A stretch of 64,000 nucleotides of DNA from Phycisphaerae bacterium. Its GTDB lineage: Bacteria > Planctomycetota > Phycisphaerae > Sedimentisphaerales > Anaerobacaceae. The notes below the pieces were generated by a model. That model was not told where the DNA came from and searched no databases. It saw only the letters and a program-made list of their open reading frames with translations. The translations under genes were made by a program, and so were the position numbers. Positions 1-64,000 of the stretch are shown here, one piece after another. Positions within the stretch are counted from its first letter, which is position 1, and every line of letters starts with the position of its first letter. The DNA lies in the NCBI GenBank assembly GCA_017993835.1, contig JAGOLX010000006.1, positions 1 to 64,000 on the forward strand, written 5' to 3'.

Positions 1-1027
1 TATAAAAGCCTCCATGGCGTTGCTCCTCTGGAACGGTACTGTTTGCCAAAAGCGATACCGTACCCCAAAGCGCAACGCCTTTCACCCCTTGGGTTGCGGC
101 CGAGCGCAGCGAGGCCGCGCTGGGTCCCTTCGTGGGCTTCATGGTTTCACGATACGACAAGCGGTGGGCACAGCCCACCCTACAAGGCTTCGAGGGCTGA
201 GAATTATGTTTCACGCAGAGGCGCAGGGACGCCGGGTTTGAGAGATAGTTGGCATCCTGTTATCTCTGGCGTAACTGGCTCGCAAAGACGCGGAGATCGC
301 CAAGGTCAAAGGCGGATCTTGCGGTGCCTGTCTCTTGGCGTTCTTGGCGAGAGACAATCTGGTTGGGGCCGAAGGCCACGCCAAGTTCTCAAGGCGTTCA
401 AGGCCACGGCGCGGGCCAGGCGGAGGAAGCGGTTTGGGCCACAGATGCACACAGATTCACACAGATGGCTGTCGCCTGGATTGTGAGATCCGGCGAGGTA
501 TATGGGTCCGCCGGTCGCTGGGCACGCTTCGCGTGTCCCGGCAGAGACTGCCGGCAGGGGCTTCGTTCGGGTCGGGCTTTTCAAGCGAGCTTGAACGCGG
601 GACCCTCCTCACCCACAGGCGACCGGCTCAGACTCGATATCGAGAGTGCCTTCTTATCCCATTCTCAAGATTGAGCGGTGCGGATTCCCAACCCCAGCAG
701 GGGGCCCGTGGTCGAGACGGGGGGCTGGTCCAAGCTCGCTTGGACCCAAATCCCCTGGCGCAGGACACCCTTGCACGTCACGGGCAAGGCAGGCGTCAGC
801 CTGGGGTTCACTGCGTCCTGCGGATGAGGCGGCTCTCGGGTGCTCCATCTGTGTGCATCGGTGTTCATCCGTGGCTCAAAAGCAGTTGTCGCTTCCCGCG
901 TGACTGTGAGTCGAAGGTCATCCCGTGCGAGGATCTTCAACGGATATCCAGCGTAGCGGGATTCCAGGGCCTTACCATTGAGGCGTCTATCGGCGGTTGA
1001 ATGCGCGTGGCTCGCGGGCCAGGGCGA
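1..1027. other. Gene-free repeat-rich region
   Basis: I see no convincing gene here: the overlapping open frames on both strands match no family and have no good ribosome-binding sites. The stretch is made of remnants of short interspersed repeats. These include a GGTGGGC/GCCCACC hairpin near 163-179, a 'cacgcagaggcgcag' type repeat near 212-228, a 'cgcaaagacgcggag...cttggcg' type repeat near 281-352, and a pair of inverted 'cacagatg' repeats annotated separately. It reads as a landing area for repeats rather than coding DNA. Confidence 0.6.
439..876. repeat. Inverted pair of CACAGATG-type repeats
   Basis: Positions 439-468 hold a run built from cacagatg/cacacagat units. Positions 845-876 hold the reverse complement of a closely related sequence (catctgtgtgcatcggtg onward). 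The two arms are about 30 nt long and 375 nt apart in opposite orientation. The sequence between them has no recognisable gene. This looks like an interspersed repeat family; no transposase is present. Confidence 0.6.
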
Positions 1028-1432
1028 TCAGGCGGTGACGCCGCACAGGCGGATCGGGAGGTGTTTGGCGTAGCGGAGGAAATCGGAGTCGGTCGTCAGG
1101 ATCTGAAGCCCTTCGACGGCGGCTACGGCGCAGATCAGGAAGTCGATCGTCGATCCCTGGACGCCCTTGCTGCGGCATTGGTTGCTGAACTCGGCGGCTC
1201 GAACGAAATGCTCCGTTCGCAGGGAGATGTCCTCGAAAGCATCGAGCGTCTTGCGGAGAATCTCGAACTGCGACGGGTTGGGCACGCCGGACAGAAGCTC
1301 CTGTCGGATCGGCCCGATCAGGACAACACGCCCGTCCCGGATCAGCTCCTCAAGCACGACAGCCAAGTCCTTGTCCGGCGCTTTGCGCCGCAGGACCTTC
1401 GACCAGACACAGGTGTCGACGAGGACTTTCAT
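1028..1432 (-). CDS. vapC: VapC-like PIN-domain toxin
   Basis: A 134-residue PIN-domain protein, the usual length for a VapC ribonuclease toxin. It opens with MKVLVDTCVWSKVL, so the first metal-binding Asp is residue 6. Later acidic positions typical of PIN domains lie in STIDFLICAVA and TTDSDFLRYA. Known VapC proteins are Mg-dependent RNases that cut tRNA or rRNA and are held inactive by VapB. It overlaps the stop of the upstream vapB by four bases (ATGA), so the two are translationally coupled and probably share one mRNA. The RNA target cannot be told from sequence. Confidence 0.9.
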   Translation of the reverse strand: MKVLVDTCVWSKVLRRKAPDKDLAVVLEELIRDGRVVLIGPIRQELLSGVPNPSQFEILRKTLDAFEDISLRTEHFVRAAEFSNQCRSKGVQGSTIDFLICAVAAVEGLQILTTDSDFLRYAKHLPIRLCGVTA

Positions 1433-1626
1433 CGCTTGCGGGCGTCCTTGTAGCGATAGGCGGGATCGAACTCGATCTTGCCCATGAGCTTCAGCACGCC
1501 ACGTTGCTCGCGCCGGGCAACGTACTCCATCAGGGCCGCCGTGACCGCTTCTTTCTTGGTCTTGTGCCCGCCCGCGGCCCGGGCCGTCTCGATCAGGTGA
1601 TCGTCCAATGCCAGGTTCGTCGCCAT
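1429..1626 (-). CDS. vapB: VapB-like antitoxin
   Basis: A 65-residue antitoxin with the type II VapB pattern: an N-terminal ribbon-helix-helix-like DNA-binding half (MATNLALDDHLIETAR, then GGHKTKKEAVTAALMEYV) and a short basic C-terminal tail that should wrap the toxin. The start at 1626 is fixed by a strong GAAAGGAG ribosome-binding site seven to eight bases upstream. The gene overlaps vapC by four bases. A promoter with an embedded palindrome lies just upstream and fits the autorepression usual for these pairs. Confidence 0.88.
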   Translation of the reverse strand: MATNLALDDHLIETARAAGGHKTKKEAVTAALMEYVARREQRGVLKLMGKIEFDPAYRYKDARKR

Positions 1627-1647
1627 ATTCAGCTCCTTTCTACACAA

Positions 1648-1676
1648 AGTATAACACATGGATATGTGTGGATCAA
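1648..1676 (-). promoter_or_regulatory. vapBC promoter with palindromic operator in spacer
   Basis: Read on the minus strand, TTGATC and TATACT are separated by exactly 17 nt, a good sigma-70 type promoter about 22 nt before the vapB start. The spacer holds a perfect inverted repeat, ACACAT-N4-ATGTGT (1654-1669), between the -35 and -10 boxes. That is where VapB/VapBC complexes typically bind to repress their own operon. The promoter match is direct; the operator role is inferred. Confidence 0.7.
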
Positions 1677-1750
1677 GAGCCAATTCCGAGGACACCCTCG
1701 TGTCTGCGAAAAGAAAGCGACCGTCGGGTCGGGCGTTTCCCCGTTTTCTC

Positions 1751-1857
1751 CGTAGGGGCAACCCCCTGTGGTTGCCCGCTCGGCGTGGTTGCCGTCTCCC
1801 CGCGCCCGGCGTCTATCGTTGGGACGAGGGCAGGCACGGGGGCCTGCCCCTACGGGG
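1751..1857. repeat. GTAGGGGCA inverted-repeat element
   Basis: The ends are GTAGGGGCA (about 1752) and TGCCCCTAC (about 1845-1853), with internal G/C-rich hairpins (ggggcaaccccc, ggcacgggggcc). The element is about 105 bp, lies in the gap between vapBC and the GH97 gene, and carries no gene. It is one of several palindromic repeat families in the window. Confidence 0.6.
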
Positions 1858-2035
1858 AATGGGATTCTCACCGGTTGGAAACCTGCACAGACACCATGCG
1901 GCGCGTGCGGGAATCGGGTCTTGCGGGATTTGGCGTGGGCCGGTAGGCTGTTCCTGTGCAATGGTTGAATGAGTAATACGGGTTCGCAGAGACTCGTGCG
2001 TTGCGTTTGTCGTCTGTTCACTTTGTTCAGGGCAG

Positions 2036-2176
2036 GTTCTGAACGGAGCGTAGCGGAGTGAAGGATCTGGCCCACGATCGAGAGAAACCTCTCGCTCCCA
2101 ACCCAGATCCTTCGGCTGCGCCTCAGGATGACAGAACCGCGACCGCGCAAGGACTCTTGCGAATCCGCGTGAGTCA
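2036..2176. repeat. CATCCTGA-type inverted repeat, copy 1
   Basis: About 140 bp. The left arm reads ctgaacggagcgtagcgg..aaggatctgg and the right arm ccagatccttcggctg..cctcaggatgaca, which are inverted relative to each other. A second copy lies at 21131-21270. Similarity continues past the right arm in both copies (both translate to a similar peptide ending LRIRV), so the unit is longer than the palindrome. This copy ends about 40 bp before the GH97 start; the other ends about 40 bp before folP. Confidence 0.75.
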
Positions 2177-2216
2177 GTCGGATCTGTGGGATGCCCGGAT
2201 TTGGGAGGCAGAAGAT

Positions 2217-4115
2217 ATGATGCTCGTGGAAGTGGTGATTGCGGGAGTGTGTATGCTGGCGGGGGCCGGCGGTATGTCGCAGGGGATGGCGGTCAAGAGC
2301 CCGGATGGGAGACTGGCCCTGTGGGTGGGCGTCGATGGCGATGGTCAGCTCACGTACTGGCTGGATCGCGAGGATCGGACGGTGATCGCGCCGTCGCCGC
2401 TCGGGATCACCGTCGATGGCGTCGCGCTCGGGCGGGGCGTCGCGCCGGGTCGGCCGGAGCGATGGGCGCTGGACGAGACCTACCTGTGCCGGGGTGTCCA
2501 CTCCAAGGCGAGGAACCACTTCAACGGCGTCAAGCTTCCGGTCGCCCACAAGCCCAGCGGGCGGACGTACACGCTGGAGGTCCGTGTTTTCGATGATGGC
2601 GTCGGCCTGCGGTACATCGTGCCCGGCGAGGGCAAACGCATCGTGGCGGGGGAGGACACCGCGTTCCTCCTGCCTGCGAAGTGCGGCGTCTGGTTCCAGA
2701 CGAATACGAAGAACTACGAGGGCATCCACGAGCGGGCGGGGGTCGAGGATCTCAAGCAGGACACGCTTATGGGACCGCCCGTCGTCGCGGAACTGGCGGA
2801 GGGCGCGGGCTATGTCGCGATTACCGAGGCGGCGCTGTTCAACTATTCCGGCATGACGCTTCGGGCGGTCGGCCAGTCGTCGCGACGGCTGGTCGCGGCC
2901 TTCGAGGACGACCGGGAGTGGGAGCTGGCGGGGACGGTGGTCAGTCCGTGGCGGGTGGTCATCGTGACGGGGGACTTGAACGGCCTGGTGAATACGGACA
3001 TCATCGGGAACCTGAACGAGCCGGTGGCGATGGAACTCGAGCACGCGGACTGGATCCGGCCGGGACGCGGGTTCTGGCACTGGTGGTCCGGCACGATGGG
3101 CAATTGGGACAGCGTTGCCTACGACCGCCAGGCGGGCTGGGTGGACCACGCGTCGGACTTCGGATTCGAGTACTACCTGATCGACGCGGGCTGGGAGGAG
3201 ACGTGGATCAAGCCGGGCATGGACAAGTGGGCAATGCTTCGCGAGCTGACGAAGTACGCAGCGAGGAAGAGGGTCGGCATCTGGGTGTGGAAGCGGTGGA
3301 AGACCGGGAAGACCGAGGGCATCGAGATGGAGGGGCTCGACGACCCCGCGAGCCGGCGCGAGTTCTTCCAGCGGTGCAAGGATGTCGGCGTCGCAGGCGT
3401 CAAAATTGACTACATGGACTCCGAGGCCAAGACGATGATCGACTTCTACACGGATGTCCTGAAGGATGCGGCGGCCGCCCGGCTCATGATCGACTTCCAC
3501 GGGGCGAACAAGCCGACGGGCGAGTCGCGACGGTATCCGCACGAGACGACGCGGGAGGGCGTGCGCGGTCTGGAGTACAACAAGTGGTCGGCGCTGCCGG
3601 CGGGGCATTACGCATCGCTGCCGTTCACGCGGTTCGTCGCGGGCCACGGGGATTTCACGCCGTGCACGCTGAATGCGGAGATGCTCAAGGGTACGACCTT
3701 CGCACTGCAGTTGGCGACCGCGGTCTGCTACACGTCGCCTGTGATGTTCTATGCGGACAAGCCGGAGGTCTATCTCAAGACGCAGGCGGTGGATGTGCTC
3801 AAGGCGATCCCGTCGGTCTGGGACGAGACGGTGGTTCTGCCGGGCAGCAAGATCGGCGACCTCGCGGCCATCGCACGTCGCAGCGGCCAGAAGTGGTTCG
3901 TCGGGATTATCAACGGCGGGGCGGCGAGGTCCTACAGCCTGGATCTAGCCTTCCTGGGCAGCGGGGAGTACGCCAGTGTGCAGTTGGGGGACAATCCCCA
4001 GCGCCCGGATGACTTCGCGAAGACGGAGTCTGTTGTGCGGGGCGGCACAACTGTGCCTGTGACTTTGATCGCCGGCGGCGGATTCGTCGCGATGTTCGAG
4101 CCGAAGACGCGATAG
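2217..4115 (+). CDS. GH97-family glycoside hydrolase
   Basis: A 632-residue secreted or periplasmic glycosidase of family GH97, whose members are alpha-glucosidases or alpha-galactosidases. The N-terminus carries a short hydrophobic signal-like segment. The family's beta-sandwich follows (KSPDGRLALWVGVDGDG, PSPLGITVDG), then the catalytic barrel (GFEYYLIDAGWE, GVKIDYMD, REGVRGLEYNKW). Asp398 in KIDYMD sits where retaining GH97 enzymes have their nucleophile; Glu447 or Glu453 in the following motif are candidates for the acid/base. The start at 2217 is chosen because GGGAGG lies just upstream; the open frame continues upstream only through repeat DNA. Substrate is uncertain, with a retaining alpha-galactosidase-like activity the best guess. 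Confidence 0.88.
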   Translation: MMLVEVVIAGVCMLAGAGGMSQGMAVKSPDGRLALWVGVDGDGQLTYWLDREDRTVIAPSPLGITVDGVALGRGVAPGRPERWALDETYLCRGVHSKARNHFNGVKLPVAHKPSGRTYTLEVRVFDDGVGLRYIVPGEGKRIVAGEDTAFLLPAKCGVWFQTNTKNYEGIHERAGVEDLKQDTLMGPPVVAELAEGAGYVAITEAALFNYSGMTLRAVGQSSRRLVAAFEDDREWELAGTVVSPWRVVIVTGDLNGLVNTDIIGNLNEPVAMELEHADWIRPGRGFWHWWSGTMGNWDSVAYDRQAGWVDHASDFGFEYYLIDAGWEETWIKPGMDKWAMLRELTKYAARKRVGIWVWKRWKTGKTEGIEMEGLDDPASRREFFQRCKDVGVAGVKIDYMDSEAKTMIDFYTDVLKDAAAARLMIDFHGANKPTGESRRYPHETTREGVRGLEYNKWSALPAGHYASLPFTRFVAGHGDFTPCTLNAEMLKGTTFALQLATAVCYTSPVMFYADKPEVYLKTQAVDVLKAIPSVWDETVVLPGSKIGDLAAIARRSGQKWFVGIINGGAARSYSLDLAFLGSGEYASVQLGDNPQRPDDFAKTESVVRGGTTVPVTLIAGGGFVAMFEPKTR

Positions 4116-4140
4116 CGGGACCAGTGGTTCCCGTCCGCCG

Positions 4141-4935
4141 CTACTCGACCGCGAACTCTTTCTTGCGGGTGTTCATCTGGGCCTTGAGTCGGGCCACGAT
4201 GGACGAGTGCATCTGGGAGACGCGCGACTCAGACAGATCCAGCGTCGCGCCGATCTCCTTCATCGTCATTTCCTCATAGTAGTACAGCACTATGATGAGT
4301 CGTTCGGCGCGGGTCAGGCCTTTGGTGAGGAGGTTTTTGAGGTCCCTTTTCTGGGCCTCGAGGAGGGGGTCCTCGCTGCGGTGATCGCGGATGACGTCAA
4401 TCTCGTAGACGTCCTTCTCGCCGTCGGCGTCTCCGCACTTGTTGTTGAGCGACACGAGGCTCGCGGCGTTGGCGTCTCGCTGAAGGCGGGTGAACTCCTC
4501 GATGTCCATGTTCAGCTCGCCGGCCAGCTCCTGCTCGTCCGGCTTGCGACCGAGGTGCATTTCCAGGGTGTGTGTGGCCTTGGCGAGTTGGTGGGCCCTG
4601 GCGCGAACGAGGCGGGGGACCCAGTCCATGCTGCGAAGCTCGTCGAGGATCGAGCCCTTGATCCGCGGGGCACAGTAGGTCTCGAACTTCACTCCCCGGG
4701 CCGGATCGTAGGCGTCAATGGCGTCCATGAGGCCGAACATGCCGGCGCTGATGAGATCGTCCAGCTCCACCTTGTCGGGCAGCTTGGCATGGAGTCGCTC
4801 GGCAGCATACCGCACCAGATCGCGATAATGCTCCATCAGGAGATTGCGGTGTTGGTCGTCGTGCGTCTGATGGAAGAATCCCCAGATCTGTTCGATGGTC
4901 AGCTTGCTGTCCGTCTTCGCTGCTTGTGTCTTCAC
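4141..4935 (-). CDS. fliA: Flagellar-type sigma factor (FliA/WhiG-like)
   Basis: A 264-residue sigma-28 family factor that directs RNA polymerase to late flagellar or related promoters. Region 2 is clear (DDLISAGMFGLMDAIDAYDP, FETYCAPRIKGSILDELR, MDWVPR), region 3 follows, and region 4 ends the protein (LTRAERLIIVLYYYEEMTMKEIGATLDLSESRVSQM). The frame extends to an ATG at 5004, but the GTG at 4935 has a near-perfect GGAGG ribosome-binding site six bases away and gives the usual family length. It is the last gene of the cluster with flhG and the flgB-like gene. Confidence 0.9.
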   Translation of the reverse strand: MKTQAAKTDSKLTIEQIWGFFHQTHDDQHRNLLMEHYRDLVRYAAERLHAKLPDKVELDDLISAGMFGLMDAIDAYDPARGVKFETYCAPRIKGSILDELRSMDWVPRLVRARAHQLAKATHTLEMHLGRKPDEQELAGELNMDIEEFTRLQRDANAASLVSLNNKCGDADGEKDVYEIDVIRDHRSEDPLLEAQKRDLKNLLTKGLTRAERLIIVLYYYEEMTMKEIGATLDLSESRVSQMHSSIVARLKAQMNTRKKEFAVE

Positions 4936-5083
4936 AGATCGCCTCCGTTGCGTTTGATGCGCGAATCCGCGGGTGTGTGGCTTGACACGTTGTTCACCGT
5001 TCATCCGTCCTTGTTCATGGCGCCGCCGGCAGAGTGGGCGTACAGTCCTATATGTTCCATTATCGGCCGGATCCGGGCCGACT

Positions 5084-5929
5084 TTAATTCCACCATCGCG
5101 CGACCCTGCGGAAAAAACCGTCCTCGGCGTCTTCCTGGGGCTTGGCGCCTCCGACTCGTGCGGCCAGCGCCACGAACGACGAGCTGACCGGCGACTTGGG
5201 ATAGGCGAGCACGACCGGCTTGCGCGCCCGCACGGCCATGCACAGCCGCTCGTCTTTGAGCAAGGTCCCTGCGTAGTAGAGGTTCGTCTGCAGGAACCTG
5301 CGAGCGACGTTCGCGAGGCGCTGATAGACCTCCTTGCCCTCCGCCGGGTTCCTCGCCATGTTCACGACGAGACTCATGGCTCGCCCGTATCTTTTTCGGA
5401 CCAGCACCTTGATGACGCCGTACGCATCGGCCATGGCGGCCGCCTCGGGCGTCGTGACCACGAGCACCTGGTCCGCGGCCAGACAGAAGCCGATAACGGA
5501 GCTGGAGATGCCCGCCGCGGTGTCGATCAGGATCGTATCGGTCTCCTGCTGCAGTCGCGACAGATGGTCGATCAAGCGGCGCTGCTCGCCCTCGCCCAGG
5601 TCGGCGAGGCGGTCCAGGCCGGACGCCCCGCAGATGACCCGCAGTCCCTTGGGACCCTGCTGGACGACTTCCTCCATCCGCTTGTGTCCGCTGATCACGT
5701 GTGAGATGTTGTACTTGCTGCGGAGGTCCAGCACGAGGTCGAGATTGCCCAGCGACAAATCGGCGTCGAGCAGGAGCACCCGACGGTTCTGACTGGCCAG
5801 GCAGATGGCGAGGTTGGCCGCGATGTTGGTCTTGCCGACGCCGCCCTTGCCGCTGGTGATGGCCAGGACTGTCGCCCCGGTCCGACGCGGGCTCGCCAAA
5901 TGCTGCAGGTTGAGTGCGTGATTCTCCAT
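5084..5929 (-). CDS. flhG: FlhG/MinD-type ATPase
   Basis: A 281-residue P-loop ATPase of the MinD/ParA superfamily, flagellar FlhG (YlxH/FleN) type, which in other bacteria sets flagellar number and placement. The deviant Walker A SGKGGVGKT is at residues 26-34, followed by LLLDADLSLGNLDLVL and LIDTAAGISSSVIGF. The start at ATG 5929 follows the family N-terminus; the open frame upstream overlaps the flgB-like gene in another frame and is ignored. The ribosome-binding site is weak, so coupling to the upstream gene is plausible. FlhF is not in the window. The fliA and flgB-like neighbours support the flagellar reading over MinD. Confidence 0.88.
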   Translation of the reverse strand: MENHALNLQHLASPRRTGATVLAITSGKGGVGKTNIAANLAICLASQNRRVLLLDADLSLGNLDLVLDLRSKYNISHVISGHKRMEEVVQQGPKGLRVICGASGLDRLADLGEGEQRRLIDHLSRLQQETDTILIDTAAGISSSVIGFCLAADQVLVVTTPEAAAMADAYGVIKVLVRKRYGRAMSLVVNMARNPAEGKEVYQRLANVARRFLQTNLYYAGTLLKDERLCMAVRARKPVVLAYPKSPVSSSFVALAARVGGAKPQEDAEDGFFRRVARWWN

Positions 5930-5952
5930 ACTCGCCGTGGGGTGTCGGAAGG

Positions 5953-6444
5953 TTATTCTGCCGTGTCGCAGTGAGTCGACGAACTCTCGAACGGGCCGCC
6001 GTCGGTGAGCGTCATGTCGCCGTCCGCGTCGCCGACCTCCGGGCACACGCCGCACTTGCATCGCAGGAGTTCCATGGCCACCTTGCGATTCAGCGCGTTC
6101 TCCAGGAGCTTCTCCACCTGGAGTTCCAGGTACTCGTCGCGGCTCTGGTGAAGCAGTGCGTGTGCGTGATCGTCCACGACCGGCCGGATTCGTGTGGAGC
6201 CGTTCGGGCCGAACGCGATGTTCCGCGTGTCCCGGTAGAGGAGCCTGCGGTTCCGCAGATGCTCGGCCACCGCGTTGTTGAGTACCTCGGCGAACTCCTG
6301 GACGGGCATGTCCTGGGGGAGAAAGCCGGGGGTGTCGACGCAGCGGATGTTGTCGTGCAGGATCTGGCGGCGCAACCCTGTGAATCGGAGGATTTCCAGG
6401 AGCACCGCGGCGACGTTGTCCGGGATGAGTGACAAGGAATCCAT
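5953..6444 (-). CDS. FlgB-like flagellar rod protein with cysteine tail
   Basis: A 163-residue protein resembling flagellar basal-body rod protein FlgB. The N-terminal signature of that family is recognisable (LRFTGLRRQILHDNIRCVDT then PGFLPQDMPVQEF), as is the C-terminal helix (YLELQVEKLLENALNRKVAM). After the rod-like part comes an extension with CKCGVC and more acidic residues ending in THCDTAE, which ordinary FlgB does not have. ATG 6444 is preferred over 6450 because GAGGG lies seven bases upstream of it. Gene order (merR-like, this, flhG, fliA) supports a flagellar role. The function of the Cys tail is unknown. Confidence 0.65.
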   Translation of the reverse strand: MDSLSLIPDNVAAVLLEILRFTGLRRQILHDNIRCVDTPGFLPQDMPVQEFAEVLNNAVAEHLRNRRLLYRDTRNIAFGPNGSTRIRPVVDDHAHALLHQSRDEYLELQVEKLLENALNRKVAMELLRCKCGVCPEVGDADGDMTLTDGGPFESSSTHCDTAE

Positions 6445-6544
6445 TTGCATTCCCTCAACTGGGGTTCAAGGTTGTCACGAGATGCACAGGCAGGGGAGCC
6501 CTATGACCGGGAGTCGGTCGGGGCGGCTAGCCGTACGTCGTGAC

Positions 6545-6560
6545 TGCAAAAGGAGAACCA
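6545..6560 (-). promoter_or_regulatory. Possible sigma-54 promoter before the flgB-like gene
   Basis: On the minus strand TGG-N8-TTGCA places GG and GC exactly ten bases apart, as in -24/-12 promoters, with a full TTGCA -12 element. It lies about 100 bp before the flgB-like start. Sigma-54 control of flagellar genes is known in many bacteria. The -24 half matches only TGG, so this is tentative. Confidence 0.35.
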
Positions 6561-6626
6561 CCGAAAGGGGACGCTGATATGGCGAGGGTGGACACAGAAC
6601 TCTCTGGAGAAACGAAGCCTCATGCA

Positions 6627-6938
6627 TCATCCTTGATCCTTTCGGTCTTCCGTATCAACACGAGCCGCTCTTCCCGTGCTCTCCTCGTCCTTGAGGAGGC
6701 GACGGATCTGGGTCAGGCTCTTGGTCTTTCTCAATTCCACGATACGCGACAACTGCTCGAACACGGATTCGTCGTAGAGCCGATGTCCACCCTCGGTCCA
6801 CTCCGTCTCGCGGATCAGACCCATGACGGTGTAGTTATGGATCGTCTGGCGGGAGAAGGGGCTGTGACGAACAAGTTCGCCGATGCGATATCGCTTCGCG
6901 GGAGCCCTCAACGCATTGCTGTGTGTCTGCCAGTCCAT
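6627..6938 (-). CDS. MerR-family HTH regulator
   Basis: A 103-residue protein with an N-terminal MerR-type winged helix (RYRIGELVRHSPFSRQTIHN, YTVMGLIRETEWTEGGHRLY) and a short dimerisation helix (SRIVELRKTKSLTQIRRLL). It has no effector domain, so it is a short MerR type. It is encoded upstream of and in the same direction as the flagellar cluster, 182 bp before the flgB-like start, and may control it. No strong ribosome-binding site is visible at 6938, so a shorter start is possible. Confidence 0.8.
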   Translation of the reverse strand: MDWQTHSNALRAPAKRYRIGELVRHSPFSRQTIHNYTVMGLIRETEWTEGGHRLYDESVFEQLSRIVELRKTKSLTQIRRLLKDEESTGRAARVDTEDRKDQG

Positions 6939-7766
6939 GCAGTCGTCGTCAACTCACAGATCCCCTCGGATCGATCCACCCGTCCATCACGCCAAAGAGC
7001 CACCACGCCGCAGCAAACGACAACACAAATCTGCTGTCGGAATTCCTTCGGTCACAGACGACCGAAGGTCACATCGTCGCCATGGGACAGGCCGAAGCCA
7101 GGGGGGGCGCCGCAGGTGTTGAGACGCGAAGATCCCATATCTTCTCCCACTTCCAATGCTCGCATCGTGTTTGCGAGAGTGAACTACTGCGACTATCGGG
7201 ATCGTCGGATGGGTGAGAATGCCCGTCCAGACAGTTGTTCTTGGCACCAGAGAGATCACCCACAGATTCGACGCCCATATGTATTTTACGTTTTGCAAAA
7301 TGTAAAATGGCTTGGTGGCGATGTCAACCCCTTTCGCGCGCATTTTGTGAAAAAAATGGTACGTTTTTCTCGGAGCACGAGGCACGCGATGCCGGACATG
7401 AACAGCGAGGGACAGGTTGCTCGTGTCGAAAGGACCCATAAGTCGTAGTGGCTGCTTGTGTTATCGGCGGTCAGGACGATGGCGATCGAGACCTCCCGTT
7501 CTTGCGCAGGTCCGAATCGCCATCCGCTCGGTTCTGGTTCTGACGCAGCGATTCGGGTCGATCTCGCTGCTGCGCACGGCTCGGCGGCCACGCCTGTGAC
7601 ATGGCAGGGGTCTGGCGCCATGACGCTGCCGGAAGCCCGCCGGGACGAAACGTCGCCCGCCCGGACACATTTCCAAGAACCCTTCACCTCGAATGGTCGA
7701 TAGAGTCCTTGTTGGAACCACGAAATCAGACCGCCGGGATTACCGGACGGATATCCTTGTGCGACC
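6939..7766. other. 828-bp intergenic region with no convincing gene
   Basis: Several long overlapping frames are open on both strands, but none has a recognisable family, a consistent ribosome-binding site or biased codon use. The only notable features are an AT-rich palindrome at 7283-7308 and the AT-rich stretch that follows it, in otherwise GC-rich DNA. Confidence 0.5.
7283..7308. promoter_or_regulatory. 26-nt AT-rich near-perfect palindrome
   Basis: ATTTTAC-G-TTTTGCAAAA-T-GTAAAAT is a 26-nt palindrome with a single mismatched pair (7290/7301). It lies in the long gap between the merR-like gene and the diguanylate cyclase. Its symmetry and AT content suggest a dimeric protein binding site. 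No protein can be assigned. Confidence 0.5.
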
Positions 7767-8837
7767 ATGACTCGAAACAAGAAGATCGATCAGAATGCTC
7801 CCGACCGCGCGTGCAAGGCCTCGCTCCTGCAGCAGGTAACCCCGTTGGCCAGGGAGATCAACTGCCTGGATATGGACCGTATCGGCGACGTGTGTGTCGC
7901 CAGGATCCCCACCGTGGTCGGGTTCCGCTTCGCCTCGTTGTACGTCCTCGACGAGTCCAATGCCATTCTGCACCTCGTCCAGCACAACCACCCGTTCCCC
8001 ATCAACAAGATCGTCTCTCTGAACCAGAGGCCGCCGTCGCCCATGGTCATGGCGGTTAAGAGCAAAGCGGTGATCCTGACGGACAACATCGACACGCACA
8101 CCAAGCCGGTGATCCGGCGCTCCCAGCGGACCTATGCGCAGAACTACCAGACGCCCAACTGTGCGATCGTTCCGCTGATCTGCCAACAGCGCGTCGTCGG
8201 GGCGCTGAATCTGGCCGACAAGAAGGGCGAGGAGAACTTCGACGGCGAGGATATCGCGCTGATCGAGCTGTTCGGGCAGCTCGTCGGCGCCTCGATCGGC
8301 AACATCCGTCTCTTCGAGAAGATGCAGCGGCAGGCGACCACCGACGGTCTGACCGGCCTGATGAACCACCGGACGTTCTACGAGGCGCTGGAACGCGAGC
8401 TCTGGCGGGCCCGACGCCATGGGGGCACCGTCTCCCTGGTCATGGCCGATGTCGACAACCTCAAGCAGATCAACGACGCCTATGGCCACCGTGCCGGCGA
8501 CAGGGCCATCATCGAGATCAGCCATCGGATTCGGGAGTGCGTTCGGCAGATCGATCTGGCCGCCCGGTACGGGGGCGATGAGTTTGCGGTCATTCTGCCC
8601 AGCACCGGGCTCAGTGCCGCGTTGATCGTATGCGAGCGGATCGTGGAAGCGGTGGCTCGTTCCCCGGTGCTCTGGCAGCGAGAGCAAATCCCGCTGTCGA
8701 TCAGCGTCGGCGTGGGCGAGTACGGAGCCGACGCCAATCCCGAGGACGTCACTAGTCGATCCGACCAGGCCCTCTATCTGGCCAAGCACTCCGGCAAGAA
8801 CACCGTCCGGGCCTTCGCCCCGGTGTCGCAGTCGTAG
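7767..8837 (+). CDS. GAF-GGDEF diguanylate cyclase
   Basis: A 356-residue cytoplasmic signalling enzyme predicted to make cyclic di-GMP from two GTP. Residues about 30-185 form a GAF sensory domain (FRFASLYVLDE, CAIVPLICQQRVVGALNLAD). Residues about 187-350 form a complete GGDEF domain with the intact signature RYGGDEF (GGDEF at 269-273), DVDNLKQINDAYGH for metal and GTP binding, and an RxxD product-inhibition site at 260-263. The active site looks functional. There is no transmembrane segment. The neighbouring flagellar cluster fits c-di-GMP control of motility, but that link is inference. Confidence 0.92.
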   Translation: MTRNKKIDQNAPDRACKASLLQQVTPLAREINCLDMDRIGDVCVARIPTVVGFRFASLYVLDESNAILHLVQHNHPFPINKIVSLNQRPPSPMVMAVKSKAVILTDNIDTHTKPVIRRSQRTYAQNYQTPNCAIVPLICQQRVVGALNLADKKGEENFDGEDIALIELFGQLVGASIGNIRLFEKMQRQATTDGLTGLMNHRTFYEALERELWRARRHGGTVSLVMADVDNLKQINDAYGHRAGDRAIIEISHRIRECVRQIDLAARYGGDEFAVILPSTGLSAALIVCERIVEAVARSPVLWQREQIPLSISVGVGEYGADANPEDVTSRSDQALYLAKHSGKNTVRAFAPVSQS

Positions 8838-8884
8838 CGACGCGCAGGGCGAACGCAGTGTCGTTTCAGAGAGCTGCCGGAACT

Positions 8885-8960
8885 GTCATTGCGAGCGAAG
8901 CGAAGCAATCTCCCATGCCGGGAATTGAGATTGCTTCGTCGCGATGCTCCTCGCAATGAC
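8885..8960. repeat. GTCATTGCGAG palindromic repeat, copy 1
   Basis: The arms GTCATTGCGAG (8885-8895) and CTCGCAATGAC (8950-8960) are exact inverted repeats. Inside them a second inverted pair, gaagcaatctc / gagattgcttc, makes the whole 76 bp a long palindrome. A diverged copy lies at 16641-16712. It sits between the cyclase and mlaE and could also end transcription. Confidence 0.8.
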
Positions 8961-9122
8961 ATCCGCGAGACTCGTCTGCCGACTTTGCGTGCGCCCTGCG
9001 ATCACTGCCGTCCATCCTTGACAAGCGGATGTCCTCCTGATAGAAGCGGTAGCAGTACGCGTGTGCGGGCAGTGTTCGCCCGCTCGCACGACCTGTGGGC
9101 TGATATGGATAGGAAGTCCGCG

Positions 9123-9935
9123 ATGATTGCAGCGCTCGGCGCCAAGGCGGTGGAGGATGTGGTCAATGCCGGTCGCTTCGGGCGTTTTGCCTGGCGATCC
9201 GTCACTACCTCCGTTCGCGGCTGCACCCGCAAATCCACCTTCCCCCTGATCTGGACGCAGATGTTCATCATCGGCGTGCACAGCGTGCCTGTGATCATGA
9301 TTACCGGCGCGTTCGTGGGGATGACGCTCGCTGTCCAGGCGTACGACCAGCTCGCGGGCATGGGTCTGGAGGAACACCTGGGCGTTTTGATCAACATCTC
9401 CGTCGTGAAGGAACTGGGCCCGGTCCTGGCGGCGGTCATGCTGGCCGGACGCATCGGCGGCGCGCTGACCGCGGAGCTGGGAACGATGAACGTGACCGAG
9501 CAGATCGACGCGGTCCGCAGCATGGGGACCGATCCGATTCGCTACCTCGTCGCGCCCCGTCTGCTGGCCTGTCTGCTGCTGACGCCGGTCCTGACGATCT
9601 TCGCCGACCTGATGGGCGTGGTGGGCGGCGCCCTGGTGAGTTTTCTTCAGTTCGGGATCAACAGTCGGGCCTACTGGACGTTCAGCGCCTCGGCCGTGGC
9701 CTTCTGGGACGTGGCTGTCGGCATCACGAAGGCGTTCTTCTTTGGAGGGGCCATCGCTGTCATCAGTTGCTTCAAGGGCTTCAGTTGCAGAGAGGGGGCT
9801 CACGGCGTCGGGCAGGCGTGTACCGAGGCCTTCGTCGCCAGCTTCATCTCGATCCTGGCCCTGGACTTCGCGCTGGCGGTGATCTTCAAGACCATCTATC
9901 ATATCTTCTGGCCCATCAAGAGTATTGTGACGTGA
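9123..9935 (+). CDS. mlaE: MlaE-family ABC permease
   Basis: A 270-residue inner-membrane permease of the MlaE/Ttg2B family, which moves phospholipids or other hydrophobic molecules across the envelope. Family marks include VPVIMITGAFVGMTLAVQAY, VVKELGPVLAAVMLAGRIGG, AELGTMNVTEQIDAVRSMG and several hydrophobic segments. The ATG at 9123 is chosen because AGGA lies at good distance upstream; an ATG at 9105 is an alternative. It overlaps the next gene, the matching ATPase. The MCE substrate-binding partner (MlaD) normally found with these two is not in the window. Confidence 0.9.
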   Translation: MIAALGAKAVEDVVNAGRFGRFAWRSVTTSVRGCTRKSTFPLIWTQMFIIGVHSVPVIMITGAFVGMTLAVQAYDQLAGMGLEEHLGVLINISVVKELGPVLAAVMLAGRIGGALTAELGTMNVTEQIDAVRSMGTDPIRYLVAPRLLACLLLTPVLTIFADLMGVVGGALVSFLQFGINSRAYWTFSASAVAFWDVAVGITKAFFFGGAIAVISCFKGFSCREGAHGVGQACTEAFVASFISILALDFALAVIFKTIYHIFWPIKSIVT

Positions 9936-10846
9936 CGCACGAATCGGCTGGGACCCGCGTGGTCTCGCTCGGGAGTATCCACTTGGAAAAGACGACGGAT
10001 GGCAACGGTCATGAGCGACAGAGCGCCCCATCGGAGCCCATCCTCGAAGTCCGCAATCTCACGAAGAAGTTCGGCAGCAAGCTGGTGCTCGACAACGTCA
10101 GCCTGTCGATCGAGAAGGGCAAGACCACCGTGGTGATCGGCCCGAGCGGGTGCGGCAAGACCGTCCTGATCAAGCATTTCATCGTGCTGCAACGACCCAC
10201 GCAAGGCCAGGTGTACTTCCAAGGCCAGCGGGTCGACGACCTGCCCGAACGCCAGTTGAACCAGGTCCGCACCCACTTTGGATACCTTTTCCAGGAGGGG
10301 GCTCTCTTCGACAGTATGACGATTGCCGAGAATATCATGTTCCCGATCCGCCACCATGCGAAGATCCGCGACTGGCGACAGGTCGACGAGATCGTCAAGA
10401 TGAAGCTGGCGCTGGTCGGCCTGGACGGATTTCAGAACTACTTTCCCGCTCGCCTGTCGGGCGGTCAGCGAAAACGCGCCGCCCTAGCCCGCGCGATCGC
10501 GCTGAATCCCGAGGTAATCTTGTACGACGAGCCGACGACGGGCCTGGACCCGATCCGCTCCGATATCATCAGCGAGCTGATCGTCAAGCTGGCCAAGGAG
10601 CTGGGAGTCACTAGTATCGTCGTTACCCATGACATGAAGAGCGCGTACAAAGTCGCGAATCGCATCATCATGCTGCACAATGGCAAGATCGTCGCCGACG
10701 GCAACGCCGACTACATCCGCAACCACCCCCACCCGGTGGTGCAGCAATTCATCAACGGCCAGGTCAGCGAAGACGATCTGGCAGTCCTGCGAATGAGCGG
10801 GTCCGTCGCTGCATCACAGTTCTCTCCGAGGGATTTCGAGCTGTGA
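9932..10846 (+). CDS. mlaF: MlaF-family ABC transporter ATPase
   Basis: A 304-residue ATPase partner of the MlaE permease. All ABC motifs are intact: Walker A GPSGCGKT, Q-loop in GYLFQEGALFDSMT, signature LSGGQRKRAALARAIALNPE, Walker B VILYDEPTTGLD, and the switch His in VVTHD. The start is taken as GTG 9932, which overlaps the mlaE stop (GTGA). This gives a roughly 45-residue leader before the first conserved stretch, so a later start is possible. Its own stop overlaps the GTG of the next gene in the same way, implying coupled translation of all three. Confidence 0.9.
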   Translation: MTHESAGTRVVSLGSIHLEKTTDGNGHERQSAPSEPILEVRNLTKKFGSKLVLDNVSLSIEKGKTTVVIGPSGCGKTVLIKHFIVLQRPTQGQVYFQGQRVDDLPERQLNQVRTHFGYLFQEGALFDSMTIAENIMFPIRHHAKIRDWRQVDEIVKMKLALVGLDGFQNYFPARLSGGQRKRAALARAIALNPEVILYDEPTTGLDPIRSDIISELIVKLAKELGVTSIVVTHDMKSAYKVANRIIMLHNGKIVADGNADYIRNHPHPVVQQFINGQVSEDDLAVLRMSGSVAASQFSPRDFEL

Positions 10847-13704
10847 CGAACCGAGAGCCATCCCAGATCACTGCCGACCTGGCGAAACTCGTTCGCGGCG
10901 ACGTATTCGGTGACATCATTCACCGGGTTGCGTACAGCACCGATTCCAGCAGCTACCGGATCGTGCCGCAGTGCGTGGTCGCGCCGCGGGATGTCCGCGA
11001 TATCGTGGACATCGTGCGGTACGCAGGCCAGGAGGGTCTTCCCGTCGCGCCGCGGGGCGCGGGCAGTGGCGTCGCAGGCGAATCGCTCTGCAGCGGCATC
11101 GTCCTGGACATGACTCGCTACATGAAGACGATCGCCCAGATTGACGCCGAGACCGTGACCTGCGAGCCCGGCGTCGTGCTCGACGACCTGAACAAGCGGC
11201 TCGCCGCCTCCGGACGCAAGATCGGACCCGACCCCTCCAGCGCCAACCGCGCCACCCTCGGCGGAGTCGTCGGGAACAACGCCACCGGCGCGCACTCGCT
11301 GCAGTATGGCCATACCTCCGCCTACGTCGAGCGGATCGAAGCGGTGTTGCCCGACGCAAGCGTGGTCGAGTTCCGCAACAACATCGATCCCGAGCAGATG
11401 GGCAGCGGTTCGGGCCAGTCCATCGCCCGCCAGTGCCGGGCGCTCCTGGTCGCCAACCAGGCGATCATCGACCAGGCGCAGCCCCCGACGAAGCGAAATC
11501 GGACCGGCTACGGCATCGCGGGCGTCTGCCGCGACAACGAGATCGATCTGGCTCGCCTGCTCGTCGGCTCCGAGGGGACGCTGGCGATCTTCACGAGCAT
11601 CACGCTGCGGACGGTGCCGCTGCCCGCCGTCAAAGGCTTGCTCCAACTGGAGTTCGATTCCTTCGACAGCATGGCGCGTGCGGTCCCGACCATCGTCGAG
11701 ACCGGCCCGGTGGCCTGCGAGCTGATGGACCGCTCGCTCATCCACCTGGCGGTGGACCAGCTTCCGCAGTACCGGGACATCCTGCCGACGGAGGCCGCTG
11801 CGGTGCTGCTGGTCGAGCACGTTGGGGATTCGCCTGCCGAGGTCCGCGAGAAGATCGACGCGACGGACCGGGCGGTCGGCAAAGGGGCCGCCGGAAGGAC
11901 GATCATCACCGACCCGAAGGCGCAGGCGCGCGTGTGGAAATCCCGAAAGGACGCGGGGCCCTTGCTCTATCGCAAGCGGAGCCGCAAGCATCCCGCCGAG
12001 TTCATGGAGGACGTCAGCGTCGATTTCTGCCGCCTGGGGGACTACATCGCCGGCCTGGAAAAGATCCAGAAGAAGCACGGGATCGCGATGTCGTATTTCG
12101 GCCACGCCGGCGACGGCGAGCTGCACCAGCGACCGTACATCGACCTGGGCGACCCTGCGGACCGCGAGAAGATGAAGGCCATCGCGGAGGACGTCTTCAC
12201 GCTCGCCTGGTCGCTCGGCGGCTCCATCAGCGGCGAGCACGCGGTCGGCCTGATCCGCGCCGCCTACGTCCGTCGGCAGTACGGCGACGCGTACTACGAG
12301 ATTCTCAAGAAGGTCAAAGCGATCTTCGACCCCGCCGGCCTGATGAACCCGGGCAAGATCCTCAACGAGGACCCGGACGTCATGTTCAAGAGTCTCCGGC
12401 GGGAGCACCACATCCTGCCCGAGCGGGCGCGATCGGAGATGCTGTTCAACGCGAACGAGCTGGAGCTGGAGTTCGAGCAGTGCTACGGCTGCGGCCTGTG
12501 CCTGGGACGCGAGCCGACGCTGCGGATGTGCCCGGTCTTCCGTGCCACGGGCGAGGAACTCGGCAGTTCCCGCGCCAAGGCCAACCTGCTCCACTACTGG
12601 GCGACCGGGCAGCTCGACGAGAAGGACTTCGAATCGCCCGAGTTCCGCAAGTTCCTCGATTTGTGCGTCAACTGCAAGATGTGCGAGCGGCAGTGCCCGT
12701 CGGGGTCGAATATCTCGATGCTGATGACCGCGGCCAGGGCCGAGTACGTCCGGCGCAAGGGCCTCCGCCGGACGGAGTTCGTCCTGAGCCGCAACCGCTA
12801 CCTGAGCAGAATGGGCAGCTTGTTCGCGCCGCTGTCGAATGTGGCGATGGCATTGCCGATCTCGAAGTGGGTCCTGGAGAAGGTCACCGGGATCGACCGA
12901 CGCCGGAGTATGCCGCGATTCGAACGGGGCTCGTTCCTGAAGGCGGGCGCCAAGTACCTCGCGTCCCGCGGGCCGGTCGTCAATCCCGTGGACAAGGTCG
13001 CGTACTTCGTCGATACCTACGCCAACTTCAACGACCACGAGCTGGGTTTCGCGGTCCTGGATGTGCTCCGTCACAATGGGGTTGAGGTCATCCTGCCCGA
13101 CCAGCGTCCGTCGCCGGTGCCCGCCATCGTCTACGGCGATATCCGCCTGGCGAGACGCGACCTGGCCTACAGCGTCAAGCACCTCGCGAGGGCGGTCCGC
13201 GAGGGATACAAGATCGTCTGCTCCGAGCCCAGCGCCGCGCTGTGCCTGAAGGAGGAGCTGCGCCACTACGTCGAGGGCGAGGACGCTGCTTTGGTTTCTC
13301 GCAGCACCGTCGAGCTGATGAACTACCTCGCCGGTCTCCGCAGCCAAGGCAAGCTCAAACCCCCGACGACCGCGATCACCGACAAGTTCGCCTACCACCT
13401 GCCGTGCCATCTGTCCGCGGTGGGGGACGAAACCGTGACCTTGCGCCTGCTGCACGATCACTTCAAAATCGACATCGCGGACCTGCAAGCGGGCTGTTGC
13501 GGCCTATCCGGCACCTTCGGCATGCAGGCAAAGAACTACGACCTGGCCGGCCAGATCTCCGAGAGTCTCAAGGCTGCACTGGCGAAATCCCCGACGCAGA
13601 ACATCCTGACGGAATGCGCCGCCTGCAAGATGCAGATCGAGCACCTGGCCCCCGCGACCACCACCCACCCCATCAAGCTCCTCGCCCGCGCCTTTGGATG
13701 TTGA
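10843..13704 (+). CDS. FAD-linked oxidase fused to Fe-S/CCG reductase (GlcD/GlcF or YdiJ-like)
   Basis: A 953-residue fusion protein. Residues about 40-215 are a FAD-binding PCMH domain (APRGAGSGVAGESLCSG, NRATLGGVVGNNATGAHSLQ), followed by the FAD-oxidase C-terminal domain with SGEHAVGLIR. Two 4Fe-4S motifs come next (CYGCGLCLGREP...CP and CVNCKMCERQCPSG). The C-terminal half carries cysteine-rich CCG domains (LPCHLSAVG, GCCGLSGTFG, ECAACKMQ). Such proteins oxidise 2-hydroxy acids such as D-lactate, glycolate or D-2-hydroxyglutarate and pass electrons to a membrane carrier; the substrate here is not determinable. GTG 10843 overlaps the mlaF stop by four bases. Confidence 0.88.
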   Translation: MTNREPSQITADLAKLVRGDVFGDIIHRVAYSTDSSSYRIVPQCVVAPRDVRDIVDIVRYAGQEGLPVAPRGAGSGVAGESLCSGIVLDMTRYMKTIAQIDAETVTCEPGVVLDDLNKRLAASGRKIGPDPSSANRATLGGVVGNNATGAHSLQYGHTSAYVERIEAVLPDASVVEFRNNIDPEQMGSGSGQSIARQCRALLVANQAIIDQAQPPTKRNRTGYGIAGVCRDNEIDLARLLVGSEGTLAIFTSITLRTVPLPAVKGLLQLEFDSFDSMARAVPTIVETGPVACELMDRSLIHLAVDQLPQYRDILPTEAAAVLLVEHVGDSPAEVREKIDATDRAVGKGAAGRTIITDPKAQARVWKSRKDAGPLLYRKRSRKHPAEFMEDVSVDFCRLGDYIAGLEKIQKKHGIAMSYFGHAGDGELHQRPYIDLGDPADREKMKAIAEDVFTLAWSLGGSISGEHAVGLIRAAYVRRQYGDAYYEILKKVKAIFDPAGLMNPGKILNEDPDVMFKSLRREHHILPERARSEMLFNANELELEFEQCYGCGLCLGREPTLRMCPVFRATGEELGSSRAKANLLHYWATGQLDEKDFESPEFRKFLDLCVNCKMCERQCPSGSNISMLMTAARAEYVRRKGLRRTEFVLSRNRYLSRMGSLFAPLSNVAMALPISKWVLEKVTGIDRRRSMPRFERGSFLKAGAKYLASRGPVVNPVDKVAYFVDTYANFNDHELGFAVLDVLRHNGVEVILPDQRPSPVPAIVYGDIRLARRDLAYSVKHLARAVREGYKIVCSEPSAALCLKEELRHYVEGEDAALVSRSTVELMNYLAGLRSQGKLKPPTTAITDKFAYHLPCHLSAVGDETVTLRLLHDHFKIDIADLQAGCCGLSGTFGMQAKNYDLAGQISESLKAALAKSPTQNILTECAACKMQIEHLAPATTTHPIKLLARAFGC

Positions 13705-13726
13705 CGGGAGACGGTCTTGCGGACCC

Positions 13727-15145
13727 TCAGACTACAAACTTGGCATCCACATCCATCTTCCATCCCATCTCCTTGGCGAACTCGGCATAGTCCGCGCCTG
13801 GTTTGCCCATCAAGGCTCGGGTGGCTTCCTTTCCCAGTTCCACGGCAGGCTGATCGTACGCGTTGATTCCCCAAAGGACACCGGCGATCGAGGTGGCCGC
13901 TTCATAGAGGTAGATGAACTGTCCCACCGTATGCGCGCTGACCCTTGGGAACTGGATCGTCAGACACGGACGCTCGTTCACGAGCAGGGCATATTCCGTG
14001 GCTTTCTTCTCATTGTTCAGCAGTTCGCCCAACCCCTTGCCGGCGAGGAACTCAATGTCGGCGGCGCCTTGTGGGGCCGGGCCGATCACGACTTCTTCGT
14101 CGAAGTCCTCGACCTCCAGGAAGGTAATCAGCTTGTCATTCGGTCCTTCCCGGTAGAGCTGAATCTGGCTGTGCTGATCCGTCGCGCCGAGCGCCTTGAT
14201 GGGGGTCGGCCCGACATGGACGTTTCTGCCCCCAACTCTCTTGATCTTCCCGAGGCTCTCCGCCCAGAGCTGGCGATACCAGTCCGAGAGGTCTTTCAAT
14301 TGCTGGCTGTACGGTATCATGACGGCCATCGTCTTGTTGCGCTCGACGCAGTAGTGGTAATTGATGGCGGCGATGAGAGCCGCGGGATTGCGGTAGAAGC
14401 TCAAGGACTTGACTCTCGCATCCATCGTCCTTGCCCCGGCCAGCAGTGAGTCGATGTCGATTCCACACATTGCCGCACTGAACAGGCCCACAGGACTGAG
14501 GACGGAGAAGCGTCCGCCCACGCCATCCGGTACGACGAGCGTTCTCAGACCGTCCGCCTCGCTGACGCGTCGAAGGAGCCCCTTGGACACATCGGTCGTG
14601 GCGACCACCTGCCGCCGATAGCCACTGTCGCCGAGCTTCTTGCGAAGCATCTGACGTACGATCATGAACTGTGCGGCGGTCTCCGCGGTCTCCCCGGATT
14701 TGCTGACCACGTTCCAGATCGTCCGGTCGAGCCTCTTGTCCATCCACCGCAGGAGAGTCCCGAATTGCACAGGGTCAACGTTGTCCAGAACGAACAAACG
14801 CGGCCCCTTCCGCCGTGTGTCGTCCATGTTGTAGAGGGAGGAGTTCAACGCCGTCTGAAGCGCGATGTTGCCCAAGGCCGATCCACCAATACCGAGCACG
14901 ACCAGGTTCTCGCAGCCCCGCCGGGCCTTCGCCGCGAGTTCCTTGACGCTCCGCGGGTGTTCCGTCGAGTACGGCAGGTCGCGGTAGGGGGTTCTGCCCG
15001 CTTTGCGGTCCTTGTTCACCTGCACAATCGCGGCCTTCGTGCGACCGGCCAGTCGGTCGAGCACCTTGCGTGTGATACCGTGCCTTCTGCCAATCGCCTC
15101 AGCGGTTACGTTCTTCCAATACAGCCTTACGTTGTTCTCAGTCAT
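13727..15145 (-). CDS. pgi: Glucose-6-phosphate isomerase
   Basis: A 472-residue enzyme that interconverts glucose 6-phosphate and fructose 6-phosphate in glycolysis. Sugar-phosphate-binding motifs are present: GIGGSALG (85-92) and the SKSGETAET loop (148-156). The active-site Glu/His region (AESLGKIKRVGG, GATDQHSQIQL) and the C-terminal lysine region follow. The length fits the shorter bacterial/archaeal-type PGI rather than the 550-residue E. coli type. ATG 15145 has an AAGGA site five bases upstream, better than the GTG at 15172. It is convergent with the oxidoreductase gene, 22 bp away. Confidence 0.93.
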   Translation of the reverse strand: MTENNVRLYWKNVTAEAIGRRHGITRKVLDRLAGRTKAAIVQVNKDRKAGRTPYRDLPYSTEHPRSVKELAAKARRGCENLVVLGIGGSALGNIALQTALNSSLYNMDDTRRKGPRLFVLDNVDPVQFGTLLRWMDKRLDRTIWNVVSKSGETAETAAQFMIVRQMLRKKLGDSGYRRQVVATTDVSKGLLRRVSEADGLRTLVVPDGVGGRFSVLSPVGLFSAAMCGIDIDSLLAGARTMDARVKSLSFYRNPAALIAAINYHYCVERNKTMAVMIPYSQQLKDLSDWYRQLWAESLGKIKRVGGRNVHVGPTPIKALGATDQHSQIQLYREGPNDKLITFLEVEDFDEEVVIGPAPQGAADIEFLAGKGLGELLNNEKKATEYALLVNERPCLTIQFPRVSAHTVGQFIYLYEAATSIAGVLWGINAYDQPAVELGKEATRALMGKPGADYAEFAKEMGWKMDVDAKFVV

Positions 15146-15294
15146 ATCTTTCCTTATCGGCCAAATGGTCACTGCACCGGTTCCAGAGCAGTATTTATAT
15201 AGTCAAGCCGTTCGGCCTGCAAGTGTCTGCCCCGGGTCCCGATCAAGCGAGTGTCTGGGGAGCTTTCAGGGCACAGTACCGTGAAAGTCGAAAT

Positions 15295-15555
15295 GAATGG
15301 GCAGCATTTGCTCAACGCAGCAGTGCTGTGGGAAGCGGCGGGGGAGGGCACCGAGTCCGGTGCAGGCTGTGTAGCTTCCGCTGCCTGGTTGCCGACGGGG
15401 AGCTTGGCCATTGCCGCGTCCATCAGAACCTCGATGGCAAGCTCTTCTTGCTGACTCACGGCAGGATCGTCCCTGGAGAGCAGGCAAATCGACGACGAAG
15501 CCTGCTCTGCGGAAGCAGGCCGGTTGCGATGGAGGTCACGTTCGAGTGCTGCCGA
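15295..15555 (+). pseudogene. Decayed 5' part of an AmmeMemoRadiSam radical SAM gene
   Basis: Read in two or three frames, this stretch matches the N-terminus of the intact radical SAM gene at 18323. First NAAVLWEAAG matches KEAVLWEPTD. After a frameshift, RVRCRLCSFRCLVADGELGH matches RVQCKLCGFRCLIGEGKLGH, and NLDGKLFLLTHGRIV matches NVGGQLFSLNYGKIV. A further frame jump gives a weak match to the segment before the radical SAM CxxxCxxC, whose cysteines are lost. The rest of the gene is missing. It is a relic of a second copy, in the same orientation and about 3 kb upstream of the intact one. Confidence 0.8.
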
Positions 15556-15772
15556 CCTCGTTCCGTTGCGACCTGTGCAGCAGGGTCAAGCTGTCCTCTC
15601 GGACGCAGATGCTGTCGCCGCCGGGCATCGCAACCACGACGAAGTAATCCGTGTCATACCGCTGGACGACGCCCTTCGTGCCGATCTTCCTGAAGTGCAG
15701 ATAATCGTCGCTGTTATGGAGGTTGTCCCTGAGGACCACCACGTCTTTTCCGATGAACTTGTGTTTCCGCAT
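15536..15772 (-). CDS. Small hypothetical protein
   Basis: A 78-residue protein of unknown family. The first 60 residues look like a compact beta-rich domain (FIGKDVVVLRDNLHN, GTKGVVQRYDTDYFVVVAMP); the last 15 run into the 3' end of the neighbouring relic and may be less constrained. ATG 15772 is chosen because AGGAG lies eight bases upstream; an ATG six bases earlier is possible. The next gene upstream on the same strand is the small coiled-coil gene at 15895-16092. Confidence 0.6.
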   Translation of the reverse strand: MRKHKFIGKDVVVLRDNLHNSDDYLHFRKIGTKGVVQRYDTDYFVVVAMPGGDSICVREDSLTLLHRSQRNEVGSTRT

Positions 15773-15894
15773 GGTCATTTCTCCTGCTCTTGGCAAGCTG
15801 AGGTCACACGGGAAGTCGCGTATCCGAATCGCCCGGCCGCCTTCTCAACTGAGCCTGCGTCGCGCGAGCACGGTTCCGACCGGTAAAGGGGAAC

Positions 15895-16092
15895 TCATGC
15901 CTGACCGTTCAAGCGCTTGATCGTCTGATCGATCTCGATTTCCCGGGCCTTGATCTCCTCAACGTCAATATGCGCTTGCGTCCACTCCTTAATCGCTTGC
16001 TCCCACTCCTTGACTTTGCCGTCGCGTTGGCGGGCCAAATCCGCCTTCTCACGCTGAAGGTCTCTGATAAGCCGCTTGACTCTTTCACACAT
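15895..16092 (-). CDS. Small coiled-coil protein
   Basis: A 65-residue, highly charged, probably all-helical protein (RVKRLIRDLQREKADLARQR, EWEQAIKEWTQAHIDVEEIK) with heptad-like spacing of hydrophobic residues over most of its length, suggesting a coiled coil. I do not recognise a family. It is likely real because the start has a full AAGGAGG ribosome-binding site eight bases upstream. No membrane segment or signal is present. It reads in the same direction as the 78-residue gene downstream. Confidence 0.65.
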   Translation of the reverse strand: MCERVKRLIRDLQREKADLARQRDGKVKEWEQAIKEWTQAHIDVEEIKAREIEIDQTIKRLNGQA

Positions 16093-16869
16093 GGCAGTTT
16101 CCTCCTTCTTGCCAACTTGCCCATAGTCCCTTCTTCACGGCACTGGGCCAGGACACAATTCAACATCGCACCGAGCGACCCCGTTCGGCGCGTGTCCGGG
16201 TCGCATCAGCGATAGGGAACCGGCATGCCACCAGCCGCGGCGGCAACCCGACAGGAACCGGCAGGACCGCCTGCTGCAAAGGACACCGAGGAACGAGAGC
16301 CGGCGCAGGAGCCGCGGAAGCGACAGCCAGGACCGAACAGCATATGCACCAACGAACACACCATATGGAATGAGCGTACAGCGGGGAACGACCTGGGGCA
16401 AGAAGAAACAAGATAGCGGAAGGCGGGTTATCGAGCGTTGGTTCACCACTTGTACAGCGAATGGCGTGTTTCGAGCAGAACGTCCCAGGATTTGTACAAT
16501 CCCAGGCTCATTGTACATGCGTCGGCTCGCCCCCCCCCAACGCGGGCGGGCGTCCTCCCCATTTCGGGCCGATCTGCCCGTGCGGGGTGGCCCCGCCGGC
16601 GAGCCAGTTCTCTGCGAGGCTATCCCAAAACAGCGCTCGGGCATGGCATTGCGCGCAGCGAAGCAATCTCCCGCTCGGGAGGTTGAGATTGCTTCGTCGC
16701 TGCGCTCCTCCTAAGAAGATGGGTTCTACAACGGATGTGGGAAACTGTCACAAGGGTTGCAGCTCCCGTGGCTTATGAATGCCCTCGTCGAAGCACCCAT
16801 TCTCTTTCTCCTACCCGACGCGAAGCGGCTTCCCGACTCGCAATGACATTCATCGTTTTGAGATAGTCT
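16093..16869. other. 777-bp intergenic region without a gene
   Basis: I found no gene with a plausible start or family. Contents are three TTGTACA heptamers (16450-16456, 16492-16498 and 16511-16517), the middle one inside cccagg-atttgtacaat-cccagg, and a diverged GTCATTGCGAG-type palindrome at 16641-16712. There is also a half copy of that repeat near 16810-16855. Confidence 0.5.
16641..16712. repeat. GTCATTGCGAG-type palindromic repeat, diverged copy 2
   Basis: The core inverted pair gaagcaatctc / gagattgcttcgtcgc is kept as in the 8885-8960 copy, while the outer arms have decayed (ggcattgcgcgcag and ctgcgctcctc). This shows the family has older and younger members in the window. Confidence 0.7.
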
Positions 16870-18030
16870 CTAAGCTTGCAGCGCCTGTATGAGCCCCTGC
16901 GCACACGCTAAGTCCATAAATACGTCGGTGGCGATGTTCTTGCGGAGGACGCCGGGCAAGGCGTGTCGCCCCTTCTCCAGTCCGCCTGCAACCACGATGC
17001 GCCGCTCGATGTGCTTCAGTTCTTCCAGATCAATCACCGAGAACAGCCCACTGGCCACATCTGCCGGCAGGGGGATGGGATCTCCCGAAAGCCCGTCGTA
17101 GCATTTGTAGAGGATATCCGCAGGATGTGGCTGATTCTCCAGGAATGCTCCCTCACCCTGTTCCCTAAACAGATGCGCCATGAGCGAATTGGGATCGCGC
17201 AGGTTGCCCACGCTTGTCACGATAATATCCGCGTGCTTGACCATGGTCTCGTGTTCAGCTACGTGAGGCTGGCGTCTGAATGCCGCCAATGCCTGGTCAT
17301 CTATGAACCACGCCGGTCCCAGTAATCCCTTGGCCCTGATGCCCAGTGATGTGCCTACCGTGCCTGCCACCGCATCCGACAGCGCAGCAATATCCGAAGG
17401 AATCCCCCCACTTGTCAGGGAGCAGACTTTCACTCTGTCCTTGTCCTTCGCCGCGATGCTCCACCAATTCAGGTTGGCCAAGTCGCTGATCCGTCTGGCA
17501 AGGCCAAGCAGGGTCTGTCCGCCGCTGACGCCGATGATGATTTCCTTTCTCTGTGGTCTTCTCACCGCTGCCGTCAGGTAAGTGTCAAGAGCTTCCCAGA
17601 CGTACCGCTGCAACTCGTGAAGGTCCGGGGCCACTACGATCTCGGGATAGGGCGGTGACAGCAGTTCTCGAATCCTGTCCGCAAGCGCAGGCTCTGAGTA
17701 TTTCCCAAGGGTGACGTAGCCGCGTACGATCGCATCCTTGAACCTCTCGCCCACCCACCGTGCGGTGAAGACCCCCTTCGGATTGTATGCCTCCGAGGCG
17801 ATATGCTTGGGAACCCATGTGCGCAGTTTGGCTGCTATCTCCTCCTCGGCCAGACGTTTCCCGCTTTCGTCCCCTTCTATACGCCACTGGGCAATTCGGT
17901 AGAGAAGGAGACGTGTCTCTGATGCTCCCAGGAGGTTCCAGCGTATGACGGAAGGCTGACGACCCTTCTCTACGCCTCGATGTTCGCCTCGTTTGGCGGT
18001 GGTTCCTATCGTGCTGCGTCTCCTGTCCAT
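16870..18030 (-). CDS. SorC-family sugar-binding regulator-like protein
   Basis: A 386-residue protein whose C-terminal two thirds match the SorC/DeoR sugar-phosphate-sensing domain: EIIIGVSGGQTLLGLARRI, SLTSGGIPSDIAALSDAVAG, ADIIVTSVGNLRDPNSLMAH, and RRIVVAGGLEKGRHALPGVL near the end. In known SorC regulators this domain binds a sugar phosphate and controls an upstream HTH. The N-terminal region here (IAQWRIEGDESGKRLAEEEI) is a diverged DNA-binding candidate. ATG 18030 is chosen over 18051 because GGGGAG lies seven bases upstream. No sugar operon is adjacent, so the target is unknown. Confidence 0.72.
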   Translation of the reverse strand: MDRRRSTIGTTAKRGEHRGVEKGRQPSVIRWNLLGASETRLLLYRIAQWRIEGDESGKRLAEEEIAAKLRTWVPKHIASEAYNPKGVFTARWVGERFKDAIVRGYVTLGKYSEPALADRIRELLSPPYPEIVVAPDLHELQRYVWEALDTYLTAAVRRPQRKEIIIGVSGGQTLLGLARRISDLANLNWWSIAAKDKDRVKVCSLTSGGIPSDIAALSDAVAGTVGTSLGIRAKGLLGPAWFIDDQALAAFRRQPHVAEHETMVKHADIIVTSVGNLRDPNSLMAHLFREQGEGAFLENQPHPADILYKCYDGLSGDPIPLPADVASGLFSVIDLEELKHIERRIVVAGGLEKGRHALPGVLRKNIATDVFMDLACAQGLIQALQA

Positions 18031-18252
18031 CTTCGATCTCCCCTTTGCCATTGCCTCGACGCCTCCTCACGAACATCATCGCGATGCACTGAATCCTCGT
18101 AGTGCAACAGACCAATGCTCCGCCGACTTCGGCAAGAAGCTCGTCCCGTTTCTGCAATTGAGTCGCAGTCTGTCTCTCATCAGAATAGAAGACCCACTGC
18201 TATCCTATTGGGGCCGGCTGAGGCTGTCAAGGGGACGGGCGTGAAGATTCCA

Positions 18253-18281
18253 TTGATTCTCGGGATGTCACCCGATATAGT
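18253..18281 (+). promoter_or_regulatory. amrS promoter with inverted repeat over -10
   Basis: TTGATT and TATAGT are separated by 17 nt, about 42 nt before the radical SAM start. The -10 box lies inside the palindrome CCCGA-TATAG-TCGGG (18271-18285), and CGGG-N6-CCCG overlaps the spacer. Such symmetry is typical of a repressor site. The promoter is a pattern match; the operator is inference. Confidence 0.55.
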
Positions 18282-18322
18282 CGGGATCACCGGAAGATGT
18301 GTGCAAGTTGTAGAGAGACGCA

Positions 18323-19357
18323 ATGGACAAACAAGGTGAGCTCAAGGAAGCTGTGCTGTGGGAGCCGACGGACGGCCGACGGGTGCAGTGCAAGCTGTGC
18401 GGCTTCCGCTGCCTGATCGGCGAGGGGAAGCTCGGCCATTGCTGCGTGCGGAAGAACGTGGGCGGCCAGCTCTTCTCGCTGAACTACGGCAAGATCGTCG
18501 CGGCCAACCCGGACCCGATTGAGAAGAAGCCCCTGTACCACTTCCAGCCGGGAAGCCGGAGCTTCTCCCTCGCGGCGGTCGGCTGCAACCTCCGCTGCGA
18601 GTTCTGCCAGAACTGGCAGATCAGCCAGTCCGCCCTGGAGAACGGGCGAATCGACGGCGAAGCCGCCACGCCCGAGCAGATCGTCGAGGCCGCCCTGCGG
18701 ACCGGGTGCAAGAGCGTCGCGTATACGTACACCGAGCCGACCGTCTTCATGGAATTTGCCGCCGACTGTGCCAGGTTGGCCAAGAGCAGGGGGCTTGCCA
18801 ACGTCTTCGTCAGCAACGGGTACATGAGTCGCGAGGCGATCGACTTCGCCGCCGGCTGGCTGGACGGCATCAACGTGGACCTCAAGGCCTTCAGCGAGGA
18901 CTACTACCGGGACCTGTGCCATGCGGCGCTCCAGCCGGTGCTGGATTGCATCGCGTATATCGCCCAGCACACGAAGATCTGGATGGAGATCACGACGCTG
19001 CTGCTGCCCGGTCGGAACGACTCCGAGGAAGAACTCAAGAAGCTGACGGACTTCCTGGTGAGCCAGGCGGGAGTGGATGTGCCTTGGCACATCAGCCGGT
19101 TCTATCCTCAGTATAGATGTGATGAGTCGCCGCCGACGCCCCTGGAGTCGATGCAGCGGGCGGAGGGGATCGGCAAGGCCGCGGGCCTTCGCTACGTCTA
19201 TCTTGGCAACGTGCCTGGCGAGAAGTCCGAGAGCACCTACTGCTACAGTTGCGGCCGGGCGCTCATCGAGCGGGTGGGCTATCGCATCGTCGCCAATCGG
19301 GTCAAGGACGGCAAGTGCCCCCAGTGTGGGACCGCGATAGCAGGATATGGATTGTGA
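18323..19357 (+). CDS. amrS: AmmeMemoRadiSam-system radical SAM protein
   Basis: A 344-residue radical SAM enzyme of the AmmeMemoRadiSam family, a group found beside Memo and AMMECR1 proteins. The reaction of the family is not settled to my knowledge. The 4Fe-4S ligands are Cys88, Cys92 and Cys95 in CNLRCEFCQNW. Extra Cys pairs occur at the N-terminus (CKLCGFRC...GHC) and the C-terminus (CYSCGRAL...CPQC), suggesting additional metal sites. SAM-domain motifs (YTYTEPTVFMEF, SNGYMS, DLKAF) are intact. Memo and AMMECR1 genes are not in the window. A decayed partial copy lies 3 kb upstream. Confidence 0.88.
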   Translation: MDKQGELKEAVLWEPTDGRRVQCKLCGFRCLIGEGKLGHCCVRKNVGGQLFSLNYGKIVAANPDPIEKKPLYHFQPGSRSFSLAAVGCNLRCEFCQNWQISQSALENGRIDGEAATPEQIVEAALRTGCKSVAYTYTEPTVFMEFAADCARLAKSRGLANVFVSNGYMSREAIDFAAGWLDGINVDLKAFSEDYYRDLCHAALQPVLDCIAYIAQHTKIWMEITTLLLPGRNDSEEELKKLTDFLVSQAGVDVPWHISRFYPQYRCDESPPTPLESMQRAEGIGKAAGLRYVYLGNVPGEKSESTYCYSCGRALIERVGYRIVANRVKDGKCPQCGTAIAGYGL

Positions 19358-19448
19358 GTCCCTGGGGGAGAGTGGATATGGATTCAGGAAACGTGGTTCG
19401 CTACTGGCAGACGGCCTTCGTATTCATAGCAAGACGTCGCCTGGACCC

Positions 19449-19568
19449 TGTTATTCCTGCGTCAAGCAGGAATCCATGAGCCGTGGGACTGGGCGCGTCC
19501 CGGGGAGTGGATTCCCGCGTTCGCGGGAATGACAAGGCGGAGTGGATTCCCGCGTTCGCGGGAATGAC
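19449..19568. repeat. Two-hairpin ATTCCCGC/ATTCCTGC repeat with tandem extra hairpin
   Basis: Hairpin 1 is attcctgc-gtcaa-gcaggaat (about 19452-19472). Hairpin 2 is attcccgc-gtt-cgcgggaat (about 19510-19530). The unit ggagtggattcccgcg..ggaatgaca is repeated once more in tandem (19539-19568). The reverse-oriented copy at 43708-43793 carries the same two hairpins without the tandem repeat, so this copy gained one hairpin. Confidence 0.8.
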
Positions 19569-19695
19569 ATCGGTGGGTCACGGGCCATCGGAGGCGATCG
19601 CCCGACCGCGATTCTGTGGGTTCGACGGAGGGTCTGGGGATGTTCGAATCCTCCTGACCCTTTGCAGGGTCGTTTCTTTCGTGCTGTGAGGTGTT

Positions 19696-21099
19696 ATGAG
19701 AATCATTGCTGACGGGAATATCCCGTTCGTTCGTGAGTGTCTTTCTTCGGTTGGCGACGTGCAGATCGTGGGCGGTCGTGAGATTACGCCGAAGGTGGTG
19801 GCGGATGCCGATGCGTTGCTCGTCCGTAGCATCACGTCGGTGAACGAGCAACTGCTTCGCGGCAGTTCCGTGCGGTTCGTCGGGACGGCAACCATCGGCT
19901 TCGACCACGTGGACGTCGCGTATCTCGAAAGGAGGGGCATCGGCTTTGCCTCCGCGCCGGGCTCGAATGCCAACTCCGCGGCCGAGTACGTCATCACGGC
20001 TCTGCTGGAGGTCGCCCGTCGACGGCATTTGCGCCTGGAGGGCAAGTCCATTGGCGTGATCGGCGTGGGGAACGTGGGCAGCCGGGTGGCGAGCAAGTGC
20101 GAGGCGTTGGGCATGGAGGTCCGCAGGAATGATCCGCCTCTCGCTCGTAGCACGGGCATCTTGCCCGTGGCCATGCAGGGGCAGGACGCCCCTGCGACTT
20201 GTGGGCGGGACGCCCATGCTGCTACGGACCCGAAGTACGTTCCGCTTGAGGCCCTGTACGACTGCGACTTCATCACGTTCCACACGCCCTTGACGCGGGA
20301 GGGGATCGACAAGACGTTCCACCTGGCGGACGGCGGGTTCTTCTCGCGTCTGAAGGCGGGGGCGGTCCTCGTCAATGCCTCGCGGGGCGCGGTCGTCGAT
20401 TCGCAGGCCCTCAAGGCCGCGATCCAGGCGGGCCGATTGCAGGCGGTCGTGCTCGACGTTTGGGAGGGCGAGCCCAGCGTCGACGTGGATCTCCTGGAGA
20501 AGGTCGATCTTGCGACGCCTCACATCGCAGGCTATTCGTTCGACGGCAAGGTCGCCGGGATGATTATGATCTATCGGTCCCTCTGCGAGCATTTCGGCCT
20601 GACGCCGAAGCACGATGTGAAGGACTTTCTGCCCGCGCCGACGGTCCCGCGGCTGGAAGTCGAGACTGGCTCGGTTGGATCGGAAAAAGGCAGATCGGGC
20701 CTATATTCTTCAACGAAATCTCTTGGTTCGATTTCGTTGAAGAATGGAAACGACGAGACTCGCGACGCGCGACCGGGGTTTGAGGGGGAAGAATCGAACC
20801 AAGAGATTCTTCCCCCTCAAAGTAGGCCCGATCTGCCTTTTTCCGATCCCTCCGCGACCGACGAGGAGCTGCTCGCTTGTGTCGTGGAACGGATCTACAG
20901 CATCTCGCAGGACGACCGGAACACGCGACAGATCGCGGATCAGCCGGCGGAGGAGCGGGGTCGTTTCTTCGACTCGCTTCGCAAAAACTACCCGGTCCGG
21001 CGGGAGTTCCAGAACACGACCGTCGTGCTCGACCGACCGCGCGAGAGCCTGGCGCGGAAGCTCCGGGGCATCGGTTTTGTAGTGGACGCGGATTCGTAG
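19696..21099 (+). CDS. pdxB: 4-phosphoerythronate dehydrogenase with two in-frame repeat insertions
   Basis: A 467-residue homologue of PdxB, the NAD-dependent second enzyme of DXP-independent pyridoxal phosphate synthesis. Catalytic and NAD-binding regions are intact: VRSITSVNEQLL, FVGTATIGFDHVD, GVIGVGNVGSRVASK, FHTPLTREG, LVNASRGAVVD, LDVWEGEP, ATPHIAGYSFDGK, and the C-terminal LRKNYPVRREF of the PdxB dimerisation domain. The E. coli enzyme has 378 residues. The excess is explained by two inserts: residues 151-177 (STGILPV...GRDAHAA), encoded by an 81-bp palindromic element, and residues about 328-385, encoded by a 173-bp element. Without them the protein would be about 381 residues. Whether the enzyme still works is unknown. 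Confidence 0.9.
   Translation: MRIIADGNIPFVRECLSSVGDVQIVGGREITPKVVADADALLVRSITSVNEQLLRGSSVRFVGTATIGFDHVDVAYLERRGIGFASAPGSNANSAAEYVITALLEVARRRHLRLEGKSIGVIGVGNVGSRVASKCEALGMEVRRNDPPLARSTGILPVAMQGQDAPATCGRDAHAATDPKYVPLEALYDCDFITFHTPLTREGIDKTFHLADGGFFSRLKAGAVLVNASRGAVVDSQALKAAIQAGRLQAVVLDVWEGEPSVDVDLLEKVDLATPHIAGYSFDGKVAGMIMIYRSLCEHFGLTPKHDVKDFLPAPTVPRLEVETGSVGSEKGRSGLYSSTKSLGSISLKNGNDETRDARPGFEGEESNQEILPPQSRPDLPFSDPSATDEELLACVVERIYSISQDDRNTRQIADQPAEERGRFFDSLRKNYPVRREFQNTTVVLDRPRESLARKLRGIGFVVDADS
20146..20226 (+). repeat. 81-bp palindromic element inside pdxB
   Basis: Exactly 81 bp (27 codons), bounded by CGTAGCA (20146-20152) and its complement TGCTACG (20220-20226). Inside are three small hairpins: cacgggca/tgcccgtg, caggggc/gcccctg and tgggc/gccca. 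The reading frame is kept across it, and the encoded peptide interrupts a place where E. coli PdxB has no matching residues (between DPPLA and the region before the second NAD-contacting strand). Confidence 0.85.
20677..20849 (+). mobile_element. Kissing-loop palindromic element, copy 1 (inside pdxB)
   Basis: 173 bp with a perfect 27-bp terminal inverted repeat (20677-20703 and 20823-20849, core GGCAGATCGGGCCTA). Hairpin A has a 15-bp stem (20705-20719/20731-20745) and loop CTCTTGGTTCG. A 33-nt spacer follows. Hairpin B has a 16-bp stem (20779-20794/20806-20821) and loop CGAACCAAGAG. The two loops are exact reverse complements. There is no stop codon in the pdxB frame, so it is translated as about 58 residues between the catalytic part and the C-terminal domain. 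No transposase is encoded; mobility is inferred from dispersed copies. Confidence 0.88.
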
Positions 21100-21130
21100 A
21101 GTGGGTCCTTGACCCACGCGTCCGTTGTGT

Positions 21131-21270
21131 TTGTCATCCTGAACGGAGCGTAGCGAAGAGAAGGATCTGGCCCGCGGTCGAGAGCCACTCCCCTCGTCCG
21201 TGCCAGATCCTTCGGCTGCGCCTCAGGATGACAGAGTCGGCGTCGTGTGCGGGTTTCTGCGGATCCGTGT
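21131..21270. repeat. CATCCTGA-type inverted repeat, copy 2
   Basis: The left arm TGTCATCCTGAACGGAGCG and the right arm CGCCTCAGGATGACA enclose aaggatctgg/ccagatcctt. The repeat matches the copy at 2036-2176 and continues with the same kind of right flank (encoding a peptide ending LRIRV). It ends about 40 bp upstream of folP and follows the pdxB stop. Confidence 0.78.
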
Positions 21271-21310
21271 TGTACGTTCGCTTGGCCATGGCTGGGCAAT
21301 GGAAAGGACT

Positions 21311-22159
21311 ATGAATACGATGCTACAATGGCCGCGAGGGCGGCTGGATTTCTCCGCAGGATGCCTCGTCATGGGCATTCTGAATGTGACGCCTGACTCG
21401 TTCAGCGATGGCGGGCAGTTCCTCGATCCCGGTGCCGCAGTCGAGCATGGGCTGGAGATGGCGGCGCAGGGGGCCGCCATCATCGACGTGGGCGGGGAAT
21501 CGACCCGACCCGGCTCGAAGCCCGTCCCGCCGGCCGAGCAGGTCCGGCGTGTGGTCCCGGTGATCGGCGCCCTGGCCGAGCGGATCGAAATCCCGATCAG
21601 CATCGACACGACCAACGTCGAGGTGGCGCGAGCGGCGCTGCTGGCGGGCGCCTCGATCCTCAACGACATCACCGCCCTGGCCGACGAACGAATGGCGGAA
21701 CTGGCCGTCGAGCATCAAGTCCCGACGATCCTGATGCACATGCAGCGAACGCCCACTACGATGCAGATCGAGCCGCACTACGACGACGTGGTGTCGGAGG
21801 TCCGCGACTTCCTCCTGGCTCGCTGCGAGAAGGCTCACACGCTCGGGATACCGAAAGAGCGGATCTTCATCGACCCCGGCATCGGCTTGTTCGGCAAGAC
21901 CCTGGAGCACAACCTGTTGCTGCTGCGGAACCTGGATCAGCTTGCGGCGACGGGCTACCGCGTGCTCGTGGGACCGAGCCGCAAGGCATTTGTCGGCAAG
22001 CTCACCGGGCGGGACAAGCCCGCCGAGCGGGTCTTCGGGACCGCCGCAGCGGTTGCTCACTGCGTCCGTGCGGGGGTCTCCATCGTCCGCGTTCACGACG
22101 TCCCCGAGATGCTCGACGTGGTGAAGGTCACTGGCGCATTGATGGAGGATAATGGATGA
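21311..22159 (+). CDS. folP: Dihydropteroate synthase
   Basis: A 282-residue folate-pathway enzyme that joins p-aminobenzoate to 6-hydroxymethyl-dihydropterin pyrophosphate. Signature motifs are complete: GILNVTPDSFSDGG, DVGGESTRPGSKPV, SIDTTN, ILNDITAL, DPGIGLFGKTLEHN, and the C-terminal GPSRKAFVG and RVHDV. Length is typical. ATG 21311 is chosen because GGAAAGGA lies just upstream; ATG 21320 or 21299 are alternatives. The open frame upstream belongs to the repeat at 21131-21270. Confidence 0.94.
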   Translation: MNTMLQWPRGRLDFSAGCLVMGILNVTPDSFSDGGQFLDPGAAVEHGLEMAAQGAAIIDVGGESTRPGSKPVPPAEQVRRVVPVIGALAERIEIPISIDTTNVEVARAALLAGASILNDITALADERMAELAVEHQVPTILMHMQRTPTTMQIEPHYDDVVSEVRDFLLARCEKAHTLGIPKERIFIDPGIGLFGKTLEHNLLLLRNLDQLAATGYRVLVGPSRKAFVGKLTGRDKPAERVFGTAAAVAHCVRAGVSIVRVHDVPEMLDVVKVTGALMEDNG

Positions 22160-22199
22160 TTGTGAGCGTCCGACGATGCCGCGCAATCCTGCCATTCAT

Positions 22200-24146
22200 T
22201 CACTCGTTCTCGTACCAGGCGATCTTGTCGTCCCCAGAAGAAGCCGAGAGGACGTCCATGTCACCATCGCCGTCCAGGTCCGCCGCATAGACGCATGTTG
22301 ACCGAGATGCCTTTGCAGTGATCACCTCCGGGGGGCCGAACTGGCTTTTCGCGTCGTTGGCATACCACTCGATCGTGGTGGACGAGGTAGAGGCCGAGAG
22401 GACGTCCAGGTCGCCGTCGGCATCCAGGTCCGCCGCATATGCGTGTCGTGCCCGAAATCGTGCCGTGGTGATCACCTGCTGGGGCCCGAACCGGCCCGTC
22501 CCGTCGTTGGCATACCAGGCAATCTTGTCGTCCCACCAGGAAGCCGAGAGGACATCCAGGTCGCCATCGCCATCGAGGTCCGCCGCATAGACGCATTGGG
22601 CCATAGCGGCCTCTGTGGAGATCACCTGCTGGGGTCCGAAGTGGCCCATCCCGTCGTTAGCATACCAGGCGATCTTGTGGTCCCAACTAGAAGCCGAGAG
22701 GACGTCCAAGTCGCCGTCACCGTCGAGATCCGCCGCATAGACAGACTGCGCCTCAGCCGCCTCTGTGGTGATCACCTGCTGAGGTCCGAACTGGCCCGCC
22801 CCGTCATTGGCATACCAAGCGACCTTGTTGTCCTCGGCAGAAGCCGAGAGGACGTCCAGGTCGCCATCACCGTCCAGGTCTGCCGCATAGACGCAGGTCG
22901 CCCCAGCGGCCGCGGCCGAGATCACCTGCTGGGGTCCGAACTGGCCCGTCCCATCGTTGGCGTACCAGGCGATCTTGCCATGGTACGAAGGATAGGAGCC
23001 GTCAGAAGCCGAGAGGACGTCCAGGTCGCCATCGCCGTCCAGGTCCGTCGCATAGACGCAGCTTGCCCCCCCGGCCTCTGTGGTGATCACCTGCTGGAGT
23101 CCGAATTCGCCGGTCCCATCGTTGGCATACCAGGCAATCTTGTCGTCTTCGCCGGAGGCCGATAGGACGTCCAGGTCGCCATCACCGTCCAGGTCCGCCG
23201 CATAGACGGATCGCGCGCAATCGGCCTCTGTGGTGATCACCTGCTGGGGCCCGAATTGGCCTGTCCCGTCGTTCGCATACCAGGCAATCTTGTCGTAAGA
23301 CGCGGAAGCCGAAAGGACATCCAGGTCGCCGTCGCCGTCCAGGTCCGCCGCATACACACAGCTCGCCGAATGGGCCTCTGTGGTGATCACCTGCTGGGGT
23401 CCGAACTGGCCCGTCCCGTCGTTGGTGTACCAGGCAATCTTGCCATCATCCCAAGAAGCCGAGAGGACGTCCAGGTCGCCATCACCGTCCAGGTCCGCCG
23501 CATAGACGCAGGTCGCCCAGTCAACTTCGGTGGAGATCACCTGCCCGGCCCCGAATTGGCCCGTCCCGTCGTTCGCACACCAGGCGATCTCGAAACAAGC
23601 CGAAGAGAGCACATCCAGGTTACCATCGCCGTCGAGGTCCGCCGCATAGACGCAGTCCGCCCCAGCGGTGGAGATCACCTGCTCGGGTCCGAAGTGGCCC
23701 GTCCCGTCATTGGCATACCAACCTACTCGGCCCCTGAGGTCGCGCGCTATCATACCGCCAGGTTGGGGGGTCCAGAGAACATCCAGGTCGCCATCACCGT
23801 CCAAGTCCGCCGCATGAACGTAAACGCATCCTTCGTCGAACTCGGCTTCTTCAGTGATCACCTGCAGGGGTCCGAATTGCCCTGTCCCGTTGTTGGCACA
23901 CCAGCCGATCTGGCAATGGTATGATGGAGGGTCGGGGCGGTAGGAGCCGGCACAAGCCAAGAGGAGGTCCAGGTCGCCATCGCCGTCCAAGTCAGCCGCA
24001 CAGACGGATGTTCGTCCATCGATCTCACGCTGTATAATGACATGTTGCTCCGGCTTGAAACCGCCCTGGAGCGCCGGGCAGAACGTAGACACCGCCAGCA
24101 GCAGAGCGAGTCTGCGCACGCTTCGGGGAGATGCGACCGCAACCAT
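22200..24146 (-). CDS. Secreted FG-GAP/VCBS repeat protein (12 repeats)
   Basis: A 648-residue secreted protein with an N-terminal signal peptide (RRLALLLAVSTFCPALQGG). It is otherwise a run of 12 repeats of about 47-50 residues built on VYAADLDGDGDLDVLSAS and IAWYANDGTGQFGPQQVIT. Each DxDGDGDxD loop is a predicted calcium site, and the repeats should form one or two beta-propellers. Repeats 4-10 are nearly identical to each other, including at DNA level (roughly 147-bp units), pointing to recent tandem expansion. GGAGG lies seven bases before ATG 24146. Function is unknown; surface adhesion or polysaccharide binding is common for such proteins. Confidence 0.9.
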   Translation of the reverse strand: MVAVASPRSVRRLALLLAVSTFCPALQGGFKPEQHVIIQREIDGRTSVCAADLDGDGDLDLLLACAGSYRPDPPSYHCQIGWCANNGTGQFGPLQVITEEAEFDEGCVYVHAADLDGDGDLDVLWTPQPGGMIARDLRGRVGWYANDGTGHFGPEQVISTAGADCVYAADLDGDGNLDVLSSACFEIAWCANDGTGQFGAGQVISTEVDWATCVYAADLDGDGDLDVLSASWDDGKIAWYTNDGTGQFGPQQVITTEAHSASCVYAADLDGDGDLDVLSASASYDKIAWYANDGTGQFGPQQVITTEADCARSVYAADLDGDGDLDVLSASGEDDKIAWYANDGTGEFGLQQVITTEAGGASCVYATDLDGDGDLDVLSASDGSYPSYHGKIAWYANDGTGQFGPQQVISAAAAGATCVYAADLDGDGDLDVLSASAEDNKVAWYANDGAGQFGPQQVITTEAAEAQSVYAADLDGDGDLDVLSASSWDHKIAWYANDGMGHFGPQQVISTEAAMAQCVYAADLDGDGDLDVLSASWWDDKIAWYANDGTGRFGPQQVITTARFRARHAYAADLDADGDLDVLSASTSSTTIEWYANDAKSQFGPPEVITAKASRSTCVYAADLDGDGDMDVLSASSGDDKIAWYENE

Positions 24147-24362
24147 TTCTGGTCCTCCATCCCCCCAACACCTGACAGAAGAACAGCCGCCTGCCTACCG
24201 GCACACAGGACGATGCTTCAAGAGAGATTTGCTGGAAGATAGTCTACCAGAAGCGAGGGTGTCGCGTCAATCTCGGGACTGTCGGGATTCTTGTGCCCAG
24301 ATTGATGATTGAGCGGGGCCTCTGCATCTGCCAATCATCAATTATCCATCGGCAGGTCCGGG

Positions 24363-24537
24363 ACTTGGCGAAAAAGGCAGATCGGGCCTACTTTGGGAGG
24401 GAAAAATCTCTTCATCGATTTTTCCCTCCCAAACCACGCTCGCGCGCCGAGAGATTCGACCCTTCCATTCTTCCACGAAATCGAACCAAGAGATTTCGTG
24501 GAAGAATATAGGCCCGATCTGCCTTCTTCACCAAGTC
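24363..24537 (-). mobile_element. Kissing-loop palindromic element, copy 2 (3' of lon)
   Basis: Inverted relative to copies 1 and 3. The outer arms (from 24363 and to 24537) share GGCAGATCGGGCCTA and extend with mismatches to CTTGG/CCAAG. On the plus strand the first hairpin is TTTGGGAGGGAAAAAT with loop CTCTTCATCG; after 33 nt comes ATTCTTCCACGAAAT with loop CGAACCAAGAG. Relative to the other copies its stems carry three base-pair changes, each matched on the opposite arm. It ends 11 bp from the lon stop codon and may act as its 3' end structure. Confidence 0.85.
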
Positions 24538-24548
24538 CCTCAACCGCC

Positions 24549-27017
<2,469 letters not shown>

Positions 27018-27131
27018 ACACCATGGGAATATACGCGAAAAGGCCGATTGCGGCCCAAATGCGTCAAAACTCTGTCAGTTTGTCGGGGCTCATACGTCAT
27101 AATGTGCAGAAATTGCGGTCAGGAGCTCTGA

Positions 27132-27653
27132 TTGGACGCAGAACAAGAGAGAGAACTCACGGCTTTGTCTCGGCAGGGCGACAGGGCAGCCTATGCTGGT
27201 TTGGTCCGGGCGCACTCGGGCCGGGTCTTCGCCATCTGTCTGGGCATGCTGGGCAATCGTCACGATGCCGAGGACGCGGCGCAACAGACGCTGTTGCGGG
27301 GATTCGTGCAAATCCAGGGCCTCCGTGACTCAGATCGTTTCGCCCCGTGGATCGCTCGAATCGCGAGGAATCTGTGTCTCGACACGATCCGACGGAGCAG
27401 GCGTCGGGTGGCTCCTATGCCGAGGTCGGAATGCGACGAGGGTGCCCGGACGGAAGACTGCCGGCGACTCGAAGCGGCTCTGGCGAAGCTCGACAGCGAG
27501 TATCGCGTGCCTCTGTTGCTCTTCTACTTCGATGGTCGGAACACACGGAGTATCGCCGAGACGCTTGGCGCCACGCCCGCGGCGATCCAGACGAGATTGA
27601 GTCGTGGTCGCAGACAACTCCGCACGCTTTTGACAGCCGAAGGAGGCGAATGA
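27132..27653 (+). CDS. ECF-type RNA polymerase sigma factor
   Basis: A 173-residue ECF sigma factor with region 2 (YAGLVRAHSGRVFAICLGML, DAEDAAQQTLLRGF, FAPWIARIARNLCLD) and region 4 (LAKLDSEYRVPLLLFYFDGR, SIAETLGATPAAIQTRLSRG). The start is a TTG at 27132, decided by a perfect AGGAG six bases upstream; no ATG fits. The downstream gene overlaps or abuts its stop and encodes a zinc-finger anti-sigma-like membrane protein, which most likely holds this factor inactive. Confidence 0.92.
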   Translation: MDAEQERELTALSRQGDRAAYAGLVRAHSGRVFAICLGMLGNRHDAEDAAQQTLLRGFVQIQGLRDSDRFAPWIARIARNLCLDTIRRSRRRVAPMPRSECDEGARTEDCRRLEAALAKLDSEYRVPLLLFYFDGRNTRSIAETLGATPAAIQTRLSRGRRQLRTLLTAEGGE

Positions 27654-29317
27654 TGCGGACTCTATGTGAACAGGTGCAGGACGAGCTTCTGAACAGCGGA
27701 GACGGCTCGATGCCGGAGTGCAATGACGATCTGTGGGATCACATCGACTCTTGTCGCGTCTGCCGGGCTTATCGGGCGGCCCTCTGCCGCGACGACAAGC
27801 TGCTGACCGACTACGTTGACGCGATGCGGCCCGGCGTGAGCAGGATCGAAGACGGCGTGATCGGACAGCTTGACCGGATGTCACAGGAACACGGGGTTCT
27901 TTCAAGGCGTCTGCCGGCGGCGTTGTGCGGAAGGCGGGCGGTCGGATGGGCGGTTGCGGCGGCCCTTGCCCTTGGCTTGTTTCTGCTGCTCGGACGAGGC
28001 GAGACGACGCTATACGCCCGGGTCATGAAGGTCATCGAGAAGGCCGCATCGCTGCACATCGTCGATAGGCAACTCCGTGACGGCCGGTGGGAGAAGGGCG
28101 CTGAGATCTGGTATCAGCGAGACGCCGGGGTTGCGGAGACAACCTGGCGCGAGGGCGAGATGGCATCGAGCAGGATCGATGACGGCGAGCACCTGTGGAC
28201 TCACGCGGCGGGCAACGACCTGGCCCAGTGCAGCCGGAGCATGGGCGTCCTGCGAATTGTCACCGAACTGCTGCAAACAGACGCCTTCTCAGACCGCGGC
28301 GTCCGGCTGTCCGAGGAGGACAAGATGATCGCGGGAGTGCAGTGGCGGGCTTATCTGCAATCCGGTGCTTCGGATACGTTGCACATCGTCGTCTGGCTCG
28401 ATGCTGAAGACCGCCTTCAAGCCTGGGAGAAGCGGCGACTGTTGACGCATGGGGTCTGGGAGACCTATCGAGCGGGCACGGTCGAATACGATGTCACGCC
28501 GGACCCGAAGGTCTTCCGACCCGACTTCGGCCCCGGCGTCCGAGTCGTTGAGGTCGATACGCTGCTTGACGAGTTCTTCGGCCTCGACGAGGCCATCTTC
28601 ACGCGAGAGGTGCTCGGCTTTGTGTTTGCGGTTCACGAGGTGGCTCGATGCGAAGGCGACAAGGTGTTCGTCGTGTGTTCACTACGGCCCGGCGATGAGA
28701 TGAAACGACAGGTCGAGTACATGGGGCCGTCGGTTTGGAATTACGGGAGTTTCAGTCTGGGCTCATCCTGGCGATGGGTGGATGCGAATGAGACCCGGGA
28801 TCGGCTCTATGAACGGCTTCCGCTGGGGCATCTGTATCATGCTGGGCTGGAAGTCCAGTCGGTGCTCCTGATTCCGCGGGGCTCATGGCCCGATCATGTG
28901 ACGGAGTGTGAGCTGGAGGCCCGCGTCAGCATACGCGATCATGGGCTGCGTAAGAAGCAGACTGCGAAGGGACTCGAAAGCGAGGCAGACTTCAAGCCGA
29001 TTGCTGTCGTTACCGTGCCTGACGATAGCGTGAGCGTGGCGCAGATCCTGGAGGATGTGTATGCGATGGGCCGCCGGCTCGAGCCATTCCTCGCTTTCGA
29101 CCGGCTCGCGATGAGGGCCATTCCCTTCACCGACGAGGAGATGGAAGCCTATGTCCGGGAGCATCCGGATGCCGGCGAGACGAGAGAATATCGAGCAGGG
29201 GACAGGACGAAGCGACTCTCCCACGGCGCCTCGGGCCAGCCAAGCGAGTTGGATCGGGAGCAGTGGTTCCGAGACAGAATGGAGTGCCTCAAAGACCTCC
29301 TGGCAAGGCGCAACTGA
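27653..29317 (+). CDS. Membrane anti-sigma-like protein with large C-terminal domain
   Basis: A 554-residue protein. Residues 20-45 hold a zinc-finger anti-sigma motif (His30, Cys34, Cys37 in DHIDSCRVC), residues about 97-114 are a single membrane segment (WAVAAALALGLFLLL), and about 430 residues should lie outside the cytoplasm. The outer part has a region resembling outer-membrane-lipoprotein-sorting-like folds (YARVMKVIEKAASLHIVDRQ, AEIWYQRDAG), but I cannot place it firmly. ATG 27653 is six bases from AGGAGG; ATG 27650 overlaps the sigma stop as ATGA. It is probably the regulator of the adjacent ECF factor. Confidence 0.75.
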   Translation: MRTLCEQVQDELLNSGDGSMPECNDDLWDHIDSCRVCRAYRAALCRDDKLLTDYVDAMRPGVSRIEDGVIGQLDRMSQEHGVLSRRLPAALCGRRAVGWAVAAALALGLFLLLGRGETTLYARVMKVIEKAASLHIVDRQLRDGRWEKGAEIWYQRDAGVAETTWREGEMASSRIDDGEHLWTHAAGNDLAQCSRSMGVLRIVTELLQTDAFSDRGVRLSEEDKMIAGVQWRAYLQSGASDTLHIVVWLDAEDRLQAWEKRRLLTHGVWETYRAGTVEYDVTPDPKVFRPDFGPGVRVVEVDTLLDEFFGLDEAIFTREVLGFVFAVHEVARCEGDKVFVVCSLRPGDEMKRQVEYMGPSVWNYGSFSLGSSWRWVDANETRDRLYERLPLGHLYHAGLEVQSVLLIPRGSWPDHVTECELEARVSIRDHGLRKKQTAKGLESEADFKPIAVVTVPDDSVSVAQILEDVYAMGRRLEPFLAFDRLAMRAIPFTDEEMEAYVREHPDAGETREYRAGDRTKRLSHGASGQPSELDREQWFRDRMECLKDLLARRN

Positions 29318-29450
29318 AAGGGCAAGCGACATCCGTGAGCCGCTTGCCCTCGTATGATACGCCTGGTCAAGGGGACCGGAACCAGAATTGCCAATCATCA
29401 ATCATAGATCATCCATCATCGATCACCCGATCCCTACCTCGGGAACGCCC

Positions 29451-29622
29451 GGATCGGAAAAAGGCAGATCGTGCCTATATTCTTCAACGAAATCTCTTGG
29501 TTCGATTTCGTTGAAGAATCATACTGACAAATGTCCCGACGCGCGACCGGGGTTTGAGGGGGAAAAATCGAACCAAGAGATTTTTCCCCCTCAAAGTAGG
29601 CCCGATCTGCCTTTTTCCGATC
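29451..29622 (+). mobile_element. Kissing-loop palindromic element, copy 3 (overlaps carB stop)
   Basis: 172 bp in the same orientation as copy 1. Terminal arms are at 29451-29477 and 29597-29622, with one mismatch. Hairpin A (29479-29493/29505-29519) is identical to copy 1, including loop CTCTTGGTTCG. A 33-nt spacer follows, then hairpin B (29553-29568/29580-29595, loop CGAACCAAGAG) with one base pair changed on both arms relative to copy 1 (GAAGAAT to GAAAAAT). The right arm reaches into the carB stop codon (29621-29623). Confidence 0.87.
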
Positions 29623-32600
29623 ACTTGATCCCTGCGTGGTAGCTCTGGAGGGACCGGACGGGGGCGACGTTGGTCCTGGCCTCGGCGATTCCCTTGACCG
29701 CGGCCACCGCGGCGGCGGTCGTCGTGATGTAGGAGACCTTGTACTTGATCGCGGTCTTGCGGATGTAGGAGTCGTCGGTCTTGCTGAGCTTGCCGGCGGG
29801 GGTGTTGACGACGAGCTGGATCTCGCCGTTCTTGATGGCGTCGGCGATGTTGGGTCGGCCCTCGTACATCTTGAGAATGGGCTCGGCCTGGACCCCGCCT
29901 GCGGCGAGGAACTTGCACGTCCCTTCCGTCGCCTTGATGCGGAACCCGAGACGCTGGAACTCCTTGGCGGCCTTGAGGGCGTCCTTCTTGTCCGCTTCGG
30001 TCACGGTGATCAGCACGGTGCCCTCCAGGGGCAGCTCCGATTTCGCGGCCAACTGCGACTTGTAGAAGGCCAGGCCGAAGGAGTTGGCCATGCCCAGGAC
30101 CTCGCCGGTCGAGCGCATCTCCGGGCCGAGCAGCGGGTCCACCTCCGGGAACATGTTGAACGGGAAGACCGCTTCCTTGACGCCGAAATGCGGGATCTTG
30201 CGCTGTTTGAGCCCGAGTTCCGCGAGCTTCTTGCCGAGCATGCACTGGACCGCGGCCCGCGCCATCTGGATGTTGCAGACCTTCGAGACCAGCGGGACAG
30301 TCCGCGAGGCCCGCGGATTGGCTTCGAGGATGTAGACCACGTCCTTGCAGATTGCGTACTGGATGTTCATCAGGCCGACGACATTCAGCTCGACCGCGAT
30401 CCGACGGGTGTACTCGTTGATCGTGTCGATGTGCTTCTTCGGGATGCTCACCGGCGGGATGACGCAGGCGGAGTCGCCCGAGTGGATGCCGGCCAGCTCG
30501 ATGTGCTCCATGACCGCCGGGACGAAGGCGCCGGAGCCGTCCGCGATGGCGTCGGCCTCGGTCTCGATGGCGTTTTCGAGGAACTTGTCGATCAGGATGG
30601 GCCGCTCCGGCGAGACCTCGACCGCCTTGGCGACGTAGAGGCGGAGCATCTCCTCGTCGTGGACGACCTCCATGGCCCGACCGCCCAGGACGAAGGAGGG
30701 TCGGACCATCAGCGGATAGCCGATTTCCCCGGCGATCTGGACCGCCTCTTCCGGACTGCCCGCCATGCCCGACTCCGGCTGCGGAATCTCCATCTTGCGG
30801 ATGGCGACGCGGAATCGGTCGCGGTCCTCCGCCAGGTCGATGGCCTCGGGCGAGGTGCCGATGATCTTGACGCCGGCCTTGGCCAGCTCGGTCGCGAGGT
30901 TCAGCGGGGTCTGGCCGCCGAACTGGACGATGACGCCCTCGGGCTTCTCCTTCTCGTAGATGCTCAGGACGTCCTCGACGGTCAGCGGCTCGAAGTACAG
31001 CTTGTCCGAGGTGTCGTAGTCGGTGGACACGGTCTCGGGGTTGCAGTTGACCATGATGGACTCGAAGCCCTCGTCGCGGAGCGTGAAGGCGGCGTGGACA
31101 CAGCAGTAGTCGAACTCGATGCCCTGTCCGATGCGGTTGGGACCGCCGCCGAGGACCATGATCTTACGCCGATTGCTGACCGGGACCTTGTCGGGTCCGT
31201 TGTAGGTGGAGTAGTAATAGGCCGCGTTCTCGACGCCGCTGACGGGGACCGCGTCCCAGGCCTCGACAACGCCCAGCTCGATCCGGCGGGCGCGGAGATC
31301 GGCCTCCGGGACCCCGAGCAGCCTGGCCAGGTACTTGTCGGCGAACCCGTCCTTCTTCGCCTGAATCAGGAGCTTATCGGGCAGCTTCTTGCCCTTGTAC
31401 TTGAGAATCTCCTCCTCCAGGGCGACCAGCTCCGCCATTTGCTGGATGAACCAGTGCTTGATCCGGGTCTTCTCGTAAATCGCCTGCACGCTTGCGCCTT
31501 TGCGCAAGGCCTCGTACATGACGAACTGCCGTTCGCTCGTCGGGTAGGTCAGCAAAGCCATCAGCTCGTCCAGAGACAGCTTGTTGAAGTTCTTCGCAAA
31601 ACCCAGCCCGTAGCGCCCGATTTCGAGTGAGCGGATGGCCTTCTGGAAGGCCTCCTTGTAGTTCTTGCCGATGCTCATCGCCTCGCCGACCGCGCGCATC
31701 TGGGTGCCGAGACGGTCCTCGACGCCCTTGAACTTCTCGAAGGCCCAGCGAGCGAACTTGACGACGACGTAGTCGCCCCAGGGGGTGTACTTGTCGAGCG
31801 TGCCGTCCCGCCAGTAGGGAATCTCGTCCAAGGTCATTCCGGTGGCCAGCATGGAGGAGACCATCGCGATGGGGAAGCCGGTAGCCTTCGAGGCCAGCGC
31901 CGAGGACCGGCTCGTACGCGGGTTGATCTCGATAACGACCACGCGACCGGTCGCGGGATCGTGGGCGAATTGGACGTTCGTGCCGCCGATGACTTCGATG
32001 GCGTCCACGATGTCGTAGGAGTACTTCTGGAGCTGTTCCTGGAGGGTGGTATCGATGGTCAGCATGGGTGCGGTGCAGTAGGAATCGCCCGTGTGGACGC
32101 CCATCGGATCGACGTTCTCGATGAAGCAGACGGTGATTTTCTGGCCCTTGGCGTCGCGGACGACCTCGAGTTCCAGCTCTTCCCAGCCCAGGACGGACTC
32201 TTCCACGAGGATCTGGTGGACGAGGCTGACGGCCAGACCCCGGCTGGCGATGGTTCGCAGCTCCTCGACGTTGAAGACGGCGCCGCCGCCGGTGCCGCCC
32301 ATGGTGTAGGCGGGACGAATGATGGCTGGATAACCGATCTTCTCCGCGATCTTCTCCGCTTCTTCGACGCTGTAGGCGATCTCGCTTCGCGGCATGTCGA
32401 TGCCCAGACGCTGCATGGTGTCCTTGAAGGCCTGACGGTCCTCGCCCCGTTTGATCGCGTCGACCTTGACGCCGATGACCTGGACGCCGTACTGATCCAG
32501 GACGCCCGCGGCCGCGAGTTCCGACGCCAGATTCAGTCCCGTCTGCCCGCCCAGATTCGGCAACAGGGCATCCGGACGCTCGACCTTGATGATCTCGGTC

Positions 32601-32821
32601 ACCGCCGCGACCGTCAGGGGCTCGATGTAGGTCGCGTCCGCCATGCCGGGGTCCGTCATGATCGTCGCCGGGTTCGAGTTCACCAGGACGATCTGGTATC
32701 CGAGCTTGCGAAGCGCCTTGCAGGCCTGCGTGCCGCTGTAGTCGAATTCGCAGGCCTGGCCAATGACGATCGGGCCGGAACCGATGATGAGGACCTTCTT
32801 GATGTCTGTTCTTCTGGGCAT
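29621..32821 (-). CDS. carB: Carbamoyl-phosphate synthase large subunit
   Basis: A 1066-residue enzyme making carbamoyl phosphate for arginine and pyrimidine synthesis, working with the small subunit CarA (not in the window). Both ATP-grasp halves are present: first half DIKKVLIIGSGPIVIGQACE and RPAYTMGGTGGG, second half IMVLGGGPNRIGQGIEFDYC and MVRPSFVLGGRAMEVV. The C-terminal allosteric MGS-like domain follows (FRIKATEGTCKFLAAGG, VVNTP). Length matches the family. ATG 32821 is set by AGGAG seven bases upstream. The stop codon lies within the end of the palindromic element. Confidence 0.97.
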   Translation of the reverse strand: MPRRTDIKKVLIIGSGPIVIGQACEFDYSGTQACKALRKLGYQIVLVNSNPATIMTDPGMADATYIEPLTVAAVTEIIKVERPDALLPNLGGQTGLNLASELAAAGVLDQYGVQVIGVKVDAIKRGEDRQAFKDTMQRLGIDMPRSEIAYSVEEAEKIAEKIGYPAIIRPAYTMGGTGGGAVFNVEELRTIASRGLAVSLVHQILVEESVLGWEELELEVVRDAKGQKITVCFIENVDPMGVHTGDSYCTAPMLTIDTTLQEQLQKYSYDIVDAIEVIGGTNVQFAHDPATGRVVVIEINPRTSRSSALASKATGFPIAMVSSMLATGMTLDEIPYWRDGTLDKYTPWGDYVVVKFARWAFEKFKGVEDRLGTQMRAVGEAMSIGKNYKEAFQKAIRSLEIGRYGLGFAKNFNKLSLDELMALLTYPTSERQFVMYEALRKGASVQAIYEKTRIKHWFIQQMAELVALEEEILKYKGKKLPDKLLIQAKKDGFADKYLARLLGVPEADLRARRIELGVVEAWDAVPVSGVENAAYYYSTYNGPDKVPVSNRRKIMVLGGGPNRIGQGIEFDYCCVHAAFTLRDEGFESIMVNCNPETVSTDYDTSDKLYFEPLTVEDVLSIYEKEKPEGVIVQFGGQTPLNLATELAKAGVKIIGTSPEAIDLAEDRDRFRVAIRKMEIPQPESGMAGSPEEAVQIAGEIGYPLMVRPSFVLGGRAMEVVHDEEMLRLYVAKAVEVSPERPILIDKFLENAIETEADAIADGSGAFVPAVMEHIELAGIHSGDSACVIPPVSIPKKHIDTINEYTRRIAVELNVVGLMNIQYAICKDVVYILEANPRASRTVPLVSKVCNIQMARAAVQCMLGKKLAELGLKQRKIPHFGVKEAVFPFNMFPEVDPLLGPEMRSTGEVLGMANSFGLAFYKSQLAAKSELPLEGTVLITVTEADKKDALKAAKEFQRLGFRIKATEGTCKFLAAGGVQAEPILKMYEGRPNIADAIKNGEIQLVVNTPAGKLSKTDDSYIRKTAIKYKVSYITTTAAAVAAVKGIAEARTNVAPVRSLQSYHAGIK

Positions 32822-33202
32822 TGAGTTTCTCCTGTAGTACGGCACAGACTCCCCCCCAACGCGAACCGTCGCGTCGGAAGCTCCGAACCAGCCTGGACGC
32901 TTAGCGGGACGTCGAGGGCTGAGTCTGCCGGGCATCTGCACGGGCTCGCGGGATTAGACCATATCCCTCGCCCCTTGTCAAAGGGCAAGGGAGCGTTGGG
33001 GTCGCAAGTCGCAGTTTGACCGCCAGGGTGCAGGGCAGGCGGGGTGGAGTTCTGAGTGCAGGAGGGGGGAAGAGTCAAATGCCGGAGACGACACCGGCAG
33101 GATACTGGCACGCACCTGCGGCATCATCTCCGGCGATGAACAGACGATGCCACTGGGGCATCGTCGCGGGCACTCTCGTTGACGGAATGCCAGCTAGTTT
33201 GT
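32822..33202. other. carB upstream region, no gene
   Basis: 381 bp between carB and a small secreted protein gene. I see no coding region. It holds a predicted carB promoter and a GCCCTTTGAC/GTCAAAGGGC-like hairpin region beside it. The rest shows no clear structure. Confidence 0.5.
32953..32981 (-). promoter_or_regulatory. carB promoter
   Basis: On the minus strand TTGACA and TCTAAT are 17 nt apart, a near-consensus sigma-70 promoter. The predicted start lies about 125 nt before the carB ATG, leaving a leader long enough for regulation; I do not recognise a riboswitch in it. Confidence 0.65.
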
Positions 33203-33550
33203 CTACAGGCTTCTGAAGGGCATGCCCGCGACGGTTTCGGGCAGCGGCTCGTTCGGGTCGTTCGGGTCGTCGTCCAGCCCGACGAGGGGCGCGATGCTCT
33301 CGGGCAGGGGCTCGGCCGGTTCGTTGGGATCCTCGACCGCGTTGGGGTCGTCGTCCAGCCACGTCATGGGCCCGAGGCTCTCGGGCAGGGGCTCGGCCGG
33401 CTCGTTAGGATCCTCGACCGCGTTGGGATCGTCGTCCAGCCACACTGTAGCGGCCTGGGCGGTCGGGGTGAATGCAGCGGACTGGTGGACGACCACGGCT
33501 GCGAGCAGCCCGACAAGTAACAGAAGCGTTCGAACGGATGTTTGTTTCAC
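33203..33550 (-). CDS. Small secreted acidic repeat protein
   Basis: A 115-residue protein with a signal peptide (SVRTLLLLVGLLAAVVVHQS then AQA) and an acidic Asp/Pro/Glu-rich mature part. That part is made of two perfect-length 27-residue repeats (WLDDDPNAVEDPNEPAEPLP) and a shortened third one. GTG 33550 is preferred because GGAGG lies nine bases upstream. I recognise no family. It follows a PilX-like gene, as does the similar small gene at 35667, so the two pairs look like duplicates of one module. Confidence 0.72.
   Translation of the reverse strand: MKQTSVRTLLLLVGLLAAVVVHQSAAFTPTAQAATVWLDDDPNAVEDPNEPAEPLPESLGPMTWLDDDPNAVEDPNEPAEPLPESIAPLVGLDDDPNDPNEPLPETVAGMPFRSL
33221..33445 (-). repeat. 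81-bp tandem repeat in small secreted protein
   Basis: Two 81-bp units (27 codons, residues 36-62 and 63-89) differ by only a few bases. They are followed by a shorter third unit (residues 90-110) that lacks the Ala-Val-Glu and Ala-Glu parts. The high DNA identity suggests recent slippage or duplication. Confidence 0.8.
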
Positions 33551-33609
33551 GGGTTGATCCCTCCTATAACAGGGTTCAGTTGACACAAACCAGGTATTTC
33601 TTCGTCAGG

Positions 33610-35382
33610 CTAGATGGTTTCGGAGTACGTCGTCAGGTCCGGGTTGATCACGATGGGAGTCGTGATGCCGCTGGGGAGCATCATGTCCTCCTCCGGGGTG
33701 ATGCTGATCACGCCGATATCGCTGATGTCCGTGGTTTCGGAACCGCCGTCGTCGAGCGTGGCGCCGATGTTGCTCACGTAGCCGCTCGAGTACATCGTGG
33801 TGTCCGCCATGGAGATGATCGTCCCGTAGATCTGGGCATTGCCGCGGACATCGACGATGCCGCCGACGATGGCACCGGTCAGGACGTTGTTGTCCGCCTG
33901 CACGGAGTTCGTATTGCCCAGGTTCACGTTGAAGTGCGGCGCCAGGATGGTCGCTTCCTGCACGTCGGACTGGTTGTTGAACGCGGCCGCGCCGGTGAAG
34001 TACAGCGTGTTGCGCTGCCACTTGAACGCCTGCGGCGTGTTCGTGATGATCGTGCCGTTGAACGTGCAGTTGTCGAAGCGGACGTTGTTGTAGCTGGTCG
34101 TGCTCGTCGACGTCCCGCAGTCGATGTACAGGACGCCGTTGAAGGTGCAGTTGGAGAACAGCGCGTTCTTGTTGCTGGGCAGAGTGACGTCCGTGAAAGT
34201 CTTGTTCAGGAACTTGTACCGCGTCAGCTTGGCACTGCTGCTGCTGGCGGGTGTGGAGTAGCTGCCGCTGGCGTGCGGGAAGTACTCCGTCACCGTGGAG
34301 ATGCCCGTGGTGGAAATGATCCCGTTGGAGACGGTCGAGCCGGTGGCGGGGACGGTCGTCGTGCCGATCGCGCTCTTGTAGGCGCTGGTGTCGTAATCGG
34401 AGATGTCCATGCCCGGCATGTCCGAGGATTCGGTCTGCCCGTAGTTGATGCCCCGGTGATAGGCCTGGATCTCATCGTCGCTGCTGTAGACCCGGTTCGC
34501 GTAGTCCACCGTCACGCGACAGCCGCCCTCGTCGTAGACGGCGTTGCCGTCCAGATCGACCATGAACCCGTTCTCGTCGACAGTGCCGCAGGAATCGGTG
34601 ACGACCTGTCCTTGGGAGTCGTACACCGTCATTCCAAAGGTGAACATGGGCAGGTCGTCGCCGTTGAGCGTTTCCATGTCGTAGCTCTGGCTCTGGATCT
34701 GATTGAGGGTCAGCACGGTGTTGACGGTCCCCAGGACCGTGGAGTCGCTGGTCATGTTGAACGGGGAGATCGACGCGACGTCCCACGCGCTGAAGACGTC
34801 GCCATAGATGGTGGTGTCGCCGGTGAGCCACATGCGCCCGCGGGTGGCGATCGCATAGCTCAGCACATCGTTGGCCTTGGTGATGTCCGTGCTCATGGAC
34901 ACGCAGCGCGCCGCCTCGCCGTCGGTTCCGATCGAGCGGATTTGAATCGTCCGCGGGTTGGAATCGTACCGCTCGAAGCGCACGGTCCAGGCGCCGTTGC
35001 CTGTTCCGAAGCCCATGTTGGTGAGGGTCAGCCTGTCGCCGCCGGTGATGGAACAGACCGAGGGGGTCACGTTGTCCAGTTTCTTGCTCTGGGCGTACGT
35101 GCACAACGTGTTCCACGCCGTCTCGGCTTCGCTGTCGCTGACGGTGTTGGTGCTGGTCTCGGCCAGGGTCACGGTGCTGATCAGGTACTTGGCGCACTCC
35201 AGGCCGGACTGGGCGGCCAGCAGGGCGGTGTTGAGTCTGTGCTGGTTGGATGCTACTTCGACATTGGCGCCGGCGAAGGACGCCAGAGCCACGGCCAGGA
35301 CCGAGAACACCATGATGAAGATCATGGACAGTACCAGAACGGCCCCGCGCCGTGTGCGGCGGGTCTTGCGTGTGGAAGGCAT
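33610..35382 (-). CDS. PilX-like pilus-assembly/secreted protein
   Basis: A 590-residue protein that begins like PilX N-terminal-domain proteins: a basic stretch (RKTRRTRRG) then a single hydrophobic helix (AVLVLSMIFIMVFSVLAVAL) and an Ala/Gln-rich helix (AAQSGLECAKYLIS). The rest is Ser/Thr/Asn-rich and contains beta-helix-like stretches (NVRFDNCTFNGTI, LFSNCTFNGVLYI). Such proteins are minor pilins or related envelope proteins. ATG 35382 has GGGGAG upstream. A paralogue lies next door (35865-37256). A strong promoter precedes it. Confidence 0.75.
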   Translation of the reverse strand: MPSTRKTRRTRRGAVLVLSMIFIMVFSVLAVALASFAGANVEVASNQHRLNTALLAAQSGLECAKYLISTVTLAETSTNTVSDSEAETAWNTLCTYAQSKKLDNVTPSVCSITGGDRLTLTNMGFGTGNGAWTVRFERYDSNPRTIQIRSIGTDGEAARCVSMSTDITKANDVLSYAIATRGRMWLTGDTTIYGDVFSAWDVASISPFNMTSDSTVLGTVNTVLTLNQIQSQSYDMETLNGDDLPMFTFGMTVYDSQGQVVTDSCGTVDENGFMVDLDGNAVYDEGGCRVTVDYANRVYSSDDEIQAYHRGINYGQTESSDMPGMDISDYDTSAYKSAIGTTTVPATGSTVSNGIISTTGISTVTEYFPHASGSYSTPASSSSAKLTRYKFLNKTFTDVTLPSNKNALFSNCTFNGVLYIDCGTSTSTTSYNNVRFDNCTFNGTIITNTPQAFKWQRNTLYFTGAAAFNNQSDVQEATILAPHFNVNLGNTNSVQADNNVLTGAIVGGIVDVRGNAQIYGTIISMADTTMYSSGYVSNIGATLDDGGSETTDISDIGVISITPEEDMMLPSGITTPIVINPDLTTYSETI

Positions 35383-35452
35383 TGTTCTCCCCCCCTGGGA
35401 AAAAGCCCCGTTTTTTTGTGACCCACTTCTTCTAGTTTGTTGCTCTGCACAG

Positions 35453-35481
35453 AGTATAGGAACAAACCGCAGACATGCCAA
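35453..35481 (-). promoter_or_regulatory. Promoter of the 590-residue PilX-like gene
   Basis: On the minus strand TTGGCA-N17-TATACT, about 70 nt before the ATG at 35382. This is a good match to the sigma-70 consensus; no operator symmetry is obvious. Confidence 0.6.
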
Positions 35482-35666
35482 TTCGGGAAGAATTTTGTGA
35501 AGTGAATCCGGACGGAATCGGGGGAAGATCGTGATGTGCGGACAGACCGAGGGCGAGAGGATATCCCTGGAATAGAGACATCCAGAATGCAGTATGTGCC
35601 GTGTCCGAGAAGGAACTCGGAGGCGACGAACCTGGTGCGCTCGGGCCGGCGGCCCCGCGGGAGGCG

Positions 35667-35846
35667 TCAGGTCTCTACGGCGCAGTCGTTGGCCTCAGAA
35701 GGCGACGACGTGTGGATCGGGCCGTTGCCGGCCAGCCATTTGGCGCTCGCCTTCGCCGGTCGTACCGACGACAGGCATTGGATGGCGACGACTGCCAGCA
35801 GCAGCTCCACCATCAACGCGAGTGTTCTGATGGATACCCGTTTCAT
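35667..35846 (-). CDS. Very small secreted protein
   Basis: A 59-residue protein, mostly signal peptide (MKRVSIRTLALMVELLLAVV) with a short mature tail (KWLAGNGPIHTSSPSEANDC). Its N-terminus resembles the 115-residue protein at 33203 (KQTSVRTLLLLVGLLAAVVV), and it too follows a PilX-like gene, 18 bp after that gene's stop. GGAG lies nine bases before ATG 35846. It could be a shortened relative of the longer protein. Function is unknown. Confidence 0.55.
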   Translation of the reverse strand: MKRVSIRTLALMVELLLAVVAIQCLSSVRPAKASAKWLAGNGPIHTSSPSEANDCAVET

Positions 35847-35864
35847 GATGCGCTTCTCCATTCC

Positions 35865-37256
35865 CTATAGAGTGACTTCCGAGTAGGACGAATTGTCATA
35901 GTTCAAGACCAGTTGGGGTACGAAGCCCGCCGGAACCTCCGTGAGGCCCGAACGGTTGAAGTACAGGTCCGTGTTCCCCTGCAGGCTCATCTGCACGTCC
36001 GAGTAGTTGATGATCGATCCCTGGATCGTGCCGCCGGCGTTGCCCCACATCTGGATTCCGTTGGCGGCGATCGCGCCGCTGAGCGTGCTGAAGCTGCCGC
36101 CGAATCCGACGTGGAAGCCCGGCGCCACGATGAACGTCCCGATATTCTCGTGGAGACCCGCAAACTGCGTCTCCTGGGGCAGTTCCGTGATCGGATGGCC
36201 GGTCACGTTCCCGGTGAAGATGATCCGATTCGTGCCGGAGTTGTCCGTATCGTCCCCGTTGGTGACGATGATGCCGGTGACGTCGACGCCGCCGGAGAAG
36301 GTGACCACGTTCGGCGCCTCGATGTAGATGACCCCCTTGAGGGTGGCCTGTCCCGAGAAGCTCGGGTTCATCCCCGCCGGAATTCGCAGATTCTCGTAGG
36401 TCGCGTCCGCGGAGGTATCCATGCCGGAGGTCAGCGTGTTCGTCGCATACGACGTGAACGCGCCGGGGTTCATCTCCGGGAACTCGCAACTGTCCACGCC
36501 GATGGCGACGTGCTCCATGGCCGCTTCCCCGGTGTCGCCGCCGATGCCGGCCTGGCCGCCCTGGAGGTAGACGTAGGCGGATGAATTGACGATCTTGACC
36601 TCGCCGGCGATGTGGGAATTGCCGATGATCGACAGCGCCAGGAGGGCGTTTTCGCTCTCGATGTAGGCGTTCGATTCGACCTCCAGGTTGACGCCCTCGA
36701 GCTCGACGTTGCCGGCCAGGGAGATCGGGCCCTTCGAGGCGACGCCGAAGTCGAACACGGTGTTGGCCCGGGTCGTGAAGTTGTAGTGGGTCCGAATGGT
36801 CCGGCTGAAGGGGCCGTAATGGCCCGTCACGTCGAGCTGAATGATCTCGTTGCTGATCTTCGTCAGGACCGCGGAGAAGGTCTGACCCAGGCTCGAATTC
36901 AGCGACACCGCCGGGATCGTGATGGTCGAATTGGTGCACGTGAGCGTGATGTTCGTGGCCTGGGCCGCCGACAGCTCGCTCTGCAGCGTGGTTGCCACCT
37001 GGCTGAACCGCTGGTCGTCCTCCGTCAGTCCGGAGATCTCAACCTTGTTCATCCAATAACGGAGGACTTCCAGCCCGGATTCGGCGCAGGCGCGGGTGTT
37101 GTCGAGCTTGCGGTGAGTCTCTGCGATCTGGACATTGGCGCCGGACATGCTGGCGAGCGCCACAGCCAGTGCGGAGAACATGACGACGAACATGAGCGAC
37201 ATGACGAGCGCAGAGCCCTTCCGCGTTGCGTGGTGGACGATTGTGACCGAATTCAT
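35865..37256 (-). CDS. PilX-like pilus-assembly/secreted protein
   Basis: A 463-residue paralogue of the 590-residue protein. It has a short N-terminus, membrane helix (GSALVMSLMFVVMFSALAVA), SGANVQIAETHRKLDNTRAC and AESGLEVLRYW, then a long Ser/Thr/Gly/Asn-rich region with beta-rich repeats (PNVVTFSGGVDVTGIIVTNG). The shared pattern MxFSxLAVALASxxGANV is strong evidence of common descent. ATG 37256 has GAGG upstream. No type IV pilus secretion genes occur in the window, so the export route is uncertain. Confidence 0.72.
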   Translation of the reverse strand: MNSVTIVHHATRKGSALVMSLMFVVMFSALAVALASMSGANVQIAETHRKLDNTRACAESGLEVLRYWMNKVEISGLTEDDQRFSQVATTLQSELSAAQATNITLTCTNSTITIPAVSLNSSLGQTFSAVLTKISNEIIQLDVTGHYGPFSRTIRTHYNFTTRANTVFDFGVASKGPISLAGNVELEGVNLEVESNAYIESENALLALSIIGNSHIAGEVKIVNSSAYVYLQGGQAGIGGDTGEAAMEHVAIGVDSCEFPEMNPGAFTSYATNTLTSGMDTSADATYENLRIPAGMNPSFSGQATLKGVIYIEAPNVVTFSGGVDVTGIIVTNGDDTDNSGTNRIIFTGNVTGHPITELPQETQFAGLHENIGTFIVAPGFHVGFGGSFSTLSGAIAANGIQMWGNAGGTIQGSIINYSDVQMSLQGNTDLYFNRSGLTEVPAGFVPQLVLNYDNSSYSEVTL

Positions 37257-37456
37257 TGTGTGCCTCAGACAACGAGCTTGCAACGGATACTACGACCAAC
37301 TTCAAAGGCTCCACCAAAACATACGTGGTAATTGGCGGATCTCCAAGCCCGGCGGGCCGCAAGATCTGAAGAACCCTGCGAAAAAATTGCACATGGGGGC
37401 TCGGGGGATTCTCCGTTCCCCAGCGTGCCCGCAGGAGCGGTCGCTGCGAGGGGAGA

Positions 37457-38320
37457 TTATCGGGTGTTCTCCTGCTCCGCGAAGTACGAGCTGCGGGCAA
37501 AAGGCGAGGAGAGGACCCAGGTGAAGCCGATTTCCATGGCCTGCTGCTTCCACCACGCGAACTTCTCGGGCGTGATGTACTCGACCACATCGAGCGAGTC
37601 CTTGCTGGGCTTGAGATATTGACCGATGGTGAGCCGGTCGCATCCGACCCGGTGAAGGTCCAGCAGGACTTGCCTGACTTCCTCGTCGCCTTCGCCCAGG
37701 CCGAGCATGATCGAGGATTTCGTCTGAATGCCGACGTACTGGTCGTGGACCCTCTGCAACAATTGCAGAGACCTCTCGTAGTCGCCGCCGGAACGGGCCA
37801 GAGGGTACAGCGAGGGCACCGTCTCGACGTTATGTGCAAAGACGAACGGCAGGGCAGTCTCGAGGATCTCCAGTGCCTGCTCTTCGCAGCCCTTGAAATC
37901 CGGCGTGAGAATCTCGAACCGCATGGAGGGGCACTGCTTTCGGACCTCGTGGATGCAGTCGCGGAACTGACCGGCGCCGCCGTCCGGCAGGTCGTCTCGC
38001 GTCACGCTCGTCAGGACCAGATATCGGATGTTCATTCGCTTGGCCATGTCCGCCAGGCGGGCGGGTTCCGTCGGGTCGGGCGGTTGGGGCTTGCCCGCCG
38101 CCACCGAGCAGAACTTGCAGTTTCGCGTGCAGACGTTGCCGAGGATCAGGACGGTCGCGGTGCCGCGGGCCCAGCATTCGCCGCGATTGGGGCAGTTCGC
38201 GTTGGTGCAGATGGTCTCCAGACCCAACGACTCGACCGTCTCGCGGGTGTGCTGGAAGCTGTGTCCGGTCGGCCAGGGACGTCGCAGCCAAGGAGGCAGT
38301 TTTCGAATCGACTCGCTCAT
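37457..38320 (-). CDS. lipA: Lipoyl synthase
   Basis: A 287-residue radical SAM enzyme that inserts two sulfurs into octanoyl groups to make lipoate on the E2 and H proteins. The auxiliary cluster ligands are Cys38, Cys43 and Cys49 (CTNANCPNRGEC); the radical SAM ligands are Cys64, Cys68 and Cys71 (CTRNCKFC). RSSY near the C-terminus supplies the family Ser ligand. ATG 38320 overlaps the lipB stop by four bases (ATGA), so lipB-lipA is a coupled operon. Confidence 0.96.
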   Translation of the reverse strand: MSESIRKLPPWLRRPWPTGHSFQHTRETVESLGLETICTNANCPNRGECWARGTATVLILGNVCTRNCKFCSVAAGKPQPPDPTEPARLADMAKRMNIRYLVLTSVTRDDLPDGGAGQFRDCIHEVRKQCPSMRFEILTPDFKGCEEQALEILETALPFVFAHNVETVPSLYPLARSGGDYERSLQLLQRVHDQYVGIQTKSSIMLGLGEGDEEVRQVLLDLHRVGCDRLTIGQYLKPSKDSLDVVEYITPEKFAWWKQQAMEIGFTWVLSSPFARSSYFAEQENTR

Positions 38321-39006
38321 GGTCTGTTCTTCCCGAGATGGACAACCAGCAAGTCTGCCAACTGGGCTCTGACTTGTTTCATGTCGTGTGTCTTGTTCGT
38401 TTCCACTTGGACTGAGGTCATCTGCACGCCGTCCAGGCCGCAGGGGACCATCAGTTGGAAGATGCTCAGGTCGTTCTGGATGTTGATCGCCATCCCATGG
38501 CAGGTGACGAACCGCGAGACGCGAACGCCGATGGAGGCGATCTTTCGCGGGCCGACCCACAGGCCGGGGAAACCCTTGCGTCGTTCACTCTCGACGCCCA
38601 GTCCGGCCAGCAGCTCGATCCCGATCTGCTCCAGGGTCCGGACGTAGGCGTTGATGTCGAGTCCCAGCTCGTGCAGGTTCAGGATAGGGTAGAAGACCAA
38701 CTGGCCGGGGTTGTGCGCGGTGGTCCCGCCGCCGCGTCGGATCTCGACGCAGTCGATGCCCCGTCGGGCCAGCTCCTCGTCACTGACGAGCAATCGGTTC
38801 GAGCTCTTGTGCGCCCCCAGCGTGATGACGGGCGGATGCTCGACGACGAGCACCATATCGCCGATCGCGCCGGCCCGGCGTTGCTCCTGCAACTGTTGCT
38901 GCATCGCCAGCACCTCGCGATACTGAGCCAGCCCGCAATCGCGGATGCGAAACCCGCCGTGCTGCAGCGACAGCCCGTTCTCCAATCGTTCATACGTAGA
39001 TGTCAT
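38317..39006 (-). CDS. lipB: Octanoyltransferase
   Basis: A 229-residue enzyme that moves octanoate from acyl carrier protein to lipoyl domains, the step before LipA. Signature RRGGGTTAHNPGQLVFYPIL is complete, catalytic Cys189 is in MVPCGLDG and Lys155 in GPRKIASIG. The family signature around HPPVITLGAHK is also clear. ATG 39006 has no obvious ribosome-binding site. lpdA, which uses lipoylated partners, lies about 3 kb upstream in the same direction, though not in the same operon. Confidence 0.95.
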   Translation of the reverse strand: MTSTYERLENGLSLQHGGFRIRDCGLAQYREVLAMQQQLQEQRRAGAIGDMVLVVEHPPVITLGAHKSSNRLLVSDEELARRGIDCVEIRRGGGTTAHNPGQLVFYPILNLHELGLDINAYVRTLEQIGIELLAGLGVESERRKGFPGLWVGPRKIASIGVRVSRFVTCHGMAINIQNDLSIFQLMVPCGLDGVQMTSVQVETNKTHDMKQVRAQLADLLVVHLGKNRP

Positions 39007-39103
39007 AACGCGATTGTAGCCGCAAACCGTGGCGATTGCAGCATATTTCGGTTGCAGAAGTTACCCCATGTCGATTCCCATCTTCACCTCCCACACTCTG
39101 CGG

Positions 39104-39132
39104 TTGACCCGTGTATCGGGTCCCTATATTAT
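39104..39132 (+). promoter_or_regulatory. mntA-hepT promoter, probably leaderless
   Basis: TTGACC and TATTAT are separated by 17 nt. The expected transcription start, six to seven bases after the -10 box, falls on the ATG at 39139, which has no ribosome-binding site. This suggests a leaderless mRNA. Confidence 0.55.
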
Positions 39133-39138
39133 ATGGGT

Positions 39139-39474
39139 ATGATCCATTCCGAGGACAATCAGGGAGGTCGGCCCTCTCCGCCGCAAACGCGTGAGGAGAT
39201 CATGGAATTGCTTCGCTCCCATCGGCGTGAACTCAAGCAATGGGGTGTGGGGAGGATCAGTCTTTTCGGGTCGGCTGCGAGGGGGACTCTCGAACCTCAG
39301 AGCGACGTGGATATGGTCGTCGAGTTCTCGGAAATCACCTACAGACGTTTTGTCGCCATCAAGGCGTTTCTCGAATCGGTTCTATGCCGGAAGGTCGATA
39401 TGCTGACCCCGGATGCGGTCGAAGGAAGACTCAAGGCAGAAATCGAGAAGGATCTCGTCGATGTCCCGACATGA
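39139..39474 (+). CDS. mntA: MntA-like nucleotidyltransferase antitoxin
   Basis: A 111-residue minimal nucleotidyltransferase with the family signature GS-x10-DxD (FGSAARGTLEPQSDVD). In characterised HEPN/MNT pairs this protein is the antitoxin, adding AMP to a Tyr of the HEPN toxin. ATG 39139 is preferred for its match to the promoter; ATG 39133 in the same frame is an alternative. It overlaps the HEPN gene by 14 bases. Confidence 0.85.
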   Translation: MIHSEDNQGGRPSPPQTREEIMELLRSHRRELKQWGVGRISLFGSAARGTLEPQSDVDMVVEFSEITYRRFVAIKAFLESVLCRKVDMLTPDAVEGRLKAEIEKDLVDVPT

Positions 39475-39787
39475 GAGGCTTCGTCTCCTCGATATCCTGG
39501 ATGCGATCGACCGGATTGACTCCTACATCGAGGGGATGAGTTACGAGGATTTTCTTGCGGACCGCAAGACCCAAGATGCGGTGATACGCAACATTGAGAT
39601 CATCGGAGAAGCTGCCCGTGCTCTGTCCGAGGAGTTCACGGAACAACACTCCGAGGTTCCCTGGAGCGAGATCGTCGCCATGCGGAACGTCATTGTCCAT
39701 CAGTACTTCGGGATACTGCCCAAGGTCGTCTGGGACGTAATCAAGAACGAACTGCCGATCCTCCGCTCCCAGATCGCCGGGTTGTGA
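39461..39787 (+). CDS. hepT: HepT-like HEPN toxin
   Basis: A 108-residue HEPN-domain protein with the ribonuclease motif R-x4-H and the following Tyr (RNVIVHQY), which in known HepT toxins is the residue modified by MntA. Helical family marks (LDILDAIDRIDSYIEGMSYE, TQDAVIRNIEIIGEAARALS) are typical. AAGGA lies eight bases before ATG 39461, inside the end of mntA, so translation is coupled. Together they form a type VII toxin-antitoxin system. Confidence 0.88.
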   Translation: MSRHERLRLLDILDAIDRIDSYIEGMSYEDFLADRKTQDAVIRNIEIIGEAARALSEEFTEQHSEVPWSEIVAMRNVIVHQYFGILPKVVWDVIKNELPILRSQIAGL

Positions 39788-39903
39788 CTTCGCCAACGAG
39801 CAGTTGTTTGCCCCACCGTCTTCAGCACACTGTCCACGAGAGGGGAGAAAGGGACCACGACACACGGCCATGGTCCCTGATATCCATCTGCGTTGACTGC
39901 CTT

Positions 39904-40497
39904 CTACAATGCTCTACGTCTCCGCAACCACCCGACCAAGCCGGTACCAAGAGTCCCGAGCACAATGGCCTCAGGAACTGGGATCGTCGTGACGGCATCA
40001 TAGACGATGAGTAGGTTAGTGAATTCAAAGTCGTCCCAATTGGAGGGGTCTTCGCCTGCTTGACTGGATTGCCCGGAGTAAATGCTGAGAGTATTGGTGC
40101 CTTCGATGAATAGATCGTTGCTGCCGGCAAATGCTTCATCATACCAGTGCATCTCGTATTCGGCGAGGTACCCTATGCATGTGCTGTTCAAGAACACGTA
40201 GTCGAAATAGCCTCTGTTCGGAGTCGCCTTATAGTGGCTGATATACAGGGTGAACTGTTCGCCCACTTCGGGCAGAGGCATGCCCATTGCATCGAAAGCG
40301 AACTGGAACTCCCAGCTTGTGCCCTGTGGGTCATCGCGATAGAAGTCCGTATAGGTCCGGTCGCCCAGATGCACAACGTCATGAAGGTCGCCCGTGACAT
40401 CGTAATCGTCCAGGATCGTGACCACCGCAGCGCCCGCTGGACAGGTCATCGCCAGGATGAACACACACACGAACAGTCTCAGAGCACTATTCCTCAT
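39904..40497 (-). CDS. PEP-CTERM-like secreted protein
   Basis: A 197-residue exported protein with a signal peptide (LRLFVCVFILAMTCPAGA), a beta-rich middle and a PEP-CTERM-type C-terminus (IPVPEAIVLGTLGTGLVGWL then RRRR). That tail is recognised by an exosortase in other bacteria. The middle resembles carbohydrate-binding/DUF-type sandwich domains but I cannot assign it. GGGAGG lies seven bases before ATG 40497. No exosortase gene is in the window. It ends 116 bp from the convergent hepT stop. Confidence 0.8.
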   Translation of the reverse strand: MRNSALRLFVCVFILAMTCPAGAAVVTILDDYDVTGDLHDVVHLGDRTYTDFYRDDPQGTSWEFQFAFDAMGMPLPEVGEQFTLYISHYKATPNRGYFDYVFLNSTCIGYLAEYEMHWYDEAFAGSNDLFIEGTNTLSIYSGQSSQAGEDPSNWDDFEFTNLLIVYDAVTTIPVPEAIVLGTLGTGLVGWLRRRRAL

Positions 40498-40690
40498 CGG
40501 AACACCTCCCTTTCTGTGGGACAGACTCTCTGCCCCGTCCACATGAACAAAGATACAACGTGTCTTCTATACGCGGCGGCCGTATTCCGCCCACATGTGC
40601 ATACAAATCGCTGGTTGTTTTCGATAGTTGTTCTTCCCCACCTCCTGGCGATTCACAACGCGTGGCACATTCGTCGATAGTGCACAAGCG

Positions 40691-40712
40691 ATTGTATGGG
40701 GGGGGCTGTCAA
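40691..40712 (-). promoter_or_regulatory. Putative promoter with C8 homopolymer spacer
   Basis: On the minus strand TTGACA and TACAAT, both near-consensus, are separated by only 10 nt that include eight consecutive C. The related promoter at 41987-42016 has the same boxes 18 nt apart and the same left flank. The short spacer should make this promoter weak unless another -35 is used. Changes in the C tract would alter spacing. Confidence 0.4.
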
Positions 40713-41038
40713 GCAGAAAAGCGGCGAATTACCTGACTTTGCATGGTCTTTATGACAGGTCTCGCTGGAACACGAATCCGGCGGGTTAGGCGGGAGGAGC
40801 GAGAGAAGAAGGGCAGTTTTAGCCGAAAGACGACGAAAGAACAGGGGAGAGTCGGCGTGCACAGCACGGCCTACCGTGGAGTCCATCTCAAAATGGTGGG
40901 TGACGTGCCTGGAGGTGGTGTGTTCGGAGTTCCGCGTTTACGCGGGCCTGAGCCGCCTGAAGGCGGCTCTCCAGACTTCGATTCATTCCTCTGCGACCCT
41001 TTGCGGCCTCCGCGGTTAGACTCCTGTGCTGCTGCTGC

Positions 41039-41127
41039 TATTGCTCGAAGAGCAGGCCGCCGAGGGCCTCGTGGAGGACGTCTTCGATGGTTTCCGAGAT
41101 CGTCGGGTGCGGGAAAGTCATCTGGCA
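41039..41127 (-). pseudogene. 3'-end relic of a second lpd gene
   Basis: 89 bp that encode the last 28 residues of a dihydrolipoamide dehydrogenase ending in its own stop (TAG): TFPHPTISETIEDVLHEALG then GLLFEQ. The intact lpdA at 42136 ends with the same residues except Ile to Met and Ala to Val. Four further codons differ only silently, and the stop codon differs (TGA there). No upstream part of the gene remains. Confidence 0.85.
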
Positions 41128-41131
41128 GAAA

Positions 41132-41158
41132 GGGGCCGTGACTTCGCGCCACGGCCCC
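41132..41158 (-). terminator. Hairpin after the 214-residue PEP-CTERM gene
   Basis: GGGGCCGTG and CACGGCCCC form a perfect 9-bp stem with a 9-nt loop, 27 bp beyond the stop of the minus-strand gene at 41185. There is no clear U-run, so it may stabilise the 3' end rather than terminate alone. Confidence 0.45.
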
Positions 41159-41184
41159 GATTCAAACGCTTGTCATCGCTGGTC

Positions 41185-41829
41185 TTACAGTTTCTTTCCT
41201 CTGCGCAACCGCCGGAGCAGACCCAAACCGACTGTGCTGAGAACCAGTGCGCCGGGGACAGGCACTGTGGTTGTCATACTGATGTCGTCAATCGCGAAGT
41301 CATTGCCGCCGTAGGAGAGGCAGGTATCGACGATGCGGATGTTGGCCGACGTGGTTGCGCCAGATGTCCAGGAGTAGGAAACCTCAGTCCATGTCCCTGT
41401 AGTCGTCGAAGCGGTGGCCGAGCCGATCGAGACGCCGTCGATGGAGACTTCCAAGGTCGCCGGCTCGTAGTCCGACCAACTGGACAGAGCGTAAGAGAAG
41501 GTGTACTGAGAGTGAGGATTGACCTCAACCGCTTGTTCCCAGACGGTCACGTCTGCGGTTGTACTGCCATTCACGACGAGCATGTTGCCAAAGCCCGATG
41601 TGTGGTCTCCATGGGACGCAGCGAACGGGTGGCTGTTGGCGGGATTCGTATCCACCGTGTAGGTCCGCTCATCGAACACGTCGCCCGGGGAATAGGTATA
41701 TCCGGTTGTGAATCCGCTGTTACCGAGTTCAAAGTCCCCGTTGTAGATGATCCCTCCGTCGACTGTGCCGGCGCACAGCACGATTGATGCCAGGGAAATC
41801 CACCATCCGCGTGCATTTCGCGATCTCAT
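41185..41829 (-). CDS. PEP-CTERM-like secreted protein
   Basis: A 214-residue exported protein with an N-terminal signal, an early YNGDFELGNSGFTTGYTYSP typical of carbohydrate-binding-like beta sandwiches in PEP-CTERM proteins, and a C-terminus VPVPGALVLSTVGLGLLRRL followed by a basic end. The VPxPG variant in place of VPEP occurs in planctomycete proteins. AAGGAG lies six bases before ATG 41829. It is next to another such gene and shares a related promoter. Function is unknown. Confidence 0.8.
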   Translation of the reverse strand: MRSRNARGWWISLASIVLCAGTVDGGIIYNGDFELGNSGFTTGYTYSPGDVFDERTYTVDTNPANSHPFAASHGDHTSGFGNMLVVNGSTTADVTVWEQAVEVNPHSQYTFSYALSSWSDYEPATLEVSIDGVSIGSATASTTTGTWTEVSYSWTSGATTSANIRIVDTCLSYGGNDFAIDDISMTTTVPVPGALVLSTVGLGLLRRLRRGKKL

Positions 41830-41986
41830 GCTTCTCTCCTTCCGAAAGCGATATAGTGCGTCCGTGGGCAGGGTCTACATGGCCTCGCGCACCGACGCGA
41901 AGATAATCTGTCTGCTGCAAGGCATCCCTGCCGGGTCTCGGGTGATCTGCATTGGCTTCTTCGCCTTTTCGTGATGCATTACGACG

Positions 41987-42016
41987 ATTGTACGACTAGA
42001 GGGTGGGAGTTGTCAA
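41987..42016 (-). promoter_or_regulatory. Promoter of the 214-residue PEP-CTERM gene
   Basis: On the minus strand TTGACA-N18-TACAAT, about 150 nt before the ATG. The boxes and the sequence upstream of the -35 (CCGC..TTTCTGC) match those at 40691-40712 before the neighbouring PEP-CTERM gene, so the two promoters are likely duplicates. Confidence 0.6.
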
Positions 42017-42135
42017 TAGCAGAAAGCGGAATCTGTCAGCCCGAAAGGGACGCACGACGACGGCAGGGGGAGAATCGCCCTCTGCCCTGTCCCTCCGCGG
42101 GCCTCCGCGACCTCTGCGGTTGAGTTTCCGCGTTG

Positions 42136-43512
42136 TCACTGCTCGAAGAGCAGGCCGCCGAGGGCCTCGTGGAGGGCGTCCTCGATGGTCTCCGAGATCG
42201 TCGGGTGCGGGAACGTGATCTGGCGGATCGGCTCGCACGTCCCCAGCAGCGTCCGGGCGAAGGCGACGAACTCGGTCGCCATATCGCCGACCATGCTGAT
42301 GCCCACGATCTCGTTCATCGCGTTGTCGCGGACCGCATGGAACTGGCCGTTCGTGTTGTTCTCCGCGTGGCAGCGGCCGTTGGCTCGGTAGAAGCCCTTG
42401 CCGATGGTGACATCCATGCCCGCGGCCTGGCACTTCTCCTCCGTCTTGCCCACCGAGGCCACCTCGGGGAACGTGAAGACGACGCGGGGAACCATCGAGT
42501 AGTCGAGCATCTCCTCGCAGCCGCCGGTGGCGTTGGCCGCTGCGATTTCCGCCTCCGCGGTCGCACCGTGGGCGAGATAGGTCGTGCCGACGATGTCGCC
42601 GAGGGCGTAGACGCCGGGGACGTTCGTTTCGAGCTTCTTATTCACTTTGATCGCGGGACCGTTCATCTCCAGGCCCAGAGCGCCGACGACGTCCTTGTCC
42701 ACGCGGGCCCGTCGGCCCACGGCGACGAGGACCTTCTCGGCTTCGATGGTTTGTCCACCGTCCAGGCTCACCTTGGCGGGGGACGCGCTCTTATCGACGC
42801 CCATCACCTTGCGGCTGGTCATGGACTCGATGCCCAGGGTCTTGAACTCCCGCTCAACCAGCCGGCTCACCCAGGTGTCCTCCATGGGCAGCAGCCTGTC
42901 CAACGCCTCGACGATGGTGATCTTCGTGCCGAATGCAGCGTAGGCGCAGGCCATTTCGCAGCCGATGACGCCGCCGCCGACGATGACCATGGACTTCGGG
43001 ATCTCCGGCAGCGACAGGGCCTCTTTGCTGCTGATGATGGTCTGGCCGTCGAAGGGAATCGTCGGGATCTGGATCGTGTCGGAGCCCATCGCGAGGATGA
43101 TCTTGCCGGCTTCGAGGTCGTGAGTCTGCCCATTCGACTGGACGCTGATCCGGCCGGGGGCGGTGACGACGCCGCGACCCTCGATATAGGTCACGCCGTG
43201 GTTCTTGAGCGTGCCGACCATGCCCTTGCGTGTGCCTGTGATGATCGCTTCCCGACGCTGCTGGATCTTCGCCCAGTTCGGCGTCGCGGACGGAATGTCG
43301 ATGCCCATCTCGCCCGCATGGCGGGCACGCATGAGCAGGTGGGCGGAGGCCAGCAGGGTCTTCGAGGGGATGCAGCCCCAGTTCAGGCACGTCCCGCCGG
43401 GGAATTCCTTCTCGACCAGCGCCGTGGAGGCCCCGCGCTGGGCGCAGCGTCGCGCCGCCCGAAATCCACCCGGTCCTGCCCCGATTACCACGACATCGAA
43501 TCTCTCTGCCAT
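42136..43512 (-). CDS. lpdA: Dihydrolipoamide dehydrogenase
   Basis: A 458-residue flavoenzyme (E3) that reoxidises dihydrolipoyl groups of 2-oxoacid dehydrogenase and glycine-cleavage complexes. FAD site VVVIGAGPGGFRAA, redox disulfide Cys42/Cys47 in GGTCLNWGCIPSK, NAD site VIVGGGVIGCEMACAYAAFG-like, second FAD motif VYALGDIVG, and the C-terminal HPTxSE active-site motif are all present. The partner E1/E2 genes are not in the window. The end of a second lpd survives 1 kb downstream. Confidence 0.95.
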   Translation of the reverse strand: MAERFDVVVIGAGPGGFRAARRCAQRGASTALVEKEFPGGTCLNWGCIPSKTLLASAHLLMRARHAGEMGIDIPSATPNWAKIQQRREAIITGTRKGMVGTLKNHGVTYIEGRGVVTAPGRISVQSNGQTHDLEAGKIILAMGSDTIQIPTIPFDGQTIISSKEALSLPEIPKSMVIVGGGVIGCEMACAYAAFGTKITIVEALDRLLPMEDTWVSRLVEREFKTLGIESMTSRKVMGVDKSASPAKVSLDGGQTIEAEKVLVAVGRRARVDKDVVGALGLEMNGPAIKVNKKLETNVPGVYALGDIVGTTYLAHGATAEAEIAAANATGGCEEMLDYSMVPRVVFTFPEVASVGKTEEKCQAAGMDVTIGKGFYRANGRCHAENNTNGQFHAVRDNAMNEIVGISMVGDMATEFVAFARTLLGTCEPIRQITFPHPTISETIEDALHEALGGLLFEQ

Positions 43513-43588
43513 AGATTTACCCGTCCTGTTTGTTCGTGTGTCTTGCGGCCAGACAATTGCTCATGGCCCGTGCCGTCACGGTCGCCAT

Positions 43589-43616
43589 AGTATATCAATC
43601 CGAGCCGGAACGGCAA
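43589..43616 (-). promoter_or_regulatory. lpdA promoter
   Basis: On the minus strand TTGCCG-N16-TATACT, about 75 nt before the lpdA ATG. The -10 match is strong and the -35 fair. Confidence 0.5.
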
Positions 43617-43707
43617 CGGTGAATCGGCAAGCGGGGCAAAGGGCGTCGCGCGCGGGTGCATGACCGCATCTGCGCGTGCGCAATAGGCGTTCATGGAAAC
43701 CAGGGAA

Positions 43708-43793
43708 TGTCATTCCCGCGAAAGCGGGAATCCACGCCCTCGGACCCGTCGCATGCCACGGTTCCTGGATTCCTGCTTGACGCAGGAATGACA
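43708..43793. repeat. Two-hairpin ATTCCCGC/ATTCCTGC repeat, reverse copy
   Basis: TGTCATTCCCGC-gaaa-GCGGGAATCC forms one hairpin and GGATTCCTGC-ttga-CGCAGGAATGACA the other; the whole is also palindromic at its ends (TGTCATTCC/GGAATGACA). It is the reverse-oriented counterpart of 19449-19568. Confidence 0.8.
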
Positions 43794-43944
43794 GAGTCGT
43801 GGCAATGTGTCGTCACTCTGCGGGAGGTCACAACTACGGTCATGCGCCCCCGTCGGGCTTCTTTACCGGCGATTTACGTTCGTTCGCTCGCGTCGTGTGA
43901 TAAAATGGCCTTGATTCGGGAGTCCGATTTGGAGGGATACGACA

Positions 43945-45963
43945 ATGAGCGTGTGGCGTGTGGTCTTCGGGCTGTCTGTCCTTGTGCGGTTCTGTGCCGT
44001 TTCGACGGGAGATGGGGGCAATCGAGCCTTTCCCGAGACGACGCTGGAACGGGCCCTGGAGATGGGCTGCTCGCTAGTCGTTGCGGAGATTCGGTCGATC
44101 CGATGCGACGACCGGATGCACTACTACGATGCGAAGATCGTCCGGACCATCGTCGCGGGCGACCTGACGAAAGAGGAAGCGAATCGGACGTGGGATTTGT
44201 TTGCCGGCGCGTCCTACGGCGATGCCCTGAAGGCAGGGTCCTGCTACGCGATGTTCATCAGTCGGGACTGCCCCTACGCCTTCTCCTGGGTCTTTCGAGA
44301 CGATGTTCTGGAAATCGATCCTCTCGATACGGAAACCGGCAAACGACTCGTGCGCGCTGCAGACCACGTCTATGCAGGGACTTCGATTCTGCGATTCCGG
44401 CGAACGAGGCCTTGGTCGAGCAACGAAATGCCGAATCTGGCGGAGGAGTTGGCTTCGTTGTGCAAGGAGTTCCGGGACAACCCGGGCCGGCGGGCGGAGA
44501 CTGGCCGCAAGATCGCCGAATCGGATCTCGGCTCGCGAATCGACGAGTCCAGGCCCGAGTCGTCGATTCGTGCGTTTGTGCCCCCGAAGATCCTCTGCTC
44601 CCGCAAGCAGATGCTTTCCCTCCTGGGCTACCCGACCTGGACCAGCGGCTGGACCTATTCGTGGAGCTGTGACGACCGGGTGCGCGCCAGTGAAGGCGGG
44701 GACCATGTGGGTGTTCTATCGGCGACTTTCGATCCGAACGAGCAGGCGGTGTACGTCCTGTTCAGCATGCAGGAGCGATCCAGGTGGATCAGACCATCGC
44801 GACGCGAGGATTACCTGGCAGGGGCCGAAGGCGATCCCGCAGGCGTCGCCAGCGCCTTCCAGGAGGCATTGAAGGAATCCGATTGGGAGAAGGTGCTGTC
44901 GTACTGCACGCCTGCGATTCAGAGCAAAGCCCGGGAGTTCGACTCTGTGGAGGTCTTCTTCCGGCGGTTCGTGCCGGTGAAGGAGACTGCTTCTCGGCCT
45001 TTCGACCCACACATGTTCTCCAGTCGGGCAGGGAAGGTGGTCGAGATGACGGATGGGGTGGGTCTCTACGTGGGAGAGGATTCGTGGATGGAGTGGCCGT
45101 GGTCCCTGATCAAGGCCCGCACGGCTTGGCTGGTGGATTTCGAGTTGCTTCCTTTGGATGACTTCCTTCGAAAGACCCAGTTCATCCAAGAGTCGAGGAA
45201 GAGCGGCTCCAGGACCGCCCCGGACGAGTTCCGCAAGGCCATCAGGTACGTCCTCAGCCCGGTCAGCAGGGAATTCGTGATCGGGAAACCGATGTTGTTC
45301 CGATTGGAGATGACGAACGTCGGGGACAAGCCGATCGGGTACTATCGCACGGAGGTTCTGCTGAACGATCCCATGCTCGTCACCGATCCGAACGGGAAGG
45401 TATTGCCCTATGTGGACACGAGTTACCAACTCGCCATGGGCGAGAGCGCGATCCTCCCCGGCGAGGTGATTGTCCTCGGCGAAGCCTATGATGTGACGCT
45501 GCAATACCGCATCGTCCGGCCCGGTCGGTATCGATTCCAGTTTGGCGGCTGGCCTCGCGGGAGCAAATCGTCGAATGTCTGCGAAGTGGAGGTCAAGCCG
45601 GGCGCGCTGTCGGACGCAGAACGCATCAGCGAGAATCTCCTGTCCATAATGCCGGCTGGGTGGCGATTCGAGCGAATGCTCGCGCTGCCTCCTGGGGAGG
45701 AGGATGCACCGGGGGCCGGGGGACTCTTCTTCAATCTGATCGGCGGACGGTGGAGCAAGGGGGGCGACCAAGGCGTGTTCCTCCAGATCTACAAGGCGAC
45801 CGATCCGGCGGACATTGATCCCTGGCTGAAGGAAGCCCTCGATCTATGGGGTCTGAGCCCCTGGGGTCTCGTCTACGCCCGCGTCAATGAGGCCGAGCGA
45901 CTCTGGCCCGACTACAGGACACAGATCGAACGAGTACTGGAGATCAAACCTCTGGCGCGATAG
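43945..45963 (+). CDS. Large secreted protein of unknown function
   Basis: A 672-residue protein with a signal-like N-terminus (VWRVVFGLSVLVRFCAVSTG). The first 160 residues (MGCSLVVAEIRSIRCDDR, GDLTKEEANRTWDLFAGASY, CYAMFISRDCPYAFSW) resemble extracytoplasmic domains of planctomycete lineage proteins. A middle part fits a SnoaL/NTF2-like fold (EALKESDWEKVLSYCTPAIQ), and a late Ig-like segment follows (FRLEMTNVGDKPIGYYRTEV). No family is certain. GGAGG lies nine bases before ATG 43945. It is convergent with the fucosidase gene, the two stop codons being directly adjacent. Confidence 0.7.
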   Translation: MSVWRVVFGLSVLVRFCAVSTGDGGNRAFPETTLERALEMGCSLVVAEIRSIRCDDRMHYYDAKIVRTIVAGDLTKEEANRTWDLFAGASYGDALKAGSCYAMFISRDCPYAFSWVFRDDVLEIDPLDTETGKRLVRAADHVYAGTSILRFRRTRPWSSNEMPNLAEELASLCKEFRDNPGRRAETGRKIAESDLGSRIDESRPESSIRAFVPPKILCSRKQMLSLLGYPTWTSGWTYSWSCDDRVRASEGGDHVGVLSATFDPNEQAVYVLFSMQERSRWIRPSRREDYLAGAEGDPAGVASAFQEALKESDWEKVLSYCTPAIQSKAREFDSVEVFFRRFVPVKETASRPFDPHMFSSRAGKVVEMTDGVGLYVGEDSWMEWPWSLIKARTAWLVDFELLPLDDFLRKTQFIQESRKSGSRTAPDEFRKAIRYVLSPVSREFVIGKPMLFRLEMTNVGDKPIGYYRTEVLLNDPMLVTDPNGKVLPYVDTSYQLAMGESAILPGEVIVLGEAYDVTLQYRIVRPGRYRFQFGGWPRGSKSSNVCEVEVKPGALSDAERISENLLSIMPAGWRFERMLALPPGEEDAPGAGGLFFNLIGGRWSKGGDQGVFLQIYKATDPADIDPWLKEALDLWGLSPWGLVYARVNEAERLWPDYRTQIERVLEIKPLAR

Positions 45964-47328
45964 TCACTTCGTGGCTGTCGCTTTGCTGGCAGCGAGCGCT
46001 GCGGGCTCGATCTCGCCGGCTGGGCCGTCGAGCGCCAGCTTGACGATGGTGTCGATGTCCTGTCGGCTCTGTTGCGGCACGGTGACTTCGATCGCGTCCT
46101 GGGTCTGGCGTACACTGACGCTCCCACCAGTCAGCAGGGTCGCGTCCGTCACCTTCCTGGGCAGGGTGGGCAGGGTGATCGTGTCGCCCGACCAGTCGAG
46201 GATGTGCAGGTACACGGTGTTGCCTCGGCACGTGCTGGCGAGCGACGCGGTCGTCTTGTAGGGCCCGCCGCGAGTGCCATAGATGCTCTCGCCGTACTTG
46301 CTCAGCCATTGGCCCATCTCGTGGAGCCGCTCGACCTGCCTGGGCTCGATCTGTCCGTCCGGCATCGGACCGACGTTGAACAGGAGGTTCCCGTCGCCAC
46401 CAACGACGCGGATCAGCGTCTGGAGGCATTCCTTGAGCGACTTCATCTGGTCGTTCGGCTTCCACGCCCATTGCTGGCAGATGGTCATGCAAGTTTCCCA
46501 GGGCCGGTCCCTCTGGAAGCTGCCGATTTGCTGTTCCGGCGTGTCGTAGTCGCCCGCGTTCAGGTCCGTCTGCTCCGTGGTGCCGGCCATGCCCTGGCGG
46601 CCCTTGCTGACGCGGTTGTTGATGATCAGGTCGGGCTGGATTCCCTTCAGATAGGCGTACAGTCCGTTGCCATGCTCCAGTGTCCAGGGTTTTTCCCATT
46701 CGCCATCGAACCACATGATGCCCAGCGGGCCGTAGTTCTCGATGATCTCGCGGGTCTGGTTCTTCAAGTACTCGTAATATCGCAGCATGTTCGGGTTCGG
46801 CTTCTCGGTCCGTCCGCCGGGACTGCCCAGCGGATAGTCGGGGTGACGCCAGTCGCAAATGCTATGGTACGTGCAGAACTGGACCCCGTGCTTTTTGCAG
46901 GCATTGGAGAGTTCCTTGAGGACGTCGCGACGGAACGGCGTGTTGCCGATGTGGTAGTCCGTGTACTTCGAGGGCCACAGGCAGAAGCCGTCGTGGTGTT
47001 TGGACGTGATGACCAGGTACTTCATGCCCGCGTCCCTGGCGGTCGTCACCCAGGCCTCGGCATCGAACTGTGTCGGGTTGAATTGCTTGTGGAGCTGGTC
47101 GTACTCGTCGATGGGCACCTGCGCACCGCGAGACCAGCCGATCTCAGTACCCTTGAGACTGACCGGGCCCCAATGAACAAAGAGCCCGAACTTCATGTCC
47201 CGCCACCGCTGGATATCGGCGTCGCTCGTCTTGAGAGGGCCGGGCTGTGCCCATGTCGTGCTCCCCAACGCCAGGGACAGACAAACGATGCGAACTGCGT
47301 AACTTCTCGTGGGGCGCCATGCAAGCAT
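45964..47328 (-). CDS. GH29 alpha-L-fucosidase
   Basis: A 454-residue secreted glycosidase of family GH29 that releases alpha-linked L-fucose. It has a signal peptide (VRIVCLSLALGSTTWAQ) and the catalytic barrel with KFGLFVHWGPVSL, YLVITSKHHDGFCLWPSKYT and the nucleophile Asp208 in GIMWFDGEWE. Downstream is GNLLFNVGPMPDGQI and a C-terminal beta domain. AGGAG lies six bases before ATG 47328. It is 39 bp downstream of the small membrane protein and symporter genes in the same direction, which suggests release and uptake of the same sugar. Confidence 0.93.
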   Translation of the reverse strand: MLAWRPTRSYAVRIVCLSLALGSTTWAQPGPLKTSDADIQRWRDMKFGLFVHWGPVSLKGTEIGWSRGAQVPIDEYDQLHKQFNPTQFDAEAWVTTARDAGMKYLVITSKHHDGFCLWPSKYTDYHIGNTPFRRDVLKELSNACKKHGVQFCTYHSICDWRHPDYPLGSPGGRTEKPNPNMLRYYEYLKNQTREIIENYGPLGIMWFDGEWEKPWTLEHGNGLYAYLKGIQPDLIINNRVSKGRQGMAGTTEQTDLNAGDYDTPEQQIGSFQRDRPWETCMTICQQWAWKPNDQMKSLKECLQTLIRVVGGDGNLLFNVGPMPDGQIEPRQVERLHEMGQWLSKYGESIYGTRGGPYKTTASLASTCRGNTVYLHILDWSGDTITLPTLPRKVTDATLLTGGSVSVRQTQDAIEVTVPQQSRQDIDTIVKLALDGPAGEIEPAALAASKATATK

Positions 47329-47367
47329 GATCGGCTCCTATCCAGTTCTTTCCATGTCGATGTAAGA

Positions 47368-47523
47368 TCACTGTGCGGGACGGTCGGGCGCGTCGGGCGG
47401 GGGGGAAGAGGCTGGCTGATCGATGTGCCAGACCGCCCGGATCAGGGCGACGGCGACCCACGCGCCGCTGAGAATGACCACCGCGGCTGCCAGAATGACG
47501 ATTGCCAAGAGGCCAAACTTCAT
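47368..47523 (-). CDS. Small single-helix membrane protein beside symporter
   Basis: A 51-residue protein with one transmembrane helix (LLAIVILAAAVVILSGAWVA) and a Pro-rich tail. Its ATG overlaps the symporter stop (ATGA), and a GGGAGG ribosome-binding site lies nine bases upstream, so it is clearly expressed with the transporter. Small accessory subunits are known for other SSS symporters (for example YhdT with PanF); I infer a similar role, without sequence-level proof. Confidence 0.7.
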   Translation of the reverse strand: MKFGLLAIVILAAAVVILSGAWVAVALIRAVWHIDQPASSPPPDAPDRPAQ

Positions 47524-48914
47524 CGATTCGCGCCTCCCTGGAACAGGCCGTGGAGGCAGTGTCCCACGGCGTACGCTGCCAGCGAACAGACCAACGCGGG
47601 CAGAACCGCGCCCACGTCGGTCGGGAAGATCATCTCCAACTGAAGCAGGATGGGCACGACGGTGCCCACAGTCATGGACAGAATGCCGGCCAGAGGACGC
47701 GGCTTGCGGAGCCACAGGCCGAGAATCAGGGCGGGCAGGATCGCGGGCGCCCAGATCTTGTAGCAGATCAACAACCCCTCGATGACGCTGGGGACGAACG
47801 CGGCTATGCCGGCCGCGACCGCCGCGATGGCGACCGTCGAGTATCGTCCCGCGATCAGCGCGGCGCTATCCTGGCGGGCGGTGAACCGCCGGAGGATGTC
47901 CTGGGTGAACACGACTGCCCCGGCGTTCAGCAGCGAGTCCAGGCTGGACAGGACGATGGAGACGAGGGACACCAGCAGCAGAGCATACGCGGCGTGGGGC
48001 ATGGTTGCCTTGACGAGGGTCAACAGGACGTAGTCTTCGCCTGTGCCGGCGGGCACGAACGGTTGCGCGACGATACCCAACGCGATCATCACGGTGAACC
48101 ACAGAACGCTGAACAGGCCGGCCAGAACGAACCCGTTGCGGGAGACCACCGTGGTCTTGGAGGCGAGGGCCAGATTCGCATAGGGCGGAATCAAGGTTTC
48201 CCCGAGGAAGAACGCCGTGACGAAGCCGATGATCTCCAGCAGCGGCGTGGTCTCGAATCCGCGGGTCGTCGCGGCTACGGCGTGCTGATAGAAGGCCGTC
48301 AGGCCGCCGTCGAGGTGAAACAGCAGCTCGTACAACAGGATGCCGGGCAACAGCAGCGCGAACAACGCGAAGTGAAAGGCGTCGGTGATCACGCTGGCCC
48401 GGAGGCCGCCGAAGGCAGTGTAGGAGGTTGTCACGACCGCGACCACCGCAACAGAGAGCCATCGCGGCAGGCCGAAGATGTCGTTCAGGACGACGCCGCC
48501 GGCGCTGATCATCACGGCGGAGAACAGGGTACACAGCAGGACGGAGATGATCCCCGCGAGGACCTGGCATCGGGGGCCGTACTTCTGCCCGAATACGTCG
48601 CCCAGGGTGCAGCAACCCTTCAGTTCCCGCAATCGGGGCGCCACGAGCCAGCCGACCAGGATGTTCTGGAGGGAGTAGGCTAGGCCGATCAGGAGGAACA
48701 GCAGGCCGCTGCGGCAGCCCCGGCCGACAAATCCGATGGAGAACGCCGGGCCCACATAGGTGGCGCACAGGCTCCCGAAGATCAGCGACAGAGGCAGCGC
48801 CCGACGGGCGACGGAGAAGTCCTCGTATTCCCGGGCGGTGCGAGCGCGCGCAGCGACGACGATCAGCACGATCACGTAGCCTGCAACGAACACCGTCGAG
48901 AGAACCACAGGCAC
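47520..48914 (-). CDS. Sodium:solute symporter (SSS family)
   Basis: A 464-residue membrane transporter with about 12-13 predicted helices. Family marks include YEDFSVARRALPLSLIFGSL, a GGLRASVITDAFHFALFALL segment (like the SSS signature) and SIVLSSLDSLLNAGAVVFTQ. Members use sodium to import sugars, amino acids, organic acids or vitamins. The operon with a fucosidase suggests a sugar, perhaps fucose, but this is inference. The start is GTG 48914, with AAGG close upstream. The small membrane protein and fucosidase follow. Confidence 0.88.
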   Translation of the reverse strand: MPVVLSTVFVAGYVIVLIVVAARARTAREYEDFSVARRALPLSLIFGSLCATYVGPAFSIGFVGRGCRSGLLFLLIGLAYSLQNILVGWLVAPRLRELKGCCTLGDVFGQKYGPRCQVLAGIISVLLCTLFSAVMISAGGVVLNDIFGLPRWLSVAVVAVVTTSYTAFGGLRASVITDAFHFALFALLLPGILLYELLFHLDGGLTAFYQHAVAATTRGFETTPLLEIIGFVTAFFLGETLIPPYANLALASKTTVVSRNGFVLAGLFSVLWFTVMIALGIVAQPFVPAGTGEDYVLLTLVKATMPHAAYALLLVSLVSIVLSSLDSLLNAGAVVFTQDILRRFTARQDSAALIAGRYSTVAIAAVAAGIAAFVPSVIEGLLICYKIWAPAILPALILGLWLRKPRPLAGILSMTVGTVVPILLQLEMIFPTDVGAVLPALVCSLAAYAVGHCLHGLFQGGANR

Positions 48915-48986
48915 AACCTTATCGCCGTCCCTTGAGTCATCCGCATCGCCTCCGCCGGCTCAACGGGGGCCCAAGCGGAGGCCTTT

Positions 48987-50066
48987 TCACTCATGCCCTT
49001 CCTGAAACGCCTCCTCCTCCAACTCGCTGATCGCGGCGTCCAGGTCGGCCTCCGTGCGAATCCACCCGAATCGTGTGTCGACGAGAAACGCGCTGTACCA
49101 TTGAATCAGGTTCTTCGCGAAGTCGTCGTCCCTACAGTACAGGCCGAAGGAGATCTCGCCCGCGTGGGATTCGGCCTTCCGCGGCCTCTGCGGAAAGGCC
49201 AGCAACCCGGCGCTGCGGGTGATCAGGAACTCGATGTCGGAGACCTTGCTGTTGTAGATCTTCAGCCGGCCCGACTCGATGGCCTCCGGAAACCGGCGGA
49301 ACAGGTGCCTCGCGGCGTTCGAGAAGCCCGGGACGCTCAGGTTCATCGCTCGATGCACGCGAACATCCGGGTACTCGTGGAGGATCGTGTGGAGCTGGCT
49401 GAGATAGTCCTCCATGGGCTGGCGTTCACCTTCGAACAACATGCAGGTCCACAGCTCGCCTTGGCCGCTGGCGTCGAGCTGTTCTTCGAGCATCCTCTTG
49501 GCGGTTTCGTAGGTGTCGCGACGGTTGCCGAGCACCTTCAACTGGCGTTCCGTCAAAACCTGCGCCCAGACGGGCATGTCGCTCGGCAGCGATTCCGGCG
49601 GGCAGACCCCCAGGCGGGTCATCAGACGGAGGAACTGCTTGTGTTCCGACCCGTAAAACCTCCGGCCGACCACGCTGCCGACGTTGCCGTTGCACTCCAG
49701 GCCGTACCGTTTGTGATACCCGAACGACAGGCGGTGCACATCCTGACCTCGCTCCTTGAGCAGCTTCTCCAGCTCGCAGATCAGGAAGATCGCCTGCTTC
49801 TCCGGCGCCTTGTCGATTGACAGATGCACGTTGGGGCACAGGACGATCGGCCGTTTGCCCAACATGTTCAGGAGAGAGCCGATCTCAGTGACGACCTGCT
49901 CCAGCTCCTCGCGGCCGTCATAGCGCTCCACGCAGACGAAGACCACCAGCACATTGTTGAAACTCACCCTCGCCTGAGGAGGGGAGATCGTGGCCGGGTC
50001 GATCCTCGCGCTCGGTTCCTTGTCCTCGAAGTAACAGGAAGAACACTGATAGCTGTCCAAAATCAT
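48987..50066 (-). CDS. ThrRS-editing-domain-like protein with unknown C-terminal domain
   Basis: A 359-residue protein. Residues about 38-135 resemble the archaeal-type threonyl-tRNA synthetase editing (D-aminoacyl-tRNA deacylase-like) domain: VLVVFVCVERYDGREELEQV, CPNVHLSIDKAPEKQAIFLI, and VHRLSFGYHKRYGLECNGN, corresponding to the family's HLS and PFGWYK..CKGH motifs. The usual synthetase domains are absent. The C-terminal 200 residues (LRLMTRLGVCPPE, ARHLFRRFPEAIESGRLKIY, LITRSAGLLAFP) match nothing I know. A CSSC pair lies at residues 8-11. It is the last gene of a sigma-factor operon. Confidence 0.55.
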   Translation of the reverse strand: MILDSYQCSSCYFEDKEPSARIDPATISPPQARVSFNNVLVVFVCVERYDGREELEQVVTEIGSLLNMLGKRPIVLCPNVHLSIDKAPEKQAIFLICELEKLLKERGQDVHRLSFGYHKRYGLECNGNVGSVVGRRFYGSEHKQFLRLMTRLGVCPPESLPSDMPVWAQVLTERQLKVLGNRRDTYETAKRMLEEQLDASGQGELWTCMLFEGERQPMEDYLSQLHTILHEYPDVRVHRAMNLSVPGFSNAARHLFRRFPEAIESGRLKIYNSKVSDIEFLITRSAGLLAFPQRPRKAESHAGEISFGLYCRDDDFAKNLIQWYSAFLVDTRFGWIRTEADLDAAISELEEEAFQEGHE

Positions 50067-50090
50067 AGCGATTCGTCGGTTCTGTATTCC

Positions 50091-50399
50091 TTACTGCAGG
50101 TTCACGTGACTGCGGCTGGGACTCCGCGTTGACGCCTGAGCCTTCTTCATCCGGGACGCAATCCCCGCGTCAACGCGCGAAATAAAAAGGCCGACGTCCG
50201 GGGTCACCACCTTGTCGCCGAACCCGACGCTGTTCATCAGTCGCACGATCTCCGTCGCGTCCCAGAAGTCCCGGGACTGGCTGATCCGCTTGGCTTCGTC
50301 GCGGGTCAGCGACTTCAGAAAGGTCGGCAGGCATCCGTCGCGAAGCGACGAGGCATAGTCGGCCAACAACTCCTGGATCTCTCGATCTGCGTTCAGCAT
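50091..50399 (-). CDS. Small hypothetical protein in sigma-factor operon
   Basis: A 102-residue, mostly helical protein (IQELLADYASSLRDGCLPTF, SRDFWDATEIVRLMNSVGFG) without recognised family, membrane segment or zinc motif. It lies between an ECF-like sigma gene (66 bp upstream) and the ThrRS-editing-like gene (24 bp downstream), all in one direction. By position it could be a regulator of the sigma factor, but nothing in the sequence shows this. GGAG lies about ten bases before ATG 50399. Confidence 0.6.
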   Translation of the reverse strand: MLNADREIQELLADYASSLRDGCLPTFLKSLTRDEAKRISQSRDFWDATEIVRLMNSVGFGDKVVTPDVGLFISRVDAGIASRMKKAQASTRSPSRSHVNLQ

Positions 50400-50465
50400 A
50401 TGTAAACCACTCCCATCTTGCGACCCCCCGGGCGATCGGTCGCGGCGGGGGACCGGGGAAGATTG

Positions 50466-51050
50466 TCAGTCTTCCCCACCAGAAGCCCTGCAATGTTCCT
50501 TCAGCATTTCTCTCAATTTCAAAATCGTCCGAAACTCCAGCATCTTGACCGCGCCGACCGTCGTCTCGAGCTGGTTGGCGATGGCCCGGTTGGACATCCC
50601 TTCCATCCACAGCTCGATGGCCTTGCGTTCCCGGGCCTTGAGCTTGCCGAGCATCTTGTGCAGGAGCTGCTTGAGCTCCTCCTGCGAAATCAGGTCGCAC
50701 AATCCCAAATCGGGCGCCATCAGGTTCTGCAAGTCGTCCTGAGACAGGGACGCCCTGCGGTTCATCCTGCGGTACACCTCACGAAGACGCTTGCGCATGT
50801 AGTACAGGTACACCGTCCGGAGCAGGTGCCTGTCGTCCTCGATGTCCCGCAGGTGATCCGGGTTCTCCCAGATGTCCGCGTACACGTCCTCCAACACATC
50901 TTCACATTCCACTTCGTTGCCGAGATAGCGATGCAGATGCCCGATGAATGGGGCAAAAGTCGCCCTCACAAAAGGCTCCATGGCTCGGCGACGCGACTCG
51001 GTATCAGAGGCCGTCAGTTGCTTCAGAGCGTTACGCAGCCGCTTATCCAT
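50466..51050 (-). CDS. ECF-like sigma factor
   Basis: A 194-residue sigma factor. Region 2 (FIGHLHRYLGNEVECEDVLE, DVYADIWENPDHL, LLRTVYLYYMRKRLRE) and region 4 (MLGKLKARERKAIELWMEGM, AIANQLETTVGAVKMLEFRT) are both present. The region 4 helix-turn-helix resembles that of large-subfamily planctomycete ECF factors. The ribosome-binding site at ATG 51050 is weak. It heads the operon with the 102-residue and ThrRS-editing-like genes and no classical anti-sigma factor is adjacent. Confidence 0.82.
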   Translation of the reverse strand: MDKRLRNALKQLTASDTESRRRAMEPFVRATFAPFIGHLHRYLGNEVECEDVLEDVYADIWENPDHLRDIEDDRHLLRTVYLYYMRKRLREVYRRMNRRASLSQDDLQNLMAPDLGLCDLISQEELKQLLHKMLGKLKARERKAIELWMEGMSNRAIANQLETTVGAVKMLEFRTILKLREMLKEHCRASGGED

Positions 51051-51287
51051 GTCCGGCTTTTCATTCTCCTATACTGGTTGCTTGGACCCCGCCGAAACCC
51101 GACGCTCTCGCGCCGGTGGCTGCGGGCGACACATCCCGCATGGCTCCATTCTACCGCCAGGATCCAAGGAGTTCAACCGGCTTGACCTCCTACGCGTCCA
51201 TCTCCTCTCGGGTCCGCCTCTGAACGTCGTCGCGCAACCCGACCCGAGACCACTTCAGAACTCACTGGGCGTCCCTTCGGGACGCGA

Positions 51288-54053
51288 TCAGACACGATGA
51301 CAGCCCAAGCCCCTCCACTGTAGGTACACGGCGCCCCAGGCCGCCAGGACGATCCCAGCGAAGATCCCCCAATCCGCTCGCAGATACCGCCCGACGCCGC
51401 GGATCAGGCCCGCGGGCAGATCCGCCAGGGCACTCCCCACAGCGCCGGAGGACTGCGGAGCCTGGCCCGAGGCCTTGTTGCCGCTCGCCGGATCGACCAC
51501 GGTCCCTGCCGGGACGTCGGTCTTGTCTCCGGCGGGCGTCTCCTGAGGCTGGGCCTGCGGGACGATCCCGGCGGGACTGTTGGGAGTCTCCACGGGCTGA
51601 ACCGGGGCGGCGGGAGTCGCTGCGTTCGGCTCGGCCGGGACGACCAACTTCATCTCGACCGGGCCCGCCGTGGCGACCTCGGAAGTCGCGACCGCTGCGC
51701 TGGTCACCGTGTCTTTCTTCTTACTGGCTTCGCTCTCGATTCGATCGAGCAGTCGGAGCAGGGTCTTCGCCGACTCCGCGTTCTTCAGGTCCTGCTTGGC
51801 GATTTCCAGGGGCTCGCGGGCATAACCCGTCTCGCCCACGCCCAGCAGGTGATACCCGAGGAGAAGCTGCATGTCGCCGTCGTAGGCGAACTGATCGAGC
51901 TTCTCCACGAGATCTTCGATCTGTGCGAACAGGATGTCGTCGTCGGCATACAAGCCGCGAGGATAGAACACGCCTTCCTTCTCCGGCGATACCCGGCTCA
52001 ACGCCGTTCGCAGGATCTCGGCCGACTCGGTATACCGCCCGTTCGCGAACAGCGCCTGGGCGCACGCGAACGGCAGGATCATGTCGTCGGGCGACGAGCG
52101 CATGGCCTGCTCGAACTCGCCTGCGGCCTCGCCGTACCGGCCGGCCTCGAAGCTCTTGACGCCTTCCTCGAATCGCGTGTCGGCCAGCGTCGCAGGGGCC
52201 GGTTCCGTCCCTTGCTCGTCCAGCTTCTCACGGACGTCGGCCCACGTGCTGCGATCCACCGGCGGCGCCTCGCTCGGGACGACCGTCTGGGACGTCCCGC
52301 TGGTGTAGGTGCCATCCGCATTCATGTAGTAGTTGTACGTGTAGTAGTTGTAGTTGTCCGCGGCCACCTCCTGGGCGATCGGGAAGTATCCGTACCATTC
52401 GTACGGGTGCCACCCATACCAGTAGTAGCGAACGTACGAATAATCCCAGGGCCACCAGCCGCCCAGACTGACGAAAACATACTTGCGGTGGTAGTACGGA
52501 TACACATGACGGAAGACCCTGTGTGGGCCAAAACTGTAATACACCGGGTAGTAGTAGTGCGGCCAGACCACACGATGGTGGAGCCGCCAGGAATGGTCAT
52601 AATAGGAATACGTGCGTCGGTAGTCATGCCGGATCAGATCCGGTCGATCGTAGTACCGCGGATGCGGGCGAGGAGGCGGCGAGACGTGTCCATCGCCCCT
52701 CGTCCCCGGGCCGGCCTTCGGTCCCCCTGGGCCCCCGGACGGCGGGCCGCTCGGTCGCGACTGCTTGGCCAGGCGGGACGCCAGCACATCTCGGCGATCC
52801 TGGGCTTTGACGTCCTGCTGCCTGACCGCGGCGGCCGGTGTCATATCGGTCCGGGACCGCTGAACGGCAGAGGGGATCTGCCTGTCCCCCAGATGGCTCC
52901 GCAGCATCGTTCGACTGCGGACGTTCTCGGTTGTGCCAACGGAGCCCGGCCGCTCGACGGACGCCGTCGGGCTCTGCGACCGTGAGCCGGCGGAACCGCT
53001 GGGATTCTGCCTGCCGCCCAGGACTCGCTGGCGGTTCTCGGTGAACTCCCCGGCGGGACGTCGCGGCGCGTCGCTCGTGCGATCCGTTGGGGTCGCCGTT
53101 GGGGAGGAGATATCCTGTCGCGTTGCGGAAGGGCTGATTGCGCCCTCTTTCCGGGTGGACCCGATCCTCGACGAGTACCGTTGGGCCGCCGAGCTTTCAC
53201 GGCTGCCCCCGATCACAGACCGGGTCCTGCTTTCCTGAGTTGTCGATCTGGCGCCCGACGAGGGGGCGGACGGCGTATTGTCGCCGATCCGGCCGCCGAT
53301 TCGGCTGCGACTTGCCGAACTCTCGTCAACGCGGGAAGCCCGGTTCTGCGGATCGGTCGCGATGCTCATGGAGCCTTCGCCGGAGGGTTGTCCCGAGTAG
53401 GACTGCTGCGATGGACTGGTCGTAAACGACCTGGTCCGGCTCGTCGCGCTTTCTCGAACGGAGGGAGTCGGGTTTCGCGAACTGATGGCCCCGCCGATGG
53501 AACGTTCGCCAATCGAAGGCGTCGGAGCAGACGGCTGCGACGGGCTGGTCGTGAACGATCGGCTCCGGCTTGTCGGGACGTTGGAACGCACCGACGGCGT
53601 CGAACCGCTCGAACCGATGGACGGAGACGACCGGCTAACCGACGGGCTCGGACGCGTCGCGGAGATCCGCGGAGAGGGCGTCGAATTCACCGAAGACCGA
53701 GGACTTGGCGAGACCGACCTGGGCGCACTAGGTGACCGCGTCACCGTTCTGCTGCTCGACGGGCTCGACCTCGGAGCAGAACTGAACGACCGCGAGGGAG
53801 ATGGTCTCGCACGATTGACACTGGGAGAGCGCGAGGGTGTCCTCGCAGGGGCCGACGGACTCGAAGCCCGACCGCTCGGGCTGGACCGGGAGCCCTCGCC
53901 GCCGGAGCCCCTTCGGCCGCCGGGCTGGCCAAGGGCCGGTAATCCGCCCAGCAGCGTCATTCCCATCAAGGCGGCAATCATCACCGTTCTCGCAACGTAA
54001 TGCCTGGGGTTGTGGAGCCCCACGGATCGAGATGACTCTCTTACGGCAAACAT
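51288..54053 (-). CDS. 921-residue low-complexity membrane/envelope protein
   Basis: Parts in order: signal or membrane segment (residues about 20-42); a Ser/Arg/Pro/Thr-rich disordered region to about 410 with imperfect repeats (SRSFTTSPSQPS, TRSFTTSPSQQS); a Tyr/His/Trp-rich block at about 440-600 (YDHSWRLHHRVVWPHYYYPV); a TPR-like helical region at about 640-780 (FEAGRYGEAAGEFEQAMRSS); an Ala/Pro-rich linker; and a C-terminal membrane helix (WGIFAGIVLAAWGAVYL). AAAGGAG lies seven bases before ATG 54053. No known family; probably an envelope scaffold. Confidence 0.72.
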   Translation of the reverse strand: MFAVRESSRSVGLHNPRHYVARTVMIAALMGMTLLGGLPALGQPGGRRGSGGEGSRSSPSGRASSPSAPARTPSRSPSVNRARPSPSRSFSSAPRSSPSSSRTVTRSPSAPRSVSPSPRSSVNSTPSPRISATRPSPSVSRSSPSIGSSGSTPSVRSNVPTSRSRSFTTSPSQPSAPTPSIGERSIGGAISSRNPTPSVRESATSRTRSFTTSPSQQSYSGQPSGEGSMSIATDPQNRASRVDESSASRSRIGGRIGDNTPSAPSSGARSTTQESRTRSVIGGSRESSAAQRYSSRIGSTRKEGAISPSATRQDISSPTATPTDRTSDAPRRPAGEFTENRQRVLGGRQNPSGSAGSRSQSPTASVERPGSVGTTENVRSRTMLRSHLGDRQIPSAVQRSRTDMTPAAAVRQQDVKAQDRRDVLASRLAKQSRPSGPPSGGPGGPKAGPGTRGDGHVSPPPRPHPRYYDRPDLIRHDYRRTYSYYDHSWRLHHRVVWPHYYYPVYYSFGPHRVFRHVYPYYHRKYVFVSLGGWWPWDYSYVRYYWYGWHPYEWYGYFPIAQEVAADNYNYYTYNYYMNADGTYTSGTSQTVVPSEAPPVDRSTWADVREKLDEQGTEPAPATLADTRFEEGVKSFEAGRYGEAAGEFEQAMRSSPDDMILPFACAQALFANGRYTESAEILRTALSRVSPEKEGVFYPRGLYADDDILFAQIEDLVEKLDQFAYDGDMQLLLGYHLLGVGETGYAREPLEIAKQDLKNAESAKTLLRLLDRIESEASKKKDTVTSAAVATSEVATAGPVEMKLVVPAEPNAATPAAPVQPVETPNSPAGIVPQAQPQETPAGDKTDVPAGTVVDPASGNKASGQAPQSSGAVGSALADLPAGLIRGVGRYLRADWGIFAGIVLAAWGAVYLQWRGLGCHRV

Positions 54054-54313
54054 CGCAATACTCCTTTCTCCCCGGCGGCAGCACTGTCGGTGAGCCTCAT
54101 CTCCCCATCCGGCCGACCGCCGGCACTCGATACGTCCAACAGGATCGCGTCGAATGATACCATAACCAGAGGCTCACCCTGCAACTCTACGGTTCTCCAG
54201 GTCTTTCCTGTTCACCAGTATAAGGCGTTGTAGATACCTGGAGTTACGAAAAAAGAGCGAGATCTGTGAAGGGAAGAAGGAATTGGCGCGGAATCAGGGT
54301 CTGGCAGGCCGTC

Positions 54314-54994
54314 TCACATGTCGGGGACCGCTTCCGGGTAGAACTGGCCCGTCGGGCTGATCTTGAAGACGTAGATCAGGCCCTCCTTGAGCGGCTGATA
54401 CACGGCGCTGCCGTAGATCGCCCGGATGCCGTATTCGTGGAGCCTCTCCGGATCGTTGGCCAGCTCCCAAATGCTGGACCAGAACAACTGCCGATGCGGG
54501 ATGGGCAGTGCCTCCAGCAGTCCGCTGTACCGCCTGGGTTCGGCGCCGGGCTCCTCGATCGGGTACCCGTTGTCCGGAGGCATCTTCTCGCCGTAGACTC
54601 GGCGCCAGAGGTACATGGCCCGGGACGTCCCGTCGCTCACCATTTTGTCGTCGAACTTGACGATCACGGCGTCGAAATGGACGACGTCGCCCTCGATGGT
54701 GTACTCCTTCTGCAAGATGACCTTGGCCTTGTCGTTGCGGTCCGTTTCGACGAAGCGGATCGTGGTCAGCAGTCGGTCGTCCTCGCGGCGCTGCGAGATC
54801 ACCTTGGCGTATCCGATCTGATCTTCAGCGGTCAGGTTGGCAATAGCCTGTCGGAGCTGTTTGTTCTCGGTGAGCAGATCGTGGAGGGTCATCGCGCTGC
54901 GGTAGATGCCCGGCCAGACGAAAGCGCCGGCCACGATGGCCATGGTGACGAGACCCAACAGGGCAAAACGCATTTTTCTGAGTAGTAACGCCAT
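54314..54994 (-). CDS. Membrane-anchored protein of unknown function
   Basis: A 226-residue protein with an N-terminal membrane helix (FALLGLVTMAIVAGAFVWPG), a short coiled coil (LLTENKQLRQAIANLTAEDQ) and a globular outer domain of about 165 residues (VILQKEYTIEGDVVHFDAVI, WSSIWELANDPERLHEYGIR). I recognise no family, though planctomycetes commonly encode similar proteins. ATG 54994 has only a weak GGAAA site upstream. It is divergent from the M14-like lipoprotein gene. Confidence 0.68.
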   Translation of the reverse strand: MALLLRKMRFALLGLVTMAIVAGAFVWPGIYRSAMTLHDLLTENKQLRQAIANLTAEDQIGYAKVISQRREDDRLLTTIRFVETDRNDKAKVILQKEYTIEGDVVHFDAVIVKFDDKMVSDGTSRAMYLWRRVYGEKMPPDNGYPIEEPGAEPRRYSGLLEALPIPHRQLFWSSIWELANDPERLHEYGIRAIYGSAVYQPLKEGLIYVFKISPTGQFYPEAVPDM

Positions 54995-55118
54995 TTATTT
55001 CCGATCCAACTGACCCAAGTGGCCGTGACGAACCTCGGGTGTCCGATGTTTCATCGGCCTGCGCAAACCGGTTTCTGCATTGAAATGCCCTTGGAATCCC
55101 AACTTTCGCCATTCCCCA

Positions 55119-55147
55119 TTGCATTGCAGGACGATATCACCTATTAT
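55119..55147 (+). promoter_or_regulatory. Promoter of the M14-like lipoprotein gene
   Basis: TTGCAT-N17-TATTAT, with a predicted start about 32 nt before the ATG at 55186. Good spacing and -10 match. Confidence 0.55.
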
Positions 55148-55185
55148 GACGGCTCAAACAGGATTGGTTGGAAGGATAGAGGCCT

Positions 55186-55980
55186 ATGGATAGGGTACGA
55201 TTTCATTTCGCGCGAATCAGCCTGCTTGTCGGCCTGTTGGCGGTCTCGGGGTGCTACCAGCCCGAGCCCAGTCCCACGATTGTCGGTGAGGTGCCGCCTT
55301 TGGTGTTGCCGCCGGTGGAGGCCGCGCCGGCCCAGCATCGACTCGTCGGCCGCTCGGTCCAGGGCCGGCCCATCATGATCCAGGTTCTGGGCGAAGGCGA
55401 CGACACCGTGCTGATTATGGCCACCATCCACGGCGATGAGCCTGCCGGCGCCACGCTCGTCAACAGCCTGGTCGGCCACCTTCGGAACCACCGCGATCTG
55501 CTGGAGGGCCGGCGCGTCGTGCTGATGCCCGTCGCCAATCCGGACGGCCTGGCCGCGGGAACGCGAGAAAACATCCGGCGCATCGACCTGAATCGCAACT
55601 TCGACACCGCCAATCGCTCCGACAGCGAAACCAACGGTCTGCGCCCTCTCTCCGAGCCGGAATCCCGGGCCTTGCAGAGCCTTATCAAGGAGTACGATCC
55701 CGGGCGCATCGTGAGCATCCATCAGCCGTTGACCTGCATCGATTACGATGGTCCGGCGCGAGCCCTGGCCCTTCGCATGGCGCAATACTGCGATCTGCCG
55801 CTCAAGAAGCTCGGCGCCAAGCCGGGGTCGCTCGGCTCCTACACCGGCGAGACGCTCGGCATTGCGACAATCACCCTGGAGCTCCCCGCCGAGGCGTCGA
55901 AACTGAGCGAGCAGGCCCTCTGGACCAAATACGGCAGGACCCTTCTGGCGGCGGTCCTGTTCCCCAAGCACCCGCAGTAG
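55186..55980 (+). CDS. Lipoprotein M14-family carboxypeptidase (MpaA-like)
   Basis: A 264-residue zinc carboxypeptidase of the M14 family, close to murein peptide amidase MpaA, which cuts the gamma-D-Glu-diaminopimelate bond in cell-wall peptides. The first zinc motif is His82-Gly-Asp-Glu85, the second His179 (IVSIHQP), the catalytic Glu232 (TLELP), and DLNRNF supplies the substrate Arg. It has a signal peptide with lipobox LAVSGC, so Cys23 should be lipidated and the enzyme held at a membrane facing the periplasm; E. coli MpaA itself is cytoplasmic, a notable difference. GAGG is close to ATG 55186. Confidence 0.85.
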   Translation: MDRVRFHFARISLLVGLLAVSGCYQPEPSPTIVGEVPPLVLPPVEAAPAQHRLVGRSVQGRPIMIQVLGEGDDTVLIMATIHGDEPAGATLVNSLVGHLRNHRDLLEGRRVVLMPVANPDGLAAGTRENIRRIDLNRNFDTANRSDSETNGLRPLSEPESRALQSLIKEYDPGRIVSIHQPLTCIDYDGPARALALRMAQYCDLPLKKLGAKPGSLGSYTGETLGIATITLELPAEASKLSEQALWTKYGRTLLAAVLFPKHPQ

Positions 55981-55996
55981 TCCTGCGAACGCGCTC

Positions 55997-56025
55997 TTGA
56001 TTCGCCTGCGCCGTCGCTGTACCAT
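55997..56025 (+). promoter_or_regulatory. Possible uvrB promoter
   Basis: TTGATT-N17-TACCAT about 135 nt before the uvrB start. I see no convincing LexA-type box in the leader. Confidence 0.35.
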
Positions 56026-56160
56026 AGCGGCATCTGAACATCCCGCAAGCAAGCCCTGCCTGTGCGGCGTAGATCGCGATTTCCGCGCTATCCACGGAAG
56101 CACCCGGAGCCCGGTGATGGGCGTTCCGTATGTCCGGCAGGGGGGATGGACGTGGGTCGT

Positions 56161-58200
<2,040 letters not shown>

Positions 58201-58242
58201 TCGTGTCGGGAGTATCCTGGGGTCGTGAAGTGGGAAAGAGTT

Positions 58243-58330
58243 CGCCACAGAGGTCACAGAGAACACAGAGAAGAACAGCGACTGAAGACCTTGTTCTCAT
58301 ATCTCTGTGTCCTCTGTGTTCTCTGTGGCA
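58243..58330. repeat. CACAGAG palindromic repeat upstream of nadC
   Basis: The left arm (58243-58272, gccacagagg..aacacagaga) and right arm (58300-58330, tctctgtgtc..ctctgtggc) are inverted copies with few mismatches around a 27-nt centre. Lying 37 bp before nadC and 43 bp after uvrB, it could act as uvrB's terminator or shape the nadC leader. Confidence 0.8.
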
Positions 58331-58366
58331 AGAAGTTGTTCATTTAGATGTGGTTGGAATGGTTCG

Positions 58367-59239
58367 ATGAAGAAACTCGATATCAGACAAGTGCGGCCGC
58401 TGATTCGCATGGCCATGGAGGAGGACCTCGGCAGCGGCGATGTCACCACGAACCTGTTGTTCAAGGACGGGATGATTGCCGAGTCGAGGGTCGTCTCCCG
58501 CGAGGAGATCGTCGTCGCCGGGCTGCCCGTTCTCGAGGAGATCCTGTGTCAGTACGATGAGCGTCTGAAGATGATCCCCCATTGCCGCGACGGGCAGTCC
58601 GTCCACGTCGGCAGCAAGCTCGCGACGATTCGCGGGCCCCTGCGATCCATGCTCAGCGTCGAGCGGGTCATGCTGAACTTCCTCCAGAGGCTCAGCGGGA
58701 TTGCCACGACGACGAACCGGTACGTCCGCGCGATCAAAGGGACGAAGGCCAAGATCTACGACACGCGCAAGACGCTCCCCGGCTGGCGTCTGCTCGAGAA
58801 GTACGCCGTCCGCTGCGGAGGCGGATACAACCACCGCTTCGGGCTCTACGACGGCATCCTCATCAAGGACAACCACATGGCCGAACTGGGCAAGAGTTTC
58901 CCCGCCCGGATTCGCCGGCTCGTCCAGGACGCCAAAGAGGTCGATGGGGTCAAGTTCATCGCGGTCGAGGTGGACCATGTGGACGATCAGTTGAACCACG
59001 TTCTGAAGATCCCCGGCATCGACATCGTTCTGCTGGACAACATGGGCCAGTGGCAGCTCAAGCACGCGGTCGAGATGCGCGACGCGATGCGCGGCAAGGG
59101 CAAAGGCCCGCTGCTCGAAGCCTCGGGCAACGTCAACCTGAACAACGTCTGCGAGATCGCGCAGTGCGGCGTGGATCGGATCGCCATCGGCGCGATCACG
59201 CATTCCGCGACGGCCGTGGACATCGGATTGGACAGATAG
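58367..59239 (+). CDS. nadC: Quinolinate phosphoribosyltransferase
   Basis: A 290-residue NAD-synthesis enzyme that converts quinolinate and PRPP to nicotinate mononucleotide with loss of CO2. Family motifs: LGSGDVTTNLLF, NFLQRLSGIATTTNRYV, YDTRKTLPGWRLLEKYAVRC with GGGYNHRFGLYDGILIKDNH, VEVDHVDD, LLDNM and the C-terminal EASGNVNLNNV. Length is typical. The gene is flanked by repeat elements on both sides and has no operon partner in NAD synthesis here. Confidence 0.95.
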   Translation: MKKLDIRQVRPLIRMAMEEDLGSGDVTTNLLFKDGMIAESRVVSREEIVVAGLPVLEEILCQYDERLKMIPHCRDGQSVHVGSKLATIRGPLRSMLSVERVMLNFLQRLSGIATTTNRYVRAIKGTKAKIYDTRKTLPGWRLLEKYAVRCGGGYNHRFGLYDGILIKDNHMAELGKSFPARIRRLVQDAKEVDGVKFIAVEVDHVDDQLNHVLKIPGIDIVLLDNMGQWQLKHAVEMRDAMRGKGKGPLLEASGNVNLNNVCEIAQCGVDRIAIGAITHSATAVDIGLDR

Positions 59240-59261
59240 GACCGGCGTACCAGAACGCGGA

Positions 59262-59415
59262 AATTCGAAATCCGAAGCACGAAATCCGAAACAAATCCGA
59301 ATTTTCAAAACTCAAAATCCGAAACCGACCCGCCGACGGGCGCCAGCGTTTCGGTCATTCGTGCTTCGGATTTGGAATTTGTTTCGGGTTTCGAGATTCG
59401 AACTTCGGATTTGAC
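59262..59415. repeat. ATCCGAAA-type inverted repeat between nadC and birA
   Basis: The left part is made of attcgaaatccgaa/cgaaatccgaaac units and the right part of their complements (gtgcttcggattt, tttcgggtttcgagattcg) around a G/C-rich centre. About 150 bp. Its right end provides open frame in front of birA that is probably not translated. Confidence 0.75.
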
Positions 59416-59431
59416 TTGTCGTTCTGTGCCT

Positions 59432-60301
59432 ATGACTGTGGATGATCGCTTGGACCCGGACCTGATGCGAGCCGGCCTGAAGACCCGGAGAATCGGCCGG
59501 TCGGTCCTCGTCTACGAGCGGACCGCCAGCACCAACGACGTGGCCGCCGAGTACGCGCGCAACCCGGACCATGACGGCCTCGTCGTCTTCGCGGAGGAGC
59601 AGACCGCCGGACGCGGACGCACCGGCGCGAGATGGCAGAGCCGTCCCGGCGACAGCCTGCTGTTCTCGTTCGTCCTGATTGACTGCGACGTTGCGGGCGA
59701 ACTCATCTCGCTGGCCTGCGCCGTGGCGGTGGCCGAGGCCATCGGGCAGGTCGGAGGGCGTCAGGCCGCCATCAAGTGGCCGAATGACATCTTGCTCGAC
59801 GACCGCAAGGTCGCCGGCATCCTCGTCGAGTCAAAGCGTGTCCCTCGCATCGGACGGTCAGACGCAGGCGCCATGGCCCCCCTGCGCCGCGTCCCGGTTC
59901 GCAGTTCCCGGCCCACAGGCCCCGACTGGCTGGAGACGACCATTGTCGGCATCGGCATCAACTGCCACCAGGCGAAAGAGGAATTTCCTGAGGATCTGCA
60001 GGCGACTGCCGCGAGCCTGGATCTGATCGGAGGGGGGCGATGCCAGCGGGTGACGGTCGCCAAGCGGGTCCTCACCTCCCTGGACTCCTGGCTCCGCGTG
60101 GCGGAGCGCAACAAAACCCAGGTGATCGAGACCTGGAGCCGCCTGAGCACGCAACTGGGCCGGCGGGTGACTCTCGCCTGCAACGACAGACGCTTCACCG
60201 GCAACTGCATCGGCGTGGACCCCGAGAACGGCCTGATCCTGCAGCTCGACCGAGGCGGCATCCGCATGTTCGACGCCGCCCACACCCGCATCGTCAAGTG
60301 A
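59432..60301 (+). CDS. birA: Biotin--protein ligase
   Basis: A 289-residue enzyme that makes biotinyl-AMP and transfers biotin to carboxylase carriers. The catalytic domain has STNDVAAEYA, EEQTAGRGRTGARWQS (the GRGRxG loop), IKWPNDILLDDRKVAGILVE and VGIGINCH, and a short C-terminal SH3-like domain. The N-terminal HTH repressor domain of E. coli BirA is absent, so it is the catalytic-only type. A loop of about 25 residues (KRVPRIGRSDAGAM onward) is longer than usual. ATG 59432 is chosen; the upstream frame is repeat DNA. Confidence 0.9.
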   Translation: MTVDDRLDPDLMRAGLKTRRIGRSVLVYERTASTNDVAAEYARNPDHDGLVVFAEEQTAGRGRTGARWQSRPGDSLLFSFVLIDCDVAGELISLACAVAVAEAIGQVGGRQAAIKWPNDILLDDRKVAGILVESKRVPRIGRSDAGAMAPLRRVPVRSSRPTGPDWLETTIVGIGINCHQAKEEFPEDLQATAASLDLIGGGRCQRVTVAKRVLTSLDSWLRVAERNKTQVIETWSRLSTQLGRRVTLACNDRRFTGNCIGVDPENGLILQLDRGGIRMFDAAHTRIVK

Positions 60302-60310
60302 CCGACCGGT

Positions 60311-60715
60311 CTACCGGCTTGGGCTCAGCAGTCCGAGCTTCTCGATTTCCGCGAAGAGCTTGTCCTTGTGGATCGGCTTGACCACATAGGCTTCGCAGCC
60401 TTCGCGGAAGGAGCCCAGGATATTCTGCGGGTCGTCCAGGGCGGTGGTCATGATGACCTTGACGCCGTCGAGACCGCCGATGCCGTGCTCGGCTTCGATC
60501 CGACGGATGTCCTGGAGCGCGTCGCGTCCGCTCGCGGCGGGCATCATGATGTCCATGCAGATCAGGTCGTGGGGGTCTCCCGCGTCGAGTGCGGCGGCGA
60601 ACGCCTCCACGGCCTCGCGTCCGTTGCCGGCGACATGACAATCCGCATGGTCCTTCAGATAGGCCCGCAGGAGTTGTTGCGAAACGAAATCATCTTCGAC
60701 GATCAGGCACTTCAT
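60311..60715 (-). CDS. CheY-like single-domain response regulator
   Basis: A 134-residue receiver domain with acidic pocket Glu7/Asp8/Asp9, phospho-acceptor Asp55 (LICMDIMMP), Thr in MTTA and Lys in VVKPI. It has no output domain. Its AAGGAG site is seven bases before ATG 60715. It lies 18 bp downstream of the hybrid histidine kinase gene in the same direction, so it is the likely phosphate acceptor of that kinase's Hpt domain. Convergent with birA. Confidence 0.92.
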   Translation of the reverse strand: MKCLIVEDDFVSQQLLRAYLKDHADCHVAGNGREAVEAFAAALDAGDPHDLICMDIMMPAASGRDALQDIRRIEAEHGIGGLDGVKVIMTTALDDPQNILGSFREGCEAYVVKPIHKDKLFAEIEKLGLLSPSR

Positions 60716-60733
60716 GGGTGTTCTCCTTGTTCT

Positions 60734-63601
60734 TCATGCCGTCTGGCTGCAGATCGGCTGCTCCAGTTGTCCGGCCGCTTCCTGTTGTTTGGCCCTCTGA
60801 ATCCAGTCGGGTTCGGAGACGAAGGCTTCGAATCGTTCGAACTCCGCTCGGATCTTGTGCAGGTACTCCTGCGCCTCGGACAGGTTCCCCTCGCTCGCCA
60901 TGTGCTCCAGACACTTGGCCGCCTCCGAGAGCTGCGTGACGCCGAGATTGGCGCTGGAGCCCTTGATGGCGTGAGCGTACAGTTTGACGTTGGGGGCATC
61001 GTTCGCTTCGATCGCCTCGGCCAATGCGGCCAAACGCGTCTTGTTGTCCTGAATGCACACGGGCATGAGCTCGCGGATCAGGTCCTCGTCGCCGATCCGG
61101 GATATGAGCCGGTCCCAGAGGATGACCGGCGTCTGGGGCTCGTTGTCCTGGGCGTCGGCCCGGCGCGGAGGGTTGGGTGTTTGGGTTTCGTTGTACATGG
61201 GATTGTCCTTTTCTGTTGGCAAGTACCGAGTCAGGACCGCGATCAGCTTGTCTCGCTCGATCGGTTTGGCAAGGTAGTCGTCACAACCGGCGGCCAGGCA
61301 ATTCTGGCGGTCCTCTTTCATCGCATGAGCGGTCAGGGCGACGATGGGAGTCGTCACGCCGAGAGATCGCAGCTCTCGTGTGGCCTCGTGCCCGTTCTTC
61401 TGGGGCATCTCGACGTCCATCAGAACCAGGTCGTATGAATTGGCCGTGGCCTCCGCGACCGCTTCATTGCCGTTTTCCACGACGGTCGCTGTCAATCCCA
61501 GCCGTTCGAGCATCCGCTCAATCAGGATCTGGTTGGTTCTCACGTCCTCTGCCACGAGCACGCGCCCATGGAGCGGCACGTTCTGTCCACTGGTGGCTGG
61601 CTTGCCTGTGGGGGATCCCCGCGGGGCCGCCTCGCTGCCTGTGCAGACGCCGGCGGGGATGGTCAGAGAGAAGACCGACCCCTGGCCCGGCTGGCTTCTC
61701 ACCGACACGGCTCCGCCGAGAAGTCCGGCCAGTCCCCGCGTGACGGTCAGGCCCAGTCCGGTCCCGCCGTACTTGCGGGTGGTCGTCCCGTCCGCCTGCG
61801 TGAACGCCTCGAAGATCAGCTCCTGCTTGTCCGCCGCGATGCCGATCCCGGTGTCTTCGACGTCGAATCGCAGACGCCGCTCCGCAGCGGGTCCCTCCAG
61901 GAAGACGCGGACATGGACATGGCCCGCCTCGGTGAACTTGACCGCGTTGCCGAGGAGATTCACCAGGCACTGTCGCAGACGGTGGGGGTCTGTGTGCACG
62001 AAGTCCGGGACATCCGGTGCACAGATGACCTGGAACTCGAGGCCTTTCTTCTCCGCGAGACTGCGCATCATCGCTTCCACGCAGTGCAACGCAGACGCCA
62101 GCTCGCAGTCCTGCAATTCGACCTCGATCCGTCCGGCTTCGATCTTGGACAGATCGAGGATGTCGTCGATGAGTTCCAGGAGATGTTGGCCGCTGTCGCG
62201 AATCAGACCGACGTGCTCCCTCTGCTCGGCGGTCAACTCCTGTTCGGCCAGGAGGTCGCTGAATCCGATGATGGCGTTCATCGGGGTGCGAATCTCGTGT
62301 GTCATGTTGGCAAGAAACTGGCTCTTGGCCGCGTTGGCGGCTTCCGCACGGTTCGCCATCTCGTTGGCCCGGCTCGTGGCCTCCAGGAGTTCCCGACTCA
62401 TCTGCTCGGCCTGATCCTTGGCCCGCTTCAGGTCGGTCTCCGCCTCCTTGCGTGCGGTGATGTCGAGGTGGGTGCCGCACGCCCGCAGCGGTCGTCCGTT
62501 CTCATCCCGTTCGGTCACACGTCCCTTGGCGAGAATCCACACCCAGCGACCCGACTTGTGCCGGATCCGGTGCTCCGTTTCGTACGAGATTGTCCGGCCT
62601 TGCAGATGGGCATCGAGGACCGGCCTGACGTGCGGCAGATCGTCCGGATGCACCAGCTTCTCCCAGGCGCCCAGATGCGGCGTCAATTCCTCGTGAGAAT
62701 ACCCCAGCATCTCGAGCCAGCGATCATTGACGTCAATGTGTCCCGTCGTGATGTTCCAGTCCCAGGTGGCCAGATCGCCGCCGGAAATCGCAAGGTTGAG
62801 TCGTTCCTCCCGCTCTCGCAGCGCCGTCTCGGCCCTCTTTCGCGTGGTGATATCCTTCACTACGGCCATGGACCCGGTGATCTCTCCGCGCGGTCCCTTC
62901 AGCGGGCTCAGAGATATCTCGACATCGATGATCTCCCCGGTCTTGCGGATGATCTTCGTTTCGAGATGGCCAGTGCCATCCTCCGAGGTCGCGCCGAGCG
63001 TCCAGAGCTTCTCCCACTCCTGCGGCGGATGGAGAGTGCTCACGTCTCGTCCGGACAGGTCCGACCGGTCCATGCCGAGCAGCTCTTCCGTCAAATGGTT
63101 CCATGAAACCAGACGCAACGCGGTGTCCGCCACCATGATCGCTACCGCGGAGTTCTTGAACATCGTCCGATAGCGTTCTTCGCTTGCTCGCAATTGCCGC
63201 TCGTATTCCTTCCGCTCCATGGCGTAGCGAATCACGCGGGACAGGACGGGACCCGTGATGCAGTCCTTCGTGAGGTAATCCTGCACTCCCCTCTGCATGG
63301 CCTCGATCGCCGTCTCCTCGTCCCCGTGGCCGGTGAGGATGACAGTCGGGATCTCCTCTGTCCAAGGTGCGAGAGAGCCCAGCGATTTGAGTCCGCTGCT
63401 GTCGGGCAGTCCGAGATCCAGCAGCACGAGGTCAGGTCTGTCGGTCTGGAGCGAAGCGAGGGCCTCCGCCAGAGAGGCTGCCTGTTGGGTGATCACCCGG
63501 CCCAGGGAAGATCCGGCCAACTCGCGGGTGAGCGCCTTGCGGTCTGTCGGGTCGTCTTCTACGATCAGTATTCTGATGGTTCCGTCGTAACGTGAGGTCA
63601 C
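60734..63601 (-). CDS. Hybrid sensor histidine kinase (REC-PAS-PAS-HK-REC-Hpt)
   Basis: A 955-residue cytoplasmic phosphorelay kinase. Domains: receiver (residues about 10-125, Asp62), PAS (about 140-255), PAS/PAC (about 265-390), dimerisation with His435 (NMTHEIRTPMNA), ATPase (about 540-650, GNAVKF, DTGIGI, GGTGLGL), second receiver (about 680-795, Asp729), and Hpt with His877 (AHAIKGSSANLG). All phospho sites are present, so a full His-Asp-His relay to the adjacent response regulator is plausible. The start is GTG 63601 with GGGGGA upstream. No membrane helix is seen, so the signal is intracellular. Target unknown. Confidence 0.93.
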   Translation of the reverse strand: MTSRYDGTIRILIVEDDPTDRKALTRELAGSSLGRVITQQAASLAEALASLQTDRPDLVLLDLGLPDSSGLKSLGSLAPWTEEIPTVILTGHGDEETAIEAMQRGVQDYLTKDCITGPVLSRVIRYAMERKEYERQLRASEERYRTMFKNSAVAIMVADTALRLVSWNHLTEELLGMDRSDLSGRDVSTLHPPQEWEKLWTLGATSEDGTGHLETKIIRKTGEIIDVEISLSPLKGPRGEITGSMAVVKDITTRKRAETALREREERLNLAISGGDLATWDWNITTGHIDVNDRWLEMLGYSHEELTPHLGAWEKLVHPDDLPHVRPVLDAHLQGRTISYETEHRIRHKSGRWVWILAKGRVTERDENGRPLRACGTHLDITARKEAETDLKRAKDQAEQMSRELLEATSRANEMANRAEAANAAKSQFLANMTHEIRTPMNAIIGFSDLLAEQELTAEQREHVGLIRDSGQHLLELIDDILDLSKIEAGRIEVELQDCELASALHCVEAMMRSLAEKKGLEFQVICAPDVPDFVHTDPHRLRQCLVNLLGNAVKFTEAGHVHVRVFLEGPAAERRLRFDVEDTGIGIAADKQELIFEAFTQADGTTTRKYGGTGLGLTVTRGLAGLLGGAVSVRSQPGQGSVFSLTIPAGVCTGSEAAPRGSPTGKPATSGQNVPLHGRVLVAEDVRTNQILIERMLERLGLTATVVENGNEAVAEATANSYDLVLMDVEMPQKNGHEATRELRSLGVTTPIVALTAHAMKEDRQNCLAAGCDDYLAKPIERDKLIAVLTRYLPTEKDNPMYNETQTPNPPRRADAQDNEPQTPVILWDRLISRIGDEDLIRELMPVCIQDNKTRLAALAEAIEANDAPNVKLYAHAIKGSSANLGVTQLSEAAKCLEHMASEGNLSEAQEYLHKIRAEFERFEAFVSEPDWIQRAKQQEAAGQLEQPICSQTA

Positions 63602-64000
63602 ACGTAGTCCCCCGGGAGTACTCAGTCCTCATATGGGCCGAAGCCTGTGGCTTCTTGCTCGGGGGGAGTATCGGACGAACGGTTTCGGGACTGCGGCGCA
63701 TTCCTCCGGGTCCGGAAATGCCTGCGATTCATGTCGAAGGAGCCGCCACGGTGCGACGAACCCATCGCAATGTTCCGATAAGCGAGGGCAGGCCGGGACC
63801 GGGCGTGGGCTGCCGTCGGCGCGTCACGCCGCATCGGACGGCAACCGGGAGAACGCCTGGACCGTTCCCCTGCAGGAGAATGGGTTTCGCCTTGACAAGG
63901 GGTGGGAGAGAAGGTATACTGACGCGATACTTCCGGGGATGTGGAGGGTCCTGTGTGCCACGGTTGGCATTCAACCCCGGGATGGTGTCTCAGTTGTAGT
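63602..64000. other. Right-edge region with no complete gene
   Basis: About 400 bp. A plus-strand frame runs through it but ends in a stop near 63999 and resembles nothing. The only strong signal is the promoter at 63892-63920, which implies a transcript leaving the window. After the promoter, CCGGGG (63933-63938) pairs with CCCCGG (63975-63980) around a TGCCA/TGGCA pair. A short frame from 63939 is open to the edge. The last bases (gggatggtgtctcagttg) vaguely recall a tRNA 5' half, but this cannot be judged. Confidence 0.4.
63892..63920 (+). promoter_or_regulatory. Consensus-like promoter at right edge
   Basis: TTGACA (63892-63897) and TATACT (63915-63920) are exactly 17 nt apart: the strongest -35/-10 pair in the window. 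The transcript would start near 63927 and run off the edge. Confidence 0.75.

Follow-up and report, generated by a model that had tools for sequence, protein, structure and literature searches.

The 64,000-nucleotide stretch analysed here (the window) carries a pdxB gene interrupted in frame by two palindromic inserts (Table 1). Its product displays the Pfam domains 2-Hacid_dh, 2-Hacid_dh_C and DUF3410 and matches PDB entries 3oet, 5dt9 and 2o4c; the NCBIfam PdxB model is its top match, yet under that model's cut-off. The first insert considered, copy 1 of a palindromic element, contributes 58 codons (peptide GSEKGRSGLYSSTKSLGSISLKNG...PPQSRPDLPFSDP), a net gain of ~60 residues relative to empty PdxB orthologues. 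It separates the catalytic part from the DUF3410 dimerisation domain and, on structure 3oet, the insertion point falls between chain residues 302 and 308, where the part aligned with the catalytic core gives way to the C-terminal domain. The reading frame runs without a break from start to stop, element included. This bears out the claims of an earlier note on this DNA that the frame is open across the element and followed by the PdxB C-terminal part, and that about 58 residues are added between catalytic core and dimerisation domain. Structure prediction of PdxB (two sequences) gave a mean pLDDT of 39.5 and was unusable.

Two more copies of the element lie in the window. The earlier note was right that copy 3 is open in the frame equivalent to that of copy 1, but this is no evidence of coding, since it is open solely as a 94-codon ORF between genes. 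The window holds other repeats: a dispersed inverted-repeat family GCGAAGCGAAGCAATCTCCC... is found at 8895-8952 and 16653-16710, another (TCATCCTGAACGGAGCG...GGATCTGG) at 2039-2170 and 21139-21270, and a tandem array of ~150-nt units (22165-24006) lies in an ORF of the minus strand (22200-24146) that probably encodes a repeat protein.

Table 1. Position of pdxB, of its inserts and of the element copies and their stems in the window
Feature	Position	Strand	Remarks
pdxB, 4-phosphoerythronate dehydrogenase	19696..21099	+	467 codons; two in-frame palindromic inserts
Second in-frame pdxB insert GILPVAMQGQDAPATCGRDAHAAT	20155..20226	+	about 24 codons; different palindromic family
Palindromic element copy 1	20677..20851	+	in frame within pdxB
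Outer stem 5' arm	20677..20704	+	partner 20822-20849; consensus structure, covariation
Hairpin 1	20706..20744	+	15 bp, 9-nt loop; consensus structure, covariation
Hairpin 2	20781..20819	+	15 bp, 9-nt loop; consensus structure, covariation
Outer stem 3' arm	20822..20849	+	consensus structure, covariation
Element copy 2	24370..24529	-	lies in no recognisable gene
Element copy 3	29451..29625	+	between genes; 94-codon ORF

The earlier note had proposed aligning pdxB orthologues to look for empty sites. This alignment reveals an empty site in the PdxB of six same-genus species, none of which carries an unrelated insert at that place: the empty orthologues read TGDAG-DEELL or similar at the junction, versus TGSV-(58 residues)-SATDEELL in the window. 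The sister species UBA2218 (G005), a separate assembly, harbors the insert at the identical pdxB site (locus L096, G005:C336). Outside the inserts, the two filled genes differ with a dN of 0.076 and a dS of 0.70 (ratio 0.109), similar to the ratio of 0.087 between two empty orthologues. A search of the source genome found no second PdxB. PdxJ is present and PdxS absent, and the genome thus appears to rely on the PdxB-dependent route, the sole de novo B6 route found. Because of this low ratio, the single PdxB and the single route, the filled pdxB is judged, by sequence, to be under strong purifying selection and functional, and not the pseudogene considered in the earlier note.

About 40 copies of the element occur in the GC-rich 6.37 Mb source genome, so the repeat is not due to chance. 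Of the 9 genomes that represent the genus, 7 contain it, and the 90 others from the family and order all lack it; its peptide is likewise absent from a further class sample (0 of 297 genomes, one of which belongs to the genus). A peptide search of 84,980 genomes returned solely Planctomycetota/Phycisphaerales records, UBA2218 included, and viral, phage and plasmid collections held no relatives. Within the genomes searched, the element is therefore found only in this genus of Phycisphaerae (Planctomycetota). A divergent subfamily shares the architecture and has other ends (TTCTGCAAAATGGAGATTAGGCCTA); it is represented by L064, L070, L078, L079 and L083 in relatives and L027 in the source genome, and the copies inspected all lie outside recognised genes.

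The element is a 174-base self-complementary repeat, in which an outer stem encloses two hairpins. The copy 1 strand folds with -113 kcal/mol (z -13.4), a stability equalled by 0 of 200 shuffles, and the consensus structure of 35 copies comprises a 28-pair outer stem and two 15-pair hairpins, 58 pairs in total. Both-sided changes are observed in 33 of these 58 pairs, across the three helices; counted by cells, there are 184 double changes (48 in shuffles), 26 one-sided changes of the G-U type and 77 unpaired. An RNA structure kept by selection should favour G-U pairs above other mismatches. The stems show no such preference, and their covariation thus points to the DNA level. The loops of the two copy 1 hairpins are complementary, and their kissing was considered as a mechanism and dropped, as they are not conserved in other copies. 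Pairing extends beyond the core: among 32 copies of the main subfamily, positions 3-7 outside it are complementary 116 times versus 72 expected from exchanging flanks among copies. In a GH127 gene, the right flank of the filled site (CGTCA) repeats the left one (TGACG) in reverse complement and is missing at the empty site. Template-switch extension of quasi-palindromes has been reported in a yeast study (PMC3820800), and such extension, or an insertion that copies the flank, could explain the flank complementarity.

The divergence of the element itself also sets it apart from its hosts. Its synonymous divergence in the pdxB pair is 0.073, versus 0.70 in the host (P 2e-7), and in the GH127 pair 0.35 versus 0.77 (P 0.01). 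In the pdxB pair its dN (0.064) nearly equals its dS, which argues that conservation bears on the DNA and not on the encoded protein, or that the element is homogenised; a nucleotide-level function or gene conversion could also account for the low dS. The element might be maintained as a functional RNA or DNA structure, such as an attenuator, an RNase III site or a protein-binding site, the coding capacity being incidental. The compensatory changes in three helices and the tenfold lower synonymous divergence of the element relative to its host would fit such a role. It is nevertheless improbable, given that the hosts share no pathway or gene position, the same genes exist in species lacking the element, G-U pairs are not favoured, and the window has no match in Rfam.

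In the source genome, at least 12 proteins that host the element in frame can be recognised by their domains or signals, and several are core enzymes. Pfam domains flank the insert or extend across it. By Pfam, the element lies inside or adjoining domains of NadE, a PfkB/HAD protein, PurQ (whose GATase_5 domain it splits), a beta-propeller/cytochrome c protein, an FeFe hydrogenase, GH127, FtsK, a radical SAM/SPASM protein, an F5/8-domain protein and a DUF6298-type protein. Both URO-D and an Exo_endo_phos protein hold it in inverted orientation, read in the frame called -0, and in a twelfth protein (L012) it immediately precedes, by eye, a twin-arginine-like signal. In related genomes, it is found at two different sites of an MTHFR-like gene, in MurC ahead of an assembly gap, and in the cytochrome c orthologue at a site that differs from that of the source genome. 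Every host site tested has an empty orthologue within the genus. NadE is filled in the source genome and empty in the sister species, and copy 1 matches its pdxB orthologue (94% identity) no more closely than it does the NadE copy of the source genome (95%), which indicates that the family moved after the two species split.

The 18 in-gene copies analysed all have a length of exactly 174 nt and are free of stops, whereas among 13 other copies 9 have a length not divisible by three and 8 hold stops, a contrast that is partly circular because open frames helped to recognise the hosts. Two further in-gene copies (L012 and L016) are one base shorter and exit in another frame, and the flanking sequence restores that of the host; longer inserts with an extra 27 nt (L029) or about 24 nt (L081) also leave the host in frame. 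In-gene copies usually share strand and frame relative to their host, with an orientation bias of 12 to 2 in the source genome (P 0.013) and 16 to 2 when relatives are included (P 0.0013), despite the fact that the reverse frame of the element is usually open too. These data bear on whether the protein lacks the insert because the element is lost ahead of translation or in its course, either through ribosome bypassing or through excision from the RNA at the hairpin followed by re-ligation. In favour of removal, in-gene copies are conserved as DNA, and the transcript holds a very stable hairpin (-113 kcal/mol) for a ribosome to unfold. Removal would, however, require neither an open frame nor a fixed length, both of which are kept by the 18 copies, the four length-changed copies leave their hosts in frame as well, and the host flanks, which vary from copy to copy, are ill-suited to a defined splice site. 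Splicing or excision is thus disfavoured, and we consider it quite unlikely.

A third possibility, that PdxB and the other hosts have recruited the added peptide to some useful end, is less likely still. The insert peptide shows 82% mean column identity among in-gene copies, and variation at third codon positions is in slight, weak excess; these observations would agree with recruitment, but the near equality of dN and dS in the pdxB pair places the conservation at the DNA level, the hosts are unrelated, and sister species lack the insert. That assembly or binning produced an artefact, or that pdxB has decayed, is hardly credible: the source genome is a draft (115 contigs, 3% estimated contamination), but UBA2218, assembled separately, has the insert at the same site, both filled genes are under strong purifying selection, and the frame is open with normal flanks.

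The reading that we favour, with a probability of roughly 0.8, is a dispersed, non-autonomous palindromic insertion element, similar in behaviour to the Rickettsia palindromic elements (RPE), and probably read through in its host proteins. According to this proposal, the ribosome would read through the element and the protein would gain about 58 residues; in-gene copies would survive only where the host frame stays open and the site is a tolerant loop or linker. In pdxB, the element would lengthen the short linker that joins the catalytic part to the dimerisation domain, the enzyme staying under selection. Spread would be selfish and performed in trans by some enzyme, and the complementarity of the arms would be maintained at the DNA level, by template-switching at hairpins or by their correction, and not because an RNA function requires it. 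A search for the transposase of the element found none, and the five Y1 transposase genes of the genome have no copy in their 1.5 kb flanks; a RAYT link was dropped on this ground. No autonomous relative was seen among the repeat matches of the genome. The ends of the element are inverted, and pairs of filled and empty sites display, by eye, no consistent target-site duplication.

Other palindromic families have entered the same genes. The insert GILPVAMQGQDAPATCGRDAHAAT in pdxB, overlooked by the earlier note, is missing from the orthologues of other species except UBA2218. Relatives of its peptide are found in 13 of 150 class genomes, often in many copies, many of which lie outside long open frames. 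At some host sites, orthologues hold another palindrome in place of the element. The MTHFR-like gene (loci L123-L125, L128 and L129) exemplifies this: at one site, the source genome has an element remnant with another palindrome nested inside; at the other, a related genome (G004) has a different core between the same ends and the source genome a different inverted repeat. Another palindromic family, with the peptide KVRRSEGEKV...VRPSDLLNFSPS (L136-L147), has 15 matches in the source genome, many in long open frames, including one copy in the same NadE that holds the focal element. In the C-terminal part of PdxB, other species carry extra in-frame segments, SLRGAQRRSN... and KVDSRLRGND... (L039 in G003 and L045 in G024), which look like dispersed repeats. 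Palindromes with perfect arms of at least 13 reach 44 per Mb in 460 kb of the source genome, versus 5 and 10 in 200 kb of each of two family relatives, and 3 of 20 in the scan lie within open coding frames; palindromes are thus enriched in this genome, and long coding ones are not pervasive. A scan with arms of at least 16 gave too few cases to be useful. A broader scenario is conceivable but rather doubtful, namely a second independent origin of mobile palindromes that insert peptides, in Planctomycetota, with several unrelated families competing for the same tolerant loops and spreading through a hairpin mechanism that leaves no target duplication and writes host flank into the stem.

Core enzymes, among them PdxB, NadE and PurQ, would gain entire peptides from apparently selfish DNA elements. 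We regard the repeat as a family of coding palindromic elements that is new and belongs to a new lineage, its kinship to RPE being judged by behaviour. In-frame palindromes were presented as peculiar to Rickettsia by Ogata et al. (2002; cited in PMC10969869), whose title speaks of "a unique but recurrent feature", and a 2024 review describes the same mechanism elsewhere as merely "conceivable" (PMC10969869). The earlier note knew of no described equivalent in this lineage, and a literature search limited to open-access papers found none either. As filled and empty sites coexist in sister species of an unrelated phylum, the effect on the protein, the rate and the chemistry of insertion become testable.

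Several known systems share part of these features. Coxiella QMITEs, enterobacterial ERIC and ORF-carrying MITEs are also short inverted repeats, sometimes fused in frame (PMC5896051, PMC10969869), but they are mostly intergenic, at gene ends or in hypothetical genes, whereas the present element has at least 12 in-frame hosts in one genome. REP sequences associated with RAYT are likewise dispersed palindromes in genomes with Y1 transposase genes; the present element is far longer and sits inside genes, and the 1.5 kb flanks of the five Y1 genes contain no copy. The coding palindromes of nematomorph mitochondria are long inverted repeats within coding sequence too (PMC6649704), but those repeats are embedded in the genes of animal mitochondria, whereas here one dispersed family recurs in many unrelated genes. 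RPE are palindromes of about 100-150 bp that fall into several families. They sit in frame in conserved genes unrelated to one another, whose frames stay intact, and orthologues can hold different families at a given site or close to it (PMC10969869, PMC3767692). RPE in the strict sense belong to Rickettsiales, an order outside the range of the peptide matches. They differ from the present element, a 174 bp family of one genus of Planctomycetota with a GC-rich genome of 6.4 Mb, by their occurrence in Alphaproteobacteria and by their architecture, the outer stem here enclosing two hairpins. What is shared with RPE and with their Wolbachia counterparts (WPE) is behaviour, and the likeness that the earlier note had drawn holds at that level: a multi-copy palindrome family, many in-frame and unrelated conserved hosts with open frames and empty sites and, for pdxB, a host that is probably still functional.

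Follow-up and report, generated by a model that had tools for sequence, protein, structure and literature searches.

An in-frame, GTAG-tagged REP array in pdxB of a Phycisphaerae bacterium and REP-flanked RAYT transposases within valS and other genes of its relatives

The pdxB gene and its REP insert

The window analyzed here, a 64,000-nucleotide stretch of DNA from the genome of a Phycisphaerae bacterium (G000), contains pdxB, the gene for erythronate-4-phosphate dehydrogenase, on the plus strand at positions 19696..21099 (467 codons; matches to PF02826, PF00389, and DUF3410; nearest structures 3oet, 2o4c, and 5dt9). The gene carries two in-frame inserts. The first had been recognized from the letters alone as palindromic DNA at 20146-20226 lying in frame in pdxB, and the sequence, the 467-codon ORF, and the predicted fold of this segment agree with that description (-52.1 versus -34.4 kcal/mol for dinucleotide shuffles, z -5.4, with 0 of 200 shuffles folding as stably). 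The second insert, at 20677-20849, is a 173-bp palindromic element with 27-bp terminal inverted repeats (GGATCGGAAAAAGGCAGATCGGGCCTA), which is also present in the sister genome G005 of the same genus and whose peptide recurs at more than 10 other places in G000, several of them inside long ORFs. By sequence the two inserts are unrelated, as the sequence-only reading had it. Upstream of pdxB, at 19508-19569, lie two copies of GGATTCCCGCGTTCGCGGGAATGAC, which we take to resemble CGTC-1/dRS3-type repeats.

The three small hairpins that had been noted in the first insert resolve into three REP units. Unit A (20147..20169, plus strand) consists of a GTAG tag, a stem formed by CACGGGCA and TGCCCGTG, and a TCT loop, and is read as STGILPV. 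The middle unit (20176..20194, plus strand) is a CAGGGGC-AGGAC-GCCCCTG hairpin read as QGQDAPAT; it is followed by a degenerate tag, CGAC, at 20195-20198, and similar middle units occur in the copies L089, L096, and L126. Unit B (20200..20222) has the opposite orientation and lies on the minus strand; the plus strand reads TGTGGGCGGGACGCCCATGCTGC and the peptide is GRDAHA. The same insert is found in G005, and its end can be located by comparing the right junctions of both genomes (...GCCCATGCTAC|TACC in G005 versus ...GCCCATGCTGC|TACG in G000, also written as ...CATGCTAC|TACC versus ...CATGCTGC|TACG). Thus, the element as inherited runs from GTAG to CTAC, the latter mutated to CTGC in G000, and comprises 76 bp (20147..20222, plus strand), which is not a multiple of three. 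The bases TACG at 20223..20226 (plus strand), formerly counted as its right terminus, belong to the flank. Of the bounds first proposed, CGTAGCA and TGCTACG, the right one thus includes flanking sequence. The insert is in frame but does not measure "exactly 27 codons", a figure that is partly an artefact of where the right boundary was drawn: the net insertion relative to the empty site amounts to 69 bp (23 codons), several target bases having been replaced.

Six genomes of the same genus (G001, G002, G003, G006, G007, and G008) have an empty site, NDPPLQRQT(K/G)DPKY or close to it, and the site is also empty in most other relatives. Judged by these sequences, the empty site is ancestral. The REP insert entered pdxB in the lineage of G000 and G005, and the frame is open on both sides. 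Within the NAD-binding domain it comes after NDPP, a point at which alignment with PdxB proteins of known structure also breaks or shifts. An AlphaFold2 model of the protein (mean pLDDT 82.5) has a core that matches 3oet and 2o4c; in this model residues 160-176, which represent the REP insert, and residues 328-382, which represent the second insert, have pLDDT values below 50 and no secondary structure. The REP insert is thus modelled as an unstructured loop of PdxB. In G032, which belongs to another genus, an array of a different GTAG REP family (GTAGGGGCGGGTCCCCGTGCCCGCCC, 55 copies of the unit in that genome) occupies the same point, so that this loop has been hit twice. The ancestral empty site, the modelled loop, and the different REP family in G032 support the earlier suggestion that an insertion at the protein surface is tolerated here. 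A lone minus-strand copy of the family abundant in G032, with 3 mismatches, is located at 1828-1853 of the window.

A dispersed family of covarying hairpins

Within the 64-kb window the first 24 bases of the pdxB element occur only once. Genome-wide, the 23-bp unit at its start has 75 matches in G000 at up to 3 mismatches and 0 for the reversed control, which confirms that the element is repeated; among genomes of the genus the copy number ranges from 0 to 103 (up to 2 mismatches). Each unit consists of GTAG, an 8-bp stem, and a 3-nt loop. The 292 unit matches counted in G000 and G005 may include near-palindromic units twice; their stem columns are paired in 94-99% of cases, several positions show compensatory pairs (for example C-G in 161 and T-A in 95), and the GTAG tag is exact in 208. 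The pdxB insert thus belongs to a family of covarying hairpins with tens of copies. Most arrays are arranged head to head with GTAG outermost at both ends, the simplest being heterodimers of about 47-57 bp; in the pdxB copy a third unit, like ones found in other copies, stands in the middle, and composite arrays of unequal length share blocks. Genomes of Phycisphaerae, Opitutaceae, Competibacteraceae, Chloroflexi, Armatimonadetes, Cyanobacteria, and others contain the exact unit too. The arrays often have a further GTAG-tagged repeat, GTAGTGACGCCGTAAGGCGTT, next to them (L089, L092, L114, L118, and others), which seems to be part of the insert in mnmE.

GTAG at the foot of the hairpin, a compensatory stem, many dispersed head-to-head copies at mainly extragenic positions and, in the relatives G005, G003, and others, a RAYT flanked by the same REP are the features of GTAG REPs or REPINs. 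With high confidence, the pdxB insert can be regarded as a three-unit, non-autonomous GTAG-tagged REP element of the REPIN/BIME type.

Genic copies and their reading frame

The survey covered the loci of the G000 copies and of most G005 copies, with flanks scored by a codon-usage model trained on G000. In a genome that is mostly coding, 16 of 140 clusters lie in frame in an ORF that is coding on both sides; these 16 include the RAYT's own REP in valS, L078, and pdxB and rsmA, each counted in both genomes. L078 was scored in frame (L078:2460-3761), but its array joins RNase H-like and PurN-like genes and is probably intergenic. Hosts confirmed by Pfam are alaS, DUF790, rsmA, Mur ligase, mnmE, gcvT, and FGE, and furthermore mfd of G000 and anmK, aroE, and rsmA of G005. 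Relatives with insert-free alaS, mnmE, gcvT, mfd, rsmA, and Mur ligase genes indicate net insertions of about 99, 111, 54, 69, 159, and 147 nt, respectively (calculated by hand from coordinates), and in several insertions (pdxB, alaS, DUF790) a few host target bases were lost.

The same peptides are encoded in unrelated proteins, and nearly all surviving genic copies read STGILPV...GQDAHAT. A length of 1 mod 3 characterizes 13 of the 16 in-frame clusters versus 42 of 96 other multi-unit copies (Fisher p = 0.007), the latter being distributed 15/42/39 over lengths of 0, 1, and 2 mod 3. Among 14 distinct in-frame inserts, 12 are entered at GTAG in codon phase 1 (p = 0.013) and 13 are left in phase 2 (p = 6e-6); the entry test considers two phases and the exit test three, because GTAG contains TAG and one entry phase is impossible. 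Given these mixed lengths and the rarity of genic copies, a mechanism that inserts multiples of three, which the sequence-only reading had put forward, is unsupported and a selective filter fits better. The converse expectation, that genic copies mostly break frames, did not materialize either: no clear frame-breaker was found in 15 cases inspected by ORF, where the element lies at gene ends or between genes, in a search that was not exhaustive since many clusters with unclear coding flanks were judged without homology. More is seen than an open frame: the encoded peptide itself seems to be filtered, because entry phase, exit phase, and length class are all biased. The simplest reading is purifying selection both on the places in which copies persist and on the peptide encoded by them. 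In L074, L079, L084, L097, L111, L116, L117, and L118, the TAG of GTAG is the stop codon of the upstream ORF, which in L118 looks like trmD by its N-terminus.

RAYT transposases embedded in valS and other genes

Large ORFs of G005 and G003 contain, in frame, a RAYT (an IS200/IS605-type HUH tyrosine transposase) with inverted copies of the pdxB-type REPs on either side. Its identity follows from the NCBIfam model NF047646, REP_Tyr_transpos (84.8 bits; cut-off 80), and the nearest solved structure is 4er8, TnpA_REP. In a protein search of 60 genomes of the family, 13 proved to have a single copy, which lies in valS in 12 of these genomes (one ORF being cut by a contig end). Including G005 and G003, the 14 cases in valS share one site between GHFWY.RYPLVEP and VTVATTRPETM, and in the fused ORFs the ValRS domains found by Pfam are split around Y1_Tnp. 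G003 has a second copy within the ORF of NAD synthetase (nadE). In the phylum, 65 of 392 genomes encode a relative of this RAYT, mostly as separate short genes; in-frame copies were found in alaS (three times), purH, a FabA-like ORF, an OYE-type oxidoreductase, a helicase, several DNA methylases, and at another site of valS. In Contendobacter, a RAYT resides in an Eco57I methylase.

Of the 31 embedded copies listed, 30 have the HUH motif and, adjacent to it, the tyrosine region. The dN/dS ratio of the RAYT is 0.06-0.14 in the pairs G005-G085, G035-G015, G087-G015, and G018-G083, where dS is near saturation; in G081-G075 it is 0.40, with a dS of 0.27 for the RAYT, which is not near saturation, versus 2.63 for the host gene, which is. 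As far as motifs and substitution ratios can tell, the embedded RAYTs are intact and mostly under purifying selection. They have no stop codon of their own and are read through within the ORFs of ValRS, AlaRS, PurH, NadE, or methylases, and no splicing domain was detected by Pfam in the fused ORFs. Only one match to valS was obtained in G005, so that its fused gene probably encodes the working ValRS.

The RAYT of G005 shares 74% identity with its counterpart in G085, a member of another genus, and 52% with the one in G003, from its own genus. RAYT and ValRS distances show no clear correlation (Mantel r 0.22, p 0.10), and the data of each gene reject the tree of the other (AU p 3e-6 and 3e-7). 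This mutual rejection rules out vertical inheritance from the family ancestor as a full account. These comparisons make lateral movement into the same valS site likely, whether through homing or through recombination of segments of valS.

For G000 itself, the protein search made no cognate RAYT visible. None of five PF01797 matches has the pdxB-type REP in its flanks, and one of them, L073, belongs to another GTAG REP, GTAGCCCAGCCGCCCTCGGCTGGG. Other RAYT genes with GTAG repeats of their own are located at L073 and L268, and at L141, L259, and L260, the repeats being GTAGCCCAGCCGCCC(T/C)CGGCTGGG and GTAGGGTGGGGCTTGCCCCACC. At the position where relatives have the RAYT, the valS gene of G000 (G000:C93, L305) is interrupted by exactly 100 N; neither the window nor the element loci examined contain any other N run. 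The gap likely stems from a repeat-rich insert that broke the assembly, although sequence that had been withheld would give an identical picture, and because it covers the site, a RAYT in valS of G000 can only be inferred. The number of REPs does not closely track the valS copy, because G002, G007, and G008 have 44-59 REPs and no RAYT in valS.

Origin of the pdxB insert

Taken as a whole, the pdxB insert is very probably a non-autonomous GTAG REP array of a family presumably mobilized by a RAYT, whose surviving copies have been filtered by selection. The RAYT, or its counterpart in G000, would nick GTAG-tagged hairpins as single strands and move REP arrays to new places. Most insertions into genes would then be lost by selection, and the survivors would be those in loops that keep the frame and are read as a bland peptide, STGILPV...GQDAHAT. 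A benefit to PdxB is not needed to explain the insert. However, the loss of host target bases at several insertions is not predicted by simple IS200/IS605 insertion. This loss, and the blocks common to composite arrays of different length, would suit a spread that needs no transposase and relies solely on recombination, homologous or template-switch, among the repeats already present. We regard such a spread as improbable, because it explains neither insertions at empty, unrelated sites in many genes nor a RAYT with the same REPs at both ends.

Still less probable is that the 23 extra residues were recruited for a function in PdxB, such as stability, regulation, or partner binding, and kept for that reason. 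The PdxB proteins of G000 and G005 are 87% identical and both have kept the insert in frame, which would be in line with recruitment, as would the strongly non-random codon phase of in-frame inserts in general. However, the 9 base differences between the two inserts are spread over all three codon positions, unrelated proteins contain the same peptides, the model shows the insert as disordered, and most relatives have no insert in this loop, while G032 has another repeat family there. Least probable of all is a role as an RNA hairpin or protein-binding DNA site that controls the operon, with coding being incidental. The RNA fold is very stable, and in several copies, located at gene 3' ends, the TAG of GTAG coincides with a stop codon; Di Nocera et al. 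(2013, PMC3733652) also place REPs near the ends of genes. However, the copy in pdxB sits in the middle of its gene, and one peptide reading is favored among in-frame copies.

The RAYT-based explanation can be extended, with a confidence only slightly better than even, to a transposable element that is open in one phase along its whole length, transposase and REP ends included. Such an element could reside unspliced in essential genes (valS, alaS, purH, nadE), whose translation would include it and thereby protect it from loss. It could also pass from genus to genus into the same valS site and place in-frame REP arrays in other housekeeping genes such as pdxB. A RAYT might persist for long without obvious benefit, because most deletions would damage the essential gene. 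On its own, the pdxB insert adds one further REP-decorated protein; a RAYT in frame, and apparently unspliced, in the sole valyl-tRNA synthetase gene found in a genome, and this in many genera, would be the weightier result. Natural fusion proteins of this kind would include a synthetase that tolerates about 260 extra residues, and annotation pipelines may take such fusions for artefacts.

Comparison with known systems

Rickettsia palindromic elements (RPE) share with the present family the in-frame insertion of palindromic repeats into many unrelated protein genes. However, RPE-4 and RPE-6 are CGTC-tagged, a tag that is absent from the pdxB element, whose family is GTAG-tagged and has a RAYT; according to PMC3733652, no transposase genes are associated with CGTC repeats. 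Inteins, too, are mobile elements in frame in conserved essential genes that occupy the same site across genera and are exchanged laterally, but the fused ORFs contain no Pfam splicing domain and the insert would remain in the protein.

The closest parallels are GTAG REPs (PMC3733652) and REPINs (Bertels and Rainey, 2011, PMC3116915), which share with the present family the GTAG tag, the short GC-rich hairpin, head-to-head arrays, and tens to hundreds of copies, some of them in frame in genes. This likeness is judged from the features described in the text of PMC3733652. As that text already reports intragenic GTAG REP dimers encoding 20-30 amino acids, including in the PVC superphylum, the pdxB insert is ordinary in kind. 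A genic frame preference and an in-frame cognate transposase are, by contrast, absent from the text consulted. Searches of a literature from which subscription journals were largely missing retrieved no paper linking RAYT with valyl-tRNA synthetase, which is weak evidence for this reason, and for related combinations either nothing or PMC3733652 alone. Set against the literature searched, in which no such arrangement was found described, the in-frame REP-RAYT-REP unit appears to be new. With known RAYT/TnpA_REP proteins (PMC2817692, PMC8266576, PMC6006769; structure 4er8), the embedded transposases share the HUH motif, the catalytic tyrosine, and inverted REP flanks; unlike these, they are encoded by genes without a stop of their own and are read through within the ORFs of their hosts.

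Follow-up and report, generated by a model that had tools for sequence, protein, structure and literature searches.

A conserved four-gene unit of planctomycetes places an archaeal-type ThrRS editing domain beside an ECF-type sigma factor and a symporter

We identified a conserved group of four genes in which a protein carrying an archaeal-type ThrRS editing domain is encoded together with an ECF-type sigma factor, a 102-residue protein (p102) and a sodium:solute symporter. The DNA analysed, hereafter the window, is the 64,000-nucleotide stretch at positions 1-64,000 of the forward strand of contig JAGOLX010000006.1 (assembly GCA_017993835.1), from a Phycisphaerae bacterium of the Sedimentisphaerales, Anaerobacaceae. 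Judged by gene order and spacing across related loci, this four-gene operon is real, conserved and unusual. The best explanation we can offer for the editing-domain protein, here termed ED-X, is a tentative one held at close to even odds, namely that it would act in trans as a bacterial aminoacyl-tRNA deacylase, with an editing site of the archaeal ThrRS type.

All four genes lie on the minus strand. The sigma factor gene (50466..51050; 194 aa) is followed after 66 bp by p102 (50091..50399), after a further 24 bp by ED-X (48987..50066; 359 aa) and, beginning 72 bp past ED-X, by the symporter gene (47520..48914; 464 aa; SSF, PF00474, Pfam E 6.1e-28). A sequence-only reading of this region had proposed the first three open reading frames and both gaps, all of which were verified; the symporter, the fourth gene of the conserved unit, was missing from it. 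The sigma factor matches TIGR02937 (sigma70-ECF) in NCBIfam at 56.7 bits against a cut-off of 42.9, and in Pfam it is over the cut-off for Sigma70_r4_2 (29.9 vs 25.7) and under that for Sigma70_r2 (18.4 vs 24). p102 is conserved across loci and has no match in Pfam, NCBIfam, PADLOC or PHROGs. Upstream of the sigma factor, a TPR-containing protein of 921 aa (51288..54053, minus strand; TPR_19, 6.1e-07) is a frequent neighbour that we do not claim as a member of the operon.

A pattern scan of 84,980 species genomes, which detects close relatives only, returned 40 loci, 39 of them titled Planctomycetota, Planctomycetes, Phycisphaerae, Phycisphaerales or Sedimentisphaerales. L041 (Marinomonas) was a 58-residue chance match and was removed from all counts. 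Contig-edge loci were excluded from the synteny counts where a gene lacked room. Among those of the 39 loci with room, the sigma factor gene was found in 32/33, p102 in 35/36, the symporter in 37/37 and the upstream TPR protein in 18/25. Only L039 lacks the sigma factor and p102; it is a disrupted second copy that follows a run of Ns in CP070782.1, and it was kept in the count. The co-occurrence elsewhere of the three genes singled out by the earlier reading is thus real. Across the window and 17 hand-chosen loci the gaps have medians of 30, 24 and 75 bp, and p102 overlaps ED-X by 4 bp in 6/18. Moreover, dN/dS values of 0.02-0.15 for all four genes, from three pairs of loci, show purifying selection. 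All carriers fall within one bacterial family, as would be expected if the gene order were an inherited coincidence with no functional link. However, order and spacing persist while ED-X falls to 63% identity and the farther neighbours change; together with the synteny of the module over loci with room, this makes coincidence very improbable.

ED-X is present in one copy in the host genome, in 48/89 genomes of the family (15/32 of the high-quality ones) and, within the order, in the same 48 out of 161 genomes. Its presence in only 48/89 family genomes argues that it is no general housekeeping proofreader. No other PF08915 protein was found to replace it within the family, in which 48/89 genomes have PF08915. 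Phylum-wide, ED-X was found in 1/392 genomes, the window's own, and the PF08915 cut-off was exceeded in 33/392, again including the window's own.

Upstream of the sigma factor gene lies a conserved promoter of the sigma-70 type (51148..51176, minus strand), comprising TTGAAC (51176-51171), a 17-nt spacer and TAGAAT (51153-51148). The pattern TTGN3-N16-18-TANAAT stands 36-181 nt before the sigma gene in 32/33 loci (32 loci plus the window), compared with 80/6600 shuffled sequences. The same pattern was found in 0/35 cases upstream of the ED-X gene (a control that omits L029, L035, L036, L039 and L041) and in 1/39 downstream of it. A consensus scan of 47300-51300 recovered the site before the sigma gene as the only promoter-like one, a scan of the locus found no intrinsic terminators on the coding strand between the four genes, and no RNA element in the leader was matched by Rfam in 45000-55000. 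The whole unit looks like it is served by one housekeeping-type promoter. This bears on the proposal, made from the sequence alone, that the ECF sigma factor controls the editing-domain gene: with the only conserved promoter being a sigma-70 type before the sigma gene, such control is left without support. An ECF promoter with another sequence may be present at the operon.

The N-terminal domain of ED-X (residues 1-135; 49662..50066, minus strand) belongs to PF08915 (tRNA-Thr_ED; archaeal ThrRS editing, DTD-like), the sole Pfam family found for the protein by hmmscan, with E 4.6e-18 and 66.1 bits against a cut-off of 30.2. A family-wide search exceeded this cut-off in 47/48 carrier genomes, the 48th holding a fragment. 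The HLS and FGYHKRY..C motifs, first ascribed to archaeal ThrRS editing domains without database searches, fall within this secure match. ED-X also matches solved archaeal ThrRS editing domains (best E 1.5e-11), and phmmer with the N-terminal domain alone found 14 such sequences in the PDB (best E 2.8e-12). In NCBIfam threonine-tRNA ligase and Ser-tRNA(Thr) hydrolase gave local matches only, confined to residues 24-139 and scoring far under the cut-off. Within the 359 residues Pfam and NCBIfam detected neither a synthetase domain, as had been supposed, nor one for anticodon binding, and Pfam reported no match to PF02580 (DTD) at E up to 10. In an AlphaFold model of full ED-X built from 34 sequences (mean pLDDT 56.6; N-terminal half reliable except residues 81-85 and 123-141), residues 1-135 compare with the Aeropyrum ThrRS-2 NTD at Z 18.6 and rmsd 2.0 over 131 aligned residues. 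Archaeal NTDs scored Z 17-18.6, DTD about 13-14 and other folds at most 7. The relation to PF08915 is thus upheld by both the profile and the fold comparison, and on this evidence the N-terminus of ED-X is a whole editing domain and no motif look-alike.

We compared active sites using the Pyrococcus residue numbers of PMC4491819. Pairwise alignment sets Pyrococcus P80-F81-A82-H83 against P78-N79-V80-H81 of ED-X, Y120-K121 against H118-K119, and E134 against V132. Conservation was assessed in alignment A1, which holds 33 of the 39 loci plus the window and omits L026 (a near copy of L025) and the incomplete L029, L035, L036, L039 and L040; A2 and A3 hold 37 and 21 of the 39 loci, respectively, plus the window. 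H81 and K119, which correspond to Pyrococcus His83 and Lys121, occur in 34/34 ED-X sequences. The Tyr120 equivalent is H118 in 34/34, and the Glu134 equivalent (position 132) is Val in 30, Ile in two and Thr in two. According to PMC4491819, changing the lysine to Met displaces the catalytic water and severely impairs the enzymes of Pyrococcus, Aeropyrum and Methanocaldococcus, and the His-to-Ala mutant loses all activity in Pyrococcus and keeps moderate activity in Aeropyrum. The same paper describes Y120A and E134A of Pyrococcus, their Aeropyrum equivalents and the double mutant as retaining activity and Ser/Thr discrimination. As far as those mutants go, ED-X therefore retains the residues important in archaea and alters the dispensable ones, and its replaced H118 and V132 are compatible with activity. 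Eight cysteines are invariant in ED-X, five of them in the N-terminal domain (8, 11, 45, 77 and 125); Cys125 is also Cys in archaeal sequences, unlike positions 45 and 77. The five N-domain cysteines, together with the loop residues N79 and V80, are features specific to ED-X.

The altered pocket is also where the main rival to a deacylase enters. ED-X might be a sensor or regulator in which the editing pocket binds an aminoacyl-tRNA end or an aminoacyl-nucleotide and the C-terminal domain relays this binding to the sigma factor and p102; sigma activity would then be set by the quality of charged tRNA or by an imported amino acid. The pocket residues H118, N79, V80 and V132 are changed from the archaeal state yet invariant or nearly so, at least two of the five invariant N-domain cysteines (45 and 77) are non-Cys in archaea, and ED-X carries a large conserved orphan domain. 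Moreover, the sigma factor and p102 adjoin ED-X in every locus with intact upstream sequence, and p102 accompanies ECF factors without ED-X elsewhere, so that sigma factor and p102 look like a regulatory pair. Weighing against this is the lysine, which stays invariant and is important for deacylation according to PMC4491819. We regard a sensing role as possible but doubtful.

The occurrence of p102 bears on the same question. It was found in 45/161 genomes of the order, all 45 among the 48 ED-X carriers; in the three carriers without it (G408, G469 and G471) ED-X is truncated at its start. An extra copy in G422 (L117) sits beside a second copy of the same sigma factor and is followed by neither ED-X nor a symporter. 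Further extra copies in several genomes adjoin a large protein, which from a motif only we take to be a VIT-domain protein; in L119 and L120 another ECF-like gene is found on the far side of this protein. From this pattern p102 is the probable partner of the sigma factor, and we infer that the two form a pair to which ED-X and the symporter were added. A more specific proposal, that the operon signals aminoacyl-tRNA quality, or the mischarging caused by an imported amino acid, from ED-X via p102 to the ECF sigma factor, appears to us rather unlikely; if true, translation fidelity would control transcription and solute uptake.

The constant symporter (37/37 loci with room) admits another reading, in which the substrate of ED-X would be an aminoacyl ester or amide other than tRNA, such as an aminoacylated nucleotide or nucleoside imported by the symporter, hydrolysed for self-protection or salvage. 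According to PMC4491819, specificity of the archaeal domain is independent of amino-acid-pocket side chains, so small aminoacyl-adenosine ligands could fit. No further neighbours recur beyond the upstream TPR, beta-propeller-like and small lipoprotein-like genes, which counts against this reading, and we consider it improbable.

The host was examined for its own proofreading. It encodes a separate true DTD and a complete, bacterial ThrRS (709 bits) carrying HSCAH and CRGPH, which we take to be the two halves of the bacterial ThrRS editing motif. The idea that ED-X fills a proofreading gap in the host was rejected in view of these two genes. ARAGORN predicted 48 tRNA loci, in which 3/3 tRNA(Thr) and 3/3 tRNA(Gly) genes have T at position 73; this outcome, which might have gone the other way, is permissive and no proof of substrate. 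The archaeal editing domain depends on U73, relies for catalysis on the tRNA 2'-OH (RNA-assisted) and is more active on Gly-tRNA(Gly) than on Ser-tRNA(Thr) (PMC8762117, PMC11295145 for U73; PMC4491819 for the remainder). ED-X might serve as a back-up serine editor, itself lacking a catalytic cysteine, for a ThrRS damaged by oxidants. H2O2 oxidises the editing Cys182 of E. coli ThrRS and gives rise to Ser-tRNA(Thr) (PMC4041444), the host enzyme carries the two motifs, and RNA-assisted catalysis would suit such a role. However, ED-X has eight invariant cysteines of its own and the operon promoter is of the housekeeping type, and we think this role quite improbable, somewhat more so than hydrolysis of a non-tRNA substrate.

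The C-terminal domain of ED-X (residues 140-359; 48990..49649, minus strand) is an orphan domain. It is as conserved as the N-terminal domain, with dN/dS of 0.028-0.077 vs 0.019-0.089 in the same three pairs. In 382 phylum genomes no relative was found at E <= 0.1 except the window's own. The window domain has no Pfam family at E up to 10, and Pfam searches with 38 members gave scattered weak matches (best E 0.0051, QslA, in 9/38) and no anticodon-binding family; whole ED-X has no convincing match in PADLOC or PHROGs. Against the PDB, a profile search reached E 0.2 at best, Foldseek found nothing at E <= 0.001 and a second aligner nothing at Z >= 5, all fold and profile searches being limited by a shallow alignment (Neff 1.5). 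Modelled alone with AlphaFold, the domain has a mean pLDDT of 57.1 and a fold too weak for conclusions, with a predicted order of b-a-b-a-b-b-b-a. The description of the last 200 or so residues as lacking known kin therefore stands for Pfam, PHROGs, PADLOC and the PDB. A phospholipase-D-like domain would fit the strand and helix order but gained no support: hhalign gave a probability of 0.1% against the host's one PLDc_2 protein and no fold matched, again at Neff 1.5. Phage and plasmid records held no match to ED-X, nor plasmids to the C-terminal domain. Selenocysteine was rejected: the TGA flagged in G444 and G445 is an ordinary stop codon at residue 356.

Taken together, several lines favour the deacylase reading: the PF08915 score, the fold similarity at Z 18.6, H81 and K119 in 34/34 sequences where the 30 stand-alone PF08915 proteins compared from the phylum have no such lysine, U73 on host tRNA(Thr) and tRNA(Gly), the low dN/dS of the N-terminal domain and the synteny of the module. 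Against it, no proofreading gap is visible in a host with DTD and a ThrRS bearing the editing motif, the Tyr120 and Glu134 side chains are replaced in 34/34 so that the pocket may take a new ligand, and an enzyme devoted to editing alone would not usually be linked to a transporter and a sigma factor. As a deacylase, ED-X would most likely hydrolyse small amino acids (serine, glycine) off U73 tRNAs, for example Ser-tRNA(Thr), using the mechanism of the archaeal editing fold, in which the RNA 2'-OH assists. The orphan C-terminal domain may provide tRNA or partner binding, replacing the archaeal anticodon-binding domain. ED-X would be made together with the ECF sigma factor, its probable partner p102 and the symporter from one housekeeping-type promoter, and the unit may thereby couple solute uptake, sigma-directed transcription and aminoacyl-tRNA quality.

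Proofreading domains are usually studied within synthetases or as lone enzymes. Here such a domain is tied, with strict conservation, to a transporter and a sigma factor, which suggests that proofreading is regulated or that a proofreading site has become a sensor. As a natural experiment, ED-X can show which side chains are essential to the archaeal editing fold. The orphan C-terminal domain offers dozens of invariant residues for structural work, the full unit is small, at four genes, and measuring deacylation of mischarged tRNA is routine.

Finally, we compared ED-X with known systems. It shares with the ThrRS NTD of Pyrococcus, Aeropyrum and Methanocaldococcus the full-domain fold, the active-site His and Lys and a Pfam score over the cut-off, but it has no ThrRS attached, carries extra invariant cysteines and the changes Tyr120 to His, Glu134 to Val, Ile or Thr, Phe81 to Asn and Ala82 to Val, and resides in a bacterial host with its own ThrRS. 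Freestanding archaeal ThrRS-ed and ThrRS-2, reportedly described by Korencic in 2004, edit in trans, as ED-X would. Archaeal ThrRS-ed proteins work in this way (PMC5424206, PMC8762117) and, according to PMC8762117, their editing domain is followed by one for anticodon binding, whereas ED-X has a different, orphan domain there. PMC5424206 and PMC8762117 also report that SepRS of bacteria can carry tRNA-Thr-ED at the N-terminus and that a small tRNA-Thr-ED gene lies beside archaeal SepCysS; these resemble ED-X as archaeal-type editing domains outside ThrRS, also in bacteria. The neighbours of ED-X are instead the sigma factor, p102 and the symporter, and short of a profile search no SepRS or SepCysS was noticed.

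Nearer to hand are the stand-alone PF08915 proteins of about 138 aa in other planctomycetes, which are likewise free-standing. Of the 32 phylum matches other than the window's own, 30 were compared, two without a fetched locus being omitted. The lysine is absent from all of them (0/30; N in 16, C in 10 and T in 4), as is the C-terminal domain, whereas ED-X has both. Moreover, phmmer with the window domain reported 9/30 of them, at no more than 18 bits, and Methanocaldococcus at 49.9 bits. The expectation that such a system would be new therefore holds in part: archaeal-type editing domains in bacteria are already published in the reports cited above, and other Planctomycetota have PF08915 proteins that stand alone, while neither the ED-X fusion nor the four-gene operon was found in the open-access literature. 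DTD, for which published work names a Gly-cisPro cross-subunit motif, has a related fold (Z about 13-14), but ED-X has no PF02580 match and the host DTD is another gene. ECF sigma operons of Planctomycetota likewise join a sigma gene to a small downstream partner gene; here the promoter is of the housekeeping type, none is evidently self-directed, and an editing-domain protein is included in the unit.

Between the promoter and the sigma start lies an untranslated leader (51051-51147, minus strand), for which no match was found in Rfam, and alignment of close relatives shows a short GC hairpin-like stretch within it. At the opposite end of the unit, a minus-strand ORF of ~51 aa (47368-47523), comprising a single helix, overlaps the symporter gene by 4 bp at its stop codon and may encode a small accessory protein of the symporter. 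The next gene after the symporter encodes an alpha-L-fucosidase (PF01120; 45964-47328, minus strand). The gene in this 3′ position differs among related loci, 8 of which carry another large protein family there.

Parts of the unit also recur elsewhere. Genome G422, a single contig, contains a second pair of sigma and p102 (the 102-aa protein) genes at 7029-7924 of locus L117. Neither ED-X nor the symporter accompanies this pair; a different type of protein, 458 aa long, comes next. Divergent copies of p102 were found in six further loci (L118-L123), each adjoining a large protein that, judging by a motif, resembles a VIT-domain protein; in L119 and L120 a different ECF-like gene lies past it. 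A second copy of ED-X itself, broken and situated behind an N-run, is present in L039 (8001-8752; CP070782.1). This copy adjoins a symporter gene and is either an assembly artefact or a decayed duplicate.

Eight cysteines of ED-X (positions 8, 11, 45, 77, 125, 155, 208 and 311) are invariant in 34/34 sequences and may have a metal or redox role. Other Planctomycetota encode stand-alone PF08915 proteins of ~138 aa (L071-L100). In all 30 examined, the active-site His is retained, Asn, Cys or Thr replaces the active-site Lys, position 45 is either His or Gln, and position 77 is His.
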